The notes beneath the pieces are model-generated. The model worked only from the letters and a program-made list of their open reading frames with translations, was not told the DNA's origin and searched no databases. This document shows positions 1 to 64,000 of a stretch of DNA of 64,000 bases, piece by piece. Each line of letters begins with the position of its first letter. Within the stretch, counting starts at the first letter, position 1. A program made the translations under genes and the position numbers. The DNA is from Pseudomonas sp. DC1.2 (lineage in GTDB: Bacteria > Pseudomonadota > Gammaproteobacteria > Pseudomonadales > Pseudomonadaceae), in the NCBI RefSeq assembly GCF_034351645.1, contig NZ_CP133782.1:1617001-1681000 (forward strand). Direction: 5' to 3'.

Positions 1-741
1 ATCGTTCCGCACACCCTGGAAGAAGCCTACGAGGTCGCCGACGCCATCGAGCGTGGCGACTTTGACCACTTGCAGGGCGAGCTGGGTGATTTGCTGTTTC
101 AGGTGGTTTATTACAGCCAACTGGCGCGCGAAGAAGGGCGCTTCGAGTTCGCCGGCGTGGTCGACAGCATCACTCGTAAGTTGATTCGTCGTCATCCCCA
201 TGTGTTCCCCACCGGCGATTTGTATGCGCCGCTGGACGTTGCGCGGCTGAGTGAAGAACAGGTCAAACAGCGTTGGGAAGAGATAAAGGCCGAGGAGCGT
301 GCCGAGAAATCTACGGCACCTGAGCAGTTATCGTTGCTGGACGATGTGCCCAGCGCGTTGCCGGCGTTGTCCCGTTCGGCAAAATTGCAGAAGCGCGCAG
401 GGCAGGTCGGTTTCGACTGGCCGCACGCGTTGCCGGTGCTGGACAAGGTCCGCGAAGAACTCGATGAAGTGCTCGAAGCCATGGCCGACAACGACGCCTT
501 AGCGATTGCCGATGAAGTCGGTGATCTGCTGTTTTCCGTGGTCAATCTGGCGCGGCACCTCAAGGTTGATCCGGAAACGGCCTTGCGCGGCGCCAACTCG
601 AAGTTTGAACGTCGCTTCCGATTTATCGAACAGGCATTGCGCGACACCCGCCGTCCCATAGAAGATTGCACCCTCGAAGAGTTGGACGCCTTGTGGGGCG
701 AAGCCAAACGTCAGGAAAAGAATTTGCCCAACTGCGGTTGA
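1..741 (+). CDS. mazG: Nucleoside triphosphate pyrophosphohydrolase MazG (5' end missing)
   Basis: The reading frame is open from the first base, so the start lies outside the window; 246 residues are visible and about 30 are probably missing compared with usual Pseudomonas MazG. MazG hydrolyses (d)NTPs to NMP and pyrophosphate and acts in the cytoplasm in nucleotide-pool cleaning and (p)ppGpp-related stress control. Two MazG domains are visible: the first with LEEAYEV and GELGDLLF, the second near residues 140-180 with EELDEVLE and DEVGDLLF, the acidic metal-binding EExxE/ExxD helices of the family. It ends 25 bp before the DUF2058 gene, in the same direction. Identity is confident; only the N-terminus is unknown. 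Confidence 0.95.
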   Translation: MVPHTLEEAYEVADAIERGDFDHLQGELGDLLFQVVYYSQLAREEGRFEFAGVVDSITRKLIRRHPHVFPTGDLYAPLDVARLSEEQVKQRWEEIKAEERAEKSTAPEQLSLLDDVPSALPALSRSAKLQKRAGQVGFDWPHALPVLDKVREELDEVLEAMADNDALAIADEVGDLLFSVVNLARHLKVDPETALRGANSKFERRFRFIEQALRDTRRPIEDCTLEELDALWGEAKRQEKNLPNCG

Positions 742-766
742 GCAGTTGCCTAAGTGAGTAAGCACC

Positions 767-1309
767 ATGAGCATTTCCCTTCGCGACCAGTTGCTCAAAG
801 CAGGGCTGGTCAACCAGAAGCAGGCCAAACAGGTCGGCAAAGACAAGCAAAAGCAGCAGCGTCTGGTGCATAAAGGCCAGATTGAACAGGACGATACCCA
901 GCAGCGTCTGGCCCAGGAAGCGCTGGCCGAGAAGGTCAAGCGTGATCAGGAACTGAATCGTGTGCAGCAGGAGAAAGTGGAGCAGAAAGCGCGTGCGGCC
1001 CAGGTCAAACAATTGATCGAAGTCTCACGCTTGCCGAAGCTGATCACCGAGGACTACTACAACTTTGTTGACGACAAGAAGGTCAAGCGCCTCTGCGTCA
1101 ACACCCTGATGCGTAACAAACTGAGCAACGGGTCGCTGGCGATCGTGCATCATGCCGGCGGCTACGAAGTCATCCCTCGCGAGGCGGCTCTCAAGATCCA
1201 GGAGCGCGATCCACAACGGATTGTGCAGATGAACGTCAAGACCGAAGAAGTCAGCGTCGAAGACGATCCATACGCGGCCTATCAGATCCCTGATGATTTG
1301 ATGTGGTAA
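767..1309 (+). CDS. DUF2058 family protein (YaiL-like)
   Basis: This 180-residue soluble protein begins MSISLRDQLLKAGLV and has a long charged, Lys/Gln-rich helical stretch (about residues 20-85), followed by a compact domain with LPKLITEDYYNFVDD and LAIVHHAGGYEVIP. This is the DUF2058/YaiL family, sometimes called nucleoprotein or polynucleotide-associated protein; no defined reaction is known to me. No signal peptide or membrane segment is visible. It follows mazG at a 25-bp distance and a strong hairpin lies directly behind it, so the two are probably co-transcribed. The family is clear, the function is not. Confidence 0.88.
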   Translation: MSISLRDQLLKAGLVNQKQAKQVGKDKQKQQRLVHKGQIEQDDTQQRLAQEALAEKVKRDQELNRVQQEKVEQKARAAQVKQLIEVSRLPKLITEDYYNFVDDKKVKRLCVNTLMRNKLSNGSLAIVHHAGGYEVIPREAALKIQERDPQRIVQMNVKTEEVSVEDDPYAAYQIPDDLMW

Positions 1310-1330
1310 GGCTTTAAAGGCTGTGACAAC

Positions 1331-1364
1331 GACAAACCCCGCTTACGGCGGGGTTTGTCATTTT
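1331..1364 (+). terminator. Rho-independent terminator after the DUF2058 gene
   Basis: A perfect 12-bp stem (GACAAACCCCGC, loop TTACG, GCGGGGTTTGTC) is followed by ATTTT, 21 bp after the stop codon of the DUF2058 gene. The next gene runs in the opposite direction, so the hairpin may serve both strands. Confidence 0.85.
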
Positions 1365-1392
1365 CAATACTGTCATTGCTCAGGTTTCGCGC

Positions 1393-1581
1393 CTAGGCGG
1401 AACGCGCTTCGCGTTTTTGCTCCAGTGTTTCCAGCTCAGACTTGTAGTTGTGTGCGTCGGCCTCGGAGTGGAACATGCCGACTAACAGGTCTTGCTGATG
1501 CACGTCCCAGATCCGGATACCAGCGGCTACGCCCTCGTGGGACATATGTGAATCGTCGCGTTCAGTTACTTTCACAGTCAT
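1393..1581 (-). CDS. Small hypothetical protein, 62 aa
   Basis: A short gene with a good ribosome binding site (GGAG eight bases before the ATG). The product is polar and soluble, begins MTVKVTERDDS, contains the hydrophobic core GIRIWDVHQQDLLVGMF and ends in a charged helix LETLEQKREARSA. It looks like a small single-domain alpha/beta protein; I do not recognise a named family. It stands alone between two terminators and has its own likely promoter (1633-1660), so it is a monocistronic unit. I infer it is real from the start signals, its codon use and the promoter; its function is unknown. Confidence 0.65.
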   Translation of the reverse strand: MTVKVTERDDSHMSHEGVAAGIRIWDVHQQDLLVGMFHSEADAHNYKSELETLEQKREARSA

Positions 1582-1632
1582 CTGCTAGCTCCAATCTCAG
1601 TTACCTGCACCAAGGCGTGTGCAGGACTCTGT

Positions 1633-1680
1633 TATATATTTTGTTAGCTTCCTAAGTAAATGCTTTCGTTCGGTAACGAA
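1633..1680 (-). promoter_or_regulatory. Promoter and inverted repeat of the 62-aa protein gene
   Basis: On the minus strand TTTACT (1660-1655) and TATATA (1638-1633) are separated by 16 bp, a fair sigma-70 pair about 50 bp before the start codon. Just upstream of the -35 lies a perfect inverted repeat, TTCGTT-N4-AACGAA (1665-1680), positioned as an activator or operator site. The rest of the 1582-1860 stretch shows no gene that I can support. Confidence 0.45.
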
Positions 1681-1862
1681 TATTTGCGAATTTGGCAAAA
1701 GTCCTACAGCCCCCTAAATCCGCGACATTACGTCGCAGGCTGCTGAGTTGGCTGACAAAAGTTTCATGTTCGTGGCGAACAAAACCACTGCTGGAAGCTG
1801 ACCGCAATGCCGGTAGGAACGAGCGTCCTCGGTCCAGAAGGGCTTTCTATCTTCTTCAAGAC

Positions 1863-1897
1863 GAAAAAAAACGCCCCGAACCCGTCGGAGCGTTTTT
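1863..1897 (-). terminator. Terminator of fabAB
   Basis: On the minus strand the hairpin AAAACGCTCCGA / TCGGGGCGTTTT (one G-T pair) is followed by a run of T, starting about 25 bp after the fabB stop codon. The A/T tracts on both sides would let it work on either strand. Confidence 0.8.
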
Positions 1898-1920
1898 GTG
1901 TACAGCGAAACGGCGGAGTG

Positions 1921-3141
1921 TTACTTACCCGCCCAGCGCTTCAGTACCAACGTGGCGTTGGTGCCACCGAAACCGAAGCTGTTGCTCATCACGGTGTTGA
2001 TGGTGGCGTTTTCGCGAGTCTTGGTCAGGATTGGCATGTCAGCCACTTCTGGGTCCAGTTCTTCGATGTTGGCGGAGCCCGCCATGAAGTTGCCTTCCAT
2101 CATCAACATGCAGTAGATCGCTTCGTGAACGCCAGCAGCGCCCAGGGAGTGACCCGACAAGCTCTTGGTGGAGCTGATGGCTGGAGCGTTGGTGCCGAAC
2201 ACTTCACGTACACCTTTCATCTCCGCGACATCGCCGACCGGAGTCGAGGTGCCATGGGTGTTCAGGTAGTCGATCGGGGTATCGACGGTGGACATGGCCA
2301 TCTGCATGCAACGGATGGCGCCTTCGCCGCTTGGAGCGACCATGTCGTAACCATCGGACGTTGCGCCGTAACCCACGATTTCCGCGTAGATCTTCGCACC
2401 GCGTGCCAGAGCATGTTCCAGCTCTTCGACCACGACCATGCCGCCGCCGCCGGCGATGACGAAACCGTCACGCTTGGCGTCGTAGGCACGGGAAGCTTTT
2501 TCCGGGGTTTCGTTGTACTGGCTGGACAGTGCGCCCATGGCGTCGAACAGGAACGATTGGCTCCAATGCTCTTCTTCACCGCCGCCGGCGAACACAACAT
2601 CCTGCTTGCCCATCTGGATCTGTTCCATGGCGTTGCCGATGCAGTGAGCACTGGTAGCGCAGGCAGAAGCGATGGAGTAATTCAGGCCTTTGATCTTGAA
2701 CGGAGTGGCCAGGCAAGCGGAAACGGTGCTGCTCATGGTCCGCGTAACGCGGTATGGGCCGACGCGCTTGACGCCTTTCTCGCGCAGGATATCCAACGCT
2801 TCCATCTGGTTCAGCGTCGAAGCACCACCGGAACCAGCGATCAGGCCGGTCCGCGGATTGGAGACTTGCTCATCGGTCAGACCGGAGTCAGCGATGGCAT
2901 CTTTCATGGCCAGGTAGGCGTAAGCCGCCGCGTGGCCGACGAAGCGATAGATCTTACGGTCGATCAGCTCTTCGAGAGGCAGGTCAATGGAGCCGGAAAC
3001 CTGGCTACGCAGACCCATTTCGGCATATTCCGGGTTGAACCGGATGCCCGGGCGACTTGCACGCAGGTTAGCGGAGACGGTCTCTTTGTCATTGCCCAAG
3101 CACGAAACGATGCCCAGACCAGTGATAACGACGCGGCGCAT
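1921..3141 (-). CDS. fabB: 3-oxoacyl-ACP synthase I (FabB)
   Basis: The 406-residue condensing enzyme FabB elongates cis-3-decenoyl-ACP and is essential for the anaerobic-type unsaturated fatty acid branch of type II fatty acid synthesis. The thiolase-fold signatures are intact: the nucleophile Cys161 in SACATSAH, the first active-site His in [11 protein letters not shown], the second in [11 protein letters not shown], and the C-terminal GFGGTNA glycine loop. Length matches E. coli FabB (406). It starts 11 bp after the fabA stop, on the same strand, forming the classic fabA-fabB operon of pseudomonads, and is closed by the terminator at 1863-1897. Confidence 0.97.
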
Positions 3142-3152
3142 GCGGATAACCC

Positions 3153-3668
3153 TTAGAAGTTTTCAGTGGAGGTGAAAACGCCGACCCGGAGGCCTTCGGC
3201 GGTGTAGATCTCGCGACCATCTACGCTAACCGAACCATCGGCGATAGCCAGGTTCAGCTTGCCTTTGAGGACGCGCTTGATCTGAATGTTATACGTGACT
3301 TTCTTGGCGGTCGGCAGGACCTGACCAAAGAACTTCACTTCGCCCGAACCCAGCGCACGGCCACGGCCCGGCAGACCCTGCCAGCCGAGGTAGAAGCCGA
3401 CCAGTTGCCACATGGCATCGAGGCCCAGGCAGCCCGGCATCACCGGATCACCTTCGAAGTGGCAGGCGAAAAACCACAGGTCTGGAGTGATATCCAGCTC
3501 GGCGACCAATTCACCTTTGCCGTACTTGCCACCCTCTTCGCTGATATGGGTGATGCGATCAACCATCAGCATGTTAGGGGCGGGCAGTTGCGCGTTACCT
3601 GGGCCGAACAGCTCACCGCGACTGCAGCGCAGCAGATCTTCCCGAGTAAAGGCGTTTTGTTTGGTCAT
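3153..3668 (-). CDS. fabA: 3-hydroxydecanoyl-ACP dehydratase/isomerase (FabA)
   Basis: FabA (171 residues) dehydrates 3-hydroxydecanoyl-ACP and isomerises the trans-2 to the cis-3 product, which introduces the double bond of bacterial unsaturated fatty acids. It is a single hot-dog domain with catalytic His70 ([12 protein letters not shown]) and Asp84 (LGLDAMWQL), the same numbering as the E. coli enzyme. A good ribosome binding site (GGAG) precedes the ATG. It is the first gene of fabA-fabB; in P. aeruginosa this operon is repressed by the TetR-type regulator DesT, and a dyad that could be an operator lies upstream (3804-3817). Confidence 0.97.
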
Positions 3669-3803
3669 GCGAGCTCCTCAATAGTCCCGTGCGGCAGGGT
3701 GGGGCAAATCTTCCCGGCCGATCGAAGCGTTCATGCCTCGAGTCGACAGCCTACTCATAGACTATTGCGTTGTGGTGAAAGTCACAGCACCAAGGACATG
3801 AAT

Positions 3804-3817
3804 GTACACTTGTGCAC
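3804..3817. promoter_or_regulatory. Candidate operator upstream of fabA
   Basis: The dyad GTACACTTGTGCAC (five of six arm positions match, centre TT) lies about 136 bp before the fabA start in an AT-rich promoter-like stretch. DesT is known to bind a palindrome upstream of fabAB in P. aeruginosa. The position fits, but I cannot confirm the motif. Confidence 0.35.
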
Positions 3818-3916
3818 TGAAATATTTATTCAAGCCCCTTTTCGGGCCTGTTCGGGTGGCTAAGACTGCCGCACTTTCGCCTTTCACGCCAGTCGCATAT
3901 AGCCGAAAGGCCTGCA

Positions 3917-5821
3917 CTACTGCACCCAGCGCTGCAAAATTTGCTGCAGATCAGTGCGTTTGAAGGGCTTGGCCAGGTAATCGTTCATTCCCGCTGCCAA
4001 ACAGGTTTCGCGGTCGCCCTGCAAGGCGTTGGCTGTCAGCGCAATAATCGGCAAGTCTGTGCAGCCCGGCAATTGGCGGATCTGCCGGGTGGCCTCGTAG
4101 CCGTCGATCACCGGCAATCGGCAGTCCATCAAAATCGCTTCGAAGATCAGGCTCTCGGCACTGCGCACGGCTTGCACGCCATCGGTGACAACGCTGACCG
4201 TGAAGCCCAGGCTGCGCAACATCGCGGCGATCACGGTTTGGTTGACCGGGTTGTCTTCCACCAGCAGCACGTTGCGTCCTTCGCCGGTGCCGTTACCGGT
4301 GGGCGTGCGCTGCGGCGTCAGCACCGGCAACGCTTGCTGATAAAGGGCGAGCGGGATCTCGAGAGTAAACACCGAGCCACGACCTTCTTCACTTTGGGCG
4401 CGCAGCGTACCCCCCATCCGTTCGGCCAGGGTGCGGGCAATTGGCAAGCCCAATCCGGTGCCGCCATAGCGTCTTGAAATAGAACTGTCGGCCTGCTGGA
4501 ACGGGTTGAACATTGAGTCCAGGCGTTCAGTCGAGATGCCGATCCCGCTGTCGCGCACGGTGCAGGTGAACCACAGTAATTCGTGATCCAGGGATTGCCA
4601 CTGGGGTTCGATGCTGACGCGGCCCCGTTCGGTGAACTTCAGCGCATTGCCGATGAGGTTGACCAGAATCTGCCGGATCCGTGTGGGGTCGCCCTGAACC
4701 TGCAGCGCGCGCATGTCATCGGGGATCAGCAGTTGCAGATCGAGCTTGCGCTGCACGGCGCTGTGCTGGAACGACTGCGCGCAACTGGCGATCAAGTCCA
4801 CGAGATTGAATGCAATGTGCTCCAGCTCCAGTTCCGAGCGCTCTATCCGCGAGAAGTCGAGAATGTCGTTGATCACTTTGAGCAGGTGTTCGGTGGACTC
4901 CGAAGCCAGCGCCGCATACTCGACCTGTTCCTCGGTCATCTCAGTGGTTTCCAGCAGTTGCAACATGCCCAGTACGCCATTCATCGGTGTGCGCAGTTCA
5001 TGGCTCATCATCGCCAGGAAGTCGGATTTGGCGTTATTGGCTTTTTCCGCCTCTTCGCGCGTCTGGATCAACTGCGTCATGGCTTGATGCTGCTCTCGGC
5101 TCGCTTGTTCGAGACCGTCGGCGAGGTTGTTGATGTGTTGCGACAAGGCCCCCAGTTCCGTGTCATCGACGATCGGGAGCGAGGTTTTGTAGTCGCCGCC
5201 CTGAATGGCCTTGACCGCGTTGCCGATGTCGCGGATCGGCTGCGACAAACTGCTCGCCAGTCGGCGTGCGACCAGAAAGGTAAACAGCAGGGCGAACAGC
5301 GCCAGTACCCCGGCCTTGAACAGGATTTCCTGTTGGCGCTGGCTGAAGGCGTCGTTGGACAAGCCGACGATGACCCGACCCAAATAATCCTCGCTCGACG
5401 CACTGGTGGACGTGGAGGCGGTCTGGAAGAAGTCGTTATTGAGGGCGATCCGTTGCAGCCGTACCGGCGCCTGGAAGAGTTCGACCTGTTGCGAGCGCTC
5501 GTAGGGTTGCGCCGGTTGCTCGACGTAGACCAACGTCCGATTGGTGCTGTCCTGGATTTCCAGAAAGCGCACGTTGGGCGTCGCCAGCGTGGCCTTGAGC
5601 AGGCTGTCGAGTACGTCGTTGTTACCCGAAATCACCCCGTACTCGGTAGCGGGCGCCAGTTGGTTGGCGATCAACTGACCGGTGTGATTGAGCTCCTGGC
5701 GCAGGTCCTGGATCCGCACGAAGGTGAAGAAACTGATCAGCAGCAAGGTCAGCAGCAGCGCAGGCCCGAGGCTAATCATCTGGGTGCGGGTGTTGATGTC
5801 CCAGCGACGACTGAAGGTCAT
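3917..5821 (-). CDS. Hybrid sensor histidine kinase (PA1611-like)
   Basis: This 634-residue inner-membrane hybrid kinase has a first membrane helix (about 15-37), a periplasmic sensor domain (about 38-165), a second helix (about 168-186), a HAMP linker (190-240), HisKA with His274 in [12 protein letters not shown], HATPase_c with the DSGIGI and GGTGLGL boxes, and a C-terminal receiver (517-634) with phosphoacceptor Asp566 in ILMDCRLP. There is no HPt domain, so it must use a separate one. In P. aeruginosa the kinase beside fabA, PA1611, works through HptB and also binds RetS; orthology here is inferred from position and architecture. Its start overlaps the upstream substrate-binding protein gene by 4 bp, indicating translational coupling. 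Confidence 0.9.
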
Positions 5822-6750
5822 GGGCGGCGTTCTCCTTCGGCCAACTGTGCGGCGACCTGTGCTTCATTCATTGGCTCAATGCCTAATGAACGAGCCACTT
5901 GCGGGTTGCTTAAGACTTTGAAGTATTTCGGGTAGAGCGTGCGGGGCCAACTCGCCGGTGGCCGGTCCAGCAGTTCGTCAAGCATCGCCAGCCAGTCGCT
6001 CTGATCGCTGTAAGTGCTGGCCAGGCTGCCGGCCTTGACGAAGCCGGCATTGGGGCCCATCAGCGGCACTTGTCGCGCGTAGCTGCTGAGCAGCAGGTTT
6101 TTTGCAGTTTTTGGGTTATACAGATGCGTGTCGTCGAGTCCCAGCAAAACATCGCTGTTCTTTAACAAGTCCTGCAAGGGGCGGCTGTCACCGGTGTTAT
6201 CCCAGCGCTCGTCGACGATCTCAAGGCCTAGTGGCACGGCGGCTTGGCGCAGTTCCTTGAGGAGAAACTCGCTGTGTCGATCGTAAAGTACGCCGACCCT
6301 GCGTGCTTGCGGCAGGATCAGCCGGGTCAGGCGTAATTGCCGGTCCAGGGGCGGATCACTCCACAACAAGCTCAGGCGTGAGGGCAAGAGGTTGTTCAGT
6401 CGCATGTTGGCTTGCAGGCGGCTGATGCGCAGCACCAGCGTTGCCGGGCCCTGAGCCTCTTGCAGACGCCAGTCGAGGCTGGGCAGGTCGAGCAGAATCA
6501 AGCGGGTGCCGTTGGGCAGTTTGCCCGGTGCCGGCAGGCTGGCCAGGGGTTGGAAGCGCACGTTATCGGTGGGGCGCAATTCCCCCAGAGCACGGGTAAA
6601 GGATTGCACGCCTGGGCTGTCTTCAGCGCCGGTCAGCAGAACGTCTGCCGCCTGCGCTGACAGGCTACTCAGCACGCTGGCAGTCAGCAGGCACAACCCG
6701 GCCAGCAGCAGGCCGACAGTGGGCGTCTTGCGCGACGGGCGTGCCAGCAT
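5818..6750 (-). CDS. Orphan ABC-type substrate-binding protein
   Basis: A 310-residue exported protein. The start is placed at the ATG one base after the upstream TonB-receptor stop (TAG-A-ATG); it gives a clean signal peptide, [13 protein letters not shown] plus a hydrophobic run ending SAQAADV, with no lipobox cysteine. The mature part looks like the ABC_sub_bind (PF04392) periplasmic fold, with stretches such as [27 protein letters not shown] and [22 protein letters not shown]. No permease or ATPase gene is nearby. It lies between a TonB-dependent receptor and a hybrid kinase and overlaps the latter by 4 bp, so I infer a sensing role, presenting a ligand to the kinase, rather than transport. 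The ligand is unknown. Confidence 0.75.
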
Positions 6751-6751
6751 T

Positions 6752-8875
6752 CTAAAATTCCAGCTCGGCGCTGAAGTAGAGCACCCGGCGCTCATCGTAG
6801 TTGTTATCGACGAACGTGTTGGGTTGGTTGTCCAGGCGTTGTTGCATCACGCCGGCCAGTTCCAGGTTGGCCTTGCCTAAACCGATGCGTTTGGCGATGC
6901 GCGTGTCAACCCGTTCGAAACGGTAGCCATTGAGGGCGTCGTCGCCGTAATAGAAGAGGGCGCTGCTCCAGCCTTGGCCCCACTCGCGCAGCCAACCGGC
7001 CGAGCCGCTGTTGCGCGCGGTTTGCTGTTGGTCCAGCGGATTGCTGGCCTTGGCATCGATGTAGGCATAGGTCAGGCGCAGGCGATCAGCGTTGCCGAGT
7101 TTCCAGTCAAGTTGGGTTTCAGTGCCTGAAAAATGCGAGTGGTTGGCGTTGCTGGCGATGTACTGATTGTTGCGTAACGGTTCGCTGATCATGCCGGTGA
7201 TGTCGTCGTAGAACAGCTTCACATCTACCGCCAAGCCCCACTCGGTGAAATAGCCGTTGTAGCCCAACTCACGAGAGCGCATGCGTTCTTTGTCGAGGTT
7301 GCCGGGGCCGCGGGTCTTGACGAAATAGCGGGCACTGGACTGGCCGTAGGCGCTGGGCCGCAGGTTCGTTACCTGATAACTCCAGTTGACGTTGTTCTCG
7401 AACATGTTCGGTGAGCGGATGGCTTCGGAGTACACCGCTCGCAAGCCATGACGCGGGTTGATCAGGTAATTGATTGCCACCCGAGGGGTCAGCGAATTAC
7501 CGGTCAACTGCGTGTCTTCGAACATGGCACCGCCCTGAAGCAGCCAGTGTTCGGTGGCGCGCCACTCCAGTTGGCCGAACGTGCGCCACGTGGTGTCGTC
7601 GATCGTGCCATTGAAGTAGGTCTCGGAGTCTGCTCGGTCGTAACGATAGTTCATGCCGCTGACCAACCGCAGACTATCTGACAGGCTCAGCGTATCTTGC
7701 AATTCCAGGTCATAGCGCGACTCGCGAGTGCTCTGATCAATGTCGCCGCACACCGTTTGCCGCGCGCCGCCTTTCCATTGGGTCAGCACCTGGTTGGCCA
7801 GTGCCTGTTCGGCGGGCGTGCCTGCCGGCGCACCGGGGCCGGTGTAGCGCTCGATATTGCGCGCCAGGCGTTCGGCGTAGTTCGGGTTGAGCTGCCAGAG
7901 TTCGGTCAGCTCGGGGCTGAACGAGACTTCTGCATCACAGGCGCGCCAGGTTTGCTGTCGATCCCAGTGCTGGGCCGAGCCCTGTATATAAAGGCTGTGA
8001 TCAGGATTTATGTCCAGATTCCAGCGCAACGAGCCGGCATAGTCATTAGCGATGACGTCCGAATTGTTCCCGGCGGCGGTAATCCCGGAAAACACTGGGC
8101 GGTAGGTGTAAGGCCGCTGGTTGGTCCCGTCCTTGGCGTTCAATTGCCAGTCGATGCTTTGGTTCTCGTTGAGGTTCTGACTGACCGCCAGGCTGAAGCG
8201 GTTCAAGCGGCGGCTGTCGCGGTAGTCAGCGCCTGTGCGGTCGGAGTCGAAGCCATCATCTTGCTGACCGGACATTGACAGTCGCAGGTCGCCGCTGTCC
8301 CAAGCGGTGCCTTGGCTGGCATAAAAATCGTTGATGCCGCGCTGGCCCCGGGTCACTTTCAGTCGCGTGCCATGGCTGTCGGCGGGGCGTCGGGTAATGA
8401 TGTTGACCACGGCCATCAGTGCATTGGCGCCGTAACTTACGGTGTTCGGGCCACGGAAAACCTCGATGCGCTCGATGTCCTCCATGGCCACGGGAATGTC
8501 ACTCCAGTCCACCGTGGCCAGCCCGGCGCGATACACCGAGCGGCCGTCGATCAAAACCTGCAGGCGTCGCGCTTCGCTGGCGCTGGTGCCGTGATAGTTC
8601 ACCACCGCCTGATTGCCGCTGATATTGCCGACCATCATCCCCGGGACCAGGCGCAGCAGCTCGCTGATATCCCTAGCGCCGCTGGCCTTGATCAATTCGC
8701 TGTCGATCACCGTCATGCTTCCCGGCACGGCGGCCGGCGACTGCTTCAAGCGCGTGGCCGTCAGCACTTGCGGCAACGGGTCGCTGGCCAGAAACAGGTC
8801 GTCGGCCAGCAATGCCGGGCTGAAGATCAGTGCCAGAACCAGCGGCGAACGAGGTGAGGGAGGGCCAAAAGACAC
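6752..8875 (-). CDS. TonB-dependent outer-membrane receptor
   Basis: A 707-residue outer-membrane protein with a signal peptide (about 1-24), an N-terminal plug domain (LTATRLKQSPAAVPGSMTV, LLRLVPGMM, IERIEVFRGPNTVSYGANALMAVVNIITRRP read in parts) and a large beta-barrel ending in a terminal Phe (AELEF), as usual for outer-membrane insertion. The plug resembles the BtuB/catecholate class, but no ligand can be read off. No Fur box is evident upstream. It is the first gene of a tightly packed operon with the substrate-binding protein and the hybrid kinase. A TonB box could not be pinned down with certainty. Confidence 0.9.
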   Translation of the reverse strand: MSFGPPSPRSPLVLALIFSPALLADDLFLASDPLPQVLTATRLKQSPAAVPGSMTVIDSELIKASGARDISELLRLVPGMMVGNISGNQAVVNYHGTSASEARRLQVLIDGRSVYRAGLATVDWSDIPVAMEDIERIEVFRGPNTVSYGANALMAVVNIITRRPADSHGTRLKVTRGQRGINDFYASQGTAWDSGDLRLSMSGQQDDGFDSDRTGADYRDSRRLNRFSLAVSQNLNENQSIDWQLNAKDGTNQRPYTYRPVFSGITAAGNNSDVIANDYAGSLRWNLDINPDHSLYIQGSAQHWDRQQTWRACDAEVSFSPELTELWQLNPNYAERLARNIERYTGPGAPAGTPAEQALANQVLTQWKGGARQTVCGDIDQSTRESRYDLELQDTLSLSDSLRLVSGMNYRYDRADSETYFNGTIDDTTWRTFGQLEWRATEHWLLQGGAMFEDTQLTGNSLTPRVAINYLINPRHGLRAVYSEAIRSPNMFENNVNWSYQVTNLRPSAYGQSSARYFVKTRGPGNLDKERMRSRELGYNGYFTEWGLAVDVKLFYDDITGMISEPLRNNQYIASNANHSHFSGTETQLDWKLGNADRLRLTYAYIDAKASNPLDQQQTARNSGSAGWLREWGQGWSSALFYYGDDALNGYRFERVDTRIAKRIGLGKANLELAGVMQQRLDNQPNTFVDNNYDERRVLYFSAELEF

Positions 8876-9005
8876 GACACAGCCTAAATAGCGATTAACG
8901 GGCGCGCATGTTAACCGAGCCCTACGACTTTTCCAGTCACGATGTGGGCATTTTCCTCGGTTTTGTTGGTCTTCTTCCTACATGTGCGGGTAATTGATGC
9001 GGGGA

Positions 9006-9034
9006 CTGGCCGCCACTGGGGCTCTCCGTATAAT
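9006..9034 (+). promoter_or_regulatory. Sigma-70 promoter of gpsA
   Basis: A perfect -10 TATAAT (9029-9034) stands 17 bp after CTGGCC (9006-9011), about 38 bp before the gpsA start codon. The -10 is ideal and the -35 weak. The intergenic region also has to hold the divergent promoter of the TonB-receptor operon, which I could not locate. Confidence 0.55.
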
Positions 9035-9071
9035 GCCGGCATTGCCACTGCTATGGATTAATGGATTGCAT

Positions 9072-10097
9072 ATGACTGAACAGCGCCCAATTGCGGTCCT
9101 GGGAGGCGGAAGTTTTGGGACCGCCGTGGCTAATCTATTGGCCGAGAACGGGCATCAGGTCCGGCAATGGATGCGTGACCCCGAACAGGCTGAGGCCATG
9201 CGGGTCAATCGCGAGAACCCGCGTTACCTCAAAGGCATCAAAATTCTGCCCGCCGTCACGCCGGTCACCGACTTGCAAGCCACGCTTGAGGCTTGCGACC
9301 TGTGTTTCGTTGCGCTGCCGTCCAGCGCGCTGCGTTCAGTGCTGGCACCTCACGCGCAGCTGTTGAGCGGCAAATTGCTGGTGAGCCTGACTAAAGGTAT
9401 CGAAGCGCACACCTTCAAACTGATGAGCGAGATCCTCGAAGAGATCGCCCCGCAAGCACGTATCGGCGTGCTGTCCGGCCCGAACCTGGCCCGTGAAATT
9501 GCCGAACATGCACTGACCGCCACGGTGGTCGCCAGCGAAGATGAAGAACTCTGTCAGCGGGTTCAGGCTGCACTTCACGGTCGCACCTTCCGCGTGTATG
9601 CCAGCGCCGACCGCTTCGGCGTGGAGCTGGGGGGGGCGTTGAAAAACGTCTACGCGATCATCGCCGGCATGGCGGTAGCGTTGGGGATGGGCGAAAACAC
9701 CAAGAGCATGCTGATCACCCGGGCACTGGCAGAAATGACTCGCTTTGCGGTGAATCAGGGCGCTAATCCGATGACCTTTCTGGGGTTGGCGGGCGTGGGC
9801 GATTTGATCGTCACCTGCTCATCCTCCAAAAGCCGTAACTATCAGGTCGGTTTTGCCCTCGGCCAGGGTCTGAGCCTGGAGGATGCTGTGACGCGCTTGG
9901 GTGAAGTCGCCGAAGGGGTCAACACCCTGAAAGTGCTCAAGGCCAAGGCGCAAGAGGTGGGCGTGTACATGCCACTGGTCGCCGGGCTGCATGCGATTCT
10001 GTTCGAAGGGCGCACGCTGAATCAGGTCATCGAGTTGTTGATGCGCGGCGAACCAAAAACCGACGTCGACTTTATCTCCACCAGCGGTTTTAACTGA
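9072..10097 (+). CDS. gpsA: Glycerol-3-phosphate dehydrogenase [NAD(P)+]
   Basis: GpsA (341 residues) reduces dihydroxyacetone phosphate to sn-glycerol-3-phosphate for phospholipid synthesis in the cytoplasm. The N-terminal Rossmann loop is [12 protein letters not shown] (residues 9-20); further family signatures are [20 protein letters not shown] and [13 protein letters not shown], the last carrying the conserved active-site Lys, and the C-terminal substrate domain has [12 protein letters not shown]. The frame is open further upstream, but the ATG at 9072 gives the standard [13 protein letters not shown] start and sits correctly behind the promoter. It leads a plus-strand run with the DUF4389 and sixA genes. 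Confidence 0.95.
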
Positions 10098-10128
10098 GCA
10101 CGCTACCCATCAGGAGCAGGAGAAAGAC

Positions 10129-10476
10129 ATGAACGAGCCGAAAGTAGAAGCCAGGTACGAATCCATCCTGCTGCGTGTGCTGTGGATGATCGTTTACATC
10201 CTGGTCTGGCAAGTGGCGCAATTTATCCTCGGCGCGGTGGTGCTGGTGCAGTTGATCTATCGTTTGATCTACGGCGCTCCGAGCGCCAGCCTGATGAATT
10301 TCGGCGACAGCCTGAGCCAGTTCCTGGCGCAGATTGGTCGTTTCGGCAGCTTCCACAGCGACCAGAAACCCTGGCCCTTTGCCGATTGGCCGGCGCCACG
10401 CACGCCCGAAGGTGAAGCGCCACATGTCGTAGCGCCTGCGCCACATCCGGCCCGAGATGAGGAGCCCAAGCTATGA
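10129..10476 (+). CDS. DUF4389 inner-membrane protein
   Basis: A 115-residue protein with one long hydrophobic segment (about residues 14-46, LLRVLWMIVYILVWQVAQFILGAVVLVQ read in parts) followed by LIYRLIYGAPSASLMNFG and a Pro-rich soluble tail. This is the DUF4389 layout, with the acronym family of unknown function common in Pseudomonas. It has a strong AGGAG ribosome binding site and overlaps sixA by 4 bp (ATGA), so gpsA-DUF4389-sixA is probably one transcript. Confidence 0.85.
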   Translation: MNEPKVEARYESILLRVLWMIVYILVWQVAQFILGAVVLVQLIYRLIYGAPSASLMNFGDSLSQFLAQIGRFGSFHSDQKPWPFADWPAPRTPEGEAPHVVAPAPHPARDEEPKL

Positions 10477-10925
10477 AGCTGTGGGTATTACGTCATGGTG
10501 AGGCCGAGCCCTACGGTTCACGTCCCGACGCCGAACGCGCACTGACTGCTCACGGTCGCGAAGAGGCACTGCGCAGCGCCGCTGAGTTGATCGGGCAACC
10601 GATTAGCGTGATCTATGCCAGCCCTTACTTGCGGGCGCAGCAGACCGCGCAACTGGTGCGTGAAGCCTTGGGGTTCGAGCCGGACATTCGCACCGTCGAG
10701 TGGCTGACCCCTGACAACCGTCCGCAAGCGGTGTTGGAACAGTGGGAGGCCATGGATTACGCGCTATTGGTCAGCCATAACCCGCTGGTGGGTAACTTGC
10801 TGGGTTACCTGCAACACGGTCATGTGCAGCAACCGGAGGCGGTAAAAACTGCCGGCCTGGCCGAGCTTGAGGGCGACATGCCGCTGGCCGGGGCGATGAA
10901 ACTCAACAGTATCAAACACCCTTGA
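10473..10925 (+). CDS. sixA: Phosphohistidine phosphatase SixA
   Basis: A 150-residue histidine-phosphatase-superfamily enzyme with the catalytic RHG box at residues 7-9 (WVLRHGEAEPY), the YASPYLRAQQTA motif and the second catalytic His in LLVSHNPLVGNLL. SixA removes phosphate from phosphohistidines; in E. coli it acts on HPt domains of hybrid kinases such as ArcB and on PtsN-pathway components. Its start overlaps the DUF4389 gene by 4 bp. The nearby hybrid kinase that needs an external HPt is a tempting partner, but the two units are divergent and this is only conjecture. Confidence 0.92.
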   Translation: MKLWVLRHGEAEPYGSRPDAERALTAHGREEALRSAAELIGQPISVIYASPYLRAQQTAQLVREALGFEPDIRTVEWLTPDNRPQAVLEQWEAMDYALLVSHNPLVGNLLGYLQHGHVQQPEAVKTAGLAELEGDMPLAGAMKLNSIKHP

Positions 10926-11067
10926 CACGGTTAGCGCAGGACTAGAGTGGGCGCGTGGTTTGCCGCGATGGCATCGACTCGGCCTGACGGATACACCGTG
11001 TCGCCTGTATGGCGGGCAAGCCCTACGCCCGCAGGTACAGCGCGGTTGCTGATTTTTATGTGAAATA

Positions 11068-11093
11068 GTCAACCAAGCACTTGCTTGGTTGAC
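11068..11093. promoter_or_regulatory. Perfect palindromic operator upstream of the acyl-CoA ligase
   Basis: GTCAACCAAGC-ACTT-GCTTGGTTGAC is a perfect inverted repeat with 11-bp arms, ending 38 bp before the ligase start codon. No T-tract follows, so it is unlikely to be a terminator. Its form (CCAAGCnnnnGCTTGG) resembles TetR-family operators of acyl-CoA metabolism genes. No TetR gene is in the neighbourhood. Confidence 0.6.
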
Positions 11094-11131
11094 TACGCTT
11101 GCTCCAGACCAAAAACACAGGAGCACGTCGC

Positions 11132-12799
11132 ATGTCTGCTGCCTTTCGTTTGCCACTGGACGTGTTCTACGAGCGTGAAACGCGCCATCCCCGCCAGCGC
11201 TTTCTGGTGCAGCCGGTGGGTAATGGCCAGGTCGATACGCTGACCTGGGCTGATGTCGGCCATCAGGCTCGCTGCGCTGCGCATTGGTTGCGTGCGCGTG
11301 AGCTGCCGCAAGGTAGCCACATTGCCCTGATCTCGAAAAACTGTGCGCACTGGATCATCGCCGACCTGGCGATCTGGATGGCCGGGCATGTTTCGGTGCC
11401 GCTTTATCCCAACCTCACTGCCGAGTCCGTGGCTCAGGTGCTCGAACACAGCGAAGCGGTGCTGGCGTTCATCGGCAAACTTGACGACTGGCCCGACATG
11501 GCTCGTGGTGTCAGTCCCCACCTGCGCACCATCAGCTTGCCGCTGCATCCGCCCGGCACCTTCGATTTCAGTTGGGACGACCTGCAACGCAGCTCGCCGA
11601 TTCAGGATGATCCCAAGCCCGCCGCCGATCAGTTGGCGACCATCATCTACACCTCCGGCACCACCGGCCAGCCCAAAGGTGTCATGCAGAGCTTCGGTAC
11701 GCTGGGATTTGCCGCCACGCGCGGCACTCAGTTGTTCGGCCTCAACGAGTCCGATCGTCTGCTGTCTTACCTGCCGCTGTGCCACGTCGCGGAGCGGATG
11801 TTCGTCGAGATGGCATCGATCTATACCGGGCAAACGGTGTTCTTCGCCGAGAGCCTCGACACTTTCCTGGTTGATTTACAGCGTGCCAGACCCACCGCAT
11901 TGTTCGGTGTGCCGCGCATCTGGACCAAATTCCAGATGGGCGTCTTCGGCAAGATCCCGGCCAAACGCCTCGATTTCCTGCTCGGTCTGCCGATCATTGG
12001 CAAGCGGGTAGGGCACAAGGTGTTGGTGGGGCTGGGACTGGACGCTTTGCGCATCGCATTGTCCGGCGCGGCGCCCGTGCCACAGACGTTGCTGCTGTGG
12101 TATCGCAAGCTTGGGCTGGATGTGCTGGAGGTCTATGGCATGACCGAAAGCTGCGGTTACTCGCATATTGGCCTGCCGGGCCAAAATAAACCCGGCTGGA
12201 TTGGCAAGCCGTGCCCTGAGGTCGAAGTGCGCATCGAACCGTCCGGCGAAGTATTGGTACGCAGCGGTGCGACCATGCTCGGTTACTACAAGGAACCGCT
12301 GAAAACGGCTGAAACCGTGACTGAGGAAGGTTTCCTGCGCACCGGTGACAAAGGCGAGCAGGACAGCGAAGGCAACCTGCGCCTGACCGGACGCTTGAAG
12401 GAAATTTTCAAGACCAGCAAAGGCAAATATGTTGCCCCGGCGCCGATCGAAAATCGCTTGGCCGTGCATTCGCGGATCGAACAGGTGTGTGTGGTGGGCG
12501 ATGGTTTGAGTGCGCCGCTGGGGTTGTGCGTGCTCTCGTCTGTTGGCCAGCAAGACGCCGCGAGTGCCGGGCGGGCAGGGTTGCACTCAAGCCTGGAAAA
12601 ACTGCTGGAGGAGGTCAACGGTGCCCTCGACAAGCATGAGCGCTTGCGTCGGCTGGTGGTGGTTAAAGACAGTTGGGCGGTGGAAAACGGCTTTCTGACG
12701 CCGACCTTGAAGATCAAGCGCAACGTGATCGAAGCCACGTATGGTGCCCGCTTCGAGGAATGGAGTGAGCGCAGCGAAGCGGTGCTGTGGCAGGATTGA
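11132..12799 (+). CDS. AMP-binding long-chain acyl-CoA ligase family protein
   Basis: A 555-residue ANL-superfamily enzyme that should activate a carboxylic, probably fatty, acid with ATP and load CoA. The P-loop is TIIYTSGTTGQPKGVM, the ATP/Mg motif is VYGMTESCGYS, and the hinge region reads FLRTGDKGEQDSEGNLRLTGRLKEIFKTSKGKYVAP in pieces; this is the long-chain (FadD15/ACSL-like) subfamily. The start is the ATG at 11132, 8 bases after AGGAG. It opens a cassette with a PaaI thioesterase, two hydrolases, a GST and DUF4892, all on the same strand with short gaps or overlaps. In P. aeruginosa the same position holds PA1617. Substrate unknown. Confidence 0.88.
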   Translation: MSAAFRLPLDVFYERETRHPRQRFLVQPVGNGQVDTLTWADVGHQARCAAHWLRARELPQGSHIALISKNCAHWIIADLAIWMAGHVSVPLYPNLTAESVAQVLEHSEAVLAFIGKLDDWPDMARGVSPHLRTISLPLHPPGTFDFSWDDLQRSSPIQDDPKPAADQLATIIYTSGTTGQPKGVMQSFGTLGFAATRGTQLFGLNESDRLLSYLPLCHVAERMFVEMASIYTGQTVFFAESLDTFLVDLQRARPTALFGVPRIWTKFQMGVFGKIPAKRLDFLLGLPIIGKRVGHKVLVGLGLDALRIALSGAAPVPQTLLLWYRKLGLDVLEVYGMTESCGYSHIGLPGQNKPGWIGKPCPEVEVRIEPSGEVLVRSGATMLGYYKEPLKTAETVTEEGFLRTGDKGEQDSEGNLRLTGRLKEIFKTSKGKYVAPAPIENRLAVHSRIEQVCVVGDGLSAPLGLCVLSSVGQQDAASAGRAGLHSSLEKLLEEVNGALDKHERLRRLVVVKDSWAVENGFLTPTLKIKRNVIEATYGARFEEWSERSEAVLWQD

Positions 12800-12832
12800 G
12801 CGACCAACAAAACCAACAAAGGAAAATCTGTA

Positions 12833-13276
12833 ATGAGCCTGTGGCGCACCCTTCCCAACATCGAGCAGTTGAACGTCAGCCAGAAAAACACCATCGGCGA
12901 GGTGCTGGATATCCGCTTCGAAGCCTTCGATGACGCGTCACTGACCGCCAGCATGGTCATCGACCATCGCACCCACCAGCCTTATGGTTTGCTGCACGGC
13001 GGTGCTTCTGTGGTACTGGCCGAAACGGTGGGCTCCACGGCCAGTTATTTGTGCATCGACGCCAGCCAGTTTTATTGCGTGGGTCTGGAAATCAACGCTA
13101 ACCATTTGCGCGGCCTGCGCAGCGGTCGGGTGACGGCGGTGGCCAGGGCGATACACATCGGCCGCACCACGCATGTCTGGGACATCCGCTTGAGCAGCGA
13201 TGAAGGCAAGGCCAGCTGCATATCGCGGTTGACCATGGCGGTGGTGCCACTGGGTGAAAATCCTCCGATGCGTTGA
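12833..13276 (+). CDS. PaaI/YbdB-type acyl-CoA thioesterase
   Basis: A 147-residue hot-dog-fold thioesterase with the family helix LLHGGASVVLAETVGSTAS, which carries the catalytic acidic residue, and the strand GLEINANHLRGLRSG. It should hydrolyse an acyl- or aryl-CoA thioester and acts as a cytoplasmic tetramer in known relatives. The ribosome binding site is AAAGGAAAA. It lies 33 bp after the acyl-CoA ligase, so ligase and thioesterase form an opposing pair. The leader contains a doubled CCAACAAA that could be a catabolite-repression (Hfq/Crc) target; that is only a pattern. Confidence 0.88.
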   Translation: MSLWRTLPNIEQLNVSQKNTIGEVLDIRFEAFDDASLTASMVIDHRTHQPYGLLHGGASVVLAETVGSTASYLCIDASQFYCVGLEINANHLRGLRSGRVTAVARAIHIGRTTHVWDIRLSSDEGKASCISRLTMAVVPLGENPPMR

Positions 13277-13387
13277 ATGCTGACAGGCATGACCGGACTG
13301 TCACCTTTCCTGTCAGTTACAGTCATTGCTGTCGGTCGCCGTCTTACGGACAATCAACCGCATGTTCTCGCCCATGGATTGACCGGT

Positions 13388-14194
13388 ATGTTGCAGCAAA
13401 TCTTCTTCGCCCACGCCAATGGTTTCCCTTCGGGCACCTACGGCAAGCTGTTCGCGGCGTTGGCGCCTGAGTACCAGGTCACTCACTTGGAGCAGCACGC
13501 CCACGATCCGCGTTTTCCGGCGGATGACAACTGGTACAACCTGGTGGATGAACTGATCCATCATCTTGAGCAGCAAACGGAACCGGTCTGGGGTGTCGGC
13601 CACTCCTTTGGCGGCGTATTGCACCTGCACGCGGCGCTGCGTCGTCCTGAGCTGTACCGCGGGGTGGTGATGCTCGATTCGCCGGTATTGACCCGCACTG
13701 ACCAGTGGGTGATTCGCGCCGCCAAGCGTTTCGGTTTTATCGACCGTCTTACACCGGCCGGCCGCACGTTGGGGCGGCGCGAAGAGTTTGCCGATCTCGA
13801 CAGCGCGCGCCGTTATTTCGCCGGCAAAACCTTGTTTCGCAGCTTTGACCCAGAGTGTTTCGATGCCTACCTGCAACATGGGTTACATCCAGTCGGCGAT
13901 AAACTGCGCCTGCGCTTCGACCCCGCCACGGAAATCAGCATCTACCGCGGCGTGCCCGATACCAGCCCAGGGTGTGCGCGTCAGTTAACAGTGCCGCTGG
14001 CGGTGGTGCGCGGGCGCAATAGCCGCGTGGTGATGCGCCATCACGCCCGCTCTGTCGGTCGCATGCCACAGGGTGAGTCCTTGACCATGCCCGGTGGCCA
14101 CATGTTTCCCCTTGAGCGTCCACAAGACACTGCCACGCTGCTGAAGAACCTGTTTAGTCGCTGGGAAGGTCGCCGTCAGCAGGGGTGCGCATGA
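13388..14194 (+). CDS. Alpha/beta hydrolase
   Basis: This 268-residue hydrolase has no signal peptide. It opens MLQQIFFAHANGFPSGTYGKL, with the oxyanion HANGFPSG strand-turn; the nucleophile elbow is GVGHSFGG, and the catalytic His is likely in MPGGHMFPLE near the C-terminus. The frame extends upstream to 13277, directly behind the thioesterase stop, but the first 37 codons look unlike the family, so the inner ATG is preferred. It overlaps the next hydrolase by 4 bp. It probably cleaves an ester or thioester in the acyl pathway of this cassette; the exact substrate cannot be told. Confidence 0.85.
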   Translation: MLQQIFFAHANGFPSGTYGKLFAALAPEYQVTHLEQHAHDPRFPADDNWYNLVDELIHHLEQQTEPVWGVGHSFGGVLHLHAALRRPELYRGVVMLDSPVLTRTDQWVIRAAKRFGFIDRLTPAGRTLGRREEFADLDSARRYFAGKTLFRSFDPECFDAYLQHGLHPVGDKLRLRFDPATEISIYRGVPDTSPGCARQLTVPLAVVRGRNSRVVMRHHARSVGRMPQGESLTMPGGHMFPLERPQDTATLLKNLFSRWEGRRQQGCA

Positions 14195-15045
14195 GCCGCA
14201 CGGTCGAAGAAGTTCGCTTGAGCTTGCCGCACATCGAGCTGGCGGCGCACTTGTTTGGTCCCGAAGACGGCTTACCGGTCATTGCCTTGCACGGCTGGCT
14301 GGACAACGCCAACAGTTTTGCGCGACTGGCGCCCAAGCTCAAAGGCCTGCGCATCATCGCGCTGGACATGGCCGGCCACGGTCATTCGGGGCACCGGCCG
14401 AGCGGCGCCGGATATGCGTTGTGGGACTATGTCTACGACGTGCTGCAAGTCGCCGAACAATTGGGCTACCCGCGTTTCGGCTTGCTGGGGCATTCCATGG
14501 GAGCGATTGTTTCCCTGGTGCTGGCCGGCTCGCTGCCCGAGCGCGTGACTCATCTGGCGCTGATCGACGGCATCATTCCTCCAACAGACAAAGGCGAAAA
14601 CGCTGCCGAACGGATGGGCATGGCTCTGCAAGCGCAGCTGGATCTGCAGGAAAAGCGCAAACCGGTCTACAGCAGTCTTGACCGGGCGATCGAAGCTCGC
14701 ATGAAAGGTCTGGTGGCGGTCAGTCGTGAAGCCGCCGAGTTGCTGGCCCAGCGTGGCTTGATGCCTGTGCCGGGGGGATACACCTGGCGCACCGACAATC
14801 GCCTGACGCTGCCATCGCCGCTCCGTTTGACGCAAGAACAGGCGATGGCCTTCGTTCAGCGGGTCAGTTGCCCTGCGCAATTGGTGGTCGCGGCCGATGG
14901 CATGCTCGCCAAACACCCCCAATTGCTGGAACGTCTACCCTTTAGCCGTGAACAGCTGCCAGGCGGCCATCATTTGCACCTCAATGATGAACCCGGCGCC
15001 GACCTTGTCGCAGACTGTTTCAATCGGTTCTTCGCCGTTCCTTGA
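14191..15045 (+). CDS. Alpha/beta hydrolase (second of pair)
   Basis: A 284-residue alpha/beta hydrolase with oxyanion motif [23 protein letters not shown], nucleophile elbow [11 protein letters not shown] and the catalytic His in [10 protein letters not shown]. The ATG at 14191 overlaps the previous stop (ATGA) and follows an AGGGG ribosome binding site; a GTG two codons upstream is too close to that site. It resembles the family often called serine hydrolase-like or MhpC-like. Two tandem, translationally coupled hydrolases with only distant similarity suggest different substrates. Confidence 0.87.
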
Positions 15046-15095
15046 CTTGCGCCGGGCAACTGTCGAGGCTGGGCGGGTTGAAATGGGAGACAACC

Positions 15096-15755
15096 ATGAT
15101 AGATCTCTACACCGCTGCGACCCCGAATGGCCACAAGGTCTCTATCGTGCTCGAGGAACTCGGCCTGCCCTACACGGTGCATGCCTTGAGTTTCGACAAA
15201 AAAGAACAGAAGTCACCTGACTTCCTCAAGATCAACCCCAATGGCCGGATTCCGGCGATTGTCGACCGCGCCAACGGCGATTTCGCCGTGTTCGAATCCG
15301 GTGCCATCCTTATTTATCTCGCTGAACTGAGCGGGCAGCTCATGCCCAAAGACCCTAAGGGACGCTCGCAGGTCATGCAGTGGCTGATGTTCCAGATGGG
15401 CGGGATCGGTCCGATGCAGGGCCAGGCCAACGTGTTTTTCCGCTATTTCCCGGAAAAACTTCAGGGCGCCATTGACCGCTATCAGCATGAAACCCGCCGT
15501 TTGTATGAAGTGCTCGACACCCGCCTGCAATCCGAGGCGTTTCTGGCCGGCGAGTACAGCATTGCCGACATCGCAACGTACCCGTGGGTGCGTGGTCACG
15601 AGTGGTCCGGTGTCGAGGTCGACGGCTTGCCCGCCTTACAACGCTGGATGGCGACGATGGCGGCTCGCCCGGCGGTTCAGCGCGGTTTGCAGGTCCCTCA
15701 GCGCATTGATGACGCCAGCGTCGTCAAGGGTGCCCAGGCCATGTTGATCCGATGA
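15096..15755 (+). CDS. Glutathione S-transferase family protein
   Basis: A 219-residue GST of the YfcG/nu-like class: the N-terminal thioredoxin-like domain has [21 protein letters not shown] with the active-site TPNG turn, the cis-Pro motif NGRIPAIVD and the glutathione-binding FESGAIL; the C-terminal all-alpha domain carries the N-capping [11 protein letters not shown]. Relatives show disulfide-bond reductase activity with glutathione. The start at 15096 follows GGGAGA; the longer upstream frame lacks family character. It overlaps the DUF4892 gene by 4 bp. Confidence 0.93.
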
Positions 15756-16570
15756 GCCTATCTACGCGATCACTCAGCCTGCTGGCGTTGTGTTGTTTCA
15801 GTCCTCTGGTGTTTGCTGCCGATGTGCCGGGAAGTCAGGACCTGGCGCTTGTGCCGCGTCTGGCCGATGCGCAGATTGTCGATTTTCGCGCACCGGTGGA
15901 GCTTGAACGGATTTATCCGCTGGGCTCCATTCGCAAGATCAGCGGCCAATTGCGTTTCGACGGTCAAGTCAGCGCTCGCGGTCAGACCACGTCGGTGACC
16001 TACGAGTTGCCTGCCGAGCATCCCGCTACCGAGGCGTTTACCGCTGCCCGTGAAGCCTTGCAGAAGCAGGGTGCCGAGTTACTGTTTTGGTGTCAGGCCC
16101 GCGATTGCGGCGAAAGCAGTTTGTGGGCCAATGAAGTCTTTGGTAACGCCAAGCTATATGGCGCTGACGATCAGCAGTCCTATTTGCTGCTGAGACTTGC
16201 AGCCCCCAGGGACAATACGCTGGTAGCGCTTTACAGCATCACCCGTGGTAATCGTAAAGCCTACTTGCATGTCGAACAGTTCGACGCCGTGACCCCGTTA
16301 GGGGATTTGCTGCCGACATCCGCGACTTTGCTGCGGCAGCTCAAAAGCACCGGCGTGCTCGACTTTCCAAAGATGAGTGCTGATCCCGACGATACGTGGC
16401 TGCGTTTAATCTCCCGTGGGTTGAACCTGGACACCACGCAACGAGTCAGTCTTTCCGGTGCCAAAGCCGAAGCCTGGCGTCAGGCGTTGATCGCACAGGG
16501 TGTGCGTGCGGCGCGAATGGAAACCGGCAGCGTCGAAGGCTCTGGCCTGCACATCGAGCTGTTGCGATAA
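15752..16570 (+). CDS. DUF4892 exported protein
   Basis: A 272-residue protein with a signal peptide ([25 protein letters not shown], cut after FAA). The mature domain contains [20 protein letters not shown], a Cys pair in [21 protein letters not shown] that could form a periplasmic disulfide, and a C-terminal OmpA-like-looking repeat region ([12 protein letters not shown]). This matches the DUF4892 family of unknown function. It is coupled to the GST gene by a 4-bp overlap and closes the cassette before a hairpin. Confidence 0.85.
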
Positions 16571-16578
16571 GCTTCATC

Positions 16579-16612
16579 AGGCGAACGCGCTCCTCGCGTT
16601 CGCCTACTCTTT
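16579..16612 (+). terminator. Probable terminator after DUF4892
   Basis: A perfect 11-bp stem, AGGCGAACGCG-CTCCT-CGCGTTCGCCT, starts 9 bp after the stop codon. The following T-tract is weak (ACTCTTT), so termination may be partial, with read-through into the permease gene. Confidence 0.6.
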
Positions 16613-16639
16613 GGCTGACTGACTTTTTCGAGACCTTAC

Positions 16640-17695
16640 ATGCTCAATAACGATCGCCTGTTGGTGCAGATTCTGCTCCTGGTGCTGTTTGGCGCGAGCT
16701 TCTGGGTGATGGCGCCGTTCTGGTCGGCGCTATTCTGGGGCGCGGTACTGGCGTTTGCCAGCTGGCCGCTGATGCGCTTGCTGACCCGCTGGCTGCACGG
16801 TCGCGAGTCCTTGGCCGCGGCGCTACTGACCCTGGGCTGGATGTTGCTGGTTGCGGTGCCGCTGGTGTGGCTGGGGTTCAACTTGGCAGACCATGTGCGC
16901 GATGCCACTGCGCTCATCAAGGATATCCAGGTTGACGGCTTGCCTGAAGCGCCGACCTGGCTGGCAAGCGTGCCTCTTGTTGGCGAGCGTTTGGTAGGGC
17001 TCTGGAACAGCATCGATGAGCAGGGCGCGGCAATGATGGTGGCGGTCAAACCCTATCTGGGTCAGGTCGGCAACTGGTTGCTGGCGCGCAGTGCGCAGAT
17101 TGGTGGCGGTATTCTCGAATTGACGCTGAGCATTGTGTTTGTGTTCTTTTTCTACCGTGACGGGCCGCGTCTTGCGGCGTTTGTTCACAGCTTGCTGGCA
17201 CGGCTGATTGGTGAGCGTGCCGGGTATTACATCGAGCTGGTAGCCGGTACGGTGCAACGGGTGGTGAACGGCGTCATCGGTACGGCGGCCGCGCAAGCGA
17301 TTTTGGCGTTAATCGGGTTCCTGATTGCTGGCGTGCCGGGGGCGTTGGTGCTGGGTATCGTGACCTTCCTGTTGAGCCTGATCCCGATGGGGCCACCACT
17401 GATCTGGATTCCGGCCACCGCGTGGCTGGCCTGGAAAGGTGAGTATGGAACGGCGGTGTTCCTGGGCATTTGGGGGACGTTTATCATCAGCGGCGTGGAT
17501 AACGTGCTCAAACCGTATCTGATCAGTCGCGGTGGGAATTTACCGTTGGTGATCGTGCTGCTCGGGGTGTTCGGTGGGTTGATTGCGTTCGGGTTCATCG
17601 GCTTGTTTATCGGCCCGACCCTTTTGGCCGTGGCCTACAGCCTGTTGACCGACTGGAGCAAGAGTCAGGCTCGGGTGGAAGACCCGCGTCTCTGA
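16640..17695 (+). CDS. AI-2E/PerM family permease
   Basis: A 351-residue inner-membrane protein with about seven or eight hydrophobic helices, a soluble insertion after the second pair (about residues 75-150), and the family signature region ILELTLSIVFVFFFYRDG, GVPGALVLGIVTFLLSLIPMGP and PYLISRGGNLPLVIVLLGVFGG read in parts. The AI-2E exporter family transports different solutes in different bacteria; Pseudomonas members are not tied to autoinducer-2. It follows DUF4892 by 69 bp and precedes a hairpin. Confidence 0.9.
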   Translation: MLNNDRLLVQILLLVLFGASFWVMAPFWSALFWGAVLAFASWPLMRLLTRWLHGRESLAAALLTLGWMLLVAVPLVWLGFNLADHVRDATALIKDIQVDGLPEAPTWLASVPLVGERLVGLWNSIDEQGAAMMVAVKPYLGQVGNWLLARSAQIGGGILELTLSIVFVFFFYRDGPRLAAFVHSLLARLIGERAGYYIELVAGTVQRVVNGVIGTAAAQAILALIGFLIAGVPGALVLGIVTFLLSLIPMGPPLIWIPATAWLAWKGEYGTAVFLGIWGTFIISGVDNVLKPYLISRGGNLPLVIVLLGVFGGLIAFGFIGLFIGPTLLAVAYSLLTDWSKSQARVEDPRL

Positions 17696-17718
17696 GCCTG
17701 CGTATTTACTGTCCCGCC

Positions 17719-17741
17719 CCCCACACAGGCTTTGTGTGGGG
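17719..17741. repeat. Hairpin between convergent genes
   Basis: CCCCACACA-GGCTT-TGTGTGGGG is a perfect 9-bp stem located between two convergent genes, the permease and the EF-hand protein. There is no T-tract on either side, so it is a weak terminator candidate or a repeated intergenic palindrome. Confidence 0.5.
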
Positions 17742-17802
17742 CATTCACCGTGTGATCAACACCGGTCAAATGTAGGCCGGGCTTGCTCGTGCGGCGTTCG
17801 AC

Positions 17803-18666
17803 TCAAGTGGCGACGCTCAGGTTTTGGCCCACGCTCGTCACATTGCTGAGCGAATACTGCTTGCTCAGGTTGGCAATCATGGTGTTTAGGGCTTCGCGGA
17901 CATTCGACTGATCGGTAGTGCTGTCGCTGTTTTTCTCGCGACCGGCCTGCAGGGCGGCTTTGAGTTCGTCGCTGCTGATACCTCCGCTGCTGTTGCTGTC
18001 GAGCATCTTGAGCAAAGCGGCGCTGGTGTCGCTGGCGGTCGAAGAATTGCTGGTGTTGGCCTGCAAGGCGCTGCTGAGTTCAGTGGCGCTGATGCTGCCG
18101 TCGCTGTCTGTGTCGAGCTGGCTGAACAGTGTGTCGCTGGAAGCCTGCTGGGTGGCCGGCGGCGGTGGCGGCGTCAGGGCGGCTGCTAACTCATCTTTGC
18201 TGATGGTGCCGTCCTGGTTTTTATCCAGCGCCGAAAAAATTTGTTTGCTGTCGGCGCTGCTACCGGCGCTGGTCAAGCCACTGCTCAGCTCATCACTGCT
18301 GATGCTGCCGTTACCATTGGTGTCCAGGGCGCCAAGGATTGCGTCGGCCAGTTCAGTGTTAGGTGCCTGATCCTGCGCGGGCGGTGCAGGCGGTGCCATC
18401 GCGGCCATTTCTTCACTGCTCAGGCTACCGCTGTTGTCGCTGTCCAGGCTGGCGAAATTCTTGCTCAGGTCGGCCAGCAAGCGACTGTCAGGCTTTTTCG
18501 CCTCGGCGGTCTTGAGTTCGTCCTGGCTGATCGAGCCGTCGCCATTCGTGTCGAGCTTGGCGAACAGTGCTTTCTGGAACTGTTCGCGGCGGGCACTGTT
18601 GGCCGAAGTGCTGGCGGTGCTAGTGCTGGTATGGCTCGAGGTGTTACTGCTGACGCTGCTGATCAT
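17803..18666 (-). CDS. EF-hand calcium-binding protein, six EF-hand loops
   Basis: A 287-residue Ser/Thr/Ala-rich protein with six 12-residue EF-hand loops near residues 39-50, 75-86, 115-126, 148-159, 185-196 and 223-234 (for example DTNGDGSISQDE, DKNQDGTISKDE). The last, DSNSSGGISSDE, is the least canonical. Pro-rich linkers (APPAPPA, TPPPPPA) separate pairs. No signal peptide is evident; the N-terminus is a Ser/Thr-rich low-complexity stretch, as in some exported or secreted EF-hand proteins. The ATG at 18666 is chosen because AAGGAG lies 8 bases upstream; a GTG three codons earlier is too near. It sits behind a two-component pair on the same strand, which suggests Ca2+ or envelope signalling. 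Confidence 0.85.
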   Translation of the reverse strand: MISSVSSNTSSHTSTSTASTSANSARREQFQKALFAKLDTNGDGSISQDELKTAEAKKPDSRLLADLSKNFASLDSDNSGSLSSEEMAAMAPPAPPAQDQAPNTELADAILGALDTNGNGSISSDELSSGLTSAGSSADSKQIFSALDKNQDGTISKDELAAALTPPPPPATQQASSDTLFSQLDTDSDGSISATELSSALQANTSNSSTASDTSAALLKMLDSNSSGGISSDELKAALQAGREKNSDSTTDQSNVREALNTMIANLSKQYSLSNVTSVGQNLSVAT

Positions 18667-18751
18667 GAGGTTCACTCCTTGGGCTGGAAAACCGGTGAGT
18701 ACACCGGCTTATGAAGCCTCAAGGGGTAAGTTGTCGTAGGTATGTTGAATT

Positions 18752-18767
18752 TGTACCGGGTGGTACA
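18752..18767. promoter_or_regulatory. Inverted repeat upstream of the EF-hand gene
   Basis: TGTACC-GGGT-GGTACA is a perfect 6-bp-arm dyad, 12 bp after the kinase stop and 86 bp before the EF-hand start. It resembles the TGTATCG/CGATACA dyad upstream of the response regulator. A second small hairpin with CCGGTG/CACCGG arms (18692-18707) lies in the leader just before the ribosome binding site. Confidence 0.4.
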
Positions 18768-18779
18768 CACGCGCTTGGC

Positions 18780-19832
18780 TCAGGTTCGCGGTAGGCGGAT
18801 GACGGCTGTCAAACCACCACCGTGGGTTTCTTCTAGGCTCAACTGGCCGCCCAGGCGTTCCGCTGCTTCCCTGGCGATGGTCATGCCCAGGCCGACACCG
18901 CCGGAGTTGCGGTTACGCGATCCCTCCAGGCGAAAGAACGGTTCGAACACCGCCTCGCGTTTATCCATCGCGATCCCCGGGCCCTGATCGATTACTCTGA
19001 TCACCAGTTGCTCGCGGCAGTCTTCCAGCGCAATCACCACCTGTCCGGCATAACGCAGGGCATTGTCCATCAGGTTGTTGATGCACGAGCGCAAAGCCAT
19101 TGGCTGCACTTGTAGCGGCGCGCAATGGCCCCTGGCCTCAACGTCACCGCCCTGGTCCTGCGCATTTTCGCTCAGCGATTCAACCAGAGCCTGCACGTCC
19201 ATCCATTGCCGAGCTTCACTGGTCCGCTGTTCGTGCAGGTAGGTGAGGGTGGCGTCCAGCATTCCGATCATATCGTCCAGGTCCTGACGCATCTGGCCTT
19301 GCAGTTTGTCATCGTCAATCTGCTCCAGTCGCAGCTTGAGTCGCGACAGCGGCGTGCGCAGGTCGTGGGACACTGCACCGAGCATCCGCGAGCGTTGTTG
19401 CACTTGCTCACGAATGCGCTGCTGCATTTTGTTGAAAGTGTGCGCGGCCTGCCGTGCTTCCCTTGGGCCTGACTCATCCAGCGGCGGGCTGTCGAGGTTC
19501 TCGCTCAAACGCTCGGCAGCATCACTCAGGCGCTGGATCGGCCGACTCAGCAGTTTGGCGCCGTACCAGGCCGCGATGACCAGCGAGATCAATTGAGACG
19601 TCAACGGCACCAACGGCCCACCGAACCATGGCCTTGGTGGGCGACGCTCGAAGCGCGGTTGCGCGGTAGGGCGCTGACCGTTGACGTTCTGCGAAAATTC
19701 AGGCGGCGGCGGTGGGGGCGGCGGAGGGCCGTAATAGTGAAACCAGAAAAACGCCAACAGGTGCGCCAGGATGATCGCCACCAACAGCACACCAAACAGG
19801 CGGCCGAACAGCGTATCGAAGCGCGTCCGCAT
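18780..19832 (-). CDS. Sensor histidine kinase (EnvZ type)
   Basis: This 350-residue kinase has a membrane helix (about 10-32), a short periplasmic loop with nine consecutive prolines (36-44), a second helix (about 73-92), HAMP, HisKA with His156 in GAVSHDLRTPLSRL, and HATPase_c with NLMDNALRYAG, DQGPGIA and GGVGLGMTIA. The periplasmic part is only about 40 residues, so sensing may occur within the membrane or through a partner. The gene overlaps the response regulator stop by 1 bp (translational coupling). The poly-proline run should require elongation factor P. Confidence 0.93.
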   Translation of the reverse strand: MRTRFDTLFGRLFGVLLVAIILAHLLAFFWFHYYGPPPPPPPPPEFSQNVNGQRPTAQPRFERRPPRPWFGGPLVPLTSQLISLVIAAWYGAKLLSRPIQRLSDAAERLSENLDSPPLDESGPREARQAAHTFNKMQQRIREQVQQRSRMLGAVSHDLRTPLSRLKLRLEQIDDDKLQGQMRQDLDDMIGMLDATLTYLHEQRTSEARQWMDVQALVESLSENAQDQGGDVEARGHCAPLQVQPMALRSCINNLMDNALRYAGQVVIALEDCREQLVIRVIDQGPGIAMDKREAVFEPFFRLEGSRNRNSGGVGLGMTIAREAAERLGGQLSLEETHGGGLTAVIRLPRT

Positions 19833-20602
19833 CAGCCGATTTCTCTCGCGTCGAACAGGTAACCTTCACCGCGAACGGTCTTGATCAACTGGGGGGCTTT
19901 AGGGTCATCGCCGAGTTTCTGGCGCAGGCGCGACACCAGCAGATCGATGCTGCGATCAAAGGCTTCGATCGACCGGCCGCGTGCGGCGTCCAGCAATTGT
20001 TCGCGGCTGAGCACCCGGCGTGGACGTTCGATGAACACCCAGAGCAGCCGGAATTCGGCATTGGAAAGTGGCACCACCAAGCCATCAGCAGCAATCAATT
20101 GGCGCAGCACACTGTTCAGTCGCCAGTTGTCGAAGCGAATGTTCGCCCGCTGTTCCGTTCGATCGTCGCGCACTCGACGCAGAATCGTCTGAATCCGTGC
20201 CACCAGTTCCCTGGGCTCGAACGGCTTGGCCATGTAGTCGTCGGCACCCAGTTCCAGGCCAATGATCCGGTCGGTGGGTTCGCAGCGGGCGGTGAGCATC
20301 AGGATCGGAATATCCGATTCGGCACGTAACCAGCGGCACAGTGACAAACCGTCTTCGCCGGGCAACATGAGGTCAAGTACGACCACATCAAAATGTTCCG
20401 CTTGCAGCGCCAGGCGCATGTCGCTGCCATCGGTGACGCCGCTGGCGTGAATATTGAACCGGGCCAGGTAGTCGATCATCAACTCACGGATAGGCACGTC
20501 ATCGTCTACGATCAGCGCGCGAATGCTCCAGCGTTTGTCACCGGCGGGCGCTTTTTGATCGTCGTTCACGGTTGCTTGGGTGTTGTGCATGCGTGCGTTC
20601 AT
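19832..20602 (-). CDS. OmpR-family response regulator
   Basis: A 256-residue regulator: receiver domain with the acidic pocket ALIVDDD, phosphoacceptor Asp77 in VVVLDLMLPGEDG and switch Lys in DDYMAKPFEP, then a winged-helix trans_reg_C domain (about 155-250, VPLSNAEFRLLWVFIERPRRVLSREQLLDAA read in parts). The N-terminus carries about 27 extra residues before the receiver; the in-frame ATG at 20590 is an alternative start, and neither has a strong ribosome binding site. It is first in an operon with its cognate kinase and probably the EF-hand gene. Confidence 0.92.
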   Translation of the reverse strand: MNARMHNTQATVNDDQKAPAGDKRWSIRALIVDDDVPIRELMIDYLARFNIHASGVTDGSDMRLALQAEHFDVVVLDLMLPGEDGLSLCRWLRAESDIPILMLTARCEPTDRIIGLELGADDYMAKPFEPRELVARIQTILRRVRDDRTEQRANIRFDNWRLNSVLRQLIAADGLVVPLSNAEFRLLWVFIERPRRVLSREQLLDAARGRSIEAFDRSIDLLVSRLRQKLGDDPKAPQLIKTVRGEGYLFDAREIG

Positions 20603-20746
20603 CTGCCAGATAGGCTGCCAACCACAAAGATGGGCTGCGAGGTTGTGGCTTCAGCATAGGCGTCCTGCCCGAAGGCGGGAAGTGCTGTAAGGAGGTGTTG
20701 CGGCTGCCGAAGGTAATCAGGGCGCTTGTTGGGGGGATGTCCTGTG

Positions 20747-20764
20747 TGTATCGGTGTCGATACA
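20747..20764. promoter_or_regulatory. Inverted repeat between response regulator and pyrF
   Basis: TGTATCG-GTGT-CGATACA is a perfect dyad with 7-bp arms, 145 bp upstream of the response regulator and 120 bp upstream of pyrF. It may be an operator of the divergent regulator operon. The rest of this 281-bp intergenic region holds TACAAT (20844-20849), a likely pyrF -10. Confidence 0.4.
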
Positions 20765-20883
20765 ATTTCTGCGGCGTCTAGTATTGATTGAGCCGCGTCG
20801 ACGATTTAACGATCATCGGGTCCCGCAGCCGCGCTGGTTCCGCTACAATGCGCGCCGATTTCGTCCTGCCTGAGAGCCCGCAC

Positions 20884-21582
20884 ATGTCCGTCTGCCAGAC
20901 TCCTATCATCGTCGCCCTGGATTTCCCCACCCGTGACGCCGCACTGAAGCTGGCCGATCAGTTGGACCCTACACTGTGCCGGGTCAAAGTCGGCAAGGAA
21001 TTGTTCACCAGCTGTGCCTCGGAAATCGTCGGCACCTTGCGTGATAAGGGTTTCGAGGTGTTCCTCGACCTCAAGTTCCACGACATCCCGAACACCACCG
21101 CCATGGCCGTCAAGGCTGCTGCAGAAATGGGCGTGTGGATGGTCAACGTGCATTGCTCAGGTGGTCTGCGCATGATGGCTGCCTGCCGTGAAGTGCTTGA
21201 CCAGCGCAGTGGCCCCAAGCCGCTGTTGATCGGTGTGACGGTGCTGACCAGCATGGAACGCGAGGATCTGGCGGGTATCGGCCTCGACATTGAGCCGCAG
21301 GAGCAAGTACTGCGCCTGGCTGCCTTGGCTGAAAAAGCTGGGATGGATGGTTTGGTGTGCTCGGCTCTGGAAGCCCATGCCCTGAAGCTGGCTCACCCGT
21401 CGCTGCAGTTGGTGACCCCGGGGATTCGTCCTGCGGGCAGCGCCCAGGACGACCAGCGCCGTATCCTGACCCCGCGTCAGGCGCTCGATGCCGGTTCCGA
21501 CTATCTGGTGATCGGCCGTCCGATCAGCCAGGCTGCCGATCCAGCCAAGGCATTGGCGGCAGTGGTTGCCGAAATCGCCTGA
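20884..21582 (+). CDS. pyrF: Orotidine 5'-phosphate decarboxylase
   Basis: PyrF (232 residues) decarboxylates OMP to UMP, the last step of de novo pyrimidine synthesis. It is a TIM barrel with the catalytic Asp-Lys-x-x-Asp array [12 protein letters not shown] (Lys64), the first-strand IVALDFPT, and phosphate-binding residues in VTPGIRP and VIGRPI. The ATG at 20884 gives the normal short N-terminus; the frame is open about 30 codons upstream but those residues are not PyrF-like, and TACAAT lies 35 bp before the chosen start. Confidence 0.96.
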
Positions 21583-21662
21583 TCAGGTGCTGAAAATCTA
21601 AATGGGTGAGCGGGCCTGCCGGTGCTCTTGATCAACGGCAAGAAACTCCTCGCCCGGAAGGC

Positions 21663-22061
21663 TCAAGGTTTGTGCAAGGTCTTCTGGCGAAGGATATACA
21701 CCGTCACCAGTACCGCACTGGTCAGCATGAACGCGCGTGCCCACGGCAGCGGCACCAGGTAGCAGGAAAACAGAATACTGACCCACATCAGCCCGATCGC
21801 GTAGACCTTGCCCTTGAGCGGGATACCGTTGCCATCGAGGTAGTTACCTATCCACGGTCCAAGCCGTGGATGCTCAACCAGCCAGTGGTAGAAGCGTGGT
21901 GAACTGCGGGCGAAACAGCCAGCCGCTAATAGCAGGAAGGGTGTGGTGGGCAGCACCGGCAGGAAAATCCCGATCACCCCCAGCATCACGCTCAGCCAGC
22001 CGATGGCCAGCAGAACGTAACGCAGAATCAGGGGGCGGTTGCCTATGGGCGGGGGCGCCAT
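21663..22061 (-). CDS. YbaN/DUF454 inner-membrane protein
   Basis: A 132-residue protein with three or four hydrophobic helices and the DUF454 signature VIGIFLPVLPTTPFLLLAAGCF followed by SSPRFYHWLVEHPRLGPWI. Function unknown; the E. coli relative is YbaN. The ATG at 22061 is chosen since it lies 10 bp after the upstream gene stop and precedes the conserved region; an upstream in-frame extension overlaps the preceding gene. It is co-directional with the YecA-type gene. Confidence 0.88.
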   Translation of the reverse strand: MAPPPIGNRPLILRYVLLAIGWLSVMLGVIGIFLPVLPTTPFLLLAAGCFARSSPRFYHWLVEHPRLGPWIGNYLDGNGIPLKGKVYAIGLMWVSILFSCYLVPLPWARAFMLTSAVLVTVYILRQKTLHKP

Positions 22062-22071
22062 AGGCACAACC

Positions 22072-22659
22072 TTAGTGGTGACGTGGCTTGAGGATGGCCG
22101 GTTTTTCGTCTGGCGCATTGCACAGCAGGTACAGCGCGGTCAGGGCTTCCGGGATTTGCACGATCATGTCGTCCATCAGGTTGGCATCGGCCGCGATGTC
22201 GGAGAACTCAGGCTGTTCGTCGAACAGACCCGAGCCGACCATGATTGGCAGAAGCATTTCGCTGACTTCGTCTTCTGCGGTTTCGAACCACGCCTCTTCG
22301 CGCAGGAACACGCCTTCCATGAAGCCGATGCACCAGCCGCGCAGGTCGGAGTCATCCGGCTCTTCGCCAAGGTCCAGGTCACACGGCAGCTCGAACTCTT
22401 CATCGGACGCCAGTTGGCGGGCGATATGGGCCTTGAGCGCTAGCAAGGTGGATTCGATCGCATCACGCTCGGTGTCGTCAGCGTAGTGCGGCTCTTCGGC
22501 GAAGAGCGCGTCGATCCACTCGCGGTCGGGAACGATTTCGGAGCAAATCGATAGCGCAGTGAGATAGCCGTGGGCGGCCACGTAGTCCAGCGCCTCGTCG
22601 TGCAGCTCGTCGGCGTCGAGGAAGACTTGCAGGCGGGTTAGTTGCTCAGCGAAGGACAT
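22072..22659 (-). CDS. UPF0149/YecA family protein
   Basis: An acidic 195-residue cytoplasmic protein with the YecA/UPF0149 motifs DYVAAHGYLTALSICSEIVP and RGWCIGFMEGVFL. It lacks the C-terminal SEC-C zinc-binding motif (CxCxxxxxC(H/C)) found in many YecA proteins and ends in a basic KPRHH tail. Function unknown. It lies 10 bp upstream of the DUF454 gene and is probably co-transcribed with it. Confidence 0.88.
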   Translation of the reverse strand: MSFAEQLTRLQVFLDADELHDEALDYVAAHGYLTALSICSEIVPDREWIDALFAEEPHYADDTERDAIESTLLALKAHIARQLASDEEFELPCDLDLGEEPDDSDLRGWCIGFMEGVFLREEAWFETAEDEVSEMLLPIMVGSGLFDEQPEFSDIAADANLMDDMIVQIPEALTALYLLCNAPDEKPAILKPRHH

Positions 22660-22931
22660 TAAAGGACTACCTTGGGAATTAACAATGCGCGAATTCTAGG
22701 CCTTCTTGAGCGCCCAGGCCAGCCGCGCGGCATATTTGCGCCCGCGCGCCTCTTATCAGCGGCACCCTTTGCCTGACAGGGGTCGGGTATACTCCCGCGT
22801 TTTGTGATGCCCTGCTGGCGTTACGGCTGAAATGTGAGGCGCCATGCAACGCGCACTTACGATTCGTCCGTGCAGCTTTCGTGGTTCTGAACCAGCCTTG
22901 CAGGGATGTTTCGATGATTTTTGGAGTTTCT

Positions 22932-25058
22932 ATGCTCGAACAGGCTCAACGCGTCCTCAAGGACATCTTCGGCTACGACAGTTTCCGTGGCCGCCAGGGT
23001 GCAATCATTGAGCGCGTGGCCAATGGCGGCGACGCCTTGGTACTGATGCCTACCGGCGGTGGCAAATCTCTGTGCTTCCAGGTGCCGGCTTTGCTGCGCG
23101 ACGGTCTGGCGGTGGTAGTGTCGCCGCTGATCGCGCTGATGGACGACCAGGTTGCGACCCTTGAAGAGTTGGGCGTGGCCGCCGCTGCGTTGAATTCAAC
23201 ACTGAGTGCCGAGCAGCAGCGGGACCTGGCGGCGCGAATCAAGCGTGGCGAAGTCAAAATGCTCTATCTCGCCCCCGAGCGTCTGGTGCAGCCACGGATG
23301 CTGGCCTTTCTGCAAAGCCTGGAGATCGCGCTGTTCGCCATCGACGAAGCGCACTGCGTCTCGCAATGGGGTCATGACTTTCGCCGCGAGTACCTGCAAT
23401 TGGGCCAGTTGGCGGAACTCTTCCCCAATGTCCCGCGCATTGCGCTGACCGCCACTGCCGACAAGCGCACCCGCGAAGAAATCGTCGATCGTTTGCACTT
23501 GCACGAAGCCGAACGCTTCCTGTCGAGCTTCGACCGGCCGAACATTTTCTACCGCATCGTGCCCAAGGAGCAGCCGCGCAAGCAATTGCTGGTGTTCCTC
23601 GCCGAGCGCCGCAGCGATGCCGGCATCGTCTATTGCCTGTCGCGCAAGAAAGTCGATGAAGTGGCGGTGTTCCTCAGTGAACAAGGCTTCCCGGCGCTGC
23701 CGTATCACGCCGGTTTGCCCAACGAAACCCGGGCCCATAACCAGAAGCGCTTTCTTAACGAAGAAGGGCTGATCATGGTCGCCACGGTGGCGTTCGGCAT
23801 GGGCATCGACAAGCCCAACGTGCGCTTCGTCGCCCACCTCGATTTGCCGAAATCCCTTGAGGCCTACTACCAGGAAACCGGTCGTGGCGGCCGTGACGGT
23901 CTGCCGGCGGACGCCTGGATGGCCTACGGCCTGCAAGACGTGGTGATGCTCAAGCAGATGTTGCAGAACTCCGAAGGCGACGAGCGCCACAAGCGGCTGG
24001 AACAGCACAAGCTTGACGCCATGCTCTCGCTCTGCGAAGAGACCCGCTGCCGCCGTCAGACCCTGCTGGCGTACTTTGATGAGGACATGCCTGAGCCCTG
24101 CGGCCATTGCGATAACTGTGTCGACGGCGTACAGACCTGGGACGCTACCGAGCCTGCTCGTCAGGCTCTGTCGGCGATCTATCGCACCGGCCAACGTTAC
24201 GGTGTAGGGCATCTGGTGGATGTGCTGCTGGGTAAGGATAACGAAAAGGTCCGCAGCTTTGGCCATCAGCATTTATCGGTATTTGGCGTTGGCAAGGCGA
24301 TGGCCGAAGGCGAATGGCGCTCGCTGTTTCGACAGTTGGTGGCGCGTGGTTTGGCCGACATCGATCTGGAAGGCTACGGCGGCCTGCGCCTCAGTGACAC
24401 CTGTCGGCCGCTGCTCAAGGGCGAAGTGACCCTTGAGCTGCGCCGCGACCTCAAGCCGCAAACTTCAGCGAAAAGCAGCAAGAGTCAAGCGAGCCAACTG
24501 GTCCGTGGCGAAGAGCGCGAGCAATGGGAGGCGTTACGCGCCCTGCGACGCAAACTGGCCGAAGAACACGGCGTGCCGCCATACGTTATTTTTCCCGATT
24601 CGACACTGCTGGAAATGCTCCGCAGCCAGCCGACGTCCCTTGCGGAAATGGGGACGGTCAGTGGCGTTGGCGCACGTAAGCTGGAACGTTATGGCGAAGC
24701 CTTCCTCGAAGTCCTCGGTGGCCAGGTCGAAGCGCCGAGAGTGGTGGCAGACCTGCGCCACGAGCTGATCACGCTGGCCAGAGCCGGTATGACGCCGCTG
24801 CAGATCGCCGGCCAGTTGCAATGCTCGGAAAAGAACGTATACACCCTGTTGGCGGAGGCCATTGGCAAGCAACAGTTGTCCCTCGAGCAAGCCCTCGACC
24901 TGCCGGAAGAACTGATGGGAGAAGTCCAGGACGCGTTCCTCGACGGCGAGGGCGAGTTACCGCCGGTCTCCGAGATTGCCGCGCTGTTTGCCGGCCGGGT
25001 CCCGGAAGGGGTGTTGTACTGTGTGCGGGCGGCACTGCAATCCGAGTTCGAGGTTTAA
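22932..25058 (+). CDS. recQ: ATP-dependent DNA helicase RecQ
   Basis: RecQ (708 residues) is a 3'-5' helicase of the RecF recombination pathway and replication-fork repair. Domains in order: helicase core with Walker A MPTGGGKS (39-46), DEAH box [16 protein letters not shown] and motif [12 protein letters not shown]; the RQC region with zinc ligands CRRQTLL...CGHCDNC; winged helix; and a C-terminal HRDC domain followed by a helical extension. It is longer than E. coli RecQ (609) by about 100 residues at the C-terminus. The ATG at 22932, with TGGAG before it, gives the usual [14 protein letters not shown] start. A TATACT (22788-22793) may be a -10. Confidence 0.96.
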
Positions 25059-25131
25059 GTGATCCTTGGCAAAGGTGTAACGATTCAGTGCAGAGCGAGC
25101 CTTGCCTACAGCGAAGGGTCATGCTTAGCTG

Positions 25132-25144
25132 ACTAATAATTAGT
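25132..25144. promoter_or_regulatory. Palindrome upstream of the MarR gene
   Basis: ACTAAT-A-ATTAGT is a perfect 13-bp palindrome 34 bp before the MarR start and contains a TAATAAT that could serve as the -10. This is a typical place for an autoregulatory MarR-family operator. Confidence 0.5.
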
Positions 25145-25177
25145 TTTTCTCTATTTCAGTCTAACCATGAGTTTTTT

Positions 25178-25612
25178 ATGCCGTTAACCGATCAACACCG
25201 CTTTGGGATGCAACTGGCCCAGATGTCTCGCGGCTGGCGCGCCGAACTGGACCGTCGCCTGGCCGGCTTGGGATTGTCCCAGGCGCGCTGGCTTGTGCTG
25301 CTGCATCTTGCACGTTTTGAGGAGGCCCCGACCCAGCGTGAGCTGGCACAAAGCGTTGGCGTCGAAGGGCCAACGCTGGCTCGTTTGCTCGACAGTCTGG
25401 AAGCCCAGGGGCTGGTGCAGCGTCAGTCGGTGCTGGAAGATCGTCGGGCCAAGAAAATCGTCCTGTGTGCTCCGGCCCGGCCCTTGATCGAACAAATTGA
25501 AACGATTGCCACTCAACTGCGCCATGAGCTGTTCGACGGCGTCGATGAGGCGGATTTGAAGGTTTGCATGCGTGTCCACGGGCACATTTTGGCTAATCTG
25601 GAAAAATCTTGA
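25178..25612 (+). CDS. MarR/SlyA-family transcriptional regulator
   Basis: A 144-residue winged-helix regulator of the MarR family: recognition helix region TQRELAQSVGVEGPTLARLLDSLEAQGLVQRQ and wing VLEDRRAKKIVLCAP, read in parts. SlyA-like members act as repressors or H-NS antagonists that respond to small aromatic ligands. It probably controls itself through the palindrome at 25132-25144. It is separated from the FimV-like gene by 126 bp, so the two need not be one unit. In P. aeruginosa the same order (recQ, MarR, FimV-like, plpD) occurs near PA3339-PA3344. Confidence 0.9.
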   Translation: MPLTDQHRFGMQLAQMSRGWRAELDRRLAGLGLSQARWLVLLHLARFEEAPTQRELAQSVGVEGPTLARLLDSLEAQGLVQRQSVLEDRRAKKIVLCAPARPLIEQIETIATQLRHELFDGVDEADLKVCMRVHGHILANLEKS

Positions 25613-25738
25613 GGCATAACCGCGCGCCAGACTTTTGAGATACCTCGCAGGGCGGACTATAAGAAATACTGCGCACTATCTGTTCGTGCTGGATGTGCGA
25701 ACGCTTACAGGTTGGTTCCGTTTATTTAAGGGATGCTC

Positions 25739-27688
25739 ATGCTCGAGAGTTGGCACATAGTTTTGCGGTTTAGCACCCGTCTGCTTCTGGCCAGTAGTGC
25801 TGTCATCTACTCGGCATTGGCACCGGCCCTGGGATTGGGAGACATCACCCTTCATTCGGCGTTAAACCAGCCGCTCAAAGCCGACATTGCTCTGGTGGAT
25901 GCCGGTGGGCTGGGGGAGGGTGATCTGTCCGTGAGCCTCGGCACGACGGACGAGTTCAGTCGCGCGGGCGTCGAGCGGGTGTTCTTCCTCAATAATCTGA
26001 CATTCACGCCGATCCTGCGGGGCAACCGGCAACTGATCCGGGTGACGTCCAGCAAACCGGTCACTGAACCGTTTCTGAATTTCCTGGTGCAGCTCAGTCA
26101 GCCTAATGGGCGGTTATTGCGCGAGTACACGGTGTTGATCGATCCGCCGGGTGCCCCGGGTATTGTTCCCGCCACGGATGAACCGGTCGCCAGGCCTCAA
26201 TCATCCGAGTTTCCGACCGTTGAACCGACCAGCGCACCGCCACCTGCATCTCAGGGCAAACGCTACACCGTGGTTCAGGGTGACAATCCCTGGGTAATCG
26301 CCAAACGCCTGCACGACAGTGGCAGCAATGCGTCTGCCAGCGAGCTGATGCAAGGCATTCTCGCGCTTAACCCAGGCAGCGAAAGGCTGAGCGTGGGCCA
26401 GCATCTGTTGTTACCGGACTCGGCGCAGCTACCGGCCCCAAGTGCCAACGTGGCTCAGCAGGTGGTTGCGCCAGAGGCTGACGCGATGGCTGAGCAACTG
26501 GCAACCAGCGTATTGCAAAACCAGCAACTGCAAAAAACCGTCGATGAATTGAATGTCAAAGTGCGGGCCCAGGATGAGCAGATTGCCGATGCGCGTAAGC
26601 AAGTGAGCGATTTGCAGGCCCGGCTCGCCGAGGTCAGGCCTCCGGCGCCCGCACCGGTGCTTTCAGTAGCGCCTGTGTCGGCGCCGGCGGTTGCCCAAGA
26701 GCCGCAAGAGTCTCACTGGCTGATGATCAGCGGTTTGCTGGCGCTGGTGGCATTGTTGGTGCTGGGGGTATTTGTTCGGCGTCAGCGTCAACGAGTTCAG
26801 GTATTAGCCGAGCCTTTGCCGGTGCTGCCGTCACGGCACGAGCCGGTGCTTGATCGAGAACCCACGCCACAACCCGCCAATGCGGCGCCCGCCCCGGCGC
26901 CTCATCGAGAGACACCCGCGGGAGATGTCCTGGGAGGCGTCGGTATTTACTTGGCTTATGGCCGGTTTTCCGAAGCAGCGGACCTGTTGCGCGAGGCGTG
27001 TGTCAAGGAACCGCAGCGTACTGATCTGGCACTGCAACTGTTGGAGGTGCTTGGTAAGCAAGGGGATGTGGCAGCCTATGAAGCCCAGGAAGCCCAGTTA
27101 CGTGAGGCGGGTTTCGATGCCCAACAACTCCACGATATCCGGGCTCGCTGTCCGAAACTGCAAAGTGCCGCACCGATCGCCGCGATTGCTCCGGCCGTCG
27201 TGCCGCCCCCTGAAGTGGCGACAGAAGATGAGTTTCAGCTGAACCTCGACGACCTGTCGATGGACTCCAACTGGGATCTGGTCAGCCCCTTTGAAAGCCC
27301 GGCCGCTGCCGTTAAACCGTTGAATTCCCCTGCGGCGCCTGACGAGCCGGCGTTTACCTCGAATTTGCACGTGTTGCCCGATGTGTTCGAAATGCCTTAC
27401 GAATCGACGGTGGATGAGCCTGAACTGGAGTGGGTCGGCGAGTCGGAAGATGAGTCGCTGGACGACAGCTTTCTTGAGGAGTTCGGCGAGCCGGCTCAGC
27501 CCCTTGAACTTGAGTCGCTACCTCAGGCGCTGACCGCGCCAAACGGCGCCGGCAAACTGGAGCAGGCGCAGACGTACATCGACGATGGCGATCTCGACCG
27601 GGCCATTGAGTTGCTCAACGAGTTGCTCAACACCGACGATGAACCGCTCAAGCAGACGGCGCGTAATTTGTTGGCCGGTATTCGCTGA
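25739..27688 (+). CDS. FimV/HubP-family paralogue
   Basis: A 649-residue single-pass protein with FimV architecture: signal/anchor N-terminus, the FimV periplasmic domain (LGDITLHSALNQPLKADIAL and LTFTPILRGNRQLIRV), a LysM-like peptidoglycan-binding region (KRYTVVQGDNPWVIAKRL), a short coiled coil (about 245-305), a membrane helix (about 327-346), an acidic cytoplasmic part and a C-terminal FimV/TPR domain (LEQAQTYIDDGDLDRAIELL). It is shorter than the main FimV of P. aeruginosa (about 919 residues) and not next to truA/asd, so it is a paralogue. The ATG at 25739 suits the AAGGGA site better than the ATG two codons upstream. Confidence 0.82.
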   Translation: MLESWHIVLRFSTRLLLASSAVIYSALAPALGLGDITLHSALNQPLKADIALVDAGGLGEGDLSVSLGTTDEFSRAGVERVFFLNNLTFTPILRGNRQLIRVTSSKPVTEPFLNFLVQLSQPNGRLLREYTVLIDPPGAPGIVPATDEPVARPQSSEFPTVEPTSAPPPASQGKRYTVVQGDNPWVIAKRLHDSGSNASASELMQGILALNPGSERLSVGQHLLLPDSAQLPAPSANVAQQVVAPEADAMAEQLATSVLQNQQLQKTVDELNVKVRAQDEQIADARKQVSDLQARLAEVRPPAPAPVLSVAPVSAPAVAQEPQESHWLMISGLLALVALLVLGVFVRRQRQRVQVLAEPLPVLPSRHEPVLDREPTPQPANAAPAPAPHRETPAGDVLGGVGIYLAYGRFSEAADLLREACVKEPQRTDLALQLLEVLGKQGDVAAYEAQEAQLREAGFDAQQLHDIRARCPKLQSAAPIAAIAPAVVPPPEVATEDEFQLNLDDLSMDSNWDLVSPFESPAAAVKPLNSPAAPDEPAFTSNLHVLPDVFEMPYESTVDEPELEWVGESEDESLDDSFLEEFGEPAQPLELESLPQALTAPNGAGKLEQAQTYIDDGDLDRAIELLNELLNTDDEPLKQTARNLLAGIR

Positions 27689-27701
27689 GCCTTGAGGTGG
27701 T

Positions 27702-27744
27702 GATCCATTGTGGCGAGGGCACTCCGTCCCTTGCCACTTGGATT
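27702..27744. terminator. Hairpin between convergent fimV-like gene and plpD
   Basis: An imperfect stem pairs TCCA-GTGGC-AGGG with CCCT-GCCAC-TGGA around the loop CACTCCGT, with small bulges. It lies 14 bp after the FimV-like stop and between convergent genes, so it is probably a bidirectional terminator. There is no long T-tract. Confidence 0.5.
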
Positions 27745-27766
27745 CACTGCCGGTCAGCGTTTTGTT

Positions 27767-29956
27767 TCAAAACGTCTGCCCCAGATTCAAGTAAACGGCC
27801 TGCTCATCGGCATCGTTGAAGCCATAGCTGAAGTTCAGCGGCCCTAGCGGTGTGTCGAAACCGATGAATACACTGGCTGCGTTGATGTAACCGCTGTCGA
27901 ATGGGTTGTCGTTGTTCCACGCTCGGCCACGCTCCAGAGACCCGCCGATGTACAGCGGGAAATCCAGCGGCAGGTAGGAGCGCGGTGTCAGGCGCCGATA
28001 GTAAACCCCGCGCATCAGGCTGATGTTCTGCCCGGAAATCGCATCTTCGCGAAAGCCCGACAACTGCCGGGCACCGCCAAGAAGAAAGCTTGAAGTGACC
28101 ACGTTGGCAGTGTCCAGCGTGCGACCGTAGCGCCCACCGAGGATGAACGTATCCGGGCCACTGCTCAGGGCCTTGTCCAATTTGAACTCCCACTGTCGGT
28201 AGCGTTGGTCCGAGCCCAGCCCCGGTTCGAACTGGCGTAATGACAGGCCAATGTCTTCGCCTTCGTGAGGAAAGTAGACGTTGTCCAGCGAGTCGAACGA
28301 GTACTTGAGCTGATAGAACCCCTCATTGAAACTTTCGCTTGGCAGGCTTTGGTCGCCGATGCGCACGTTCGCCTTGCCCCAAGCTTCGCCGACACCGAAA
28401 CGTATCTCCCCACTGTTGCCGATTTGCCGGCCCACATTCAGACCAAAGCCGTAGCGTTCGACGCGATATTGGGCAATGGGGTCGTTGTCCAGGATCGACT
28501 CGACGTTCTGCGCTTCGAAAGCTGCATACGGCGCGAGGAAGTAGCGTGAACCTACGTCCAGCGGCTGATAGAACTCGCTGTAGAGTTCCTGTTTGTCGCC
28601 GATCTGCGCCCGCGTCAGCCACTCCGCACCCAAGCGGTTGATGCCATTGATTCGGTAACTGGCGCCGAGGTTGAACGCGCTGTCGCCACGCATGTCGTCC
28701 GAGAGGTTCAGGCCTACTCGTAAATAATCGGTGCCGCTGCGTTTGCCGCGGGCGCTGATGACCAACGTATGGGCGGGGCCCTTATGCACCACGCGGTATT
28801 GCACCTGCTCGAAGTAATCCAGGCCATACAAGGTGCCCATGTCAGTTTGTAGGCGGCCAAGGTCCAAAGGTTCACCGACAGCCTGGCGGATGTAGTAGCG
28901 AATGACGTCGTCGCCGACTTTAGAGTCGTTTTCCACTTTGATCGCGGTAATGATCGGCGTGCGCTGGCTTGGTGCGCGTGCGGCGGTCAGTTCCTCGTTC
29001 AGAGGCTGTGCCGGTTTGAGCCGCGCCAGGCGCCCTTCGAGGATTTTTGTTGCGCGGTAACCGGCGTCAATCATGTCTTGGGCTCGGCCGAAATCGGTCA
29101 CACCGAAGCTTGCCAGTGAAGGCTGGATCAGCACGTCATCCTTGTGCAGGGCGGCAAGTTGTTCTTCGGAGTTGCGGCGGGTCATCAAGGTGATCGACTG
29201 GTTCAGCACATCGACCACCGTGTTCAGTTGCTTGCGATTGCGCAGCGGGGTGCCAATGTCTACCACGATGGCGATGTCGACGCCCATCTCGCGCGCGACG
29301 TCCAACGGGATGTTGTCGGTCATGCCGCCGTCTACCAGTAGTCGGCCATCCAGTTCAACCGGGGCGAACACCGCCGGGATTGACATGCTGGCGCGAATAA
29401 CCTGGGGCAGGTGGCCCTTGCGAAATACTACTTTTTCGCCACTGGCGATGTCGGTGGCCACGGCGCGGAACGGAATCGGTAGTTTGTCGAAGTCACGGGT
29501 GTCACTGGTGTGGGCCAGCAGGCTCTCCAGCAGCAGCGCCAGGTTCTGACCCTGAATCACCCCCAGCGGCAAACCGAGGCTGCCATCGTCGCGGAAACTG
29601 AGTTTCTGTTTGACGAGGAAATCTCGGTCATCCTGCTTGCGCCGAAATGGCACGTCTTCCCTGGGCGGAGCGTCAGACAGGGCTTGCTTCCAGTCGATGC
29701 TGAGGGCGAGTTTTTCCAGTTCATCAATCTTGTAGCCCGAGGCATAGAGACCACCGACCACCGCACCCATGCTGGTGCCGGCAATTGCATCGATCTTGAT
29801 GCCTTGTTCTTCCAGTGCCTTGAGCACGCCAATATGTGCCAATCCGCGGGCAGCCCCACCGGACAGCACCAGCCCAATTTTTGGCCTCGGGGTATCGGTA
29901 GCTTGGGCAAATAAAGGAAATAGGCAGAGCAACAGGCATGACAGCAAACGGCGCAT
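27767..29956 (-). CDS. plpD: Patatin-like phospholipase autotransporter PlpD (type Vd secretion)
   Basis: A 729-residue protein, nearly the length of P. aeruginosa PlpD (728). It has a signal peptide (about 1-20), a patatin lipase domain with the oxyanion GGAARG, nucleophile Ser62 in GTSMG and catalytic Asp209 in LLVDGGMTDN, a POTRA-like domain (about 325-400) and a C-terminal Omp85-type beta-barrel ending in a terminal Phe (NLGQTF). In type Vd secretion the barrel exports the fused lipase domain to the surface. The ATG at 29956 is chosen; the longer frame starts with a TTG and has no ribosome binding site. It is divergent from the SelW-like gene. Confidence 0.92.
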   Translation of the reverse strand: MRRLLSCLLLCLFPLFAQATDTPRPKIGLVLSGGAARGLAHIGVLKALEEQGIKIDAIAGTSMGAVVGGLYASGYKIDELEKLALSIDWKQALSDAPPREDVPFRRKQDDRDFLVKQKLSFRDDGSLGLPLGVIQGQNLALLLESLLAHTSDTRDFDKLPIPFRAVATDIASGEKVVFRKGHLPQVIRASMSIPAVFAPVELDGRLLVDGGMTDNIPLDVAREMGVDIAIVVDIGTPLRNRKQLNTVVDVLNQSITLMTRRNSEEQLAALHKDDVLIQPSLASFGVTDFGRAQDMIDAGYRATKILEGRLARLKPAQPLNEELTAARAPSQRTPIITAIKVENDSKVGDDVIRYYIRQAVGEPLDLGRLQTDMGTLYGLDYFEQVQYRVVHKGPAHTLVISARGKRSGTDYLRVGLNLSDDMRGDSAFNLGASYRINGINRLGAEWLTRAQIGDKQELYSEFYQPLDVGSRYFLAPYAAFEAQNVESILDNDPIAQYRVERYGFGLNVGRQIGNSGEIRFGVGEAWGKANVRIGDQSLPSESFNEGFYQLKYSFDSLDNVYFPHEGEDIGLSLRQFEPGLGSDQRYRQWEFKLDKALSSGPDTFILGGRYGRTLDTANVVTSSFLLGGARQLSGFREDAISGQNISLMRGVYYRRLTPRSYLPLDFPLYIGGSLERGRAWNNDNPFDSGYINAASVFIGFDTPLGPLNFSYGFNDADEQAVYLNLGQTF

Positions 29957-30027
29957 CGTGGATCTCGGGGCTAGCGACAAAGGCGGCTATTATAGCGGCG
30001 CCCTCTGCCTCAGGAGTTTCAGCAATC

Positions 30028-30315
30028 ATGACCGTGCAAAAACCGGAAATCGTCATCACCTACTGCACCCAGTGCCAATGGCTGCTGCGCGCCGCCTGGC
30101 TGGCACAGGAGCTGCTCAGCACCTTTGGCGATGACTTGGGCAAGGTGTCCCTGGTGCCAGGCTCCGGTGGGGTTTTTCACATTTTTTGTAACGATGTGCA
30201 GATTTGGGAGCGTAAGGCCGACGATGGTTTTCCGGAAGCCAAGGTACTTAAGCAGCGGGTTCGGGATGAGATCGACCCGGACCGTGACCTCGGCCACAAC
30301 GAGCGCACTCAATGA
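30028..30315 (+). CDS. SelT/SelW/SelH family selenoprotein-like redox protein
   Basis: A 95-residue Rdx-family protein: VITYCTQCQWLLRAAWLAQELL holds the CxxC redox motif (Cys-Thr-Gln-Cys) in place of the Cys-x-x-Sec of eukaryotic SelW, and GSGGVFHIFCNDVQIWERK is the conserved second half. It is thought to be a thioredoxin-like redox partner; its substrate is unknown. CAGGAG lies 12 bases before the ATG. Its last 7 bp overlap the end of the convergent DMT transporter gene. Confidence 0.92.
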   Translation: MTVQKPEIVITYCTQCQWLLRAAWLAQELLSTFGDDLGKVSLVPGSGGVFHIFCNDVQIWERKADDGFPEAKVLKQRVRDEIDPDRDLGHNERTQ

Positions 30316-31202
30316 GACGCGGCTTCCGCCACCACGCTCTTCTTGCTTGAGCCGCCCGAGAGCCTGCTCGACACTACAATGGCTACGATGATCAGTGCGC
30401 CACCGATCAACATGCGCCAGGTCGGGTTTTCGTCGAACAACAGCCACGCCACGGTAATGCCGTACACCGGCTCCAGGGCAAACACCACCGCGGCGGTCCG
30501 TGCTTTGATCACCGCGAGGCTGGCAACGAACAGGCTATGGGCCAAGCCGGTGCAGAACACCCCCAGCAGGCTGATCCACAGCCAGTCGATGGCGCGCACT
30601 TCGCTCAACTGCGGCGCCGCCATCGGTAGCAGGCACAGTGCGACTACGACGTTCTGACACAACGCTGCCTGTACCGGAGGAATGCGCCCGGAGCTGACTC
30701 TGTTGACCAGCGACAGCAGGGCGAACAGCAGGCCCGAGCCCACGGCCCAGAGCAGGCCGGTGGTAGCGCCGCTGGCCAGGTCGAAGTCCGGGGTGACCAG
30801 CACCAGTCCGATGCTCACCAGCACCACTAGCAGGATTTCGTTGGAGCGAATTCGTTCGCGGAAGATCAGCCCTTCGAGAATCACAGTAAACGCTGGGAAA
30901 CTCGCAAAGCCCAGGGTGGCAATCGCCACACCCGCGACCTTCACTGCGATGAAAAAACTCACCCAGTGCCCGGCGAGCAACACGCCGCTGAGCAACAGCC
31001 GGCGCCAGTCCAAGGCTTCGAGCGTGCGCCAGCGGGTGTTGCTGGCGAACCGGGCAAAGAACGCCAAGGCGAGCACCGCAAACGCAGCGCGACCGAAGAC
31101 GATGACGGCGGGCGAGGCCGCGGCGAGTTTGCCGAACACGCCGGTCAAGCCGAACATCAGTGCGCCAATATGTAGGGCGCCAAGGGCGGTACGGGGAGTC
31201 AT
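30309..31202 (-). CDS. EamA/DMT-family exporter
   Basis: A 297-residue membrane protein with ten predicted helices formed by two EamA repeats (about 10-140 and 150-285), for example GLTGVFGKLAAASPAVIVFGRA near the start and ALEPVYGITVAWLLFDENPTWRMLIGG in the second repeat, read in parts. DMT transporters of this type export amino acids or other metabolites; the substrate is unknown. The start at 31202 follows AAGGA by 6 bp; a much longer frame upstream would add a non-membrane Arg-rich stretch and is rejected. Confidence 0.88.
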   Translation of the reverse strand: MTPRTALGALHIGALMFGLTGVFGKLAAASPAVIVFGRAAFAVLALAFFARFASNTRWRTLEALDWRRLLLSGVLLAGHWVSFFIAVKVAGVAIATLGFASFPAFTVILEGLIFRERIRSNEILLVVLVSIGLVLVTPDFDLASGATTGLLWAVGSGLLFALLSLVNRVSSGRIPPVQAALCQNVVVALCLLPMAAPQLSEVRAIDWLWISLLGVFCTGLAHSLFVASLAVIKARTAAVVFALEPVYGITVAWLLFDENPTWRMLIGGALIIVAIVVSSRLSGGSSKKSVVAEAASH

Positions 31203-31450
31203 TGCAGTCCTTGATAAACGGAGTGAAACAGGCCTCACAGTCAACCGTGCAAGTTGCCCTTGAATCTGTTGCCAGGCTAGCGTTTTTTTATCGCCAGCCT
31301 CGCGCCGCCGCATCAGGACCGGTCGCATCGCAATGGGCGCCAGTCTACACCGACGGCACAGTTGGGCGCTGTCACGGGACTGACTTGCCACTGTCATGGG
31401 TCATTAACCCGGTCGGCGCACTCTTGCAAAAACATCATAGAGGGTTGCCC

Positions 31451-32266
31451 ATGACCAGCGCTGAGCTCGCCAAACCCAGCCGTAAACAACGCGTGCGGAC
31501 ATTATGGATTTCCGACGTGCATCTGGGCACTCGGGATTGCCAGGCCGAGCACTTATCGCAGTTTCTCAAGGGCTACCATGCGGACAAAGTCTACTTGGTC
31601 GGTGACATCATCGACGGCTGGAAACTGCGCGGCGGCATGTATTGGCCGCAGGCCCACACCAACGTCATCCGACGTTTGCTGACCATGAGCAAGCGCGGCA
31701 CCGAGGTGATCTACGTCACCGGTAATCACGACGAATTCCTGCGCCGCTATTCGAAACTGATTCTGGGCAATATCCAGTTGGTGGACGAAGCGGTGCACGT
31801 GACCGCCGATGGTCGTCATCTGTTAGTCATCCATGGCGATCAGTTTGATGTCATTACCCGTTACCACCGCTGGCTGGCGTTTCTCGGCGACTCGGCTTAC
31901 GAATTCACCCTGACCCTTAACCGCTGGCTCAATCATTGGCGTGCCCGTTATGGCTACGGTTACTGGTCGTTGTCGGCATACCTCAAACACAAGGTCAAAA
32001 CCGCCGTCAGCTTTATCAGTGACTTCGAAGAGGCCATCGCCCACGAATGCGTCAAGCGGGGTTTGCACGGTGTGGTGTGCGGGCACATTCACCACGCTGA
32101 GATCCGCAAGGTCGGTGAGGTGGATTACCTCAATTGTGGGGATTGGGTGGAGTCGTGTACGGCGCTGATCGAGCATTGGGATGGCTCGATCGAGTTGTAT
32201 CGTTTAGCGGATGCCCAGGCACGTGAGGCCGAGTTGAAAGCGCTGAAGATCGCTGAGCCGGCTTAG
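31451..32266 (+). CDS. UDP-2,3-diacylglucosamine diphosphatase family (LpxH2-like)
   Basis: A 271-residue calcineurin-like metallophosphoesterase. Metal ligands are visible: SDVHLG (Asp22, His24), GDIIDGW (Asp52), GNHDEF (Asn92, His93), VIHGDQFD and the C-terminal CGHIHHAEI. Long insert helices with Trp/Tyr-rich segments (FTLTLNRWLNHWRARYGYGYW in parts) fit the LpxH/LpxH2 family, which hydrolyses UDP-2,3-diacylglucosamine to lipid X. Pseudomonads carry both a true LpxH and LpxH2-type homologues whose role is less clear; this is more like the latter. The first ATG within the conserved frame is used; the frame is open farther upstream without family similarity. Confidence 0.8.
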   Translation: MTSAELAKPSRKQRVRTLWISDVHLGTRDCQAEHLSQFLKGYHADKVYLVGDIIDGWKLRGGMYWPQAHTNVIRRLLTMSKRGTEVIYVTGNHDEFLRRYSKLILGNIQLVDEAVHVTADGRHLLVIHGDQFDVITRYHRWLAFLGDSAYEFTLTLNRWLNHWRARYGYGYWSLSAYLKHKVKTAVSFISDFEEAIAHECVKRGLHGVVCGHIHHAEIRKVGEVDYLNCGDWVESCTALIEHWDGSIELYRLADAQAREAELKALKIAEPA

Positions 32267-32323
32267 TCCGCGCCACGTCTGATCGGTGACAAGGCCTCAT
32301 CGCGCAGCGATTCCTGTCATTGA

Positions 32324-32914
32324 TCAGGCTGGCGCGTGTTGCGCCACCGCCACCTTGTAAATTGAGCGTTTCGGCTGGGCAAACAACCGCTCCATCATTG
32401 GCTCAAAAAAACTCAACGGCAGGTGCTCATAGGCGGGATCAAACGCGGCAGCATCATAGTTGGCGCAAAAATCGATGGTCGCTTGATACTGCGCATGTCC
32501 GCTGAATTGCTCGCGTAAATGCCTGTCCATGCCCAAGTGATGAAAGAAGTAGTAGCCCTGGAAAATCCCGTGCTTCTCCACTATCCATAGATTTTCAGCG
32601 CTGACGAACGGTTTGAGAATGGCGGCGGCGATGTCTGCATGGTTGTAGGCGCCGAGCGTGTCGCCGATGTCATGGAGCAGGGCGCAGACCACGTATTCTT
32701 CATCTCGGCCATCGCGCCAGGCGCGGGTCGCCGTTTGCAGAGAGTGAGTTAACCGATCCACCGGGAAACCGCCAAAATCACCTGCCAGCAACGCCAGATG
32801 CGTGGCAATCCTTGTCGACAATTGCCGCGCATAGGCACTGAAATCTGAGGCGATAATCGCCCAGTCTTCCTCGGTGCCGTCCTGCATGTGGGTGAAATGG
32901 GCAGTGGCTTTCAT
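32324..32914 (-). CDS. HD-domain protein, MIOX/PhnZ-like
   Basis: A 196-residue protein with one HD domain: His57 in THSLQTAT, the His81-Asp82 pair in ALLHDIGD, His92 in YNHADIAA and His115 in EKHGIFQGYYF, then Asp154 or Asp159. The helper sequence HSLQTA...LLHDIG is reminiscent of the mixed-valent diiron oxygenases of the HD family (PhnZ, TmpB, MIOX) rather than of phosphohydrolases. It is monocistronic; neighbours give no pathway clue. HD fold is certain, oxygenase versus hydrolase is open. Confidence 0.8.
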   Translation of the reverse strand: MKATAHFTHMQDGTEEDWAIIASDFSAYARQLSTRIATHLALLAGDFGGFPVDRLTHSLQTATRAWRDGRDEEYVVCALLHDIGDTLGAYNHADIAAAILKPFVSAENLWIVEKHGIFQGYYFFHHLGMDRHLREQFSGHAQYQATIDFCANYDAAAFDPAYEHLPLSFFEPMMERLFAQPKRSIYKVAVAQHAPA

Positions 32915-33013
32915 CGGCTATCCTCTTGTTCTTGGCTGACGGGATATTTTCAGTGTAGGACTTGGATCCATTCGCGCACTGGCTGCGCAGGACGTATCGC
33001 TGGCCTGTGAAGC

Positions 33014-33325
33014 CTAGAACGGTACGCGGCCCAGGATCATGTCGCGGTACATCGTGAAGTCGCCCAGCAGACTGTAAAGCGGGTGCTGAAAGGTTGCCGG
33101 CCGATTTTTCTCGAAGAAAAAATGCCCGACCCAGGCAAAGCTGTAGCCGGCCAAGGGCAGGGCCCACAGCATCTGCCATGCGCCTTTGCCGAGGGTCAGC
33201 GCCAGAATAAAAATGACCAGCGAGGTCCCGACAAAGTGCAGCCGTCGGCAGGTACTGTTGCTGTGTTCGCTGAGGTAGTACGGATAGAACTCAGTGAAGC
33301 TGTTGAAACGCTTAAGGTTTTCCAC
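33014..33325 (-). CDS. Mpo1/DUF962-like membrane protein
   Basis: A 103-residue protein of the DUF962/Mpo1 family with a conserved His-rich signature in CRRLHFVGTSLVIF and FFFEKNRPATFQHPLYSLLGDF and two or three hydrophobic helices. Yeast Mpo1 is an Fe(II)-dependent dioxygenase that shortens 2-hydroxy fatty acids; the bacterial function is not settled. The GTG at 33325 is preferred because the family begins at (V/M)ENLKRFNSFTEF; an ATG 25 codons upstream is possible but adds residues not typical of the family. Confidence 0.8.
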   Translation of the reverse strand: MENLKRFNSFTEFYPYYLSEHSNSTCRRLHFVGTSLVIFILALTLGKGAWQMLWALPLAGYSFAWVGHFFFEKNRPATFQHPLYSLLGDFTMYRDMILGRVPF

Positions 33326-33485
33326 GACTGCGATCTCTGTGGTTATTGTTCTGACGGCAAGTTGCTCTATGGGTAGCGTATTTGAGTCTAGAGTGATCAT
33401 TGGCATCAGCCAGTGACAATAGGCGCCACTTTAGTATCCTTCGAAAACTGGCCGTAATAAGCGGCTCATCACGTAAGTAAACGCC

Positions 33486-34547
33486 ATGAGCGAACGAACG
33501 ACTTCTGCAAGTTGGGCGATGGGGATTGTTAAAGCGCTGGAGATGGACGGGCTGGATTGCCGTGTATTGTTCAAACAACTGGGGCTCGACTATGCGGCCC
33601 TGGATGATCCGGATGCGCGCTTCCCGCAAGACTCGATGACACGGCTCTGGCAGCGGGCGGTTGAGCTGTCCGGCAATCCGGCAATCGGTCTGAACATGGC
33701 CAAGGTGGTACGCCCGGCCTCTTTTCATGTGGCCGGTTACGCGTTGATGTCCAGTCAGACCCTGGCCGAAGGCTTTCAACGATTGGTACGGTATCAGCGG
33801 ATCATCGCTGAAAGCGCCGACCTGAGTTTTCGCCTGCTCGACGAAGGCTATGCGCTGATTCTGACGGTCCATGGCGACCACCTGCCTCCCACCCGGCAAA
33901 GTGCTGAAGCGTCTCTGGCCTGCGCCCTTGCGCTGTGTGGCTGGTTGACCGGACGCACCTTGCAACCGCGCAAGGTACTGGTGCAGGGTGCTGAACCCGC
34001 CGATCTCGGGCCCTATAAACAAGCCTTCCATGCGCCGTTGATGTTCAACGCCCCCTACGATGCGCTGATCTTCGAACGGGCTGACATGGAGGCGCCGCTG
34101 CCCACGGCCAACGAAGCCATGGCGGCGTTGCATGACCGGTTTGCCGGAGAATACTTGGCGCGCTTCTCTGAGAGCCGAGTGACGCACAAGGCGCGGCAGG
34201 TATTATGCCGTTTGCTGCCCCAGGGTGAGCCCAAGCGCGACACGGTGGCGCAGACCCTGCACCTGTCGCAACGCACGTTGCAGCGCCGCTTGCAGGAGGA
34301 AGGCACCAGTTTTCAGGCGCTGCTGGACGACACCCGGCGCGAATTGGCCGAACAGTATCTCGCACAGCCAAGCATGACGTTGCTGGAAATTGCCTACCTG
34401 CTGGGGTTTGCTGATCCGAGCAACTTCTTCCGCGCTTTCCGGCGTTGGTTTGACATCACCCCCGGCGAGTACCGGACGCGGCTGCTGGCCGCGCCCAACC
34501 GGATCAATGACGCCAGAACGCAGGAATACACAGCACAAACACCGTAA
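33486..34547 (+). CDS. AraC-family transcriptional regulator
   Basis: A 353-residue regulator with an N-terminal Arabinose_bd-type (PF12625) ligand domain (about 20-210) and a C-terminal double helix-turn-helix (about 245-335): VAQTLHLSQRTLQRRLQEEG and EIAYLLGFADPSNFFRAFRRWFD with the AraC signature GFxDxSxFxRxFRRW, then TPGEYR. The effector and targets are unknown; no obvious catabolic operon is adjacent. Its 3' end overlaps the convergent trkH gene by 44 bp, so dense transcription from one strand could interfere with the other. Confidence 0.9.
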   Translation: MSERTTSASWAMGIVKALEMDGLDCRVLFKQLGLDYAALDDPDARFPQDSMTRLWQRAVELSGNPAIGLNMAKVVRPASFHVAGYALMSSQTLAEGFQRLVRYQRIIAESADLSFRLLDEGYALILTVHGDHLPPTRQSAEASLACALALCGWLTGRTLQPRKVLVQGAEPADLGPYKQAFHAPLMFNAPYDALIFERADMEAPLPTANEAMAALHDRFAGEYLARFSESRVTHKARQVLCRLLPQGEPKRDTVAQTLHLSQRTLQRRLQEEGTSFQALLDDTRRELAEQYLAQPSMTLLEIAYLLGFADPSNFFRAFRRWFDITPGEYRTRLLAAPNRINDARTQEYTAQTP

Positions 34548-35958
34548 TGATCTCCAGACGGCCCAGCAACATGCCGAACGAGAGAATCCACTTGGCGGCG
34601 TCCGGCAGGGTGGAGAAATTGCCCGCCGGGCCAATGGTCTCGCCCAGTCCTGGGCCGACACCCGACACCGTGCTGGCGGCACCGGTCAGCGCGGTCATCC
34701 AGTCCAGGCCCAGCAGCGACAACATCAGCGCAATCGCGCAGATGGTGATAGCGAAAAAGAACGAGAAGGTCAGTATCGAGCGCACGATTTCTTCGTCGAG
34801 GCGGTGGCCGTTGTACTTCTGTTTGATCACCGCGCGCGGGTGAATTAACTGGTTAAGGTTGGCCTTGAGCAGAATGTAGGCGACCTGAAAGCGGAAAATC
34901 TTGATTCCGCCAGCGGTCGAGCCAGAACAGCCGCCAATAAAACCCAGATAGAAGAACAGCATCAGCGAGAAATTGCCCCACATGCTGTAGTCCCCAAGCG
35001 CAAACCCAGTGGTGGTCACCACCGAAGTCACGTTCAGTGCCACATGCCGCAGCGCGTCCAGCCATGGCAAGTTGGTGGTCCACCAGTACCAAGTGCCGAG
35101 CACCACCCACGTCACCAGCAACAGGCCAAGCAGGCCTTGAACCTGCTGATCCTTGATCAGGGCTCGACGGTTACCGCGCAGGGTCGCCACATACAGTGTG
35201 AAGGGCAGGCTGCCGAGGATCATCACGACGACGGCTACCCAATGCACAGCCGGTTGTTTCCAATGGGCCAGGGACTCGTCGGAGGTGGAGAAACCACCGG
35301 TGGAAATCGCCGACATCGCATGATTGATCGCATCGAACAGGTTCATCCCGGCCCACCAGAACGCCAAGCTGCCGACAATGGTAATACCGACGTAGGCCGC
35401 TACGATCAAACGCGCCACCATGTGCGAACGGGGCATAACCTTTTCGGAACGGTCCGACGACTCTGTCTGAAACAGCCGCATGCCACCGATGCGCAGCAAT
35501 GGCAGAATAGCGACCGCCATGCCGATAAAACCAATGCCGCCGAGCCAGTGCAGCAACGAGCGCCATATCAGGATGCCGGGGGACATGCTGTCCAGGCCAC
35601 TGAGCACGGTGGAACCGGTGGCGGTGATGCCGGACATGCTTTCAAAGAACGAATCGGTGTAGCTGATGTGTTGGGTCAGTAAAAATGGCAGCGCAGCGAA
35701 GATGCACACCACCAGCCAGCTACTGACGGTCAGCAGGTACATGTCCCTGGGCCGCAGGTGTATATGTTCGGGCCGGCCGGGAATTACCAGGGCCAAACCC
35801 GCCACAAAGGTAATCATGCTCGCCCAGATAAACGACGGCAGGTCGCTGGTGCGGTCGAAGATCACCAGAGTGGCCATCGGCACGAACATGGCGATCGCCA
35901 GGGTAATCAGGAAGATGCCGATGATGAAACCAATGATCCGTAAGGTCGGCAACGCCAT
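34504..35958 (-). CDS. trkH: Trk system potassium uptake protein TrkH
   Basis: A 484-residue inner-membrane K+ channel-like translocation subunit, the same length as E. coli TrkH. Four repeated M-P-M units have selectivity-filter loops around SGITATGST, SAISTGGFST, SVVTTTGFA and STVSGVGPG. TrkH works with the cytoplasmic NAD-binding TrkA, not encoded here. The ATG at 35958 (MALPTLRIIGF) is preferred over an upstream start that would add a short polar stretch. It is convergent with the AraC gene. Confidence 0.93.
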   Translation of the reverse strand: MALPTLRIIGFIIGIFLITLAIAMFVPMATLVIFDRTSDLPSFIWASMITFVAGLALVIPGRPEHIHLRPRDMYLLTVSSWLVVCIFAALPFLLTQHISYTDSFFESMSGITATGSTVLSGLDSMSPGILIWRSLLHWLGGIGFIGMAVAILPLLRIGGMRLFQTESSDRSEKVMPRSHMVARLIVAAYVGITIVGSLAFWWAGMNLFDAINHAMSAISTGGFSTSDESLAHWKQPAVHWVAVVVMILGSLPFTLYVATLRGNRRALIKDQQVQGLLGLLLVTWVVLGTWYWWTTNLPWLDALRHVALNVTSVVTTTGFALGDYSMWGNFSLMLFFYLGFIGGCSGSTAGGIKIFRFQVAYILLKANLNQLIHPRAVIKQKYNGHRLDEEIVRSILTFSFFFAITICAIALMLSLLGLDWMTALTGAASTVSGVGPGLGETIGPAGNFSTLPDAAKWILSFGMLLGRLEIITVFVLCIPAFWRH

Positions 35959-36080
35959 GAAGTCCGCTCGGGGTGAAATAGAGATGGACGCCATTCTACC
36001 TGCGGGGCAGGTCATGTAAACCGGCAGCCCGGCGGCACTTGCCGCTAGAATGGCCGGACAATTTTTCCAGGAGGTGGCCG

Positions 36081-36647
36081 ATGCAGGCTCTCGACGCTTT
36101 GCTCAACCGTGTTTCCGTTCCACGACTGTTAGACCCTGCGCCTACCGCAGAACAACGTGAAGTGCTGTTTGCCGCCGCCCTGCGTGCGCCGGATCACGGT
36201 CACTTGCAGCCGTGGCGCTTCCTGACTGTCGAAGGCGCGGCGCGGGAGCAGATGGGCGAGTTGCTGGCGCAAGCGGCGAAGTTGCAGGACAGTCATGCGT
36301 CCGAGGCTGTGCTGGACAAGGCCCGCAATGGTCCGTTGCGGGCGCCACTGGTGGTCGTGGTGATCGCTCGTTTGCAGGAGCACTTCAAGGTGCCGAAGTC
36401 CGAGCAATTACTGGCGGCCGGCTGTGCGGCTCACGGGATTTTGCTGGCAGCCTACGCTCAGGGCATTGGTGCGGTGTGGCGAACCGGTGAACTGGCCTAT
36501 TCGGCACATGTGGCCAAAGGACTGGGACTGGCTGAAGGCGAGGAGGTGATTGCGTTCCTTTACCTCGGTACGCCGCAGAAAGAGCCGCGAGTCGCGGATA
36601 AAGTCGAGCTGAGCGAGTTTGTCAGCGCGTGGACGCCTACGGCCTAG
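36081..36647 (+). CDS. YdjA-type nitroreductase
   Basis: A 188-residue FMN-dependent nitroreductase-family protein of the short YdjA/TdcD class: FMN-binding RAPDHGHLQPWRF, dimer region AAGCAAHGILLAAYAQGIGAVWRTGE in parts, and the C-terminal GEEVIAFLYLGTP. It should reduce nitro- or quinone-type substrates with NAD(P)H. GGAGG lies 6 bp before the ATG at 36081; the in-frame upstream start has no such site. A strong hairpin follows the gene. Confidence 0.92.
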   Translation: MQALDALLNRVSVPRLLDPAPTAEQREVLFAAALRAPDHGHLQPWRFLTVEGAAREQMGELLAQAAKLQDSHASEAVLDKARNGPLRAPLVVVVIARLQEHFKVPKSEQLLAAGCAAHGILLAAYAQGIGAVWRTGELAYSAHVAKGLGLAEGEEVIAFLYLGTPQKEPRVADKVELSEFVSAWTPTA

Positions 36648-36656
36648 TGTTAGCGA

Positions 36657-36700
36657 AAGGGCTGTGACAGTCAGTAATCATCTTGACTGCGACAGCCCTT
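36657..36700. terminator. Bidirectional terminator between nitroreductase and cpxA
   Basis: A 17-bp stem with two mismatches: AAGGGCTGT-GA-CAGTCA against TGACTG-CG-ACAGCCCTT, 9 bp after the nitroreductase stop and 26 bp after the cpxA stop on the other strand. Such perfect-looking inverted ends between convergent genes fit a shared terminator. Confidence 0.7.
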
Positions 36701-36725
36701 GCGTCAGTAAAGCCGTTTTACACCG

Positions 36726-38066
36726 TCACAACTGAACCACTGCCCCCGGTTCCAATGGCAACTCCAGGCTGGCAATAAACCCTCCTTCCGGATGATTGGC
36801 CAGTATCAAGCTACCGCCATGACGCTCGGCTGCGCGCCGTGCGATGGCCAGACCGAGGCCATGGCCGGCGGCGGACTGGCCCGGCGCGCGGTAGAACGGC
36901 TCGCCTAATTGACTCAAATGTTCGGCCTGCACGCCAGGGCCATGGTCGCGAACGCTGATGACAATTCTTTCGCCTTGACGTGAGACGCGCATTTCAATGG
37001 GATGCTCCGGCGGATTAAAGCGCTGCGCGTTGCGCAACAGATTATCCAGGGCACGTTCGATCATGGTCGGCCAGCCTTTGAGGTGGAGTAACGGCTCCGC
37101 CTCCACTTGTACGTTCTGTTCCGGCGAGCCCAATTGGGCATCCTTTTGCAACGTCACCAGCAAGGCGTTGAGGTCCACGTCTTCAGCACTGGCGTTGTCG
37201 GCATCGACTCGCGCCAATACCAGAATTTCGCTGATCAAGGCCTCCAGACGATCACATTCGCGGGTCAGTCGCGGCCAATATTTTTCCCGTTCCTCAGGCG
37301 TACTCCGCTCGGCCAGCGCCAGTGCAATGCGCAGTCTGGCAAGCGGTGAGCGCAACTCATGCGAAACATCTCGCAGCAACTGCCGCTGACTGCTGATCAG
37401 GCTTTGTAAGCGAGAACCCATTCGGTTGAAATCGTTCGCCAGTACGCCGAATTCGTCGCGCCGGTTGGCCAGCTTTACCAGGCTGTTTTGCTGATAAGTT
37501 GTTTGTCCAAGATCATGCACTGCGCCGCGTAAACGGCTGAGAGGGCGAGTGATGGACAGGGTCACCAACAGGCTGAAAAGGGTCAGTACCACCAGCGCAA
37601 TCCCCAGCGCGCTCAATGGCCAGACCAAGCTTTTGCGGCGCCATGCATCCAGTTCCGGGTGGGGGATGCGATAGATCAGCAAGTAGGTATTGCCGGTCTT
37701 TTCGCTGGTGTATTCAGTGGTCAGGCGGCGCCAGGGCAAGCGGCGATCATCGTCATTTTGCCGCGCCTCGAAGGCCGCCGCCCGGCGTGGAAAAGTGCCA
37801 CGCACCACTGGGTCGCCGCTCTCGTTGAGCACCTGAACATCGATGTGGTACTGGTGCTTACGCTGTTCCAATATGTCCTGGGCGGCTTCCTCGCCCTCTG
37901 ATTCGTAGGTTTGCGTCCACCGTTGCGCCAGTGTGTTGAGGCCCGGATGGCGACTGAGAATCCATGCGTCTTGGTTGAGCATGTGCCCAAGCAGAATGAA
38001 AAGCCCTGCAACCAGAGCGATGGCTAGCCAGAAGCTGGCCAGAATTCGCCAGAACAATGAGCGCAC
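36726..38066 (-). CDS. cpxA: Envelope-stress sensor kinase CpxA
   Basis: A 446-residue CpxA-like kinase: helix 1 (about 8-29), a periplasmic sensor domain (about 30-147), helix 2 (about 150-171), HAMP, HisKA with His236 in LLRDVSHELRSPLARL, and HATPase_c with NLLRNAQRFN, DHGPGV and GHGLGLAIARR. CpxA senses misfolded envelope protein and signals to CpxR. It is transcribed after cpxR and cpxP on the same strand; a terminator-like hairpin stands in the cpxP-cpxA gap and could lower cpxA expression. P. aeruginosa has the same order in PA3204-PA3206. Confidence 0.88.
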   Translation of the reverse strand: MRSLFWRILASFWLAIALVAGLFILLGHMLNQDAWILSRHPGLNTLAQRWTQTYESEGEEAAQDILEQRKHQYHIDVQVLNESGDPVVRGTFPRRAAAFEARQNDDDRRLPWRRLTTEYTSEKTGNTYLLIYRIPHPELDAWRRKSLVWPLSALGIALVVLTLFSLLVTLSITRPLSRLRGAVHDLGQTTYQQNSLVKLANRRDEFGVLANDFNRMGSRLQSLISSQRQLLRDVSHELRSPLARLRIALALAERSTPEEREKYWPRLTRECDRLEALISEILVLARVDADNASAEDVDLNALLVTLQKDAQLGSPEQNVQVEAEPLLHLKGWPTMIERALDNLLRNAQRFNPPEHPIEMRVSRQGERIVISVRDHGPGVQAEHLSQLGEPFYRAPGQSAAGHGLGLAIARRAAERHGGSLILANHPEGGFIASLELPLEPGAVVQL

Positions 38067-38080
38067 AGAAAATCCTCAAA

Positions 38081-38114
38081 CAAAGAAAGCCCAGCGGCGA
38101 TGAACCGTTGGGCT
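38081..38114 (-). terminator. Internal terminator/attenuator between cpxP and cpxA
   Basis: On the minus strand AGCCCAACGG-loop-CCGCTGGGCT (nine of ten pairs) is followed by TTTCTTTG, 20 bp after the cpxP stop and 15 bp before the cpxA start. It would allow much cpxP and little cpxA from one promoter. Confidence 0.65.
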
Positions 38115-38133
38115 GGGGCGTAACGCTAGAACA

Positions 38134-38583
38134 TTATTGCGCTTTTTGCGGTTGTTGCGCTTTCCAGGCCTTGAATTCGGCCCACTCTGCGCGACGCTCA
38201 GCCTGTTTTTTCTGGATATCGTCGAATTTCTTCTGTTGATCCGGCTTGAGCACTGCACGCACATCAGCTTCGGCTTTCTGATGCTTGGCCGCTACTTCGT
38301 CTTTCATGGCTTTCTGGTCGGCTGGGGACAGTTTATCCAGATATTTTTCGACCAGTTGTTTGCGATCATGCATCTGCTCGCCCATGATTTTGCGAATTTG
38401 CTCGCGCTGTTCGCGGCTCAAATCCAGCTGGCTGTAAGGTCCTTTGCCGTGCATGTCGTGCATCTGACCGCCGTGGCGCGGGCCATCCATCGGGCCATCC
38501 ATCGGCCCGGCACCTTCAGGCATTGCCATGGCAGCGGTCGGTAGGGCGGCAGCGAACATCAGAGCGATAAGGGTCTTGCGCAT
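38134..38583 (-). CDS. cpxP: Periplasmic CpxP/Spy-family protein
   Basis: A 149-residue exported protein with signal peptide MRKTLIALMFAAALPTAAMA. The mature part is Met/Gly/His-rich at its start (PMDGPMDGPRHGGQMHDMHG, suggestive of metal binding) and then all-helical with LTxxQ-type motifs (LDLSREQREQI, LSPADQ, LKPDQQKKFD), as in Spy/CpxP chaperones, which bind unfolded proteins and inhibit CpxA. A strong AAGGAG site is 7 bp before the ATG at 38583; an earlier in-frame start is rejected. A tandem CpxR box lies 83 bp upstream. Confidence 0.87.
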   Translation of the reverse strand: MRKTLIALMFAAALPTAAMAMPEGAGPMDGPMDGPRHGGQMHDMHGKGPYSQLDLSREQREQIRKIMGEQMHDRKQLVEKYLDKLSPADQKAMKDEVAAKHQKAEADVRAVLKPDQQKKFDDIQKKQAERRAEWAEFKAWKAQQPQKAQ

Positions 38584-38665
38584 GGTGAATCTCCTTGTCT
38601 CGTTCCCGGTACGTTCCGGATGAGTACAGACTACGGAGATCAAGGTCAGCGGCGGTCAGCGAAGC

Positions 38666-38681
38666 GTAAAGCTTGGGTAAA
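38666..38681. promoter_or_regulatory. CpxR-binding box upstream of cpxP
   Basis: GTAAA-N6-GTAAA is a tandem repeat that fits the known E. coli CpxR box (GTAAA, N4-8, GTAAA). It lies in the gap between cpxR and cpxP, 83 bp before the cpxP start, where it would drive feedback induction of cpxP. Confidence 0.7.
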
Positions 38682-38708
38682 GACGCTTTTGTGCCGACCT
38701 TACAAAAC

Positions 38709-39386
38709 TTACAGGCTGTAGTAGTAACCGCGACTGCGCAGGGCGACGATACGCGGACGCCCATCAGTATGTGGTCCGATCTTTTTGCGCAGGTTGCTGA
38801 CGTGCATGTCCAGGCTGCGGTCGTACAGGGTCAGTTTGCGACCCAAGGCGATCAGCGCCAGTTCCTGCTTGTCCAGCGGCTCACCGGGTTGCTTGATCAG
38901 CGCTTCAAGCAGGCGACTTTCGGAGGCGGTGAGCGTGAATTCCTGCTCATTGATACTGACCACACCACGCAACGGACTGAAGCACAGATCGCCCAGTTCC
39001 AGCTGGCTGGACACGGCCGACGGATGACTGCGTCGCAACACGGCACGCAGTCGGGCTGTCAGTTCTCGCGGGTCACAAGGCTTGGCCAGGTAATCATCAG
39101 CGCCCAATTCCAGGCCGAGGATACGGTCCAGCGGTTCACCGCGGGCCGATAGCATCAGCACGGGCAAATCAGGGTGATCACCGCGCAACTGCTTGAGCAG
39201 TTCCAGGCCACTGCCATCCGGCAGCATGACGTCCAACACCACGGCCGCCGGCGATATTTCGGTCAAGGCACGGCGTGCGCTTTGACCATCATGGCAAGCG
39301 CGGACCACGAAGCCTTCCTGGCCTAGCCAACTGCTCAGGAGCTCACAGAGTTCCTGGTCATCATCAATTAATAACAGCTCGCTCAT
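38709..39386 (-). CDS. cpxR: Response regulator CpxR
   Basis: A 225-residue OmpR-family regulator: receiver with ELLLIDDD, phosphoacceptor Asp52 in AVVLDVMLPDGSG and Lys in DDYLAKPCDP; winged-helix DNA-binding domain (about 130-223) ending SRGYYYSL. The adjacent CpxP-type gene, the CpxA-like kinase and the GTAAA-N6-GTAAA box support the CpxR call. In P. aeruginosa CpxR is reported to activate mexAB-oprM. It begins 7 bp after the anchor-protein gene, so they may share a transcript. Confidence 0.88.
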   Translation of the reverse strand: MSELLLIDDDQELCELLSSWLGQEGFVVRACHDGQSARRALTEISPAAVVLDVMLPDGSGLELLKQLRGDHPDLPVLMLSARGEPLDRILGLELGADDYLAKPCDPRELTARLRAVLRRSHPSAVSSQLELGDLCFSPLRGVVSINEQEFTLTASESRLLEALIKQPGEPLDKQELALIALGRKLTLYDRSLDMHVSNLRKKIGPHTDGRPRIVALRSRGYYYSL

Positions 39387-39393
39387 GACGCAC

Positions 39394-39804
39394 TCAATTT
39401 AGCCATTGTCGACGTTTTCGACTTGCACCACTGGCGAAGATACCGCAGAGCAGAGCCAATAGCGCTACTCCGGCCCCAGTGACGAACCATTGCTGTTGGT
39501 CTGTCAGCAGGCGCGGCAGCGGGCTGGCCAAGGCCTCCTTGAGTTGCAGCTTCAGGCGCTGGTTCTCTTGGCGCAACCGGGTCAGTTGAGCGCTTTCGCG
39601 TTCACCATCAGGATTTTGCAATTGTTTACTCAGTATTTCTCGTTGTTGTTCACTGGCCTTCAAGCGTTGTTGCAACTCGGCGAGCGGGCTGCCGGTGCTC
39701 AAGGACGGTGAGGTTGAACCAGCACCTTCGGCGCTTACTTCAGCGCGGGCGTAGACCCCGATCGACAACGTCACCAACATCAGACACAACGGACCCTTGC
39801 GCAT
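39394..39804 (-). CDS. Coiled-coil membrane-anchor protein (YgiM-type without SH3)
   Basis: A 136-residue protein with a signal peptide (MRKGPLCLMLVTLSIGVYARAEV), a periplasmic coiled coil (about 40-95, LQQRLKASEQQREILSKQLQ and RLRQENQRLKLQLKE) and a C-terminal membrane helix (QQQWFVTGAGVALLALLCGIFAS in parts) with a basic end. The second half is like the C-terminus of SH3-and-anchor (YgiM/TIGR04211) proteins, but the SH3b domain is absent. Two ATGs lie in tandem (39807, 39804); the second has better spacing from AGGAG. It lies 7 bp upstream of cpxR, on the same strand. Confidence 0.68.
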   Translation of the reverse strand: MRKGPLCLMLVTLSIGVYARAEVSAEGAGSTSPSLSTGSPLAELQQRLKASEQQREILSKQLQNPDGERESAQLTRLRQENQRLKLQLKEALASPLPRLLTDQQQWFVTGAGVALLALLCGIFASGASRKRRQWLN

Positions 39805-39879
39805 CATGACTCCTGATTCCAATCGAGTTATTGGGCAAGTTGTCGGCAGGTAAACAAGAATAATGAGCGATAGATAGCA

Positions 39880-39902
39880 CGATGAACCGATAGGGTTCAT
39901 CG
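39880..39902 (-). terminator. Hairpin after yciI
   Basis: CGATGAACC-GATAG-GGTTCATCG is a perfect 9-bp stem, 12 bp after the YciI-like gene stop, with no long T-tract. It separates yciB-yciI from the following gene. Confidence 0.55.
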
Positions 39903-39913
39903 CACGAAGAACA

Positions 39914-40213
39914 TTACGGCAGTACTTGCTTGAACGGCTTAACCGAAACGTTGGCGTAGACGCCAGCACTGACGTAGGGGTCGGCGTCTGCCCAGGCTTG
40001 TGCAGCACTCAATGAATCGAATTGGGCAACGATCAGGCTGCCGGTGAAACCCGCGGCTCCTGGATCATTGCTGTCGACCGCCGGGTGCGGTCCGGCCAGT
40101 ACAACGCGACCCTCGCCCTTGAGCTGTTGCAGGCGCTCAAGGTGTGCAGGCCTTGCGGCGAGGCGAGCTTCCAGGGAGTTGGCGACGTCTGTGGCAACGA
40201 TGGCGTAGAGCAT
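39914..40213 (-). CDS. yciI: YciI-like protein
   Basis: A 99-residue protein of the YciI/YCII dimeric ferredoxin-like family: [31 protein letters not shown] in parts, the conserved His-Asp pair in ARPAHLERL and [10 protein letters not shown], and [16 protein letters not shown]. The YciI fold has a possible His-Asp catalytic pair but no assigned reaction. The ATG at 40213 follows GAGGA; only one base separates it from the yciB stop, so they are co-expressed. Confidence 0.9.
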
Positions 40214-40214
40214 G

Positions 40215-40811
40215 TCAGTCCTCGGTTTTTGGGGTTGTGGTATCAGCGTCGTGCAAGTGACGGGACAGGTAAATGCCTTGGCCAACCAGGAATAGTAGCG
40301 TCATGCCCAGGCTGCCGAAGACCTTGAAGTCGACCCAGTAATTCTGGAACGTGAACGCAACGAACAGGTTGGCAGCGCCGCAAAACAGGAAAAAGATAAT
40401 CCAGGCGATGTTCAAGCGTGTCCAGACCGAGTCCGGCAGGGTTAGTGCGTGACCCATGATGCGTTTGATCAGCAAGCGGTCACCGATAAAATGGCTGCCG
40501 ATGAACGCGAGGGCGAACAGCCAGTTGACCACCGGTGCTTTCCATTTCAGGAAGGTTTCGCTGTGGAAGGCCAAGGTCAGGCTGCCGAAGACCAGGCAGG
40601 CGATAAGGGTCAGCCACTGGCTCTTTTCCAGCTTGCGGTGGGTGATGAACAAGGCGCCGTAAACAACCAGTGAGCTGATAATCAGCATGGCGGTGGCGCT
40701 GTAAATACCGCCGACATTCAGTTCATGACCGGCGATGTCGACGACCCGAGGATCGATCTTATAGACGATGAAAAACAGCAGAAGCGGGATGAAATCGATG
40801 AATTGTTTCAC
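40215..40811 (-). CDS. yciB: Inner membrane-spanning protein YciB (septation protein A)
   Basis: A 198-residue protein with five predicted membrane helices, starting (V/M)[17 protein letters not shown] as in the YciB/IspZ family, with signatures [18 protein letters not shown] and [22 protein letters not shown] in parts and [19 protein letters not shown]. YciB links cell-envelope synthesis and division in enterics. The GTG at 40811 is used because it gives the family N-terminus; longer frames add non-homologous residues. It is coupled to yciI. Confidence 0.93.
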
Positions 40812-40898
40812 AGTGGCAGCCAGAAGCAGGATGTGGCGGCATAATAACAAACATATTGGCGCGCGATAGCGCCAGCTGATTTGAGGTTACAAAGCCCC

Positions 40899-41762
40899 GT
40901 GAATGTTGATTTGCACTGCCATAGCACGGCCTCCGATGGCGCCCTGGCGCCTGCGGTACTGGTTGCGCGTGCGTTCGAGAAAGGCGTGCGAGTCCTGGCC
41001 TTGACCGATCACGATACCCTTGAAGGGCTCGACGAGGCCCGCAGCGCTGCGGCCGCGCTGGGGATGCAACTGGTCAACGGGGTTGAGTTGTCCTGCACTT
41101 GGGGCGGCGCGACCATTCATGTGTTGGGCTACGGTTTCGATGTCAATGCCGTGCCGTTGGTCGAGGCAATCGCCCGGCTGCACGATGGCCGTTGGCTAAG
41201 ATCTGAAGAAATAAGCCGTAAGTTGGCGTTGAAAGGTATGCCTGGCGCGATGGAGGGGGCCAGGGAGATGCAGCAGGCGTTGGGCGACAGCGGTAACGCG
41301 CCGGCCCGTCCGCATTTCGCCGACTGGATGGTGCGCGAGGGTTTCGTCAAGGATCGAGCTGAGGCATTTCGCAAATGGTTGGGCGCCGGCAAACTGGGGG
41401 ACGTCAAGCAACACTGGCCAACCCTGGAAGATACCGTTGCCACCTTGCGCGCCGCTAATGCCTGGGTCAGCCTGGCGCATCCGTGGCATTACGATTTCAC
41501 CCGCAGCAAGCGTCGTCGCTTGATTGGCGACTATATTCAAGCGGGCGGCCACGCTATTGAAGTGGTCAATGGTCATCAGCCTGCGGAACAGGTAGGCAGT
41601 TTGGCCATTTTGGCTCGTGAGTTTGGTCTGCTGGTCAGCGCCGGCAGTGATTTTCATGGTCCTGGAGGCTGGTCCGAGATTGGCGAATACCGCCCGCTTC
41701 CTGAGGATCTGCCACCCCTGTGGTGTCGATTCAAACATGACCCAGTTATTGCCGCCGTCTGA
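40899..41762 (+). CDS. rnm: PHP-domain phosphoesterase (RNase AM/YciV-like)
   Basis: A 287-residue PHP-domain protein: metal ligands in NVDLHCHSTASDG (His-Cys-His), ALTDHDTLEG (His-Asp), a Glu in NGVELSC, His in FADW/HPWHYD and the C-terminal SAGSDFHGP. Relatives hydrolyse 3',5'-nucleotide bisphosphates and, in E. coli (YciV, RNase AM), trim 5' ends of 5S and 23S rRNA. The GTG at 40899 gives the family start MNVDLHCHS; an upstream TTG is possible. It is followed after 13 bp by yciO, then scpA and scpB, as in many gammaproteobacteria. Confidence 0.88.
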   Translation: MNVDLHCHSTASDGALAPAVLVARAFEKGVRVLALTDHDTLEGLDEARSAAAALGMQLVNGVELSCTWGGATIHVLGYGFDVNAVPLVEAIARLHDGRWLRSEEISRKLALKGMPGAMEGAREMQQALGDSGNAPARPHFADWMVREGFVKDRAEAFRKWLGAGKLGDVKQHWPTLEDTVATLRAANAWVSLAHPWHYDFTRSKRRRLIGDYIQAGGHAIEVVNGHQPAEQVGSLAILAREFGLLVSAGSDFHGPGGWSEIGEYRPLPEDLPPLWCRFKHDPVIAAV

Positions 41763-41775
41763 ACAGGTAGAAAAT

Positions 41776-42405
41776 GTGAGTCAATTTTTCCAGATTCATC
41801 CGGAAAACCCGCAAGCGCGCCTGATCAAACAGGCGGTCGAGATCATCCGCAACGGCGGGGTAGTTATTTACCCCACCGATTCGTCGTATGCCATTGGTTG
41901 TCAGATTGGCGACAAGAATGCTGTGGAGCGTGTGCGTCGGCTGCGTGCGCTGGATGACAAGCACAACTTCGCGCTGATTTGCAGCGATCTGTCGCAGCTC
42001 GGCGTGTTCGCCAAGATCGACACCGGCACCTTTCGTATTCTCAAGGCTCATCTGCCGGGGCCGTATACCTTTATTCTCAACGCCACCCGCGAAGTTCCGC
42101 GGCTGTTGCTGCACGCTAAAAAACGCACCATTGGTCTGCGGGTGCCAAGCCATCCAATAGCCCTGGCGCTACTGGCGGAGCTGGGCGAGCCACTTATGAG
42201 CGTGAGCCTGATCATGCCTGGCGACACTGATCCCCTGACGGACCCTTACGAAATGCGTCAGTTACTTGAACATCAGGTGGACTTGATCATCGATGGTGGT
42301 CACGGCGGGATCAAGGCCTCCACGGTGATCAGCCTCGCCGATGGCGAGCCGCAAGTGATCCGCGTCGGATGTGGCGACCCTGCACCGTTCATGGCCGAGG
42401 CCTAG
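41776..42405 (+). CDS. yciO: YciO/Sua5-like L-threonylcarbamoyladenylate synthase family protein
   Basis: A 209-residue YrdC-domain protein, nearly identical in layout to E. coli YciO (206): MSQFFQIHPENPQ start, RNGGVVIYPTDSSYAIGC nucleotide-binding region, GPYTFILNATREVPR, IGLRVPSHPIA. YrdC-fold enzymes make threonylcarbamoyl-AMP for t6A tRNA; YciO is a paralogue whose activity is weaker than TsaC and debated. The GTG at 41776 matches the family start; the frame is open upstream through the rnm 3' end. The stop directly abuts the scpA ATG. Confidence 0.92.
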   Translation: MSQFFQIHPENPQARLIKQAVEIIRNGGVVIYPTDSSYAIGCQIGDKNAVERVRRLRALDDKHNFALICSDLSQLGVFAKIDTGTFRILKAHLPGPYTFILNATREVPRLLLHAKKRTIGLRVPSHPIALALLAELGEPLMSVSLIMPGDTDPLTDPYEMRQLLEHQVDLIIDGGHGGIKASTVISLADGEPQVIRVGCGDPAPFMAEA

Positions 42406-43224
42406 ATGTCGGCAGTAGAACCCGTCGACAGTCAGGCCGGCGCTCAGCAAGAGCTTCCGTTTGCCATGGTCTACGGCCAGGCAGTCATGGAAATGCCGCT
42501 GGACCTGTACATTCCGCCGGATGCTCTTGAGGTGTTTCTTGAGGCCTTCGAAGGTCCGCTCGACCTGCTGCTGTACCTTATACGCAAACAGAACATCAAT
42601 ATCCTTGATATCCCTGTGGCGGAAATCACCCGTCAGTACATGGGTTATGTCGAGTTGATGCAGTCGGTGCGCCTGGAGCTGGCCGCCGAATACCTGGTCA
42701 TGGCCGCCATGCTGGCCGAGATCAAGTCGCGGATGTTGCTGCCGCGAGCGGAGTCCATCGAAGCTGAAGAAGATGATCCCAGGGCTGAACTGATCCGCCG
42801 CTTGCAGGAGTACGAACGCTTCAAGGCCGCTGCCGAAGGCATTGACGGCCTGACCCGCGTGGGCCGTGATGTGGTGGTGCCCAAGCTCGATGCGCCCGAG
42901 GCCAGGGCGCGCAAGCTGGTGCCGGACGTGAGTCTGGAAGAGTTGCTGATGTCCATGGCTGAGGTGCTGCGCCGTGGCGACATGTTTGAAAGCCACCAGG
43001 TCAGCCGCGAGGCGCTGTCCACTCGTGAGCGCATGAGCGATGTGCTGGAACGGCTCAAGGGCGGCGGTTTTGTACCCTTTGTCGAGCTGTTCACGGCTGA
43101 AGAGGGGCGTTTGGGGGTGGTGGTGACCTTTATGGCGGTCCTCGAACTGGTCAAGGAATCCTTGGTCGAGCTGGTGCAAAATGAGCCGTTCGCGGCGATC
43201 CACGTGCGGGCCCGAGCAGAATAA
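42406..43224 (+). CDS. scpA: Segregation and condensation protein A
   Basis: A 272-residue kleisin-family subunit that bridges SMC heads and, with ScpB, forms the SMC-ScpAB condensin-like complex for chromosome organisation. The N-terminal kleisin region EVFLEAFEGPLDLLLYLIRKQNINILDIPV in parts and the C-terminal winged helix (about 200-272) are visible. The first 40 residues before EVFLEAFEG are an extra N-terminal stretch, so a start nearer to that motif is possible. The ATG directly follows the yciO stop codon, and scpB begins 11 bp downstream. Pseudomonads with ScpAB have SMC. Confidence 0.93.
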   Translation: MSAVEPVDSQAGAQQELPFAMVYGQAVMEMPLDLYIPPDALEVFLEAFEGPLDLLLYLIRKQNINILDIPVAEITRQYMGYVELMQSVRLELAAEYLVMAAMLAEIKSRMLLPRAESIEAEEDDPRAELIRRLQEYERFKAAAEGIDGLTRVGRDVVVPKLDAPEARARKLVPDVSLEELLMSMAEVLRRGDMFESHQVSREALSTRERMSDVLERLKGGGFVPFVELFTAEEGRLGVVVTFMAVLELVKESLVELVQNEPFAAIHVRARAE

Positions 43225-43235
43225 CGAGTTGAATC

Positions 43236-44222
43236 ATGAACCTGACTGAACCCCGCGAGCTGGCGCCATTGCTTGAAGCCTTTCTGTTGGCCTCGGGAAA
43301 ACCGCAATCCCTGGAACGCCTGTTCGAACTCTTCGAAGAAGGCGAACGGCCGGAGCCGCCGGTTTTCAAAAAAGCACTGACGATTCTCGCCAAATCCTGT
43401 GATGGCCGAGCCTTTGAACTAAAGGAAGTTGCCTCCGGGTATCGTCTGCAAATTCGCGAAAAGTTTTCGCCGTGGGTTGGGCGTTTGTGGGAAGAGCGCC
43501 CGCAACGTTACTCACGCGCCATGCTCGAAACCATTGCGCTGATTGCCTATCGTCAGCCGATCACCCGTGGCGAGATCGAAGATGTGCGGGGTGTGGCGGT
43601 CAATAGCCACATCGTCAAAACCTTGCTGGAGCGGGAATGGATCCGCATCGTCGGTTACCGTGATGTGCCCGGCAAACCGGCAATGTTCGCCACCACCAAA
43701 GCGTTTCTCGATCACTTCAACCTGAAAAACCTGGACGACCTGCCGCCACTCGCCGAGCTGCGGGAGATGGAACCTGACCCTGTGCTCGATTTCGATGACG
43801 CGCCGGTGCCTGCCAGCTTGCAGGAACTTGCCGACGCTAGCGCAGAGCCGGAAGAGCCCAAGGAAGAAACCAGTTTTCACACGTTGCTGCTGGAACTGGA
43901 CACCATGGAAGAGGGGATCAAGACCGACTTCGACGATTTGCTGCGTGATGGGGCGGTGACTGAGGCTGACGAGGGTGTCGAGCAACCTGAGGTTGAGCCT
44001 GAAATCGAAGTTGAACTTCAGGTCGAACCAGGCGCCGAAAGAGAGGACGAGCCGGAGCAAAAGCAGGAAGACGACGTGCTCGGCGTCGCCGAGGCGCGCG
44101 AGAAGCTGTTGGCCGCTGTCGCCGCGCTCGAACAGCCTAAGCCCGAACTCAGCGATGAAGAGGCCGAAGCGCTGGCCATTGCCGAAGCGATCGAAGCCGA
44201 GCGTCGCGAGTTCGAAGACTGA
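43236..44222 (+). CDS. scpB: Segregation and condensation protein B
   Basis: A 328-residue ScpB: two winged-helix domains over about residues 5-180 (LEAFLLASGKPQSLERLF, ETIALIAYRQPITRGEIEDVRGV, ITRVGYRDVPGKPAMFATT-type loop). The rest (about 185-328) is a low-complexity, highly acidic tail with Glu/Pro/Val runs, far longer than in typical 190-residue ScpB proteins. Such tails are variable in Pseudomonas ScpB and may be disordered. It follows scpA by 11 bp with its own start. Confidence 0.92.
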   Translation: MNLTEPRELAPLLEAFLLASGKPQSLERLFELFEEGERPEPPVFKKALTILAKSCDGRAFELKEVASGYRLQIREKFSPWVGRLWEERPQRYSRAMLETIALIAYRQPITRGEIEDVRGVAVNSHIVKTLLEREWIRIVGYRDVPGKPAMFATTKAFLDHFNLKNLDDLPPLAELREMEPDPVLDFDDAPVPASLQELADASAEPEEPKEETSFHTLLLELDTMEEGIKTDFDDLLRDGAVTEADEGVEQPEVEPEIEVELQVEPGAEREDEPEQKQEDDVLGVAEAREKLLAAVAALEQPKPELSDEEAEALAIAEAIEAERREFED

Positions 44223-44278
44223 CCCGCATCCGGTGGGCAATAAAGATCCCCAGTGGGAGCGCGCCCAAGGAATCTGCC

Positions 44279-44470
44279 ATGAGTTCAACCAAAGACCCCT
44301 GCATCAGCGTCTGTAAATTTACCGAGGATATTTGCATCGGCTGCGGACGCAGCAAGCGTGAGATCAAGGCCTGGAAGAAACTCGACAAGGCTGAAAAGCG
44401 CACAGTGCTGGCCGAAGCATCGCTGCGGTTGATCCGTCTCGGCGGCGCCGTTCGGCGCAAATCCAAATAA
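44279..44470 (+). CDS. DUF1289 small cysteine protein
   Basis: A 63-residue DUF1289 protein: DPCISVCKFTEDICIGCGRSKREIKAW in parts, with four cysteines (CxxxC and CxxC) suited to bind a metal or Fe-S cluster. Function unknown. It lies 56 bp after scpB. A ribosome binding site is weak (CCAAGGAA). Confidence 0.88.
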   Translation: MSSTKDPCISVCKFTEDICIGCGRSKREIKAWKKLDKAEKRTVLAEASLRLIRLGGAVRRKSK

Positions 44471-44613
44471 CCTTTCGTCTATCAACTAGTCTCTGATGCG
44501 CGAAGGCTCCCATGAGCGTATGATTCGCGACCCTTTGGCGATCTCTTCGCCCAAGAACCCAGCTTTCAACTCTTCAGGCCATGCCTGAACAGACCACACC
44601 GGGAGGTGCCCAG

Positions 44614-45882
44614 ATGAGTGTTAACGACCAGAAAGACGACCAGGAAATCGGCCCAGCAGGCGAAAAACTGCAGAAAGTCCTCGCCCGTATTGGCGTGGGC
44701 TCGCGCCGCGACGTAGAAGCCTGGATCAGCCACGGCCGCATCAAGGTCAACGGCAAAGACGCCACCCTTGGGCTGCGTGTCGACCTGCATGACGCCATCA
44801 CCATCGATGGCAAGGTGATCAAGCGCGAAGAAGCCGCCGAGTCGGTACGCCGCGTGATCATGTACAACAAGCCAGACGGTGAAATCTGCACCCGTGATGA
44901 CCCTGAGGGCCGTCCGACCGTGTTCGACAAGATGCCGCGTCCTAAAGAAGGTCGCTGGATTAACATCGGTCGTCTGGACATCAACACCACCGGTCTGCTG
45001 ATGTTCACCACCGACGGTGAGCTGGCTAACCGCCTGATGCACCCTTCCTACGAAATGGACCGTGAATACGCGGTCCGTGTGCGTGGTGAGGTGGACGACG
45101 AGATGATCGAGCGTCTAAAGGCAGGCGTCGTCCTTGAAGACGGGCCGGCCAAGTTCACCGACATTAAACAGGCACCCGGTGGTGAAGGTTTCAACCACTG
45201 GTATCACTGCGTAGTGATGGAAGGTCGCAACCGCGAAGTTCGTCGTCTGTGGGAATCCCAAGGGCTGGTGGTCAGCCGTTTGAAGCGCGTGCGTTTCGGC
45301 CCGGTATTCCTTAACTCCGATCTGCCGATGGGTCGCTGGCGCGAAATGAGCCAGTACGAAGTCGATATTCTGAGCGCTGAAGTCGGCCTGACTCCGGTGG
45401 CTATGCCGCAGATGAATGCCAAGAGCAAAGACAAGCTTGAGCGTATGCAGCGCAAATCGTCGCGCCCGGTGGGCAAGACCGAGCGCGTGCGTACCTTGCG
45501 TCCAGCCGCGGGTGCCCCCGCTGCCGGTCCACGTCCAGCACGTGAGCCGCAGATCGAAGGCGAGCGTCCGGCGCGCAAGCCAGCAGCCCCGCGTGCTGAT
45601 GGCGAGCGCGGTCCACGCACGCCGCGTCCGGCCAATGGCCGCACTGAACGTGGCGAAGGCCGTGGTGCGCCATCCGGTGGTCGTAGCGATCGCGGTGCTC
45701 CAGCGGGTCGCGGTACGCCAGTGGCCGATCGTCCGTCCGATTCCAAGCGTCCGTCAAAGCCTGCGCCGAAGAAACGTCCGGGTATCGTCCTGGTCGACCG
45801 TGATGCGCCATCGGGCAAACGCCGCGGTGCGCCGGCCGGTTCCGGCCAGCGTCCGGGCTTTGGTCGCCGCAAGCCTGAGTAA
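44614..45882 (+). CDS. rluB: 23S rRNA pseudouridine(2605) synthase RluB
   Basis: RluB converts U2605 of 23S rRNA to pseudouridine. The 422-residue product has an N-terminal S4 RNA-binding domain (LQKVLARIGVGSRRDVEAWI), then the RsuA/RluB catalytic domain with the GRLDINTTGLL motif carrying the active Asp, and WHSVVMEGRNREVRRLWE-type NREVRR. Residues beyond about 270 form a long Arg/Pro/Ala/Gly-rich tail that is probably disordered and RNA-binding. The ATG at 44614 is chosen since GGAGG lies 7 bp upstream; an ATG at 44581 is possible. A strong terminator follows. Confidence 0.93.
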   Translation: MSVNDQKDDQEIGPAGEKLQKVLARIGVGSRRDVEAWISHGRIKVNGKDATLGLRVDLHDAITIDGKVIKREEAAESVRRVIMYNKPDGEICTRDDPEGRPTVFDKMPRPKEGRWINIGRLDINTTGLLMFTTDGELANRLMHPSYEMDREYAVRVRGEVDDEMIERLKAGVVLEDGPAKFTDIKQAPGGEGFNHWYHCVVMEGRNREVRRLWESQGLVVSRLKRVRFGPVFLNSDLPMGRWREMSQYEVDILSAEVGLTPVAMPQMNAKSKDKLERMQRKSSRPVGKTERVRTLRPAAGAPAAGPRPAREPQIEGERPARKPAAPRADGERGPRTPRPANGRTERGEGRGAPSGGRSDRGAPAGRGTPVADRPSDSKRPSKPAPKKRPGIVLVDRDAPSGKRRGAPAGSGQRPGFGRRKPE

Positions 45883-45898
45883 TCGGTAAGCGTCGCCT

Positions 45899-45934
45899 AA
45901 AAAACGCCAACCCTCGGGTTGGCGTTTTTTTTTG
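45899..45934. terminator. Terminator between rluB and the M29-like gene
   Basis: AAAACGCCAACC-CTCG-GGTTGGCGTTTT with a long following T run (plus strand) and A run on the other side. It ends the rluB transcript and can terminate the convergent minus-strand gene. Confidence 0.92.
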
Positions 45935-45947
45935 GCTGGCTGATTGC

Positions 45948-46913
45948 CTAGAACACAAACCGGCCATCAAACACGGGCTCATCATCCAGAGCGAGGACGC
46001 CGCTGGAAAAGATCAGGTCCAGATGATGGCTGCCCTTGGCGCCGCCGCCCAGCCCCAAGTGCAATCCGCAATGGCGCTCCTCAAACCCAGCGTTGCGTGC
46101 GTACAGGCTCTTCACGCCCTCATTGGTGCCGATGCCCAACTCTTCGATGCGTCGATTGGACGGATTGGCATTCAAGTAGTTGTTGAAGTCATGCTCCAGT
46201 CCCGGCACGTCGGTGGCGATTTTGCAGACGGTCGAGTTCTCGATCCACAACTCCAGCGGCGACGCCAATACCCCGTATTTACGGGCAAAGGGAATGGTGC
46301 TGAGAAACGTCCCGATGAATTTCACCCGACCGTTAATCGCTTCGCTATGGGTCGCAATCTCACCAGGTGCTAAGTCAAAGTTGCCGACACCATTGATGTC
46401 GGTCCACTTCTTGATACTGCTCAACGGTGTTTCGAACCACGAACCATGGTCATCTTTGAAACTTAACGTAGTGGCCTTGGACATGCGCTGGATCAAGTGA
46501 CTGTTCAACCCGGCGATTCGTTGTGGGGTGACACTGAACGTGTCGTAGAAGTAATCGCCGTAATCCTTGAACAGCAGTGATTTTTTCCAGTGTTCTGCCA
46601 TCACGCCTTGCAGCGCGCGTACAAAGTCCGGGCCGTCTGGGCGTGGGTTGGGCAGGGTGGAGGAGTCGTAAAAGAAGATGTACAGATCGTTATCGACGAT
46701 TGCCTGAGCCAGTAGGGCCGTAGGCTCGAGGTCGAGGCGCATTGTGCTGAAGCTAAACCGTTGGCTGTCGCCGGCCTGTTCGGCGATGGCGCCGGTCAAT
46801 GCCTCGTAATCAGCGGTGTGGCCGAGCAAAACCTTGGCCTGGTTGATGCCGACAAGGGCAGGGTGGTGTTCGAGGTAGTAGAGGAAATGCGAAATGGCGC
46901 GATGCTTATCCAT
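45948..46913 (-). CDS. M29-aminopeptidase-like protein of a small peptide gene pair
   Basis: A 321-residue soluble protein, no signal peptide. The C-terminal half looks like M29 (AmpT/AmpS) metallopeptidases: the likely metal ligands are Glu185 (LAPGEIATHS), Glu258 (IEELGIGTN), His285 (HCGLHLGLG), His297 and Asp299 (SHHLDLIF). The N-terminal half is divergent, and the usual longer spacing before the last His/Asp is shortened, so substrate or even activity may differ. It has a very strong ribosome binding site (GGGAGGACTAC-ATG) and lies 68 bp after a 45-residue peptide gene, separated by a terminator hairpin. The family link is inferred by eye; the role is unknown, processing of the small peptide being one option. 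Confidence 0.6.
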   Translation of the reverse strand: MDKHRAISHFLYYLEHHPALVGINQAKVLLGHTADYEALTGAIAEQAGDSQRFSFSTMRLDLEPTALLAQAIVDNDLYIFFYDSSTLPNPRPDGPDFVRALQGVMAEHWKKSLLFKDYGDYFYDTFSVTPQRIAGLNSHLIQRMSKATTLSFKDDHGSWFETPLSSIKKWTDINGVGNFDLAPGEIATHSEAINGRVKFIGTFLSTIPFARKYGVLASPLELWIENSTVCKIATDVPGLEHDFNNYLNANPSNRRIEELGIGTNEGVKSLYARNAGFEERHCGLHLGLGGGAKGSHHLDLIFSSGVLALDDEPVFDGRFVF

Positions 46914-46934
46914 GTAGTCCTCCCTGACAAACCG

Positions 46935-46972
46935 AGAAAAAGGCAGGTACGGCCGGCCGGGTCGTACCTGCC
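46935..46972 (-). terminator. Terminator/attenuator between peptide gene and M29-like gene
   Basis: On the minus strand GGCAGGTACG and CGTACCTGCC form a perfect 10-bp stem around an 11-nt loop, followed directly by TTTTT. It starts 9 bp after the peptide stop codon and sits before the strong ribosome binding site of the next gene, so it should give excess peptide transcript and partial read-through to the enzyme. Confidence 0.85.
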
Positions 46973-46980
46973 AAGGTGTC

Positions 46981-47118
46981 TTACAAAGGCCACATCGCCG
47001 TGCCGAACGGAACAACCGCGTCGGCTTGCATCATTTCAACGGCGGCTTCATGGGTCGGTGCTTCAAACCATTCGTCCAGTTGCAGTTCAGTTTCCAAGTC
47101 TTTGTCCAGTGCTTGCAT
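46981..47118 (-). CDS. 45-residue peptide, candidate precursor peptide
   Basis: A small gene with a strong AGGAG eight bases before its ATG. The product starts MQALDKDLETELQLDEWFEAP (read in two parts) with an acidic helix-forming first half and ends with a hydrophobic, aromatic tail VVPFGTAMWPL. It has no cysteine and no signal peptide. This acidic-leader/hydrophobic-core layout, the following terminator and the next peptidase-like gene resemble RiPP precursor units, but no known RiPP class is matched. Alternatives are a toxin, a small regulator or a substrate of the peptidase. The reading frame was verified codon by codon. Confidence 0.6.
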   Translation of the reverse strand: MQALDKDLETELQLDEWFEAPTHEAAVEMMQADAVVPFGTAMWPL

Positions 47119-47400
47119 GGTGAATCTCCTAGATGACTTTTGAGTAAGAACAACTTGCCGGTCGATGCGCTCGGCAAGTCGCTCAAAACCTAGTTCAACG
47201 ATTTTAAAATTGCAAAATAATATTTAAATAATATTTATTTGAACTTTTTGTTCTGTTTTTGGTTGAGGTTTTTTTTAATTAAAAACAAAAACTAACTCGA
47301 TCCTTACTGTTGGAAATTTTCTACCGTCAATTTACAGTCAGAAGTAATTGCTATCTGACCTGGAAATTTTACGTTACGCCTTGTAAAGAAATAATGACGA
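47119..47400. other. AT-rich upstream region of the peptide gene
   Basis: This stretch is far richer in A/T than the rest of the window, with many TpA and A/T runs (for example TATTTAAATAATATTTATTT). It has a hairpin in the peptide leader (CTTGCCG/CGGCAAG, 47154-47178) and a 10-base direct repeat TGGAAATTTT at 47311 and 47361, exactly 50 bp apart. No gene is supported in it. It may be a promoter region silenced by MvaT-type (H-NS-like) proteins and a sign of acquired DNA. From 47401 to 47574 nothing clear is visible. Confidence 0.5.
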
Positions 47401-47574
47401 AAATGCTGCGCAAAGCCTCTGCGATGATCGTGGCGTCGGGGTTGTAAGGAAAACCTTCCGTGCCTCTGCTGGTCCACGTCTGCGCAGGGCTCTGGAGGAC
47501 TTGTTTCAGAAGTGTTTGCGGGGTGAGATGCGGCCTATGCCTGCCGTGCAGGCGCATAACAACAAGGAGGCGCA

Positions 47575-47721
47575 ATGAACGCCGTGATTGATCTGCATTC
47601 CTCTCGGTGGGGCGACTTTATCGCCATCACTGTCGATGACCCGCAACGGTCTGACTCCATTTTTGCAGCCGCCCGAGCCTCTCGGGGTGGACACAAGCAA
47701 TCCCGGCAACCAACACGCTGA
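47575..47721 (+). CDS. Possible small protein, 48 aa
   Basis: An open frame with a strong AAGGAGG five bases before the ATG. It starts MNAVIDLHSSRWGDFIAITVDD, a plausible coding segment, and then changes to a basic, Arg/Ser/Gly-rich end that looks less protein-like. It could be a real small gene, a remnant with a frameshifted 3' part, or a leader ORF upstream of aroP. I do not recognise it. Confidence 0.3.
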   Translation: MNAVIDLHSSRWGDFIAITVDDPQRSDSIFAAARASRGGHKQSRQPTR

Positions 47722-47732
47722 CCTGGCGGTGT

Positions 47733-47761
47733 CTGGCAGCAGGGGATTAGCGGTGTACAAT
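47733..47761 (+). promoter_or_regulatory. Likely promoter of the aroP leader transcript
   Basis: CTGGCA (47733-47738) and TACAAT (47756-47761) are spaced by 17 bp. Transcription from here would give a leader of about 235 nt before aroP, holding the small Trp-containing ORF. Confidence 0.45.
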
Positions 47762-47880
47762 GCGCCGCGTTTTAACGGTGACCTCCTGCGCAAGATCAAG
47801 GCTATCCGTCTTGTTCACTCCGCCGCGCCATAAGCGCGTCGGGTTCGATTTCGTCACAGATAAAAACAAACAGGTGACGC

Positions 47881-47943
47881 ATGACCGTTGTAAATACGCT
47901 GAACTCCTGGTGCTTGCGCTGGGGTTTGATCGGCGCTGCTTGA
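47881..47943 (+). CDS. Trp-containing leader peptide upstream of aroP (20 aa)
   Basis: A 20-codon ORF, MTVVNTLNSWCLRWGLIGAA, with AGGTGA before its ATG and a TGA stop 60 bp before aroP. It contains two Trp codons (positions 10 and 14), high for so short a peptide. Its last codons pair with the sequence just behind it: GCTGCTTG with CAAGCAGC (perfect 8 bp) or, alternatively, GCTGC with GCAGC. No U-run follows, so any control would be by Rho access or start-site masking, as known for TnaC. The upstream AAAAACAA could be an Hfq/Crc (AAnAAnAA) site. Function is inferred from context. Confidence 0.5.
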   Translation: MTVVNTLNSWCLRWGLIGAA

Positions 47944-48003
47944 AATTGCAGCCAAGCAGCAACGTCTACTGAATATCATCAAACCTTGCGTGAGACCCTT
48001 TTC

Positions 48004-49425
48004 ATGAGTGGACAAAACTCGCATTCAGGCGAGCTGAAACGCGGCCTGAAAAATCGCCACATTCAACTGATCGCCTTGGGCGGCGCAATCGGAACCGGGT
48101 TGTTTCTCGGCTCGGCCGGGGTATTAAAATCTGCCGGTCCTTCGATGATTCTCGGCTACGCCATCTGCGGCGTTATCGCCTTCATGATCATGCGTCAGCT
48201 CGGTGAAATGATCGTTGAAGAGCCGGTGGCCGGTTCTTTCAGTCACTTTGCGCACAAATATTGGGGCGGTTTCGCTGGCTTCCTGTCAGGTTGGAACTGC
48301 TGGATTTTGTACATTCTGGTGGGCATGTCCGAGCTGACCGCTGTCGGTAAATACATCCACTACTGGGCGCCGGATATCCCGACCTGGGTGTCTGCCGCCG
48401 GATTCTTCGTACTGATCAACCTGATCAACCTGGCCAACGTCAAAGTTTTCGGTGAAGCGGAGTTCTGGTTCGCGATCATCAAGGTCGTGGCCATCGTCGG
48501 GATGATTGCTTTGGGCAGTTACCTGCTGGTCAGCGGTAACGGCGGGCCGCAGGCTTCGGTGAGCAACCTGTGGGCTCACGGCGGCTTCTTTCCCAATGGC
48601 GTCAGCGGTTTGGTGATGGCCATGGCGATCATCATGTTTTCCTTTGGTGGCCTGGAAATGCTCGGTTTCACCGCAGCAGAAGCCGATCAACCGAAAACCG
48701 TGATCCCGAAAGCGATTAACCAGGTGATTTACCGGATTTTGATTTTCTATATCGGTGCCTTGGTGGTTCTGCTGTCACTTACCCCGTGGGACAGCCTGCT
48801 GGTGAGCCTGAACGCGTCTGGCGATGCGTATAGCGGCAGTCCTTTCGTTCAGGTGTTCTCGATGCTGGGTAGCAGCACGGCAGCGCATATTCTCAACTTT
48901 GTGGTCCTGACGGCAGCGCTGTCGGTGTACAACAGCGGCACTTACTGCAACAGCCGGATGTTGCTGGGAATGGCCGAGCAGGGCGATGCGCCGAAAGCGT
49001 TGTCGAAGATCGACAAGCGTGGCGTGCCGGTGCGCGCCATCCTTGCTTCGGCCGCGGTGACGCTGATCGCCGTGGTGCTGAACTACCTGATTCCGCAACA
49101 CGCGCTCGAATTGTTGATGTCGCTGGTGGTCGCCACCCTGGTAATCAACTGGGCGATGATCAGTTACTCGCACTTCAAGTTTCGTCAGCACATGAACAAG
49201 ACTCACCAGACGCCGCTGTTCAAGGCCCTTTGGTACCCGTATGGGAACTACATCTGTCTGGCGTTCGTGGTGTTCATTCTGTGCGTGATGTTGCTGATTC
49301 CGGGGATCAAGATCTCGGTGTATGCGATTCCGGTATGGCTCGCATTCATGTGGGTCTGCTACGGGATCAAGAACAAGCGCCGTGAGCGTCATGCTCTGCA
49401 GGTTGCGGGTTCCGTGGCCAAGTAA
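48004..49425 (+). CDS. aroP: Aromatic amino acid permease AroP
   Basis: A 473-residue amino acid-polyamine-organocation transporter with 12 membrane helices, very similar to E. coli Aro[32 protein letters not shown] in parts, [50 protein letters not shown] and [14 protein letters not shown]. It imports Phe, Tyr and Trp with protons. The ATG at 48004 gives the family start; a TTG 6 codons earlier is rejected. Its leader contains the small Trp ORF, and the Phe catabolic phh operon lies 2.5 kb away. A terminator follows. Confidence 0.88.
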
Positions 49426-49437
49426 GGACTCATCGCA

Positions 49438-49476
49438 CAAACAAACAACCCGGCCATGTGCCGGGTTGTTTGTTTT
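49438..49476 (+). terminator. Terminator of aroP
   Basis: AAACAAACAACCCGG-CCATGTG-CCGGGTTGTTTGTTT, a perfect 15-bp stem with T-rich 3' side, starts 13 bp after the aroP stop codon. Confidence 0.92.
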
Positions 49477-49567
49477 CAGGGGAGCAGTCAATCGCGCTCC
49501 CGCCTTGGGCCGCATTCATTCGTTCTATTCGCGGTATCCTGAGCGCCCTCAACACGGACGCTTTTCC

Positions 49568-49981
49568 ATGCTGGTGATATCCAACAATGTGCATCTGCCG
49601 GATGCCGAAATTGAATTGACGGCCATTCGCGCTCAGGGCGCAGGTGGGCAGAACGTCAACAAGGTTTCCAGCGCCATGCACCTGCGCTTTGACATTCCGG
49701 CGTCGTCCTTGCCCGAGTTCTACAAGGAGCGGCTGCTGGCGCTGCGTGACAGTCGCATCACCAGCGAAGGCGTGTTGATTATCAAGGCCCAGCAGTACCG
49801 CACGCAGGAAGCCAACCGTGCCGATGCACTTGAGCGTTTGGTCGAGTTGATCCTCAGCGCCACCAAAGTGGAAAAAAAGCGTCGCCCGACCAAGCCGACC
49901 CTCGGTTCGAAGAAGCGTCGGCTGGAGTCCAAGACCAAGCGCGGCAGCATCAAGGCCGGGCGCGGCAAGGTGGATTTTTAG
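49568..49981 (+). CDS. arfB: Alternative ribosome-rescue factor ArfB (YaeJ)
   Basis: A 137-residue peptidyl-tRNA hydrolase that frees ribosomes stalled without a stop codon. The catalytic GGQ is at residues 26-28 in [11 protein letters not shown], and the basic C-terminal tail ([26 protein letters not shown], in parts) enters the empty mRNA channel, as in E. coli ArfB (140 residues). The start at 49568 matches the family; the open frame extends upstream into aroP. Its stop overlaps the convergent MFS gene by 4 bp. Confidence 0.95.
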
Positions 49982-51177
49982 CGAGCTGCTCTTTCTTCGC
50001 GATACTTCGGCGCTTGCCGGTACAAGTAAATGCTCAGCGCCAAACCGCTCAGAGCAGCGAGGGCAGCAAACAAAAAGATCGAAGCAAAACCAAATCCTGC
50101 CGCAATCGCACCGGCCAGTGGCCCGGTAATCCCCAGCGACAAATCGATAAACAGTGAATAAGCCCCTACCGCTGCACCTCGGCTGGAGGCCGGGACGAGG
50201 TTGACCGCTTCCACGCCCAGCGCCGGGAATACCAGCGAAAAGCCAAAACCGCTCAGCGCCGCGCCGGCCAACGCCCAATGAGCATCCGGCGCCAGCCACA
50301 GCAGTAAAAGCCCCAGCGTTTCCACCGACAGGCACGCAATCGCTACGCGAAAGCCGCCGAGGCGGTTGATCAGATTGCCGAACAGCAGTCGCGCACCAAT
50401 GAAGCTGGCGCCGAACAGGCTCAAGCACAGCACTGCGTTTGACCAATGTTGCGTGGCGTAATACAGGGTGATGAAGGTGGCGATGGTGCCAAAGCCAATC
50501 GAGCCCAGTGCTAAACCACAACCGTGTGGCAGTACCCGGCCCAACACATGCATGAACGGCAAGCGTTCACCGACGACAACTGGAGCCGCCGTTTTTGGCC
50601 AGGCCAGCGCCAGGCCCAGCACGGCCAGCAGCACGATGCTGACGCCCATGCTCCATAAGCCTAATTGGTTGACCAGCAGCACGCCGAGCGGGGCGCCGAT
50701 GGCGATGGCGCCGTAGCTGGCGATGCCGTTCCAGGAGATTACCTTGGCGGTGTTCGCCGCACCGACGCGGCCAATGCCCCAGCCAATTGAGCCTGAGCCC
50801 ACCAGGCTTTCGGCGCTGCCAAGCACCAGTCGACCGATCAGCAGGCTGATCAGACTGAGCATTGGCAGGCTTTGGGTCCAGGCTGAAATCAGCATGAATA
50901 TGCCGCTCAAGCCGCATCCGGCAAGGCCATACATGACCGCCAGTTTGCTGCCCTTGTTGTCGATGATCCGGCCCGCGTAAGGCCTGCTGAGTAAAGTGGC
51001 GAGGTATTGCACGCTGATCACCAGGCCGGCGATGACGGCGCCGAAACCCAGGTCGCTATGGACGTAGCCGGGCAACACGGCCAGCGGAATGCCGATATTC
51101 AAGTAGCCGATGAAGGTGAACAGGACGATGGAAACGACTTGCAGCGTGACCGCCAGGGGGCGCTGGGTTTCAGGCAT
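49978..51177 (-). CDS. MFS transporter (YfcJ/YhhS-type)
   Basis: A 399-residue major-facilitator permease with 12 membrane helices, MFS motif A-like loop [15 protein letters not shown] between helices 2 and 3, and [21 protein letters not shown] in the second half. It resembles the YfcJ/YhhS group of E. coli efflux-type transporters; substrate unknown. It is monocistronic and convergent with arfB (4-bp overlap). Confidence 0.88.
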
Positions 51178-51282
51178 GGGTAAAAGTCCACGGGCAGCAG
51201 GATAGGTAGGCTGCTCATGATAGCGGCGCGGGCGACTGCGGGTCGTGTGAAAAGTAAAACTATTTGCGGGGCTAGGGTGGAT

Positions 51283-51477
51283 TCAGGGCTTGGCGGGAGC
51301 AACCAATTGCGTGGTTACGAGGGCGGCGAGGGCGTTTTCTTTGCTGCCGAAGCGCGTGAGCAATGCGGCCTGTTTTTCGGGGGAGAGGCGATTCCAGATC
51401 TCGATCATCTTCTCGGCAGTGCCGATCAGAACACTGGTCTGAGCTTGGCTAAAAGTAGGGCTGAAGTCGTCGGTCAT
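51283..51477 (-). CDS. Small hypothetical protein, 64 aa
   Basis: A 64-residue cytoplasmic protein starting MTDDFSPTFSQAQTSVLIG and containing KMIEIWNRLSPEKQAALLTRFGS, mostly helical and amphipathic. A weak GAG precedes the ATG by 10 bases. I do not recognise a family. It is downstream of another tiny gene on the same strand. Coding is likely from the composition and from the clean frame. Confidence 0.6.
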   Translation of the reverse strand: MTDDFSPTFSQAQTSVLIGTAEKMIEIWNRLSPEKQAALLTRFGSKENALAALVTTQLVAPAKP

Positions 51478-51553
51478 GGGGTAAAGCTCACGTTTCAGGC
51501 AGTGTGGAAAGCGCATGTTAGCGCTTTCCACACGGTCTGGCATCGCGGGTGTT

Positions 51554-51685
51554 TCAGTCTTCGTTTTCAGTCTTGCGACTGTCAGTGGCTTCTTTCGGTT
51601 CTGGCTGTCGTGCAGCGGCTTGTTGCGGGGTTGTCTGCTCAGTTTCGTGCAGGCTTGGGAAGGGGAGATTAGGGATCTCGTGCAT
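51554..51685 (-). CDS. Small hypothetical protein, 43 aa
   Basis: A 43-residue, Pro/Glu/Gln-rich hydrophilic peptide beginning MHEIPNLPFPSLHET and ending in KEATDSRKTENED, with GAGGAG seven bases upstream of the ATG. It is probably intrinsically disordered. It lies 76 bp before the 64-residue gene and could share its transcript. Function unknown; the strong start signal is the main support. Confidence 0.5.
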   Translation of the reverse strand: MHEIPNLPFPSLHETEQTTPQQAAARQPEPKEATDSRKTENED

Positions 51686-51836
51686 GTTCGCGCTCCTCGC
51701 AAAGTCTGTTGACAGATCTGATAGATCCGCGCTTTTACAAAGCTTGGGCAGGATACAGCAGGAAAAATGACAAATAGACTTTTATCTGGAAATTCTGCGA
51801 CCAATGGCCGCATTTGGAGAACGAGGCCGCACCGAA

Positions 51837-51868
51837 ACCCCTGTGGGAGCAGGCCCGCACACAGGGGT
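51837..51868 (-). terminator. Terminator of the phh operon, REP-like
   Basis: ACCCCTGTG and CACAGGGGT form a perfect 9-bp stem, 14 bp after the phhC stop on the minus strand, followed there by TTTC. The CTGTGGGAGC core resembles the short Pseudomonas REP palindromes, so a repeat may double as the terminator. Confidence 0.6.
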
Positions 51869-51882
51869 AAAGCAGTGGAGGT

Positions 51883-53076
51883 TTACTGGCAGACGCTGGC
51901 AATCGCCTCGGCCAGCAAATCAAGACGCGTGGCATCAATGCCTGCCACGTTCGCTCGGCCAGAGCTGACCATATAAACGCTGTGATGGTCGCGCAGTTGT
52001 TTGACTTGCTCGGGCGTCAAGCCGGTGTAAGAGAACATCCCGCGTTGTACACCAATGTGTGCGAAGCGCTCGCGCAAACCATGCGGTTCCAGAGCTTGCA
52101 TCAGGCCGCTGCGCAGTTGGGCAATGCGCAACCGCATGGCCTCCACTTCGTCGGCCCAGAGGCTTTTCAGCTCCGGGTCGCCGAGGATGGTCGCGACCAC
52201 TGCGGCACCGTGATCCGGTGGCGTTGACCACAAATTGCGGGCGATATTGGCCAGTTGGCTGCGGATATCGACCAGTTTGTCTGCCGTTTTTGCGCAGACA
52301 ATCAGCGCGCCCGTGCGGTCTCGGTACAGGCCGAAGTTCTTCGAGCAGGAGCTGGTAATGAGCACTTCCGGCAGCTCGGCGGCGAATAGACGGGTCGACC
52401 AGGCGTCCTGTTCCAGGCCATCGCCAAACCCCTGATAGGCAAAGTCGATCAGTGGCAATAGCTCGCGCCGGCGGACCACGTCCAGCACTCGGCGCCAATC
52501 GTCGTGCGCCAGGTCGAAACCGGTCGGGTTATGGCAGCAGGCGTGCAGCAATACCACGTCGCCCTTGGGCGCCTCATTGAGCACCGCGAGCATTGCTTCG
52601 ACGTCGAGGCGGTTATCACTGCCGACATACGGGTAATGACTGACTTTGACGCCGGCGGCCGCGAAAATCGTTTCGTGGATCGGCCAGGTCGGGTTGCTCA
52701 ACCACACGCCACGGCCCGGTAGCATTTGGGCGATGAAGTCGGCGCTCAAACGCAACGCACCGGTGCCGCCTGGTGTCTGAGTAACGCCAGCACGCTGTTC
52801 GCTGATGAGGGTCGAGTCAGCGCCCAGCACCAGCTCGTTCATGACCTTGCCGAACGCCGGGTCGCCATGGCCGCCGATGTAGGTCTTGGTGAGCTGACGA
52901 TCCACCAGTCGTGCCTCGGCGAGTTTCACCGCCTGCGGAATCGGTGTCAGGCCCTGCGCGTCTTTATAGACCCCTACGCCAAGGTCAAACTTGCGCGGGT
53001 TGGGGTCTTGCGCATAGGCCTCCATCAGGCCGAGGATCGGGTCGCCGGGTACTCGGCCGATGGCATCGAAATGCAT
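51883..53076 (-). CDS. phhC: Aromatic amino acid aminotransferase PhhC (TyrB-type)
   Basis: A 397-residue class I PLP aminotransferase. The Schiff-base Lys246 is in TSSCSKNFGLYRDR; the PLP-phosphate and substrate residues appear in TPGGTGALRLSADF, SNPTWPIHETIF, ACCHNPTGFD and ANIARNLWSTPPDHGA. It transfers the amino group of Tyr/Phe to 2-oxoglutarate, the second step of Phe degradation through 4-hydroxyphenylpyruvate. The ATG overlaps the phhB stop by one base (TAATG), so it is translationally coupled. In P. aeruginosa this is PA0870. Confidence 0.93.
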   Translation of the reverse strand: MHFDAIGRVPGDPILGLMEAYAQDPNPRKFDLGVGVYKDAQGLTPIPQAVKLAEARLVDRQLTKTYIGGHGDPAFGKVMNELVLGADSTLISEQRAGVTQTPGGTGALRLSADFIAQMLPGRGVWLSNPTWPIHETIFAAAGVKVSHYPYVGSDNRLDVEAMLAVLNEAPKGDVVLLHACCHNPTGFDLAHDDWRRVLDVVRRRELLPLIDFAYQGFGDGLEQDAWSTRLFAAELPEVLITSSCSKNFGLYRDRTGALIVCAKTADKLVDIRSQLANIARNLWSTPPDHGAAVVATILGDPELKSLWADEVEAMRLRIAQLRSGLMQALEPHGLRERFAHIGVQRGMFSYTGLTPEQVKQLRDHHSVYMVSSGRANVAGIDATRLDLLAEAIASVCQ

Positions 53077-53432
53077 TATTTGCGGCCCTCGGCGTCTTTG
53101 GCCACTTCGTCGGTACGCGCGGCCATGATGAAGTCGTTGCGGTGCAGGCCCTTGATGGAGTGGCTCCACCACGTGACGGTGACTTTGCCCCACTCGGTCA
53201 GCAGGCCTGGGTGGTGACCTTCGGCCTCGGAGATTTCACCGACAGCATTGGTGAAGGCCAGGGCGTGTTTGAAATTCTTGAACAGGAACACTTTTTCCAG
53301 TTGCATGATGCTGTCGCGAACTTCGATGTTCCAGTCCGGGATCTGCTTGATCAGGATGGGCAACTCTTCGTCGCTGACCTGAGGGGCGCCGGCCTGGCAG
53401 GCTTCGCAGTGGGCTTGGTTCAATGTGGACAT
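53076..53432 (-). CDS. phhB: Pterin-4-alpha-carbinolamine dehydratase
   Basis: PhhB (118 residues) regenerates the tetrahydropterin cofactor of phenylalanine hydroxylase by dehydrating 4a-hydroxytetrahydropterin. The family motif [28 protein letters not shown] in parts carries the two active His. The N-terminus has CEACQAG, as in Pseudomonas PhhB. The start at 53432 follows the phhA stop by 70 bp. It overlaps phhC by 1 bp. In P. aeruginosa PhhB is also needed for normal PhhA levels. Confidence 0.95.
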
Positions 53433-53502
53433 GGTCTGTTTCCCGATTCGATTCTTGTTAGACGTTACTATTTTTTGTGCGACGCCGCGACTGTCGGCGC
53501 GT

Positions 53503-54294
53503 TCAGGCCGCCTTGGTTTTTGGCGGGAACTTTGGCGCATGCAAGCCTAGCTGCATGCCTTGCTTGACCAGGCCCATGATGTCTTCCTGGGCCAGGTCAA
53601 ACAGGCGCTTGAGGCTGGGTAGTACAAAGTACAGCGGTTGCAGGATGTCGATGCGGTAGGGCGTGCGCATGCATTCCAGCGGATCGAAGGCTTGGTGTTC
53701 CGGTGCATCCGACAGGCTGTAAACAGTTTCTTTGGGCGATGACAGAATGCCGCCGCCGTAGATGCGCTGACCTTGGGGCGTATCCACCAGACCGAACTCG
53801 ATGGTCATCCAGTACAAGCGCGCAAGGTACACGCGTTCTTCCTTGGAAGCCTGTAGGCCAAGTTTGCCGTAGGTGTGGGTAAATTCAGCAAACCAAGGGT
53901 TGGTCAGCAGCGGGCAGTGGCCAAAGATCTCGTGGAAAATGTCCGGCTCTTGCAGGTAATCCAGCTCTTCGCGGGTGCGAATAAAGGTCGCTACCGGAAA
54001 CTGCTTGTTGGCCAGTAACTCAAAGAATGTCTGGAAAGGGATCAGTGCGGGGACTCGGGCAACCTGCCAGCCGGTGGTATCACCCAGGACCTGGTTGATC
54101 TCGCTTAATTGCGGGATACGGTCGTGGGGCAGGCCCAGTTTATCGATGCCATCCAGGTACTCCTGGCACGCACGCCCTTCGAGCACTTTGAGTTGGCGAG
54201 TGATTAGCGTATTCCACACCGCGTGTTCTTCGGCGGTGTAATCGATAAAACCTTGCGCATCGGGCTCGCGAGCCACGTAGTGCGTTTGCTTCAT
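53503..54294 (-). CDS. phhA: Phenylalanine 4-monooxygenase
   Basis: PhhA (263 residues) hydroxylates Phe to Tyr with O2 and tetrahydropterin. The iron ligands are His121 and His126 in [13 protein letters not shown] and Glu166 in [10 protein letters not shown], at the same positions as in P. aeruginosa PhhA. Only the catalytic domain is present, without the N-terminal regulatory domain of animal enzymes. It is the first gene of phhA-phhB-phhC and is divergent from phhR, which activates it in response to Phe or Tyr. Confidence 0.97.
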
Positions 54295-54417
54295 GCTGCT
54301 CTCCTGCTAGGGGGATTCGTTCTTGTTATGTCCAGCGGTAGGTCTAGAGATACTCCAACGCCTGCGGTGAAGCAGCAGGTGATTCGAGTTGCGCGTAGGA
54401 AGAATCTTTGGTTTTCG

Positions 54418-54435
54418 TAAAGTTTTCGTTACGTG
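54418..54435. promoter_or_regulatory. Candidate PhhR/TyrR box
   Basis: CGTAAA-N6-GTTACG is a dyad close to the TyrR strong-box consensus TGTAAA-N6-TTTACA. It lies 124 bp before phhA and 141 bp before phhR, where PhhR could control phhA and itself. Confidence 0.55.
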
Positions 54436-54575
54436 TTGGCCGGTGTGGCGCAGGTATTGAGATTTTCCGGTTTGAAAAGCCCCTCGGCTGTCACATAATC
54501 TTGACGACTAACTGAGCGCTCCCGCAGAAACTGTCAGGCGACGGTGCTCGACCACTGCTTTTTCGGGCCTTTTAT

Positions 54576-56129
54576 ATGCGTATCAAAGTCCACTGTCAGA
54601 ACCGCATCGGTATCTTGCGCGACATTCTTAACCTGCTCGTGGAGTACGGCATCAACGTTGCGCGCGGCGAGGTGGGAGGGGAGCATGGTAATGCGATCTA
54701 CCTGCACTGCCCGAATCTGATCAACCTTCAGTTCCAGGCGTTGCGTGCGAAGTTCGAGGCGATTGCCGGCGTGTTCGGCGTCAAGCGTGTAGGGCTGATG
54801 CCCAGTGAACGTCGGCACATGGAGCTCAATGCGTTGCTTGGTGCTCTGGAGTTTCCGGTGCTGTCCATCGACATGGGCGGCTCCATCGTTGCTGCCAACC
54901 GCGCGGCGGCACAGTTGCTTGGGGTGCGCGTGGACGAGGTGCCGGGGATTCCATTGTCCCGGTACGCCGAAGATTTCGACGTGCCGGAGTTGGTGCGCGC
55001 CAACAAATCGCGGATCAACGGGTTGCGGGTGAAAGTCAAAGGCGACGTATTTTTGGCTGACATCGCGCCGCTGCAATCGGAACACGACGACAGTGAGGCC
55101 ATGGCCGGCGCAGTGCTGACGTTGCATCGGGCTGACCGGGTAGGTGAGCGTATCTACAACGTGCGCAAGCAAGAACTGCGAGGGTTTGACAGCATCTTCC
55201 AGAGTTCGAAGGTGATGGCCGCGGTAGTGCGCGAAGCCCGACGCATGGCGCCGCTGGATGCGCCGTTATTGATCGAAGGTGAGACCGGCACCGGCAAAGA
55301 GCTGTTGGCTCGCGCCTGTCATCTGGCCAGCCCGCGCGGTCAATCGCCGCTGATGGCGCTCAATTGCGCCGGGCTGCCTGAGTCCATGGCCGAGACTGAG
55401 TTGTTCGGCTACGGCCCCGGCGCTTTTGCCGGAGCGCGGGCCGAAGGTAAGCTTGGGCTGCTGGAGCTGACGGCGGGCGGCACGTTATTTCTCGACGGTG
55501 TTGGTGAAATGAGCCCGCGCCTACAGGTGAAATTGCTGCGCTTTCTGCAGGACGGATGCTTCCGTCGTGTCGGCAGTGATGAAGAGGTTTATCTGGATGT
55601 GCGGGTGATCTGCGCGACGCAGGTTGACCTTTCGGAGCTGTGCGCCCGAGGCGAGTTTCGTCAGGATTTGTATCACCGTTTAAACGTGCTCTCGCTACAC
55701 ATTCCGCCGTTGCGCGAATGCCTGGACGGTTTGACGCCGCTGGTGGAGCACTTCCTCGATCAAGCCAGTCGGCAGATCGGTTGCCCGTTGCCAAAACTGG
55801 CGCCCGCCGCCATGGAACGTCTCAGTCACTACCATTGGCCGGGTAATGTGCGGCAGTTGGAGAACGTGTTGTTTCAGGCGGTTTCTCTGTGCGAAGGCGG
55901 CACGGTCAAGGCCGAGCATATCCGCTTGCCGGATTACGGCGTGCGCCAGCCGTTGGGCGATTTTTCGCTGGAGGGTGGGTTGGAGGCGATTGTCGGGCGT
56001 TTCGAGAAAGCGGTGCTGGAGCGTTTGTATTCCGAGCATCCCAGCAGCCGGCAGTTGGGCAAGCGGTTGGGGGTTTCGCACACGACCATTGCCAATAAAT
56101 TGCGCGAGTACGATGTCGGCAAAGCGTAG
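54576..56129 (+). CDS. phhR: Aromatic amino acid regulator PhhR
   Basis: A 517-residue TyrR-type regulator: ACT-like domain (1-70, MRIKVHCQNRIGILRDI), PAS domain (about 80-185), AAA+ domain with Walker A GETGTGK (235-241) and ELFGYGPGAFAGA (GAFAGA at 282-287), and C-terminal HTH (about 480-517, RQLGKRLGVSHTTIANKLREY). The GAFTGA loop that contacts sigma-54 has Ala for Thr; TyrR/PhhR proteins act with sigma-70 and often have an altered loop. PhhR activates phhABC in the presence of Phe or Tyr. Confidence 0.95.
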   Translation: MRIKVHCQNRIGILRDILNLLVEYGINVARGEVGGEHGNAIYLHCPNLINLQFQALRAKFEAIAGVFGVKRVGLMPSERRHMELNALLGALEFPVLSIDMGGSIVAANRAAAQLLGVRVDEVPGIPLSRYAEDFDVPELVRANKSRINGLRVKVKGDVFLADIAPLQSEHDDSEAMAGAVLTLHRADRVGERIYNVRKQELRGFDSIFQSSKVMAAVVREARRMAPLDAPLLIEGETGTGKELLARACHLASPRGQSPLMALNCAGLPESMAETELFGYGPGAFAGARAEGKLGLLELTAGGTLFLDGVGEMSPRLQVKLLRFLQDGCFRRVGSDEEVYLDVRVICATQVDLSELCARGEFRQDLYHRLNVLSLHIPPLRECLDGLTPLVEHFLDQASRQIGCPLPKLAPAAMERLSHYHWPGNVRQLENVLFQAVSLCEGGTVKAEHIRLPDYGVRQPLGDFSLEGGLEAIVGRFEKAVLERLYSEHPSSRQLGKRLGVSHTTIANKLREYDVGKA

Positions 56130-56285
56130 AGCGCCGATCCCACAATGTTTGTGTCGGCTGCAAAGGCCGGCACTTGCCACTTACCGGCATAACACCGCCG
56201 GTTTTTCGACTTCGACACAATGCCCTTATTCCCTCTGAGCCCCTCAAGCCCTTTGTTTGCCGGGTTACGGGCCGTCATAAAAAAG

Positions 56286-56302
56286 TTGGTCTGCAAATTG
56301 CT
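56286..56302 (+). promoter_or_regulatory. Sigma-54 promoter of the flgFGHIJKL operon
   Basis: TTGGTCTGCAAATTGCT has GG and GC elements separated by 10 bases, as in the -24/-12 sigma-54 consensus (TGGCAC-N5-TTGC). It ends 57 bp before the flgF start. FleQ/FleR-driven RpoN control is known for flagellar operons of this class in P. aeruginosa. Confidence 0.75.
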
Positions 56303-56358
56303 TAAAGCTCAGCAGTACAGCGGTGGGCGGCAAACGTCCGGCATGCAGAGGAAAGAGT

Positions 56359-57099
56359 GTGGACAAGTACCTTTATGTGGCAATGACCGGCGCCAGCCAG
56401 AATGCACTGGCGCAGAAGGCTCATGCGAACAACCTGGCGAACATCTCCACCAACGGTTTTCAGAAGGACCTGGAGCAGGCGCGTTCGATGCCGGTGTTCG
56501 GCGACAGCTTTCCGTCGCGTGCCTATGCGATGACCGAACGTCCGGCCACTGACTTCTCTCCGGGTTCGATGGTGCAGACCGGTCGAGACCTCGACGTAGC
56601 GGTGACGGGCAATGGCTGGATCGCCGTGCAGAGCCCTGATGGCAGCGAAAGCTACGTGCGCACCGGCAGTCTGAACGTGGACGCGTTGGGCGTGCTGCGG
56701 GCTGGCAACGGGATGCCGGTGATGGGCAATGGTGGTCCAATTGCCGTGCCGCCCGAGCAGCAAGTCGAAGTCGGCGAAGACGGCACTATCAGCATCCGTG
56801 CGATGGGGGAAGGCCCGCGTGTGATGGCCGAAGTCGACCGCATCAAGCTGGTCAACCCTGACCTGAAGAACATGACCAAAGGCCTGGATGGTTCGATCCA
56901 CACCAAAGATGGCAAGCCGGCGCAAGCCGATGCGAGCGTCAAACTGGTGTCCGGGTTCCTTGAGTCGAGCAACGTCAATGCCGTGGAAGAAATGACCTCG
57001 GTACTGTCTTTGTCCAAGCAGTTCGAGCTGCACATCAAAATGATGAACACCGCCAAAGACGATGACCAGGCCATGGCTCGGGTCTTGCAGATCAGCTAA
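56359..57099 (+). CDS. flgF: Flagellar basal-body rod protein FlgF
   Basis: FlgF (246 residues) is a proximal-rod subunit. The N-terminal family signature is KAHANNLANISTNGFQKDLEQ and the C-terminal one LESSNVNAVEEMTSVLSLSKQFELHIKMM, read in parts; both ends form the coiled coils of the axial family. The GTG at 56359 follows GAGGAAA and gives VDKYLYVAM; an upstream ATG lacks family similarity. It is the first gene after the sigma-54 promoter. Confidence 0.95.
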   Translation: MDKYLYVAMTGASQNALAQKAHANNLANISTNGFQKDLEQARSMPVFGDSFPSRAYAMTERPATDFSPGSMVQTGRDLDVAVTGNGWIAVQSPDGSESYVRTGSLNVDALGVLRAGNGMPVMGNGGPIAVPPEQQVEVGEDGTISIRAMGEGPRVMAEVDRIKLVNPDLKNMTKGLDGSIHTKDGKPAQADASVKLVSGFLESSNVNAVEEMTSVLSLSKQFELHIKMMNTAKDDDQAMARVLQIS

Positions 57100-57144
57100 T
57101 TATTAGTACGTCGCGCCGTAAAACAGGCGCACGAGGAGAATCGA

Positions 57145-57930
57145 ATGCTTCCGGCTCTATGGGTTGCCAAAACAGGTCTGTCCGCTCAGGACACTAACCT
57201 CACCACCATTTCCAACAACCTGGCGAACGTTTCGACCACGGGTTTCAAACGTGATCGCGCCGAGTTCCAGGACTTGCTGTATCAGATCAAGCGTCAGCCA
57301 GGCGCCCAGTCGACCCAGGACAGCGAATTGCCGTCGGGTCTGCAAGTGGGCACCGGTGTGCGCATCGTCGGTACGCAGAAAAACTTCACCGCTGGCAGCC
57401 TGCAAACCACCGAACAGCCGTTGGACTTGGCAGTCGATGGTCGCGGTTTCTTTCAGATTCTGCAGCCGGACGGCACCACGTCCTACACCCGTGACGGCAC
57501 GTTTCACCTCAGTTCCACTGGTCAGGTGGTGAACGCCAGCGGCTTCGCCCTGGAGCCGGCCGTTATCATTCCGGCCAACGCCCAGACCTTTACGGTCGGT
57601 CGCGACGGCACTGTGTCCATCACTGTTGCCGGCACCGCCGCTTCCCAGGTGATTGGTAACCTGCAAACTGCCGATTTCATCAACCCGGCGGGTCTGCAAG
57701 CAGTGGGTAACAACCTGTTCCTTGAAACTGCCGCCAGCGGAGCGCCACAAATCGGTACGCCAGGCCTGAATGGTTTTGGCACCACGCTGCAGAACACGCT
57801 GGAAACGTCCAACGTCAGCACCGTTGAAGAGATGGTCAACATGATCACCACGCAACGCGCTTATGAGATGAACTCCAAGGTGATCTCCACCGCCGACCAG
57901 ATGCTCTCGTTCGTAACGCAGAATCTGTAA
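57145..57930 (+). CDS. flgG: Flagellar distal-rod protein FlgG
   Basis: FlgG (261 residues, the standard length) forms the distal rod. The N-terminal TNLTTISNNLANVSTTGFKRDRAEFQDL and C-terminal TLETSNVSTVEEMVNMITTQRAYEMNSKVI in parts are the hallmark axial-protein ends. An AGGAG lies 9 bp before the ATG. It follows flgF by 45 bp. Confidence 0.97.
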   Translation: MLPALWVAKTGLSAQDTNLTTISNNLANVSTTGFKRDRAEFQDLLYQIKRQPGAQSTQDSELPSGLQVGTGVRIVGTQKNFTAGSLQTTEQPLDLAVDGRGFFQILQPDGTTSYTRDGTFHLSSTGQVVNASGFALEPAVIIPANAQTFTVGRDGTVSITVAGTAASQVIGNLQTADFINPAGLQAVGNNLFLETAASGAPQIGTPGLNGFGTTLQNTLETSNVSTVEEMVNMITTQRAYEMNSKVISTADQMLSFVTQNL

Positions 57931-57981
57931 TCAAGTCTACGAGGCGGCATGAAGCCGCCAGCAACACCGTGAGGTAGGGTC

Positions 57982-58677
57982 ATGAAACGCTTTGTATCTG
58001 TTCTGGCACTGAGTGGGGTCGCCGTGCTTGCGGGCTGCGTCGCCCCGACGCCTAAGCCCAATGACCCTTACTACGCGCCGGTGTTGCCGCGCACGCCTTT
58101 ACCGGCGGCTGCCAATAATGGCTCGATCTATCAGGCCGGCTTCGAACAGAACCTGTATGGCGACCGCAAGGCGTTCCGGGTCGGTGACATCATCACCATC
58201 ACCTTGAACGAGAAGACCCAGGCCAGTAAGGGCGCCAACTCGCAGATCGGCAAGACTAGCAAGACCACTATTGGTCTTACGTCTTTGTTCGGCGGTGTTC
58301 CCAATACCAATAACCCGCTGGGCAGCGGCGACCTGAGTCTGGATGCCGGTTACAGCGGCGACCGTGCCACTAACGGGACCAGCAAGTCCGGTCAGAGCAA
58401 CAGCCTGACCGGTTCGATCACTGTGACCGTCGCTGATGTCTTGCCTAACGGCATCATTGCCGTGCGCGGCGAGAAGTGGATGACCCTCAACTCTGGCGAT
58501 GAGCTGGTCCGGATCGCCGGGCTGGTGCGTGCCGATGACATCGCCACCGACAACACCGTTTCGTCGACTCGCGTCGCTGATGCGCGCATCACCTACTCGG
58601 GCACCGGTGCGTTTGCCGATGCGAGTCAGCCAGGCTGGTTCGACCGTTTCTTCCTCAGTCCGCTGTTCCCTTTCTAG
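57982..58677 (+). CDS. flgH: Flagellar L-ring lipoprotein FlgH
   Basis: FlgH (231 residues) builds the L-ring in the outer membrane. It has a lipoprotein signal with lipobox LAGC (lipidated Cys at residue 15-16 region: [12 protein letters not shown]), then [27 protein letters not shown] and the conserved [22 protein letters not shown] in parts. The stop codon abuts the flgI GTG. Confidence 0.96.
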
Positions 58678-59793
58678 GTGGCTACGTTGAACCTCAAAAG
58701 TCTCATGGTGGCCGCCCTATTGCTGTCCGCAGCCTTCAACGCTCAAGGCGAGCGGTTGAAGGACATCGCCAGTATTTCTGGCGTGCGGACCAACCAATTG
58801 ATCGGTTATGGCCTGGTGGTTGGGCTTAACGGTACCGGTGACCAGACGACCCAGACCCCGTTCACCCTGCAGACTTTCAACAACATGCTTTCGCAGTTCG
58901 GTATCAAGGTGCCGGCGGGTTCGGGCAACGTGCAGTTGAAAAACGTGGCGGCGGTGTCGATCAGTGCCGACTTGCCGGCATTCGCCAAACCGGGCCAATT
59001 GGTGGACATCACGGTGTCGTCCATCGGTAACTCCAAGAGCCTGCGCGGCGGCACCCTGTTGATGACGCCGCTCAAAGGTATCGACGGTAACGTCTACGCC
59101 ATCGCCCAGGGCAACCTGGTAGTGGGTGGTTTTGATGCCGAAGGGCGTGACGGTTCGAAGATTACCGTCAACGTTCCATCGGCCGGCCGTATTCCGGGCG
59201 GTGCTTCCGTCGAGCGTTCGGTGCCGAGCGGTTTTAACCAAGGCAACAGCTTGACCCTGAACCTCAACCGCTCGGACTTCACGACCGCCAAGCGTGTTGT
59301 CGACAAGATCAATGACATGCTCGGCCCTGGCGTCGCACAGGCCATCGACGGTGGTTCGATCCGTGTCACTGCACCACTGGATCCGAGCCAGCGGGTCGAC
59401 TACCTGTCGATCCTCGAAAACCTTGAAGTCGATCCGGGTCAGGCGGTGGCGAAAGTCATCATCAACTCGCGCACCGGCACTATTGTGATCGGCCAGAACG
59501 TGAAAGTGTCCCCGGCCGCCGTGACCCACGGCAGCCTGACGGTGACCATCACTGAAGACCCGATCGTCAGCCAGCCAGGTCCTCTGTCCAATGGGCAGAC
59601 AGCGGTTGTGCCACGCTCGAGGGTCAACGCTCAGCAGGAAGCCAAGCCGATGTTCAAATTCGGCCCGGGCACTACGCTCGACGAAATTGTGCGTGCGGTG
59701 AACCAGGTCGGCGCGGCGCCGGGTGACTTGATGGCGATCCTCGAAGCGCTGAAACAGGCCGGCGCGTTGCAAGCCGATCTGATCGTGATCTGA
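58678..59793 (+). CDS. flgI: Flagellar P-ring protein FlgI
   Basis: FlgI (371 residues) forms the periplasmic P-ring. It carries a signal peptide ([16 protein letters not shown]), then [31 protein letters not shown] and NMLSQFGI in parts, and the C-terminal [35 protein letters not shown]. The GTG immediately after the flgH stop is taken as start; a TTG three codons later is an alternative. Confidence 0.95.
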
Positions 59794-59804
59794 GGACGGC
59801 GACC

Positions 59805-61115
59805 ATGGACATGCACAAGAGCGGTGCCGTCAGCAGCAGCGACTCGGGTTCCTATTCGGACCTCAATCGCCTGAACCAGCTCAAGGTCGGCGACAAAAAC
59901 AGTGACTCGAACATGCGCAAAGTGGCGCAGGAGTTTGAGTCGCTGTTCCTCGGTGAAATGCTCAAGTCCATGCGTTCGGCTACTGAAGCGCTGGGCAAGG
60001 ACAACCCGCTCAATACGCCGGCGGCCAAGCAGTATCAGGAAATGTACGACCAGCAGTTGGCCGTTTCCCTGTCCCGTCAGGGCCGCGGTATTGGTCTGGC
60101 AGACGTGTTGATGCGTCAGATGTCGAAAAACAAACCGCTGGCGCCGGGTGAGGCCGAGGCGATGTCTGTCGCTAAGCAAGAAGCCGCGAAAGCGGCGAAA
60201 ACCGGGGTTCCGACCCCGGTGGCTGCCGGCACCACGGCGACCAATGGTCCGCTTTCGCGGCTCAATGGAGAGCGTCCGTTGTGGGCTTCGCGCTCGGTCA
60301 AGGGATCGCAAGCGGTCAGTGATCACAGCAATGACGTGGCGTTGCTTAACCAGCGCCGACTGGCATTGCCGCCGAAACTGGCGGATCGCTTGCTCGCGGG
60401 GCTGGTCCCCTCGACATCGGCCCGTGCTGCAACCACGACGGTCGCCACCACTGCGCTCAACAACGTTCAGGTGCCAGAAAACACCAAAACCGGTGTCGGT
60501 CCGCTGTTCAACGGCGACTGGCTGGCCTCACAAACGGATACTGCGTCCAGCGGGCAGATGCAGATTTACGGTCGTGCCATGGCGCAGATCCCTCTTGCGC
60601 CGGCGAAAAAAACCTTCAGCTCGGCAGACGAATTCGTCAACACCATGATGCCGATGGCCAAAGAAGCAGCCGACCGTATCGGCGTCGATCCGCGTTACCT
60701 GGTGGCCCAGGCTGCTCTGGAAACCGGTTGGGGCAAATCGGTCATGCGCGCTCAGGATGGCTCCAATAGCCACAACCTGTTCGGTATCAAGGCCACCAGC
60801 AGTTGGAAGGGCGATTCGGCGCGAGCGATCACCAGCGAGTTCAGAAATGGCGCGATGGTCAAGGAGACGGCGGAGTTCCGTTCCTACGACTCCTACAAGG
60901 ACAGCTTTCATGACCTTGTGACGTTGCTGCAAACCAACAATCGCTATCAAGATGTTGTGAAGTCGGCCGATAACCCAGAACAGTTTGTACGCGAGTTGCA
61001 AAAGGCCGGTTACGCAACCGACCCGGACTACGCAAGCAAGATTTCGCAGATAGCCAAGCAGATGACGAGTTATCAAAACTACGCTGCGGCGGGCGTTTCC
61101 ACCACGCCTTTATAG
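59805..61115 (+). CDS. flgJ: Flagellar rod assembly protein/muramidase FlgJ
   Basis: FlgJ (436 residues) is bifunctional: an N-terminal rod-binding domain (about 30-110, VAQEFESLFLGEMLKSMRSA and MYDQQLAVSLSRQGRGIGLADVL) and a C-terminal glucosaminidase (about 275-420, YLVAQAALETGWGKSVMRAQDGSNSHNLFGIKA in parts) with the catalytic Glu in ALETGWG. It opens the peptidoglycan for the rod. The linker (about 115-270) is longer than in Salmonella FlgJ (316 residues). Starts 12 bp after flgI. Confidence 0.95.
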   Translation: MDMHKSGAVSSSDSGSYSDLNRLNQLKVGDKNSDSNMRKVAQEFESLFLGEMLKSMRSATEALGKDNPLNTPAAKQYQEMYDQQLAVSLSRQGRGIGLADVLMRQMSKNKPLAPGEAEAMSVAKQEAAKAAKTGVPTPVAAGTTATNGPLSRLNGERPLWASRSVKGSQAVSDHSNDVALLNQRRLALPPKLADRLLAGLVPSTSARAATTTVATTALNNVQVPENTKTGVGPLFNGDWLASQTDTASSGQMQIYGRAMAQIPLAPAKKTFSSADEFVNTMMPMAKEAADRIGVDPRYLVAQAALETGWGKSVMRAQDGSNSHNLFGIKATSSWKGDSARAITSEFRNGAMVKETAEFRSYDSYKDSFHDLVTLLQTNNRYQDVVKSADNPEQFVRELQKAGYATDPDYASKISQIAKQMTSYQNYAAAGVSTTPL

Positions 61116-61138
61116 GCACAAGGCATAAGGTCTGAACC

Positions 61139-63184
61139 ATGAGTTTGCTCAATATCGGGATGTCGGGTCTGGCAGCAAGCCAATCCTCTTTGGCGACGAC
61201 GGGTAACAACATTGCCAACGTCGACACCGCCGGTTATTCGCGTCAGCAAACCGTGCAGGGCACCAACGCTTCGCAACAGTACGGTAGCGTCTTCATCGGC
61301 ACCGGTACGACACTGGCCGATGTTCGCCGGGTGTATAACTCCTACCTCGATGCGCAGTTGCGGACCGCCACCTCGCTCAATAGTGAATCCACTTCGTATT
61401 CGGCTCAGGCAACCCCGCTGGACGCTACGCTTTCGGACACCAACACCGGTTTGACCGGTGTCTTGCAGAAATTTTTCACGTCGATGCAAGGTGTCTCGAC
61501 GTCGGCGACTGACGACACCTCTCGCCAGTCGGTGTTGACCGGTTCCCAGGCCCTGACCAGTCGTTTCAACAGCATTGCCAAGCAACTGAACGATCAGAAC
61601 ACCACCCTCAACGGCAGCCTGTCGGACATGGCGACGCAAGTGAACAAACTTGCTACCACCATTGCCACGCTCAACCAGAGGATTTCCGAGGTCAGCTCTG
61701 GCGGCGGCCAGCCGAACGATCTGCTCGACAACCGTAACGAAGCAGTGCGCCAATTGTCCGACATGGTCGGCGCGCAGGTGGTTGAGCGCGGCAGCAACTA
61801 CGACGTTTACGTAGGCAGCGGTCAGCCGTTGGTCGTCGGCAACACCACCAATACCCTGGAAACCGTCCCGAGCAAGGATGATCCGTCGCGCATGGCGCTG
61901 CAGATGAACCGTGGCTCCAGCACCATCGACATTACCTCGGTGGTCAGTGGTGGCCAAATTGGTGGTTTGCTCAGCTATCGCAAGGAAGTGCTCGACCCTT
62001 CGCTTAATGAGCTGGGGCGTGTAGCGCTGGTGGTGGCGGATCAGGTCAATCGGCAGCAGGCGCAAGGCATCGATAAGAATGGTGACTTTGGTGCGGCGAT
62101 TTTCAACAACATCAACAGTGCTGCACTGATCAGCCAGCGCAGTATTGCCAAGGCCGGCAACAGCAGCGGTTCGGGCAATCTCGATGTCACGATCCAAGAC
62201 ACCGGCAAGCTGACTTCCCGCGACTACCAGGTCACGTTCAGCAGCGCGACCGATTACAGCGTCAAGCGCTCCGACGGCACCGACATGGGCGCTTTCAGTA
62301 CCACGACCACGCCGCCTCCGGTGATCGACGGGTTCACCCTCGCGCTGAATGGCGGTGCCCTGAGTGCCGGCGATTCTTTCAAGGTAACCCCGACTCGTGG
62401 CGCGGCGACCAGCATCCAGACGGTGCTCACCGACCCGAAAAAAATTGCCGCAGCGGCGCCGTTGACCGGTGTCACCAGCGCTAACAACACCGGTACTTAC
62501 ACCCAGCCGACGCTGACCAGCACCATCAATATCTACAACCCGGCGTCGCAGGCCGAAATGCAGACCGCGCTCAAGTATTCGACGCCGGTCAAAATGGTCT
62601 TCGGTGCCGCCAGCGGTGGTAGCCAGAGCTACAACCTGGTGGATGCCAAGGGCAACTCCATGGGCACCGGGAACATTGTTCCGGGGCAGAGCAACACCGT
62701 GAACCTGAACGTGAACATGGTCGATGCCAACGGCAATGCGGTCATGGACAACAGCGTCGTCCCGCCGGTCCAGAAAACCTTCACCGTGCAGACCACCGTG
62801 GGCGGAACACCGGCGACCAATGAAAGCTTCACGATTTCCCTGACCGGCGCGGCGTCCTCGGACAACCGCAACGCTCAGGCTCTGGTGGCGCTGCAAACCA
62901 AGCAGACGGTGGACACCGGTTCGGCGAGCAAGGGCATCAGCCTGACTGACGCCTACAACACGCTGGTCACTAACGTCGGTGCCAAGGCGGCGCAGGGCAA
63001 GTCTGACAGTACCGCTACCACGGCGATTCTGACCCAGGCCAAAGGTGCTCGTGATTCAGTCTCCGGGGTCGACCTGGATGAGGAAACGGGTAACCTCGTC
63101 AAATACCAGCAGTACTACACCGCCTCTTCGCAGATCATCAAAGCTGCGCAGGAAACTTTCAGCACGCTGATCAACAGCCTTTAA
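61139..63184 (+). CDS. flgK: Hook-filament junction protein FlgK (HAP1)
   Basis: FlgK (681 residues) is the first hook-associated protein. The N-terminal axial signature is ASQSSLATTGNNIANVDTAGYSRQQT and the C-terminal GVDLDEETGNLVKYQQYYTASSQIIKAAQETFSTLINSL, in parts. The variable centre (about 330-560) is Thr/Ser/Gly-rich and probably surface exposed. It follows flgJ by 23 bp. Confidence 0.95.
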   Translation: MSLLNIGMSGLAASQSSLATTGNNIANVDTAGYSRQQTVQGTNASQQYGSVFIGTGTTLADVRRVYNSYLDAQLRTATSLNSESTSYSAQATPLDATLSDTNTGLTGVLQKFFTSMQGVSTSATDDTSRQSVLTGSQALTSRFNSIAKQLNDQNTTLNGSLSDMATQVNKLATTIATLNQRISEVSSGGGQPNDLLDNRNEAVRQLSDMVGAQVVERGSNYDVYVGSGQPLVVGNTTNTLETVPSKDDPSRMALQMNRGSSTIDITSVVSGGQIGGLLSYRKEVLDPSLNELGRVALVVADQVNRQQAQGIDKNGDFGAAIFNNINSAALISQRSIAKAGNSSGSGNLDVTIQDTGKLTSRDYQVTFSSATDYSVKRSDGTDMGAFSTTTTPPPVIDGFTLALNGGALSAGDSFKVTPTRGAATSIQTVLTDPKKIAAAAPLTGVTSANNTGTYTQPTLTSTINIYNPASQAEMQTALKYSTPVKMVFGAASGGSQSYNLVDAKGNSMGTGNIVPGQSNTVNLNVNMVDANGNAVMDNSVVPPVQKTFTVQTTVGGTPATNESFTISLTGAASSDNRNAQALVALQTKQTVDTGSASKGISLTDAYNTLVTNVGAKAAQGKSDSTATTAILTQAKGARDSVSGVDLDEETGNLVKYQQYYTASSQIIKAAQETFSTLINSL

Positions 63185-63197
63185 GGAGTCGTAATTC

Positions 63198-64000
63198 ATG
63201 CGCATATCCACCGCTCAGTATTACGAAACAACCGCTGCCAACTATCAGCGCAACTTCAACAAGGCTGTCGCCACCAGTGCCGAAGCCAGCAGCCTGACGC
63301 GCATCAACACCGCCTCCGATGATCCGATCGGTGCCGGGCGTTTGCTGCAACTGGGTCAGCAAAGTGCGCTGCTTGATCAGTACAACGGCAACATCAGTTC
63401 GATCAAGAGTGGGTTGAGTTTGCAGGAAACCACCCTGACGTCGATTGGCACCGCTTTGCAGCGGGCCAAGGAAGTCGCCCTGAGCGCTAGCAGCGGCAAT
63501 GCTACCGACGCTGACCGCAAAGCCTATGCGTCGGAATTGGGTCAGATTCAACAGCAAGTCCTGGGCTTAATGAACTCCAAGGATTCAGCCGGTAGCTATC
63601 TGTTCTCCGGTTCGAAAACCGACACCCCACCGTACTCGCAAAATTCCGACGGCACCTACACTTATAGCGGTGACCAGACCAGCATCAACCTGGGCATCGG
63701 CGATGGACTGTCGGTGGCAACCAACACCACCGGCTGGGATGCTTTTCAGCAGTCCATCAATACCAGTCGTACCCAAGTCAGCATGACGGCACCGGCAACG
63801 GATGATGGTCGGGTGACGTTGTCCAACGGCGAAGTCAACAGCAGTACGACCTTTAACGCCAAATTTGCCTCAGGACAGCCGTATACCGTGAGTTTCGTCA
63901 GCAGCACTCAGTTGAAAATCACTGATGGCTTGGGCAATGACGTGACAGCCGAGGCGAGCCAGGGCGGCGTGGTCAGCAACGCCAATGGTTCGAACCAGGC
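63198..64000 (+). CDS. flgL: Hook-filament junction protein FlgL (HAP3), 3' end outside window
   Basis: The first 267 residues of FlgL are visible; the gene runs off the window. It begins MRISTAQYYETTAANYQ after AAGGAG (10 bases before the ATG) and has the flagellin-like D0/D1 part TRINTASDDPIGAGRLLQLGQQ and the typical SYLFSGSKTDTPPYSQ. The later part is a variable domain. It follows flgK by 13 bp as in P. aeruginosa flgKL. Confidence 0.95.
   Translation, partial: MRISTAQYYETTAANYQRNFNKAVATSAEASSLTRINTASDDPIGAGRLLQLGQQSALLDQYNGNISSIKSGLSLQETTLTSIGTALQRAKEVALSASSGNATDADRKAYASELGQIQQQVLGLMNSKDSAGSYLFSGSKTDTPPYSQNSDGTYTYSGDQTSINLGIGDGLSVATNTTGWDAFQQSINTSRTQVSMTAPATDDGRVTLSNGEVNSSTTFNAKFASGQPYTVSFVSSTQLKITDGLGNDVTAEASQGGVVSNANGSNQ

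What the first reader, a model, noticed from the sequence alone, without database searches (positions are those of the whole stretch)
45948..47118. Two-gene peptide/metallopeptidase module of unknown function
A 45-residue peptide with an acidic first half and hydrophobic aromatic end (VVPFGTAMWPL) is followed by an M29-aminopeptidase-like gene; both have strong ribosome binding sites. This is the layout of a precursor-plus-processing enzyme unit, yet I know no described class with these parts. The peptide has no Cys and no Gly-Gly leader cleavage site. It is the best candidate here for an undescribed system.
Basis: partly seen in the sequence, partly recalled or inferred. Interest (0 to 1): 0.78.

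Follow-up and report, generated by a model that had tools for sequence, protein, structure and literature searches.

The report
Two-gene peptide and CgnB-like metalloenzyme unit
A tiny, very strongly conserved gene for a 45-residue peptide travels with one metalloenzyme-like gene through several groups of bacteria, which looks like a minimal system for making a small peptide product whose nature is still unknown.

Summary
In detail: a 45-residue peptide gene (46981-47118, minus) lies 67 bp upstream of a 321-residue M29-fold gene (45948-46913, minus). The pair is real. Of 398 Pseudomonas genomes searched, 141 have both and 254 neither; the three exceptions are decayed copies. The pairing recurs in Burkholderia-like (47 of 48) and Xenorhabdus-like genomes (7 of 8) and in Piscirickettsia. 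A diverged second enzyme has its own diverged peptide in three genomes. In four of seven Xenorhabdus-like loci the peptide lies downstream, so it is no simple uORF. The core AVVPFGTA[M/L]W is nearly invariant (dN/dS 0.036, last 14 codons). The enzyme lacks M29 family sequence signatures; its fold and five metal ligands match CgnB of crocagin biosynthesis, a sixth by motif. A covarying hairpin follows the peptide gene in Pseudomonas. Best reading: a stand-alone RiPP-type precursor with its CgnB-like maturase. The pairing is shown; precursor role, chemistry and product are inferred. The 2023 crocagin paper already mined putative precursors beside single CgnB/E homologues, and its list could not be read here, so I call this a new variant of a known kind.

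The parts
46981..47118 (-). 45-residue peptide gene (putative precursor), stop at 46981-46983
   Evidence: homologues; purifying selection
47020..47118 (-). putative leader, residues 1-33 (acidic; two predicted short helices, 14-19 and 24-33; W17, T22, A26 invariant)
   Evidence: Alignment; AlphaFold2 model (mean pLDDT 69.1, pTM 0.28, moderate to low). The leader/core split is inferred from conservation
46990..47019 (-). putative core, residues 34-43 AVVPFGTAMW
   Evidence: V36, P37, G39, T40, W43 invariant in 35 peptides; A34, V35, A41 at least 90%. The second Burkholderia paralogue, not in that alignment, has A for G39
46984..46989 (-). variable tail after the Trp (residues 44-45; one or two residues in relatives)
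   Evidence: PL, PF, PM, PV, PI, PS, P alone, L alone, AL, AV, SV
46942..46972 (-). hairpin between the two genes (46963-46972 pairs with 46942-46951), followed by TTTTT on the minus strand
   Evidence: z -1.80; 8 of 13 pairs with two-sided changes in 15 Pseudomonas sequences; covariation score 0.399, reached by 0 of 500 shuffles
45948..46913 (-). CgnB-like M29-fold protein, 321 aa; six putative metal ligands (E185, E258, E279, H285, H297, D299, counted from the ATG)
46917..46924 (-). ribosome-binding site of the enzyme gene
   Evidence: Sequence
47126..47130 (-). ribosome-binding site of the peptide gene (AGGAG)
   Evidence: Sequence; conserved in the upstream alignment
47187..47215 (-). putative promoter: TTGCAA, 17 nt, TAGGTT, below an A+T-rich stretch
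   Evidence: similar pair seen by eye in 18 aligned Pseudomonas upstream regions; no transcript data. The pattern scan did not list this pair
45902..45927 (.). hairpin with flanking A and T runs between rluB and the enzyme gene (convergent); read as a shared terminator
   Evidence: Sequence; not listed by the terminator scan, whose pattern needs a loop of 3-8

Best explanation
A minimal RiPP-type unit. The 38-45-residue peptide is a dedicated precursor. Its acidic helical N-terminal part is the recognition segment (leader) and AVVPFGTA[M/L]W is the acted-on core, followed by a dispensable one- or two-residue tail. The neighbouring CgnB-like protein binds the peptide and uses its two-metal centre to act on the C-terminal core, by cleavage or cyclisation near the Trp or the Gly-Thr. 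The intergenic hairpin lets the peptide be made in excess over the enzyme. The product is under strong sequence constraint, so it more likely serves a conserved role (signal, cofactor or metal ligand) than that of a diversifying bacteriocin. Shown: the pair is a conserved unit, the enzyme has the CgnB/M29 fold with the ligand set intact, and the core is conserved. Inferred: precursor status, leader/core split, hairpin role. Open: the chemistry and the product.
Confidence: 0.6

Rival explanations
1. Stable small partner: the peptide is not a substrate but a permanent small subunit, activator or pseudosubstrate inhibitor of the metalloenzyme, with its C-terminal tail in the active-site cleft.
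For: The peptide is nearly invariant, as a binding surface would be, and nearly always paired with the enzyme. No other maturation gene is common to the flanks compared.
Against: The hairpin after the peptide gene suggests unequal expression rather than 1:1. The model predicts no folded domain, pTM 0.28. I saw no such subunit in the parts of PMC10070186 that I read.
Confidence: 0.2
2. Unmodified peptide hormone: the enzyme is an ordinary peptidase that trims the peptide to a short linear signal.
For: M29 fold with all six metal-ligand positions kept. The conserved C-terminal stretch is of a size seen in short signals (general knowledge).
Against: No aminopeptidase activity was observed for CgnB/CgnE (PMC10070186). 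Constraint lies at the C-terminus, while an exopeptidase acting at the N-terminus would meet the variable end. No exporter or receptor is common to the flanks compared. The core does not diversify, unlike many pheromones (general knowledge).
Confidence: 0.15
3. Oxygenase reading: the enzyme works like NicX, a mononuclear Fe(II) dioxygenase on the same fold, and oxidises the core Trp or another core residue.
Against: The two-metal ligand set is complete and maps onto the zinc ligands of CgnB. NicX uses His265, Ser302, His318 and Asp320 (PMC7910607, passages read); the equivalents were not mapped residue by residue.
Confidence: 0.04
4. Regulatory upstream ORF: the peptide is translated only to control the enzyme gene (attenuation).
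For: In the Pseudomonas and Burkholderia loci examined it lies just upstream, with a hairpin between.
Against: In L140, L142, L143 and L144 the peptide lies downstream of the enzyme. Amino-acid conservation spans genera.
Confidence: 0.01

Closest known systems
CgnB / CgnE of crocagin biosynthesis (PMC10070186; PDB 6zsv, 6zsu)
   Different: 10-11% identity in the structural alignment; one enzyme gene per locus; no CgnC-like partner noticed among shared neighbours; leader acidic here, rich in positive charge in CgnA; core ends A/S-[M/L]-W plus one or two residues, not I-Y-W
Peptidase family M29 (AmpT 2ayi, AmpS 1zjc, PepS 4icr)
   Different: No PF02073 match; 321 aa against 397-413 in the chains; paired with a dedicated peptide
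NicX, 2,5-dihydroxypyridine dioxygenase (7cup, 7cn3; PMC7910607)
   Different: NicX has one Fe(II) held by two His, a Ser and an Asp; here a six-ligand two-metal set is conserved
Cofactor-type RiPPs such as PQQ (PqqA) and mycofactocin (MftA) (recalled, no call)
   Same: Short precursor with a core that hardly varies between species
   Different: Those have several dedicated enzymes including radical-SAM proteins; here one enzyme is linked

Membership tests
CgnB/CgnE peptide-binding protein family (PF26231) | M29-like fold | tested here: met
CgnB/CgnE peptide-binding protein family (PF26231) | Sequence-profile relationship | tested here: inconclusive
   CgnB is the best PDB match of profile A7 but at E 0.076. 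PF26231 is listed as precomputed for many relatives, not for the closest cluster P0030; Pfam scans here returned no PF26231 even for such relatives, so the scanned copy may lack it
CgnB/CgnE peptide-binding protein family (PF26231) | Dinuclear metal ligands of the single-copy/CgnB type | tested here: met
   all six positions invariant in 12 sequences; one search aligns five of them with CgnB; the sixth by motif only. Metal content itself not tested
CgnB/CgnE peptide-binding protein family (PF26231) | Binds a precursor peptide encoded nearby | not testable with these tools
   A linked peptide is shown; binding is not
Crocagin-type gene cluster | Core with Tyr-Trp at the C-terminal end | tested here: not met
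   core ends A/S-[M/L]-W plus one or two residues
Crocagin-type gene cluster | Two CgnB/E copies within about 2 kb plus CgnC close by | tested here: not met
   Genome searches gave one match per locus (the second copies of G762 and G787 lie far from the first or on another contig); no second enzyme common to the flanks of 14 loci compared. A CgnC search by sequence was not run
Peptidase family M29 | Pfam PF02073 above its cut-off | tested here: not met
Peptidase family M29 | Aminopeptidase activity | not testable with these tools
   Needs an assay
NicX-type dioxygenase | Mononuclear Fe(II) site of His/Ser/His/Asp | tested here: inconclusive
   Fold matches; the Ser ligand was not mapped; the complete two-metal set argues otherwise
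RiPP in general | Ribosomal precursor that is post-translationally changed | not testable with these tools
   The conserved precursor-like gene is shown; modification needs mass spectrometry

The most novel reading that the evidence does not exclude
The smallest RiPP-type system of its fold: one CgnB-like two-metal protein as the sole dedicated maturase of a precursor whose core AVVPFGTA[M/L]W is nearly frozen across beta- and gammaproteobacteria. It would yield a conserved small peptide product with a housekeeping-like role, and a diverged second version in some Burkholderia (core AVIPFATALW).
Probability: 0.4. Interest if true: 0.82.

Novelty: new variant of a known kind. Interest (0 to 1): 0.64.

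Why it matters
It gives the single-copy branch of the CgnB/E family a clear, testable substrate candidate. If two small genes are all that is needed, the open question of what a CgnB-type two-metal centre does to a peptide can be tested in one co-expression experiment. The near-frozen core in several groups of proteobacteria points to a shared product worth finding. It also corrects a routine label: databases call the enzyme 'leucyl aminopeptidase', and UniRef calls several of the peptides 'Mercuric reductase'.

Tried and rejected
Chance neighbours: rejected by co-occurrence and by selection. Upstream ORF: rejected in simple form by the downstream order in four Xenorhabdus-like loci. Flanking amino-acid permease as third component: Pseudomonas and 6 of 7 Xenorhabdus-like loci share one at 37-40% identity, but NCBIfam ranks the Pseudomonas one nearest AroP (below that model's cut-off) and the two Xenorhabdus-like ones tested as D-serine/D-alanine/glycine transporters, so I treat it as coincidence. 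Flanking acetyltransferase as third component: a GNAT gene lies beside the module in the three Burkholderia loci compared (L095, L097, L149) and near it in 6 of 7 Xenorhabdus-like loci, at 27-34% identity over 88-108 residues. No NCBIfam equivalog is passed and the nearest models differ (the two Xenorhabdus-like proteins tested score 145-154 bits with NF007527, the two Burkholderia ones 21-33 bits). I saw none in the Pseudomonas or Piscirickettsia comparison, so I leave it as a weak lead. Mobile or viral element: a scan of viral contigs gave four loci. One (L162) looks like a Pseudomonas chromosomal fragment with the permease, the peptide and the start of an enzyme gene; three (L163-L165) are chance hits without the peptide's Trp, overlapping a 162-aa ORF on the other strand. 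Two plasmid searches found the enzyme only on three large Burkholderia replicons. Known RNA: none in Rfam for 45000-49000. Sequence link to M29 or CgnB from single proteins or from A1/A5: nothing convincing (CgnB at E 1.5); adding distant homologues (A7) brought CgnB to the top, still weakly. Literature: no paper in the held library contains VVPFGTA, VPFGTAMW or VPFGTALW. 'Crocagin' gave 23 papers and CgnB/CgnE 23, of which 20 each were listed; among those listed I opened only PMC10070186 (outline, term passages, sections 7 and 9) and judged the rest by title and abstract start. Two narrower searches added nothing. The supplement of PMC10070186, which lists mined peptides, could not be read, so I cannot say whether this peptide is already in it. 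A peptide-enzyme complex was not modelled.

Dropped or partial counts: one search used a faulty pattern and found only 4 of 81 peptides; it was replaced. In one search the enzyme figure rests on 1842 pairs because 9 of 81 enzymes were not extracted and pairs of unequal length were skipped; codons with N were skipped. Peptide alignment A4 uses 35 sequences: the window's own peptide and 34 of the 59 search hits. One search compared ORFs of 70 aa or more from 14 loci (four Pseudomonas, two Burkholderia, one Piscirickettsia, seven Xenorhabdus-like). Of the genomes counted as having both genes in Pseudomonas, G1146 has its enzyme match in two overlapping pieces, as a frameshift would give.

Full report
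OBSERVATION. The window lies in a 5.82-Mb single-contig genome whose genes match Pseudomonas. On the minus strand, between rluB (44581-45882, plus) and an aromatic-amino-acid-type permease (47986-49425, plus), lie a 45-residue peptide gene (46981-47118) and, 67 bp further, a 321-residue gene (45948-46913). Both have good ribosome-binding sites. In the reference window:45951-46916 used below, residue numbers are one higher than from the ATG.

THE PAIR IS REAL. A protein search with the peptide gave 29 hits; with the enzyme, 160 hits, 120 listed. A scan of genome contigs found 151 relatives of the enzyme and kept the best 80, all Pseudomonas; all 80 carry the peptide directly upstream. rluB and the permease flank it in 73 of the 80. 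In the other seven one flank was not found: six are short contig pieces and one, L070, is a full-length locus without rluB. In 398 Pseudomonas genomes the enzyme profile hits 143 and the peptide profile 142; comparing the lists gives 141 with both and 254 with neither. The two enzyme-only genomes hold remnants: G970 a 29-residue C-terminal piece, G1179 a fragment of about 122 residues with stops. The one peptide-only genome, G1305, has lost most of the enzyme, and its peptide core already departs from the consensus (TVMPFGTAMW). In 101 genomes centred on a Burkholderia-like genome the enzyme is in 48 and the peptide in 47, all within the 48; the 48th (G777) is an 83-residue match in a fragmented assembly. 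In a genus whose peptides are identical to named Xenorhabdus proteins the enzyme is in 8 genomes (119 searched) and the peptide in 7 (99 searched); in the 8th (G645) the enzyme gene is cut by the contig end.

HOW WIDE. In even samples the enzyme profile hits 4 of 369 genomes of the class and 9 of 398 of the phylum, so outside a few genera it is rare. Four of these (G027, G081, G450, G745) are distant or broken family members in which a pattern search found no such peptide nearby.

ORDER AND PARALOGUES. In L139, L141 and L145 the peptide is upstream of the enzyme; in L140, L142, L143 and L144 it is downstream on the same strand. Linkage is kept while order changes, which a uORF would not do. 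Three Burkholderia-like genomes carry a second, diverged enzyme with a diverged peptide (...SAVIPFATALWA) that starts about 250 bp before the enzyme start. A profile search with the peptides returned 59 proteins, among them Paraburkholderia, Chromobacterium, Vibrio and Photorhabdus. At least fourteen of the 59 share their longest-contig length with an enzyme hit (for example 402840, 1317907, 2986579, 217697), which suggests the two genes sit on the same contigs there too; DNA for most of these was not fetched.

NEIGHBOURS. An all-against-all comparison of ORFs of 70 aa or more from 14 loci showed the enzyme (and frames overlapping it) as the only gene common to all four groups. Two partial overlaps were seen: a permease (Pseudomonas and 6 of 7 Xenorhabdus-like loci) and a GNAT acetyltransferase (Burkholderia and 6 of 7 Xenorhabdus-like loci). 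In both cases the family matches differ between the groups, so I take them as weak leads, not parts.

THE PEPTIDE. In 35 aligned peptides W17, T22, A26, V36, P37, G39, T40 and W43 are invariant, and V27, M30, A34, V35 and A41 reach 90%. The residues after W43 vary in kind and number. dN/dS is 0.082 over the peptide and 0.036 over its last 14 codons, against 0.092 for the enzyme (pooled pairs). The AlphaFold2 model shows two short helices (14-19, 24-33) and an unstructured tail (mean pLDDT 69.1, pTM 0.28). I infer a leader of about 33 residues and a core AVVPFGTA[M/L]W.

EXPRESSION. A hairpin follows the peptide stop codon. In 15 Pseudomonas sequences 90.2% of cells pair and 8 of 13 pairs show two-sided changes; the covariation score 0.399 was reached by 0 of 500 shuffles. 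Hairpins of unrelated sequence lie at the same place in Burkholderia, Piscirickettsia and four of five Xenorhabdus-like loci tested, also where the peptide is downstream. Against shuffles of the same region, 7 of 12 sequences have z of -2 or lower (down to -5.57); L062 (-0.19) and L145 (-0.77) are not distinguishable from chance, and L081, L097, L139 and the window itself lie between -1.5 and -1.8. It resembles a partial terminator or stabilising structure that would raise peptide over enzyme (inference). A promoter-like pair TTGCAA-17-TAGGTT is conserved upstream; the pattern scan did not list it.

WHAT IT IS. The evidence establishes a two-gene unit and the enzyme's structural class. That the peptide is a precursor acted on by the enzyme is the best reading, because the nearest understood relatives bind precursor peptides, because the constraint sits in a flexible C-terminal stretch with a near-terminal Trp as in CgnA, and because the hairpin favours excess peptide. 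Against it stand the lack of any further gene common to the loci, the known work of CgnB together with partners, and the strong NicX resemblance. I put this at 0.6, a stable small partner at 0.2, a trimmed linear signal at 0.15, an oxygenase at 0.04.

NOVELTY. The 2023 crocagin paper (outline, term passages, sections 7 and 9 read) found about 100 genomes with CgnB/E homologues in five groups including beta- and gammaproteobacteria, and mined putative precursors beside single copies. So a peptide beside a CgnB-like gene is not new as an idea, and this very peptide may be in its supplement. I found no paper in the held library with the core motif. A stand-alone two-gene form with a near-frozen core, order changes and paralogous pairs is, as far as these searches show, not described; hence 'new variant of a known kind'.

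Noticed in passing
L154:2353-3534(-), L155:2501-3628(+), L098:7969-9159(+): Distant homologues of the enzyme (21-22% identity, 376-397 aa; the first two in Pseudomonas genomes that also carry the main module) keep the six ligands but end in a tail with a Cys-Cys motif (SCCGTN, DCCG, DDCCGLLR). L098 has a 58-residue ORF just upstream. They may be a separate peptide-linked branch.
   Followed up: partly
L146, L147, L148: A second Burkholderia-type enzyme copy with a diverged peptide whose core reads AVIPFATALWA: a natural variant pair for testing specificity.
   Followed up: partly
L150 (G1179), L151 (G970), L152 (G1146), L160 (G1305): Decayed copies at the rluB-side site: remnant enzyme pieces, one frameshift-like split, one enzyme deletion with the peptide left behind and drifting.
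   Followed up: partly
L095:9974-10687(-), L097:8365-8991(+), L149:4399-4911(+); L139-L144: A GNAT acetyltransferase gene sits beside the module in three Burkholderia loci and near it in 6 of 7 Xenorhabdus-like loci, 27-34% identical between the groups; nearest NCBIfam models differ. Weak lead.
   Followed up: partly
window 47986-49425: The divergent neighbour is nearest AroP among NCBIfam models but below the model's cut-off; another amino-acid permease type lies near the module in 6 of 7 Xenorhabdus-like loci. Probably coincidence.
   Followed up: yes
L162: An IMG/VR 'viral' contig that carries the Pseudomonas permease, the peptide and the start of an enzyme gene at 53% identity: it looks chromosomal, so probably misfiled, with a divergent enzyme.
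   Followed up: partly
and name columns: Databases label the enzyme 'leucyl aminopeptidase' and UniRef labels several of the peptides 'Mercuric reductase'; neither name is supported by the data here.
   Followed up: no
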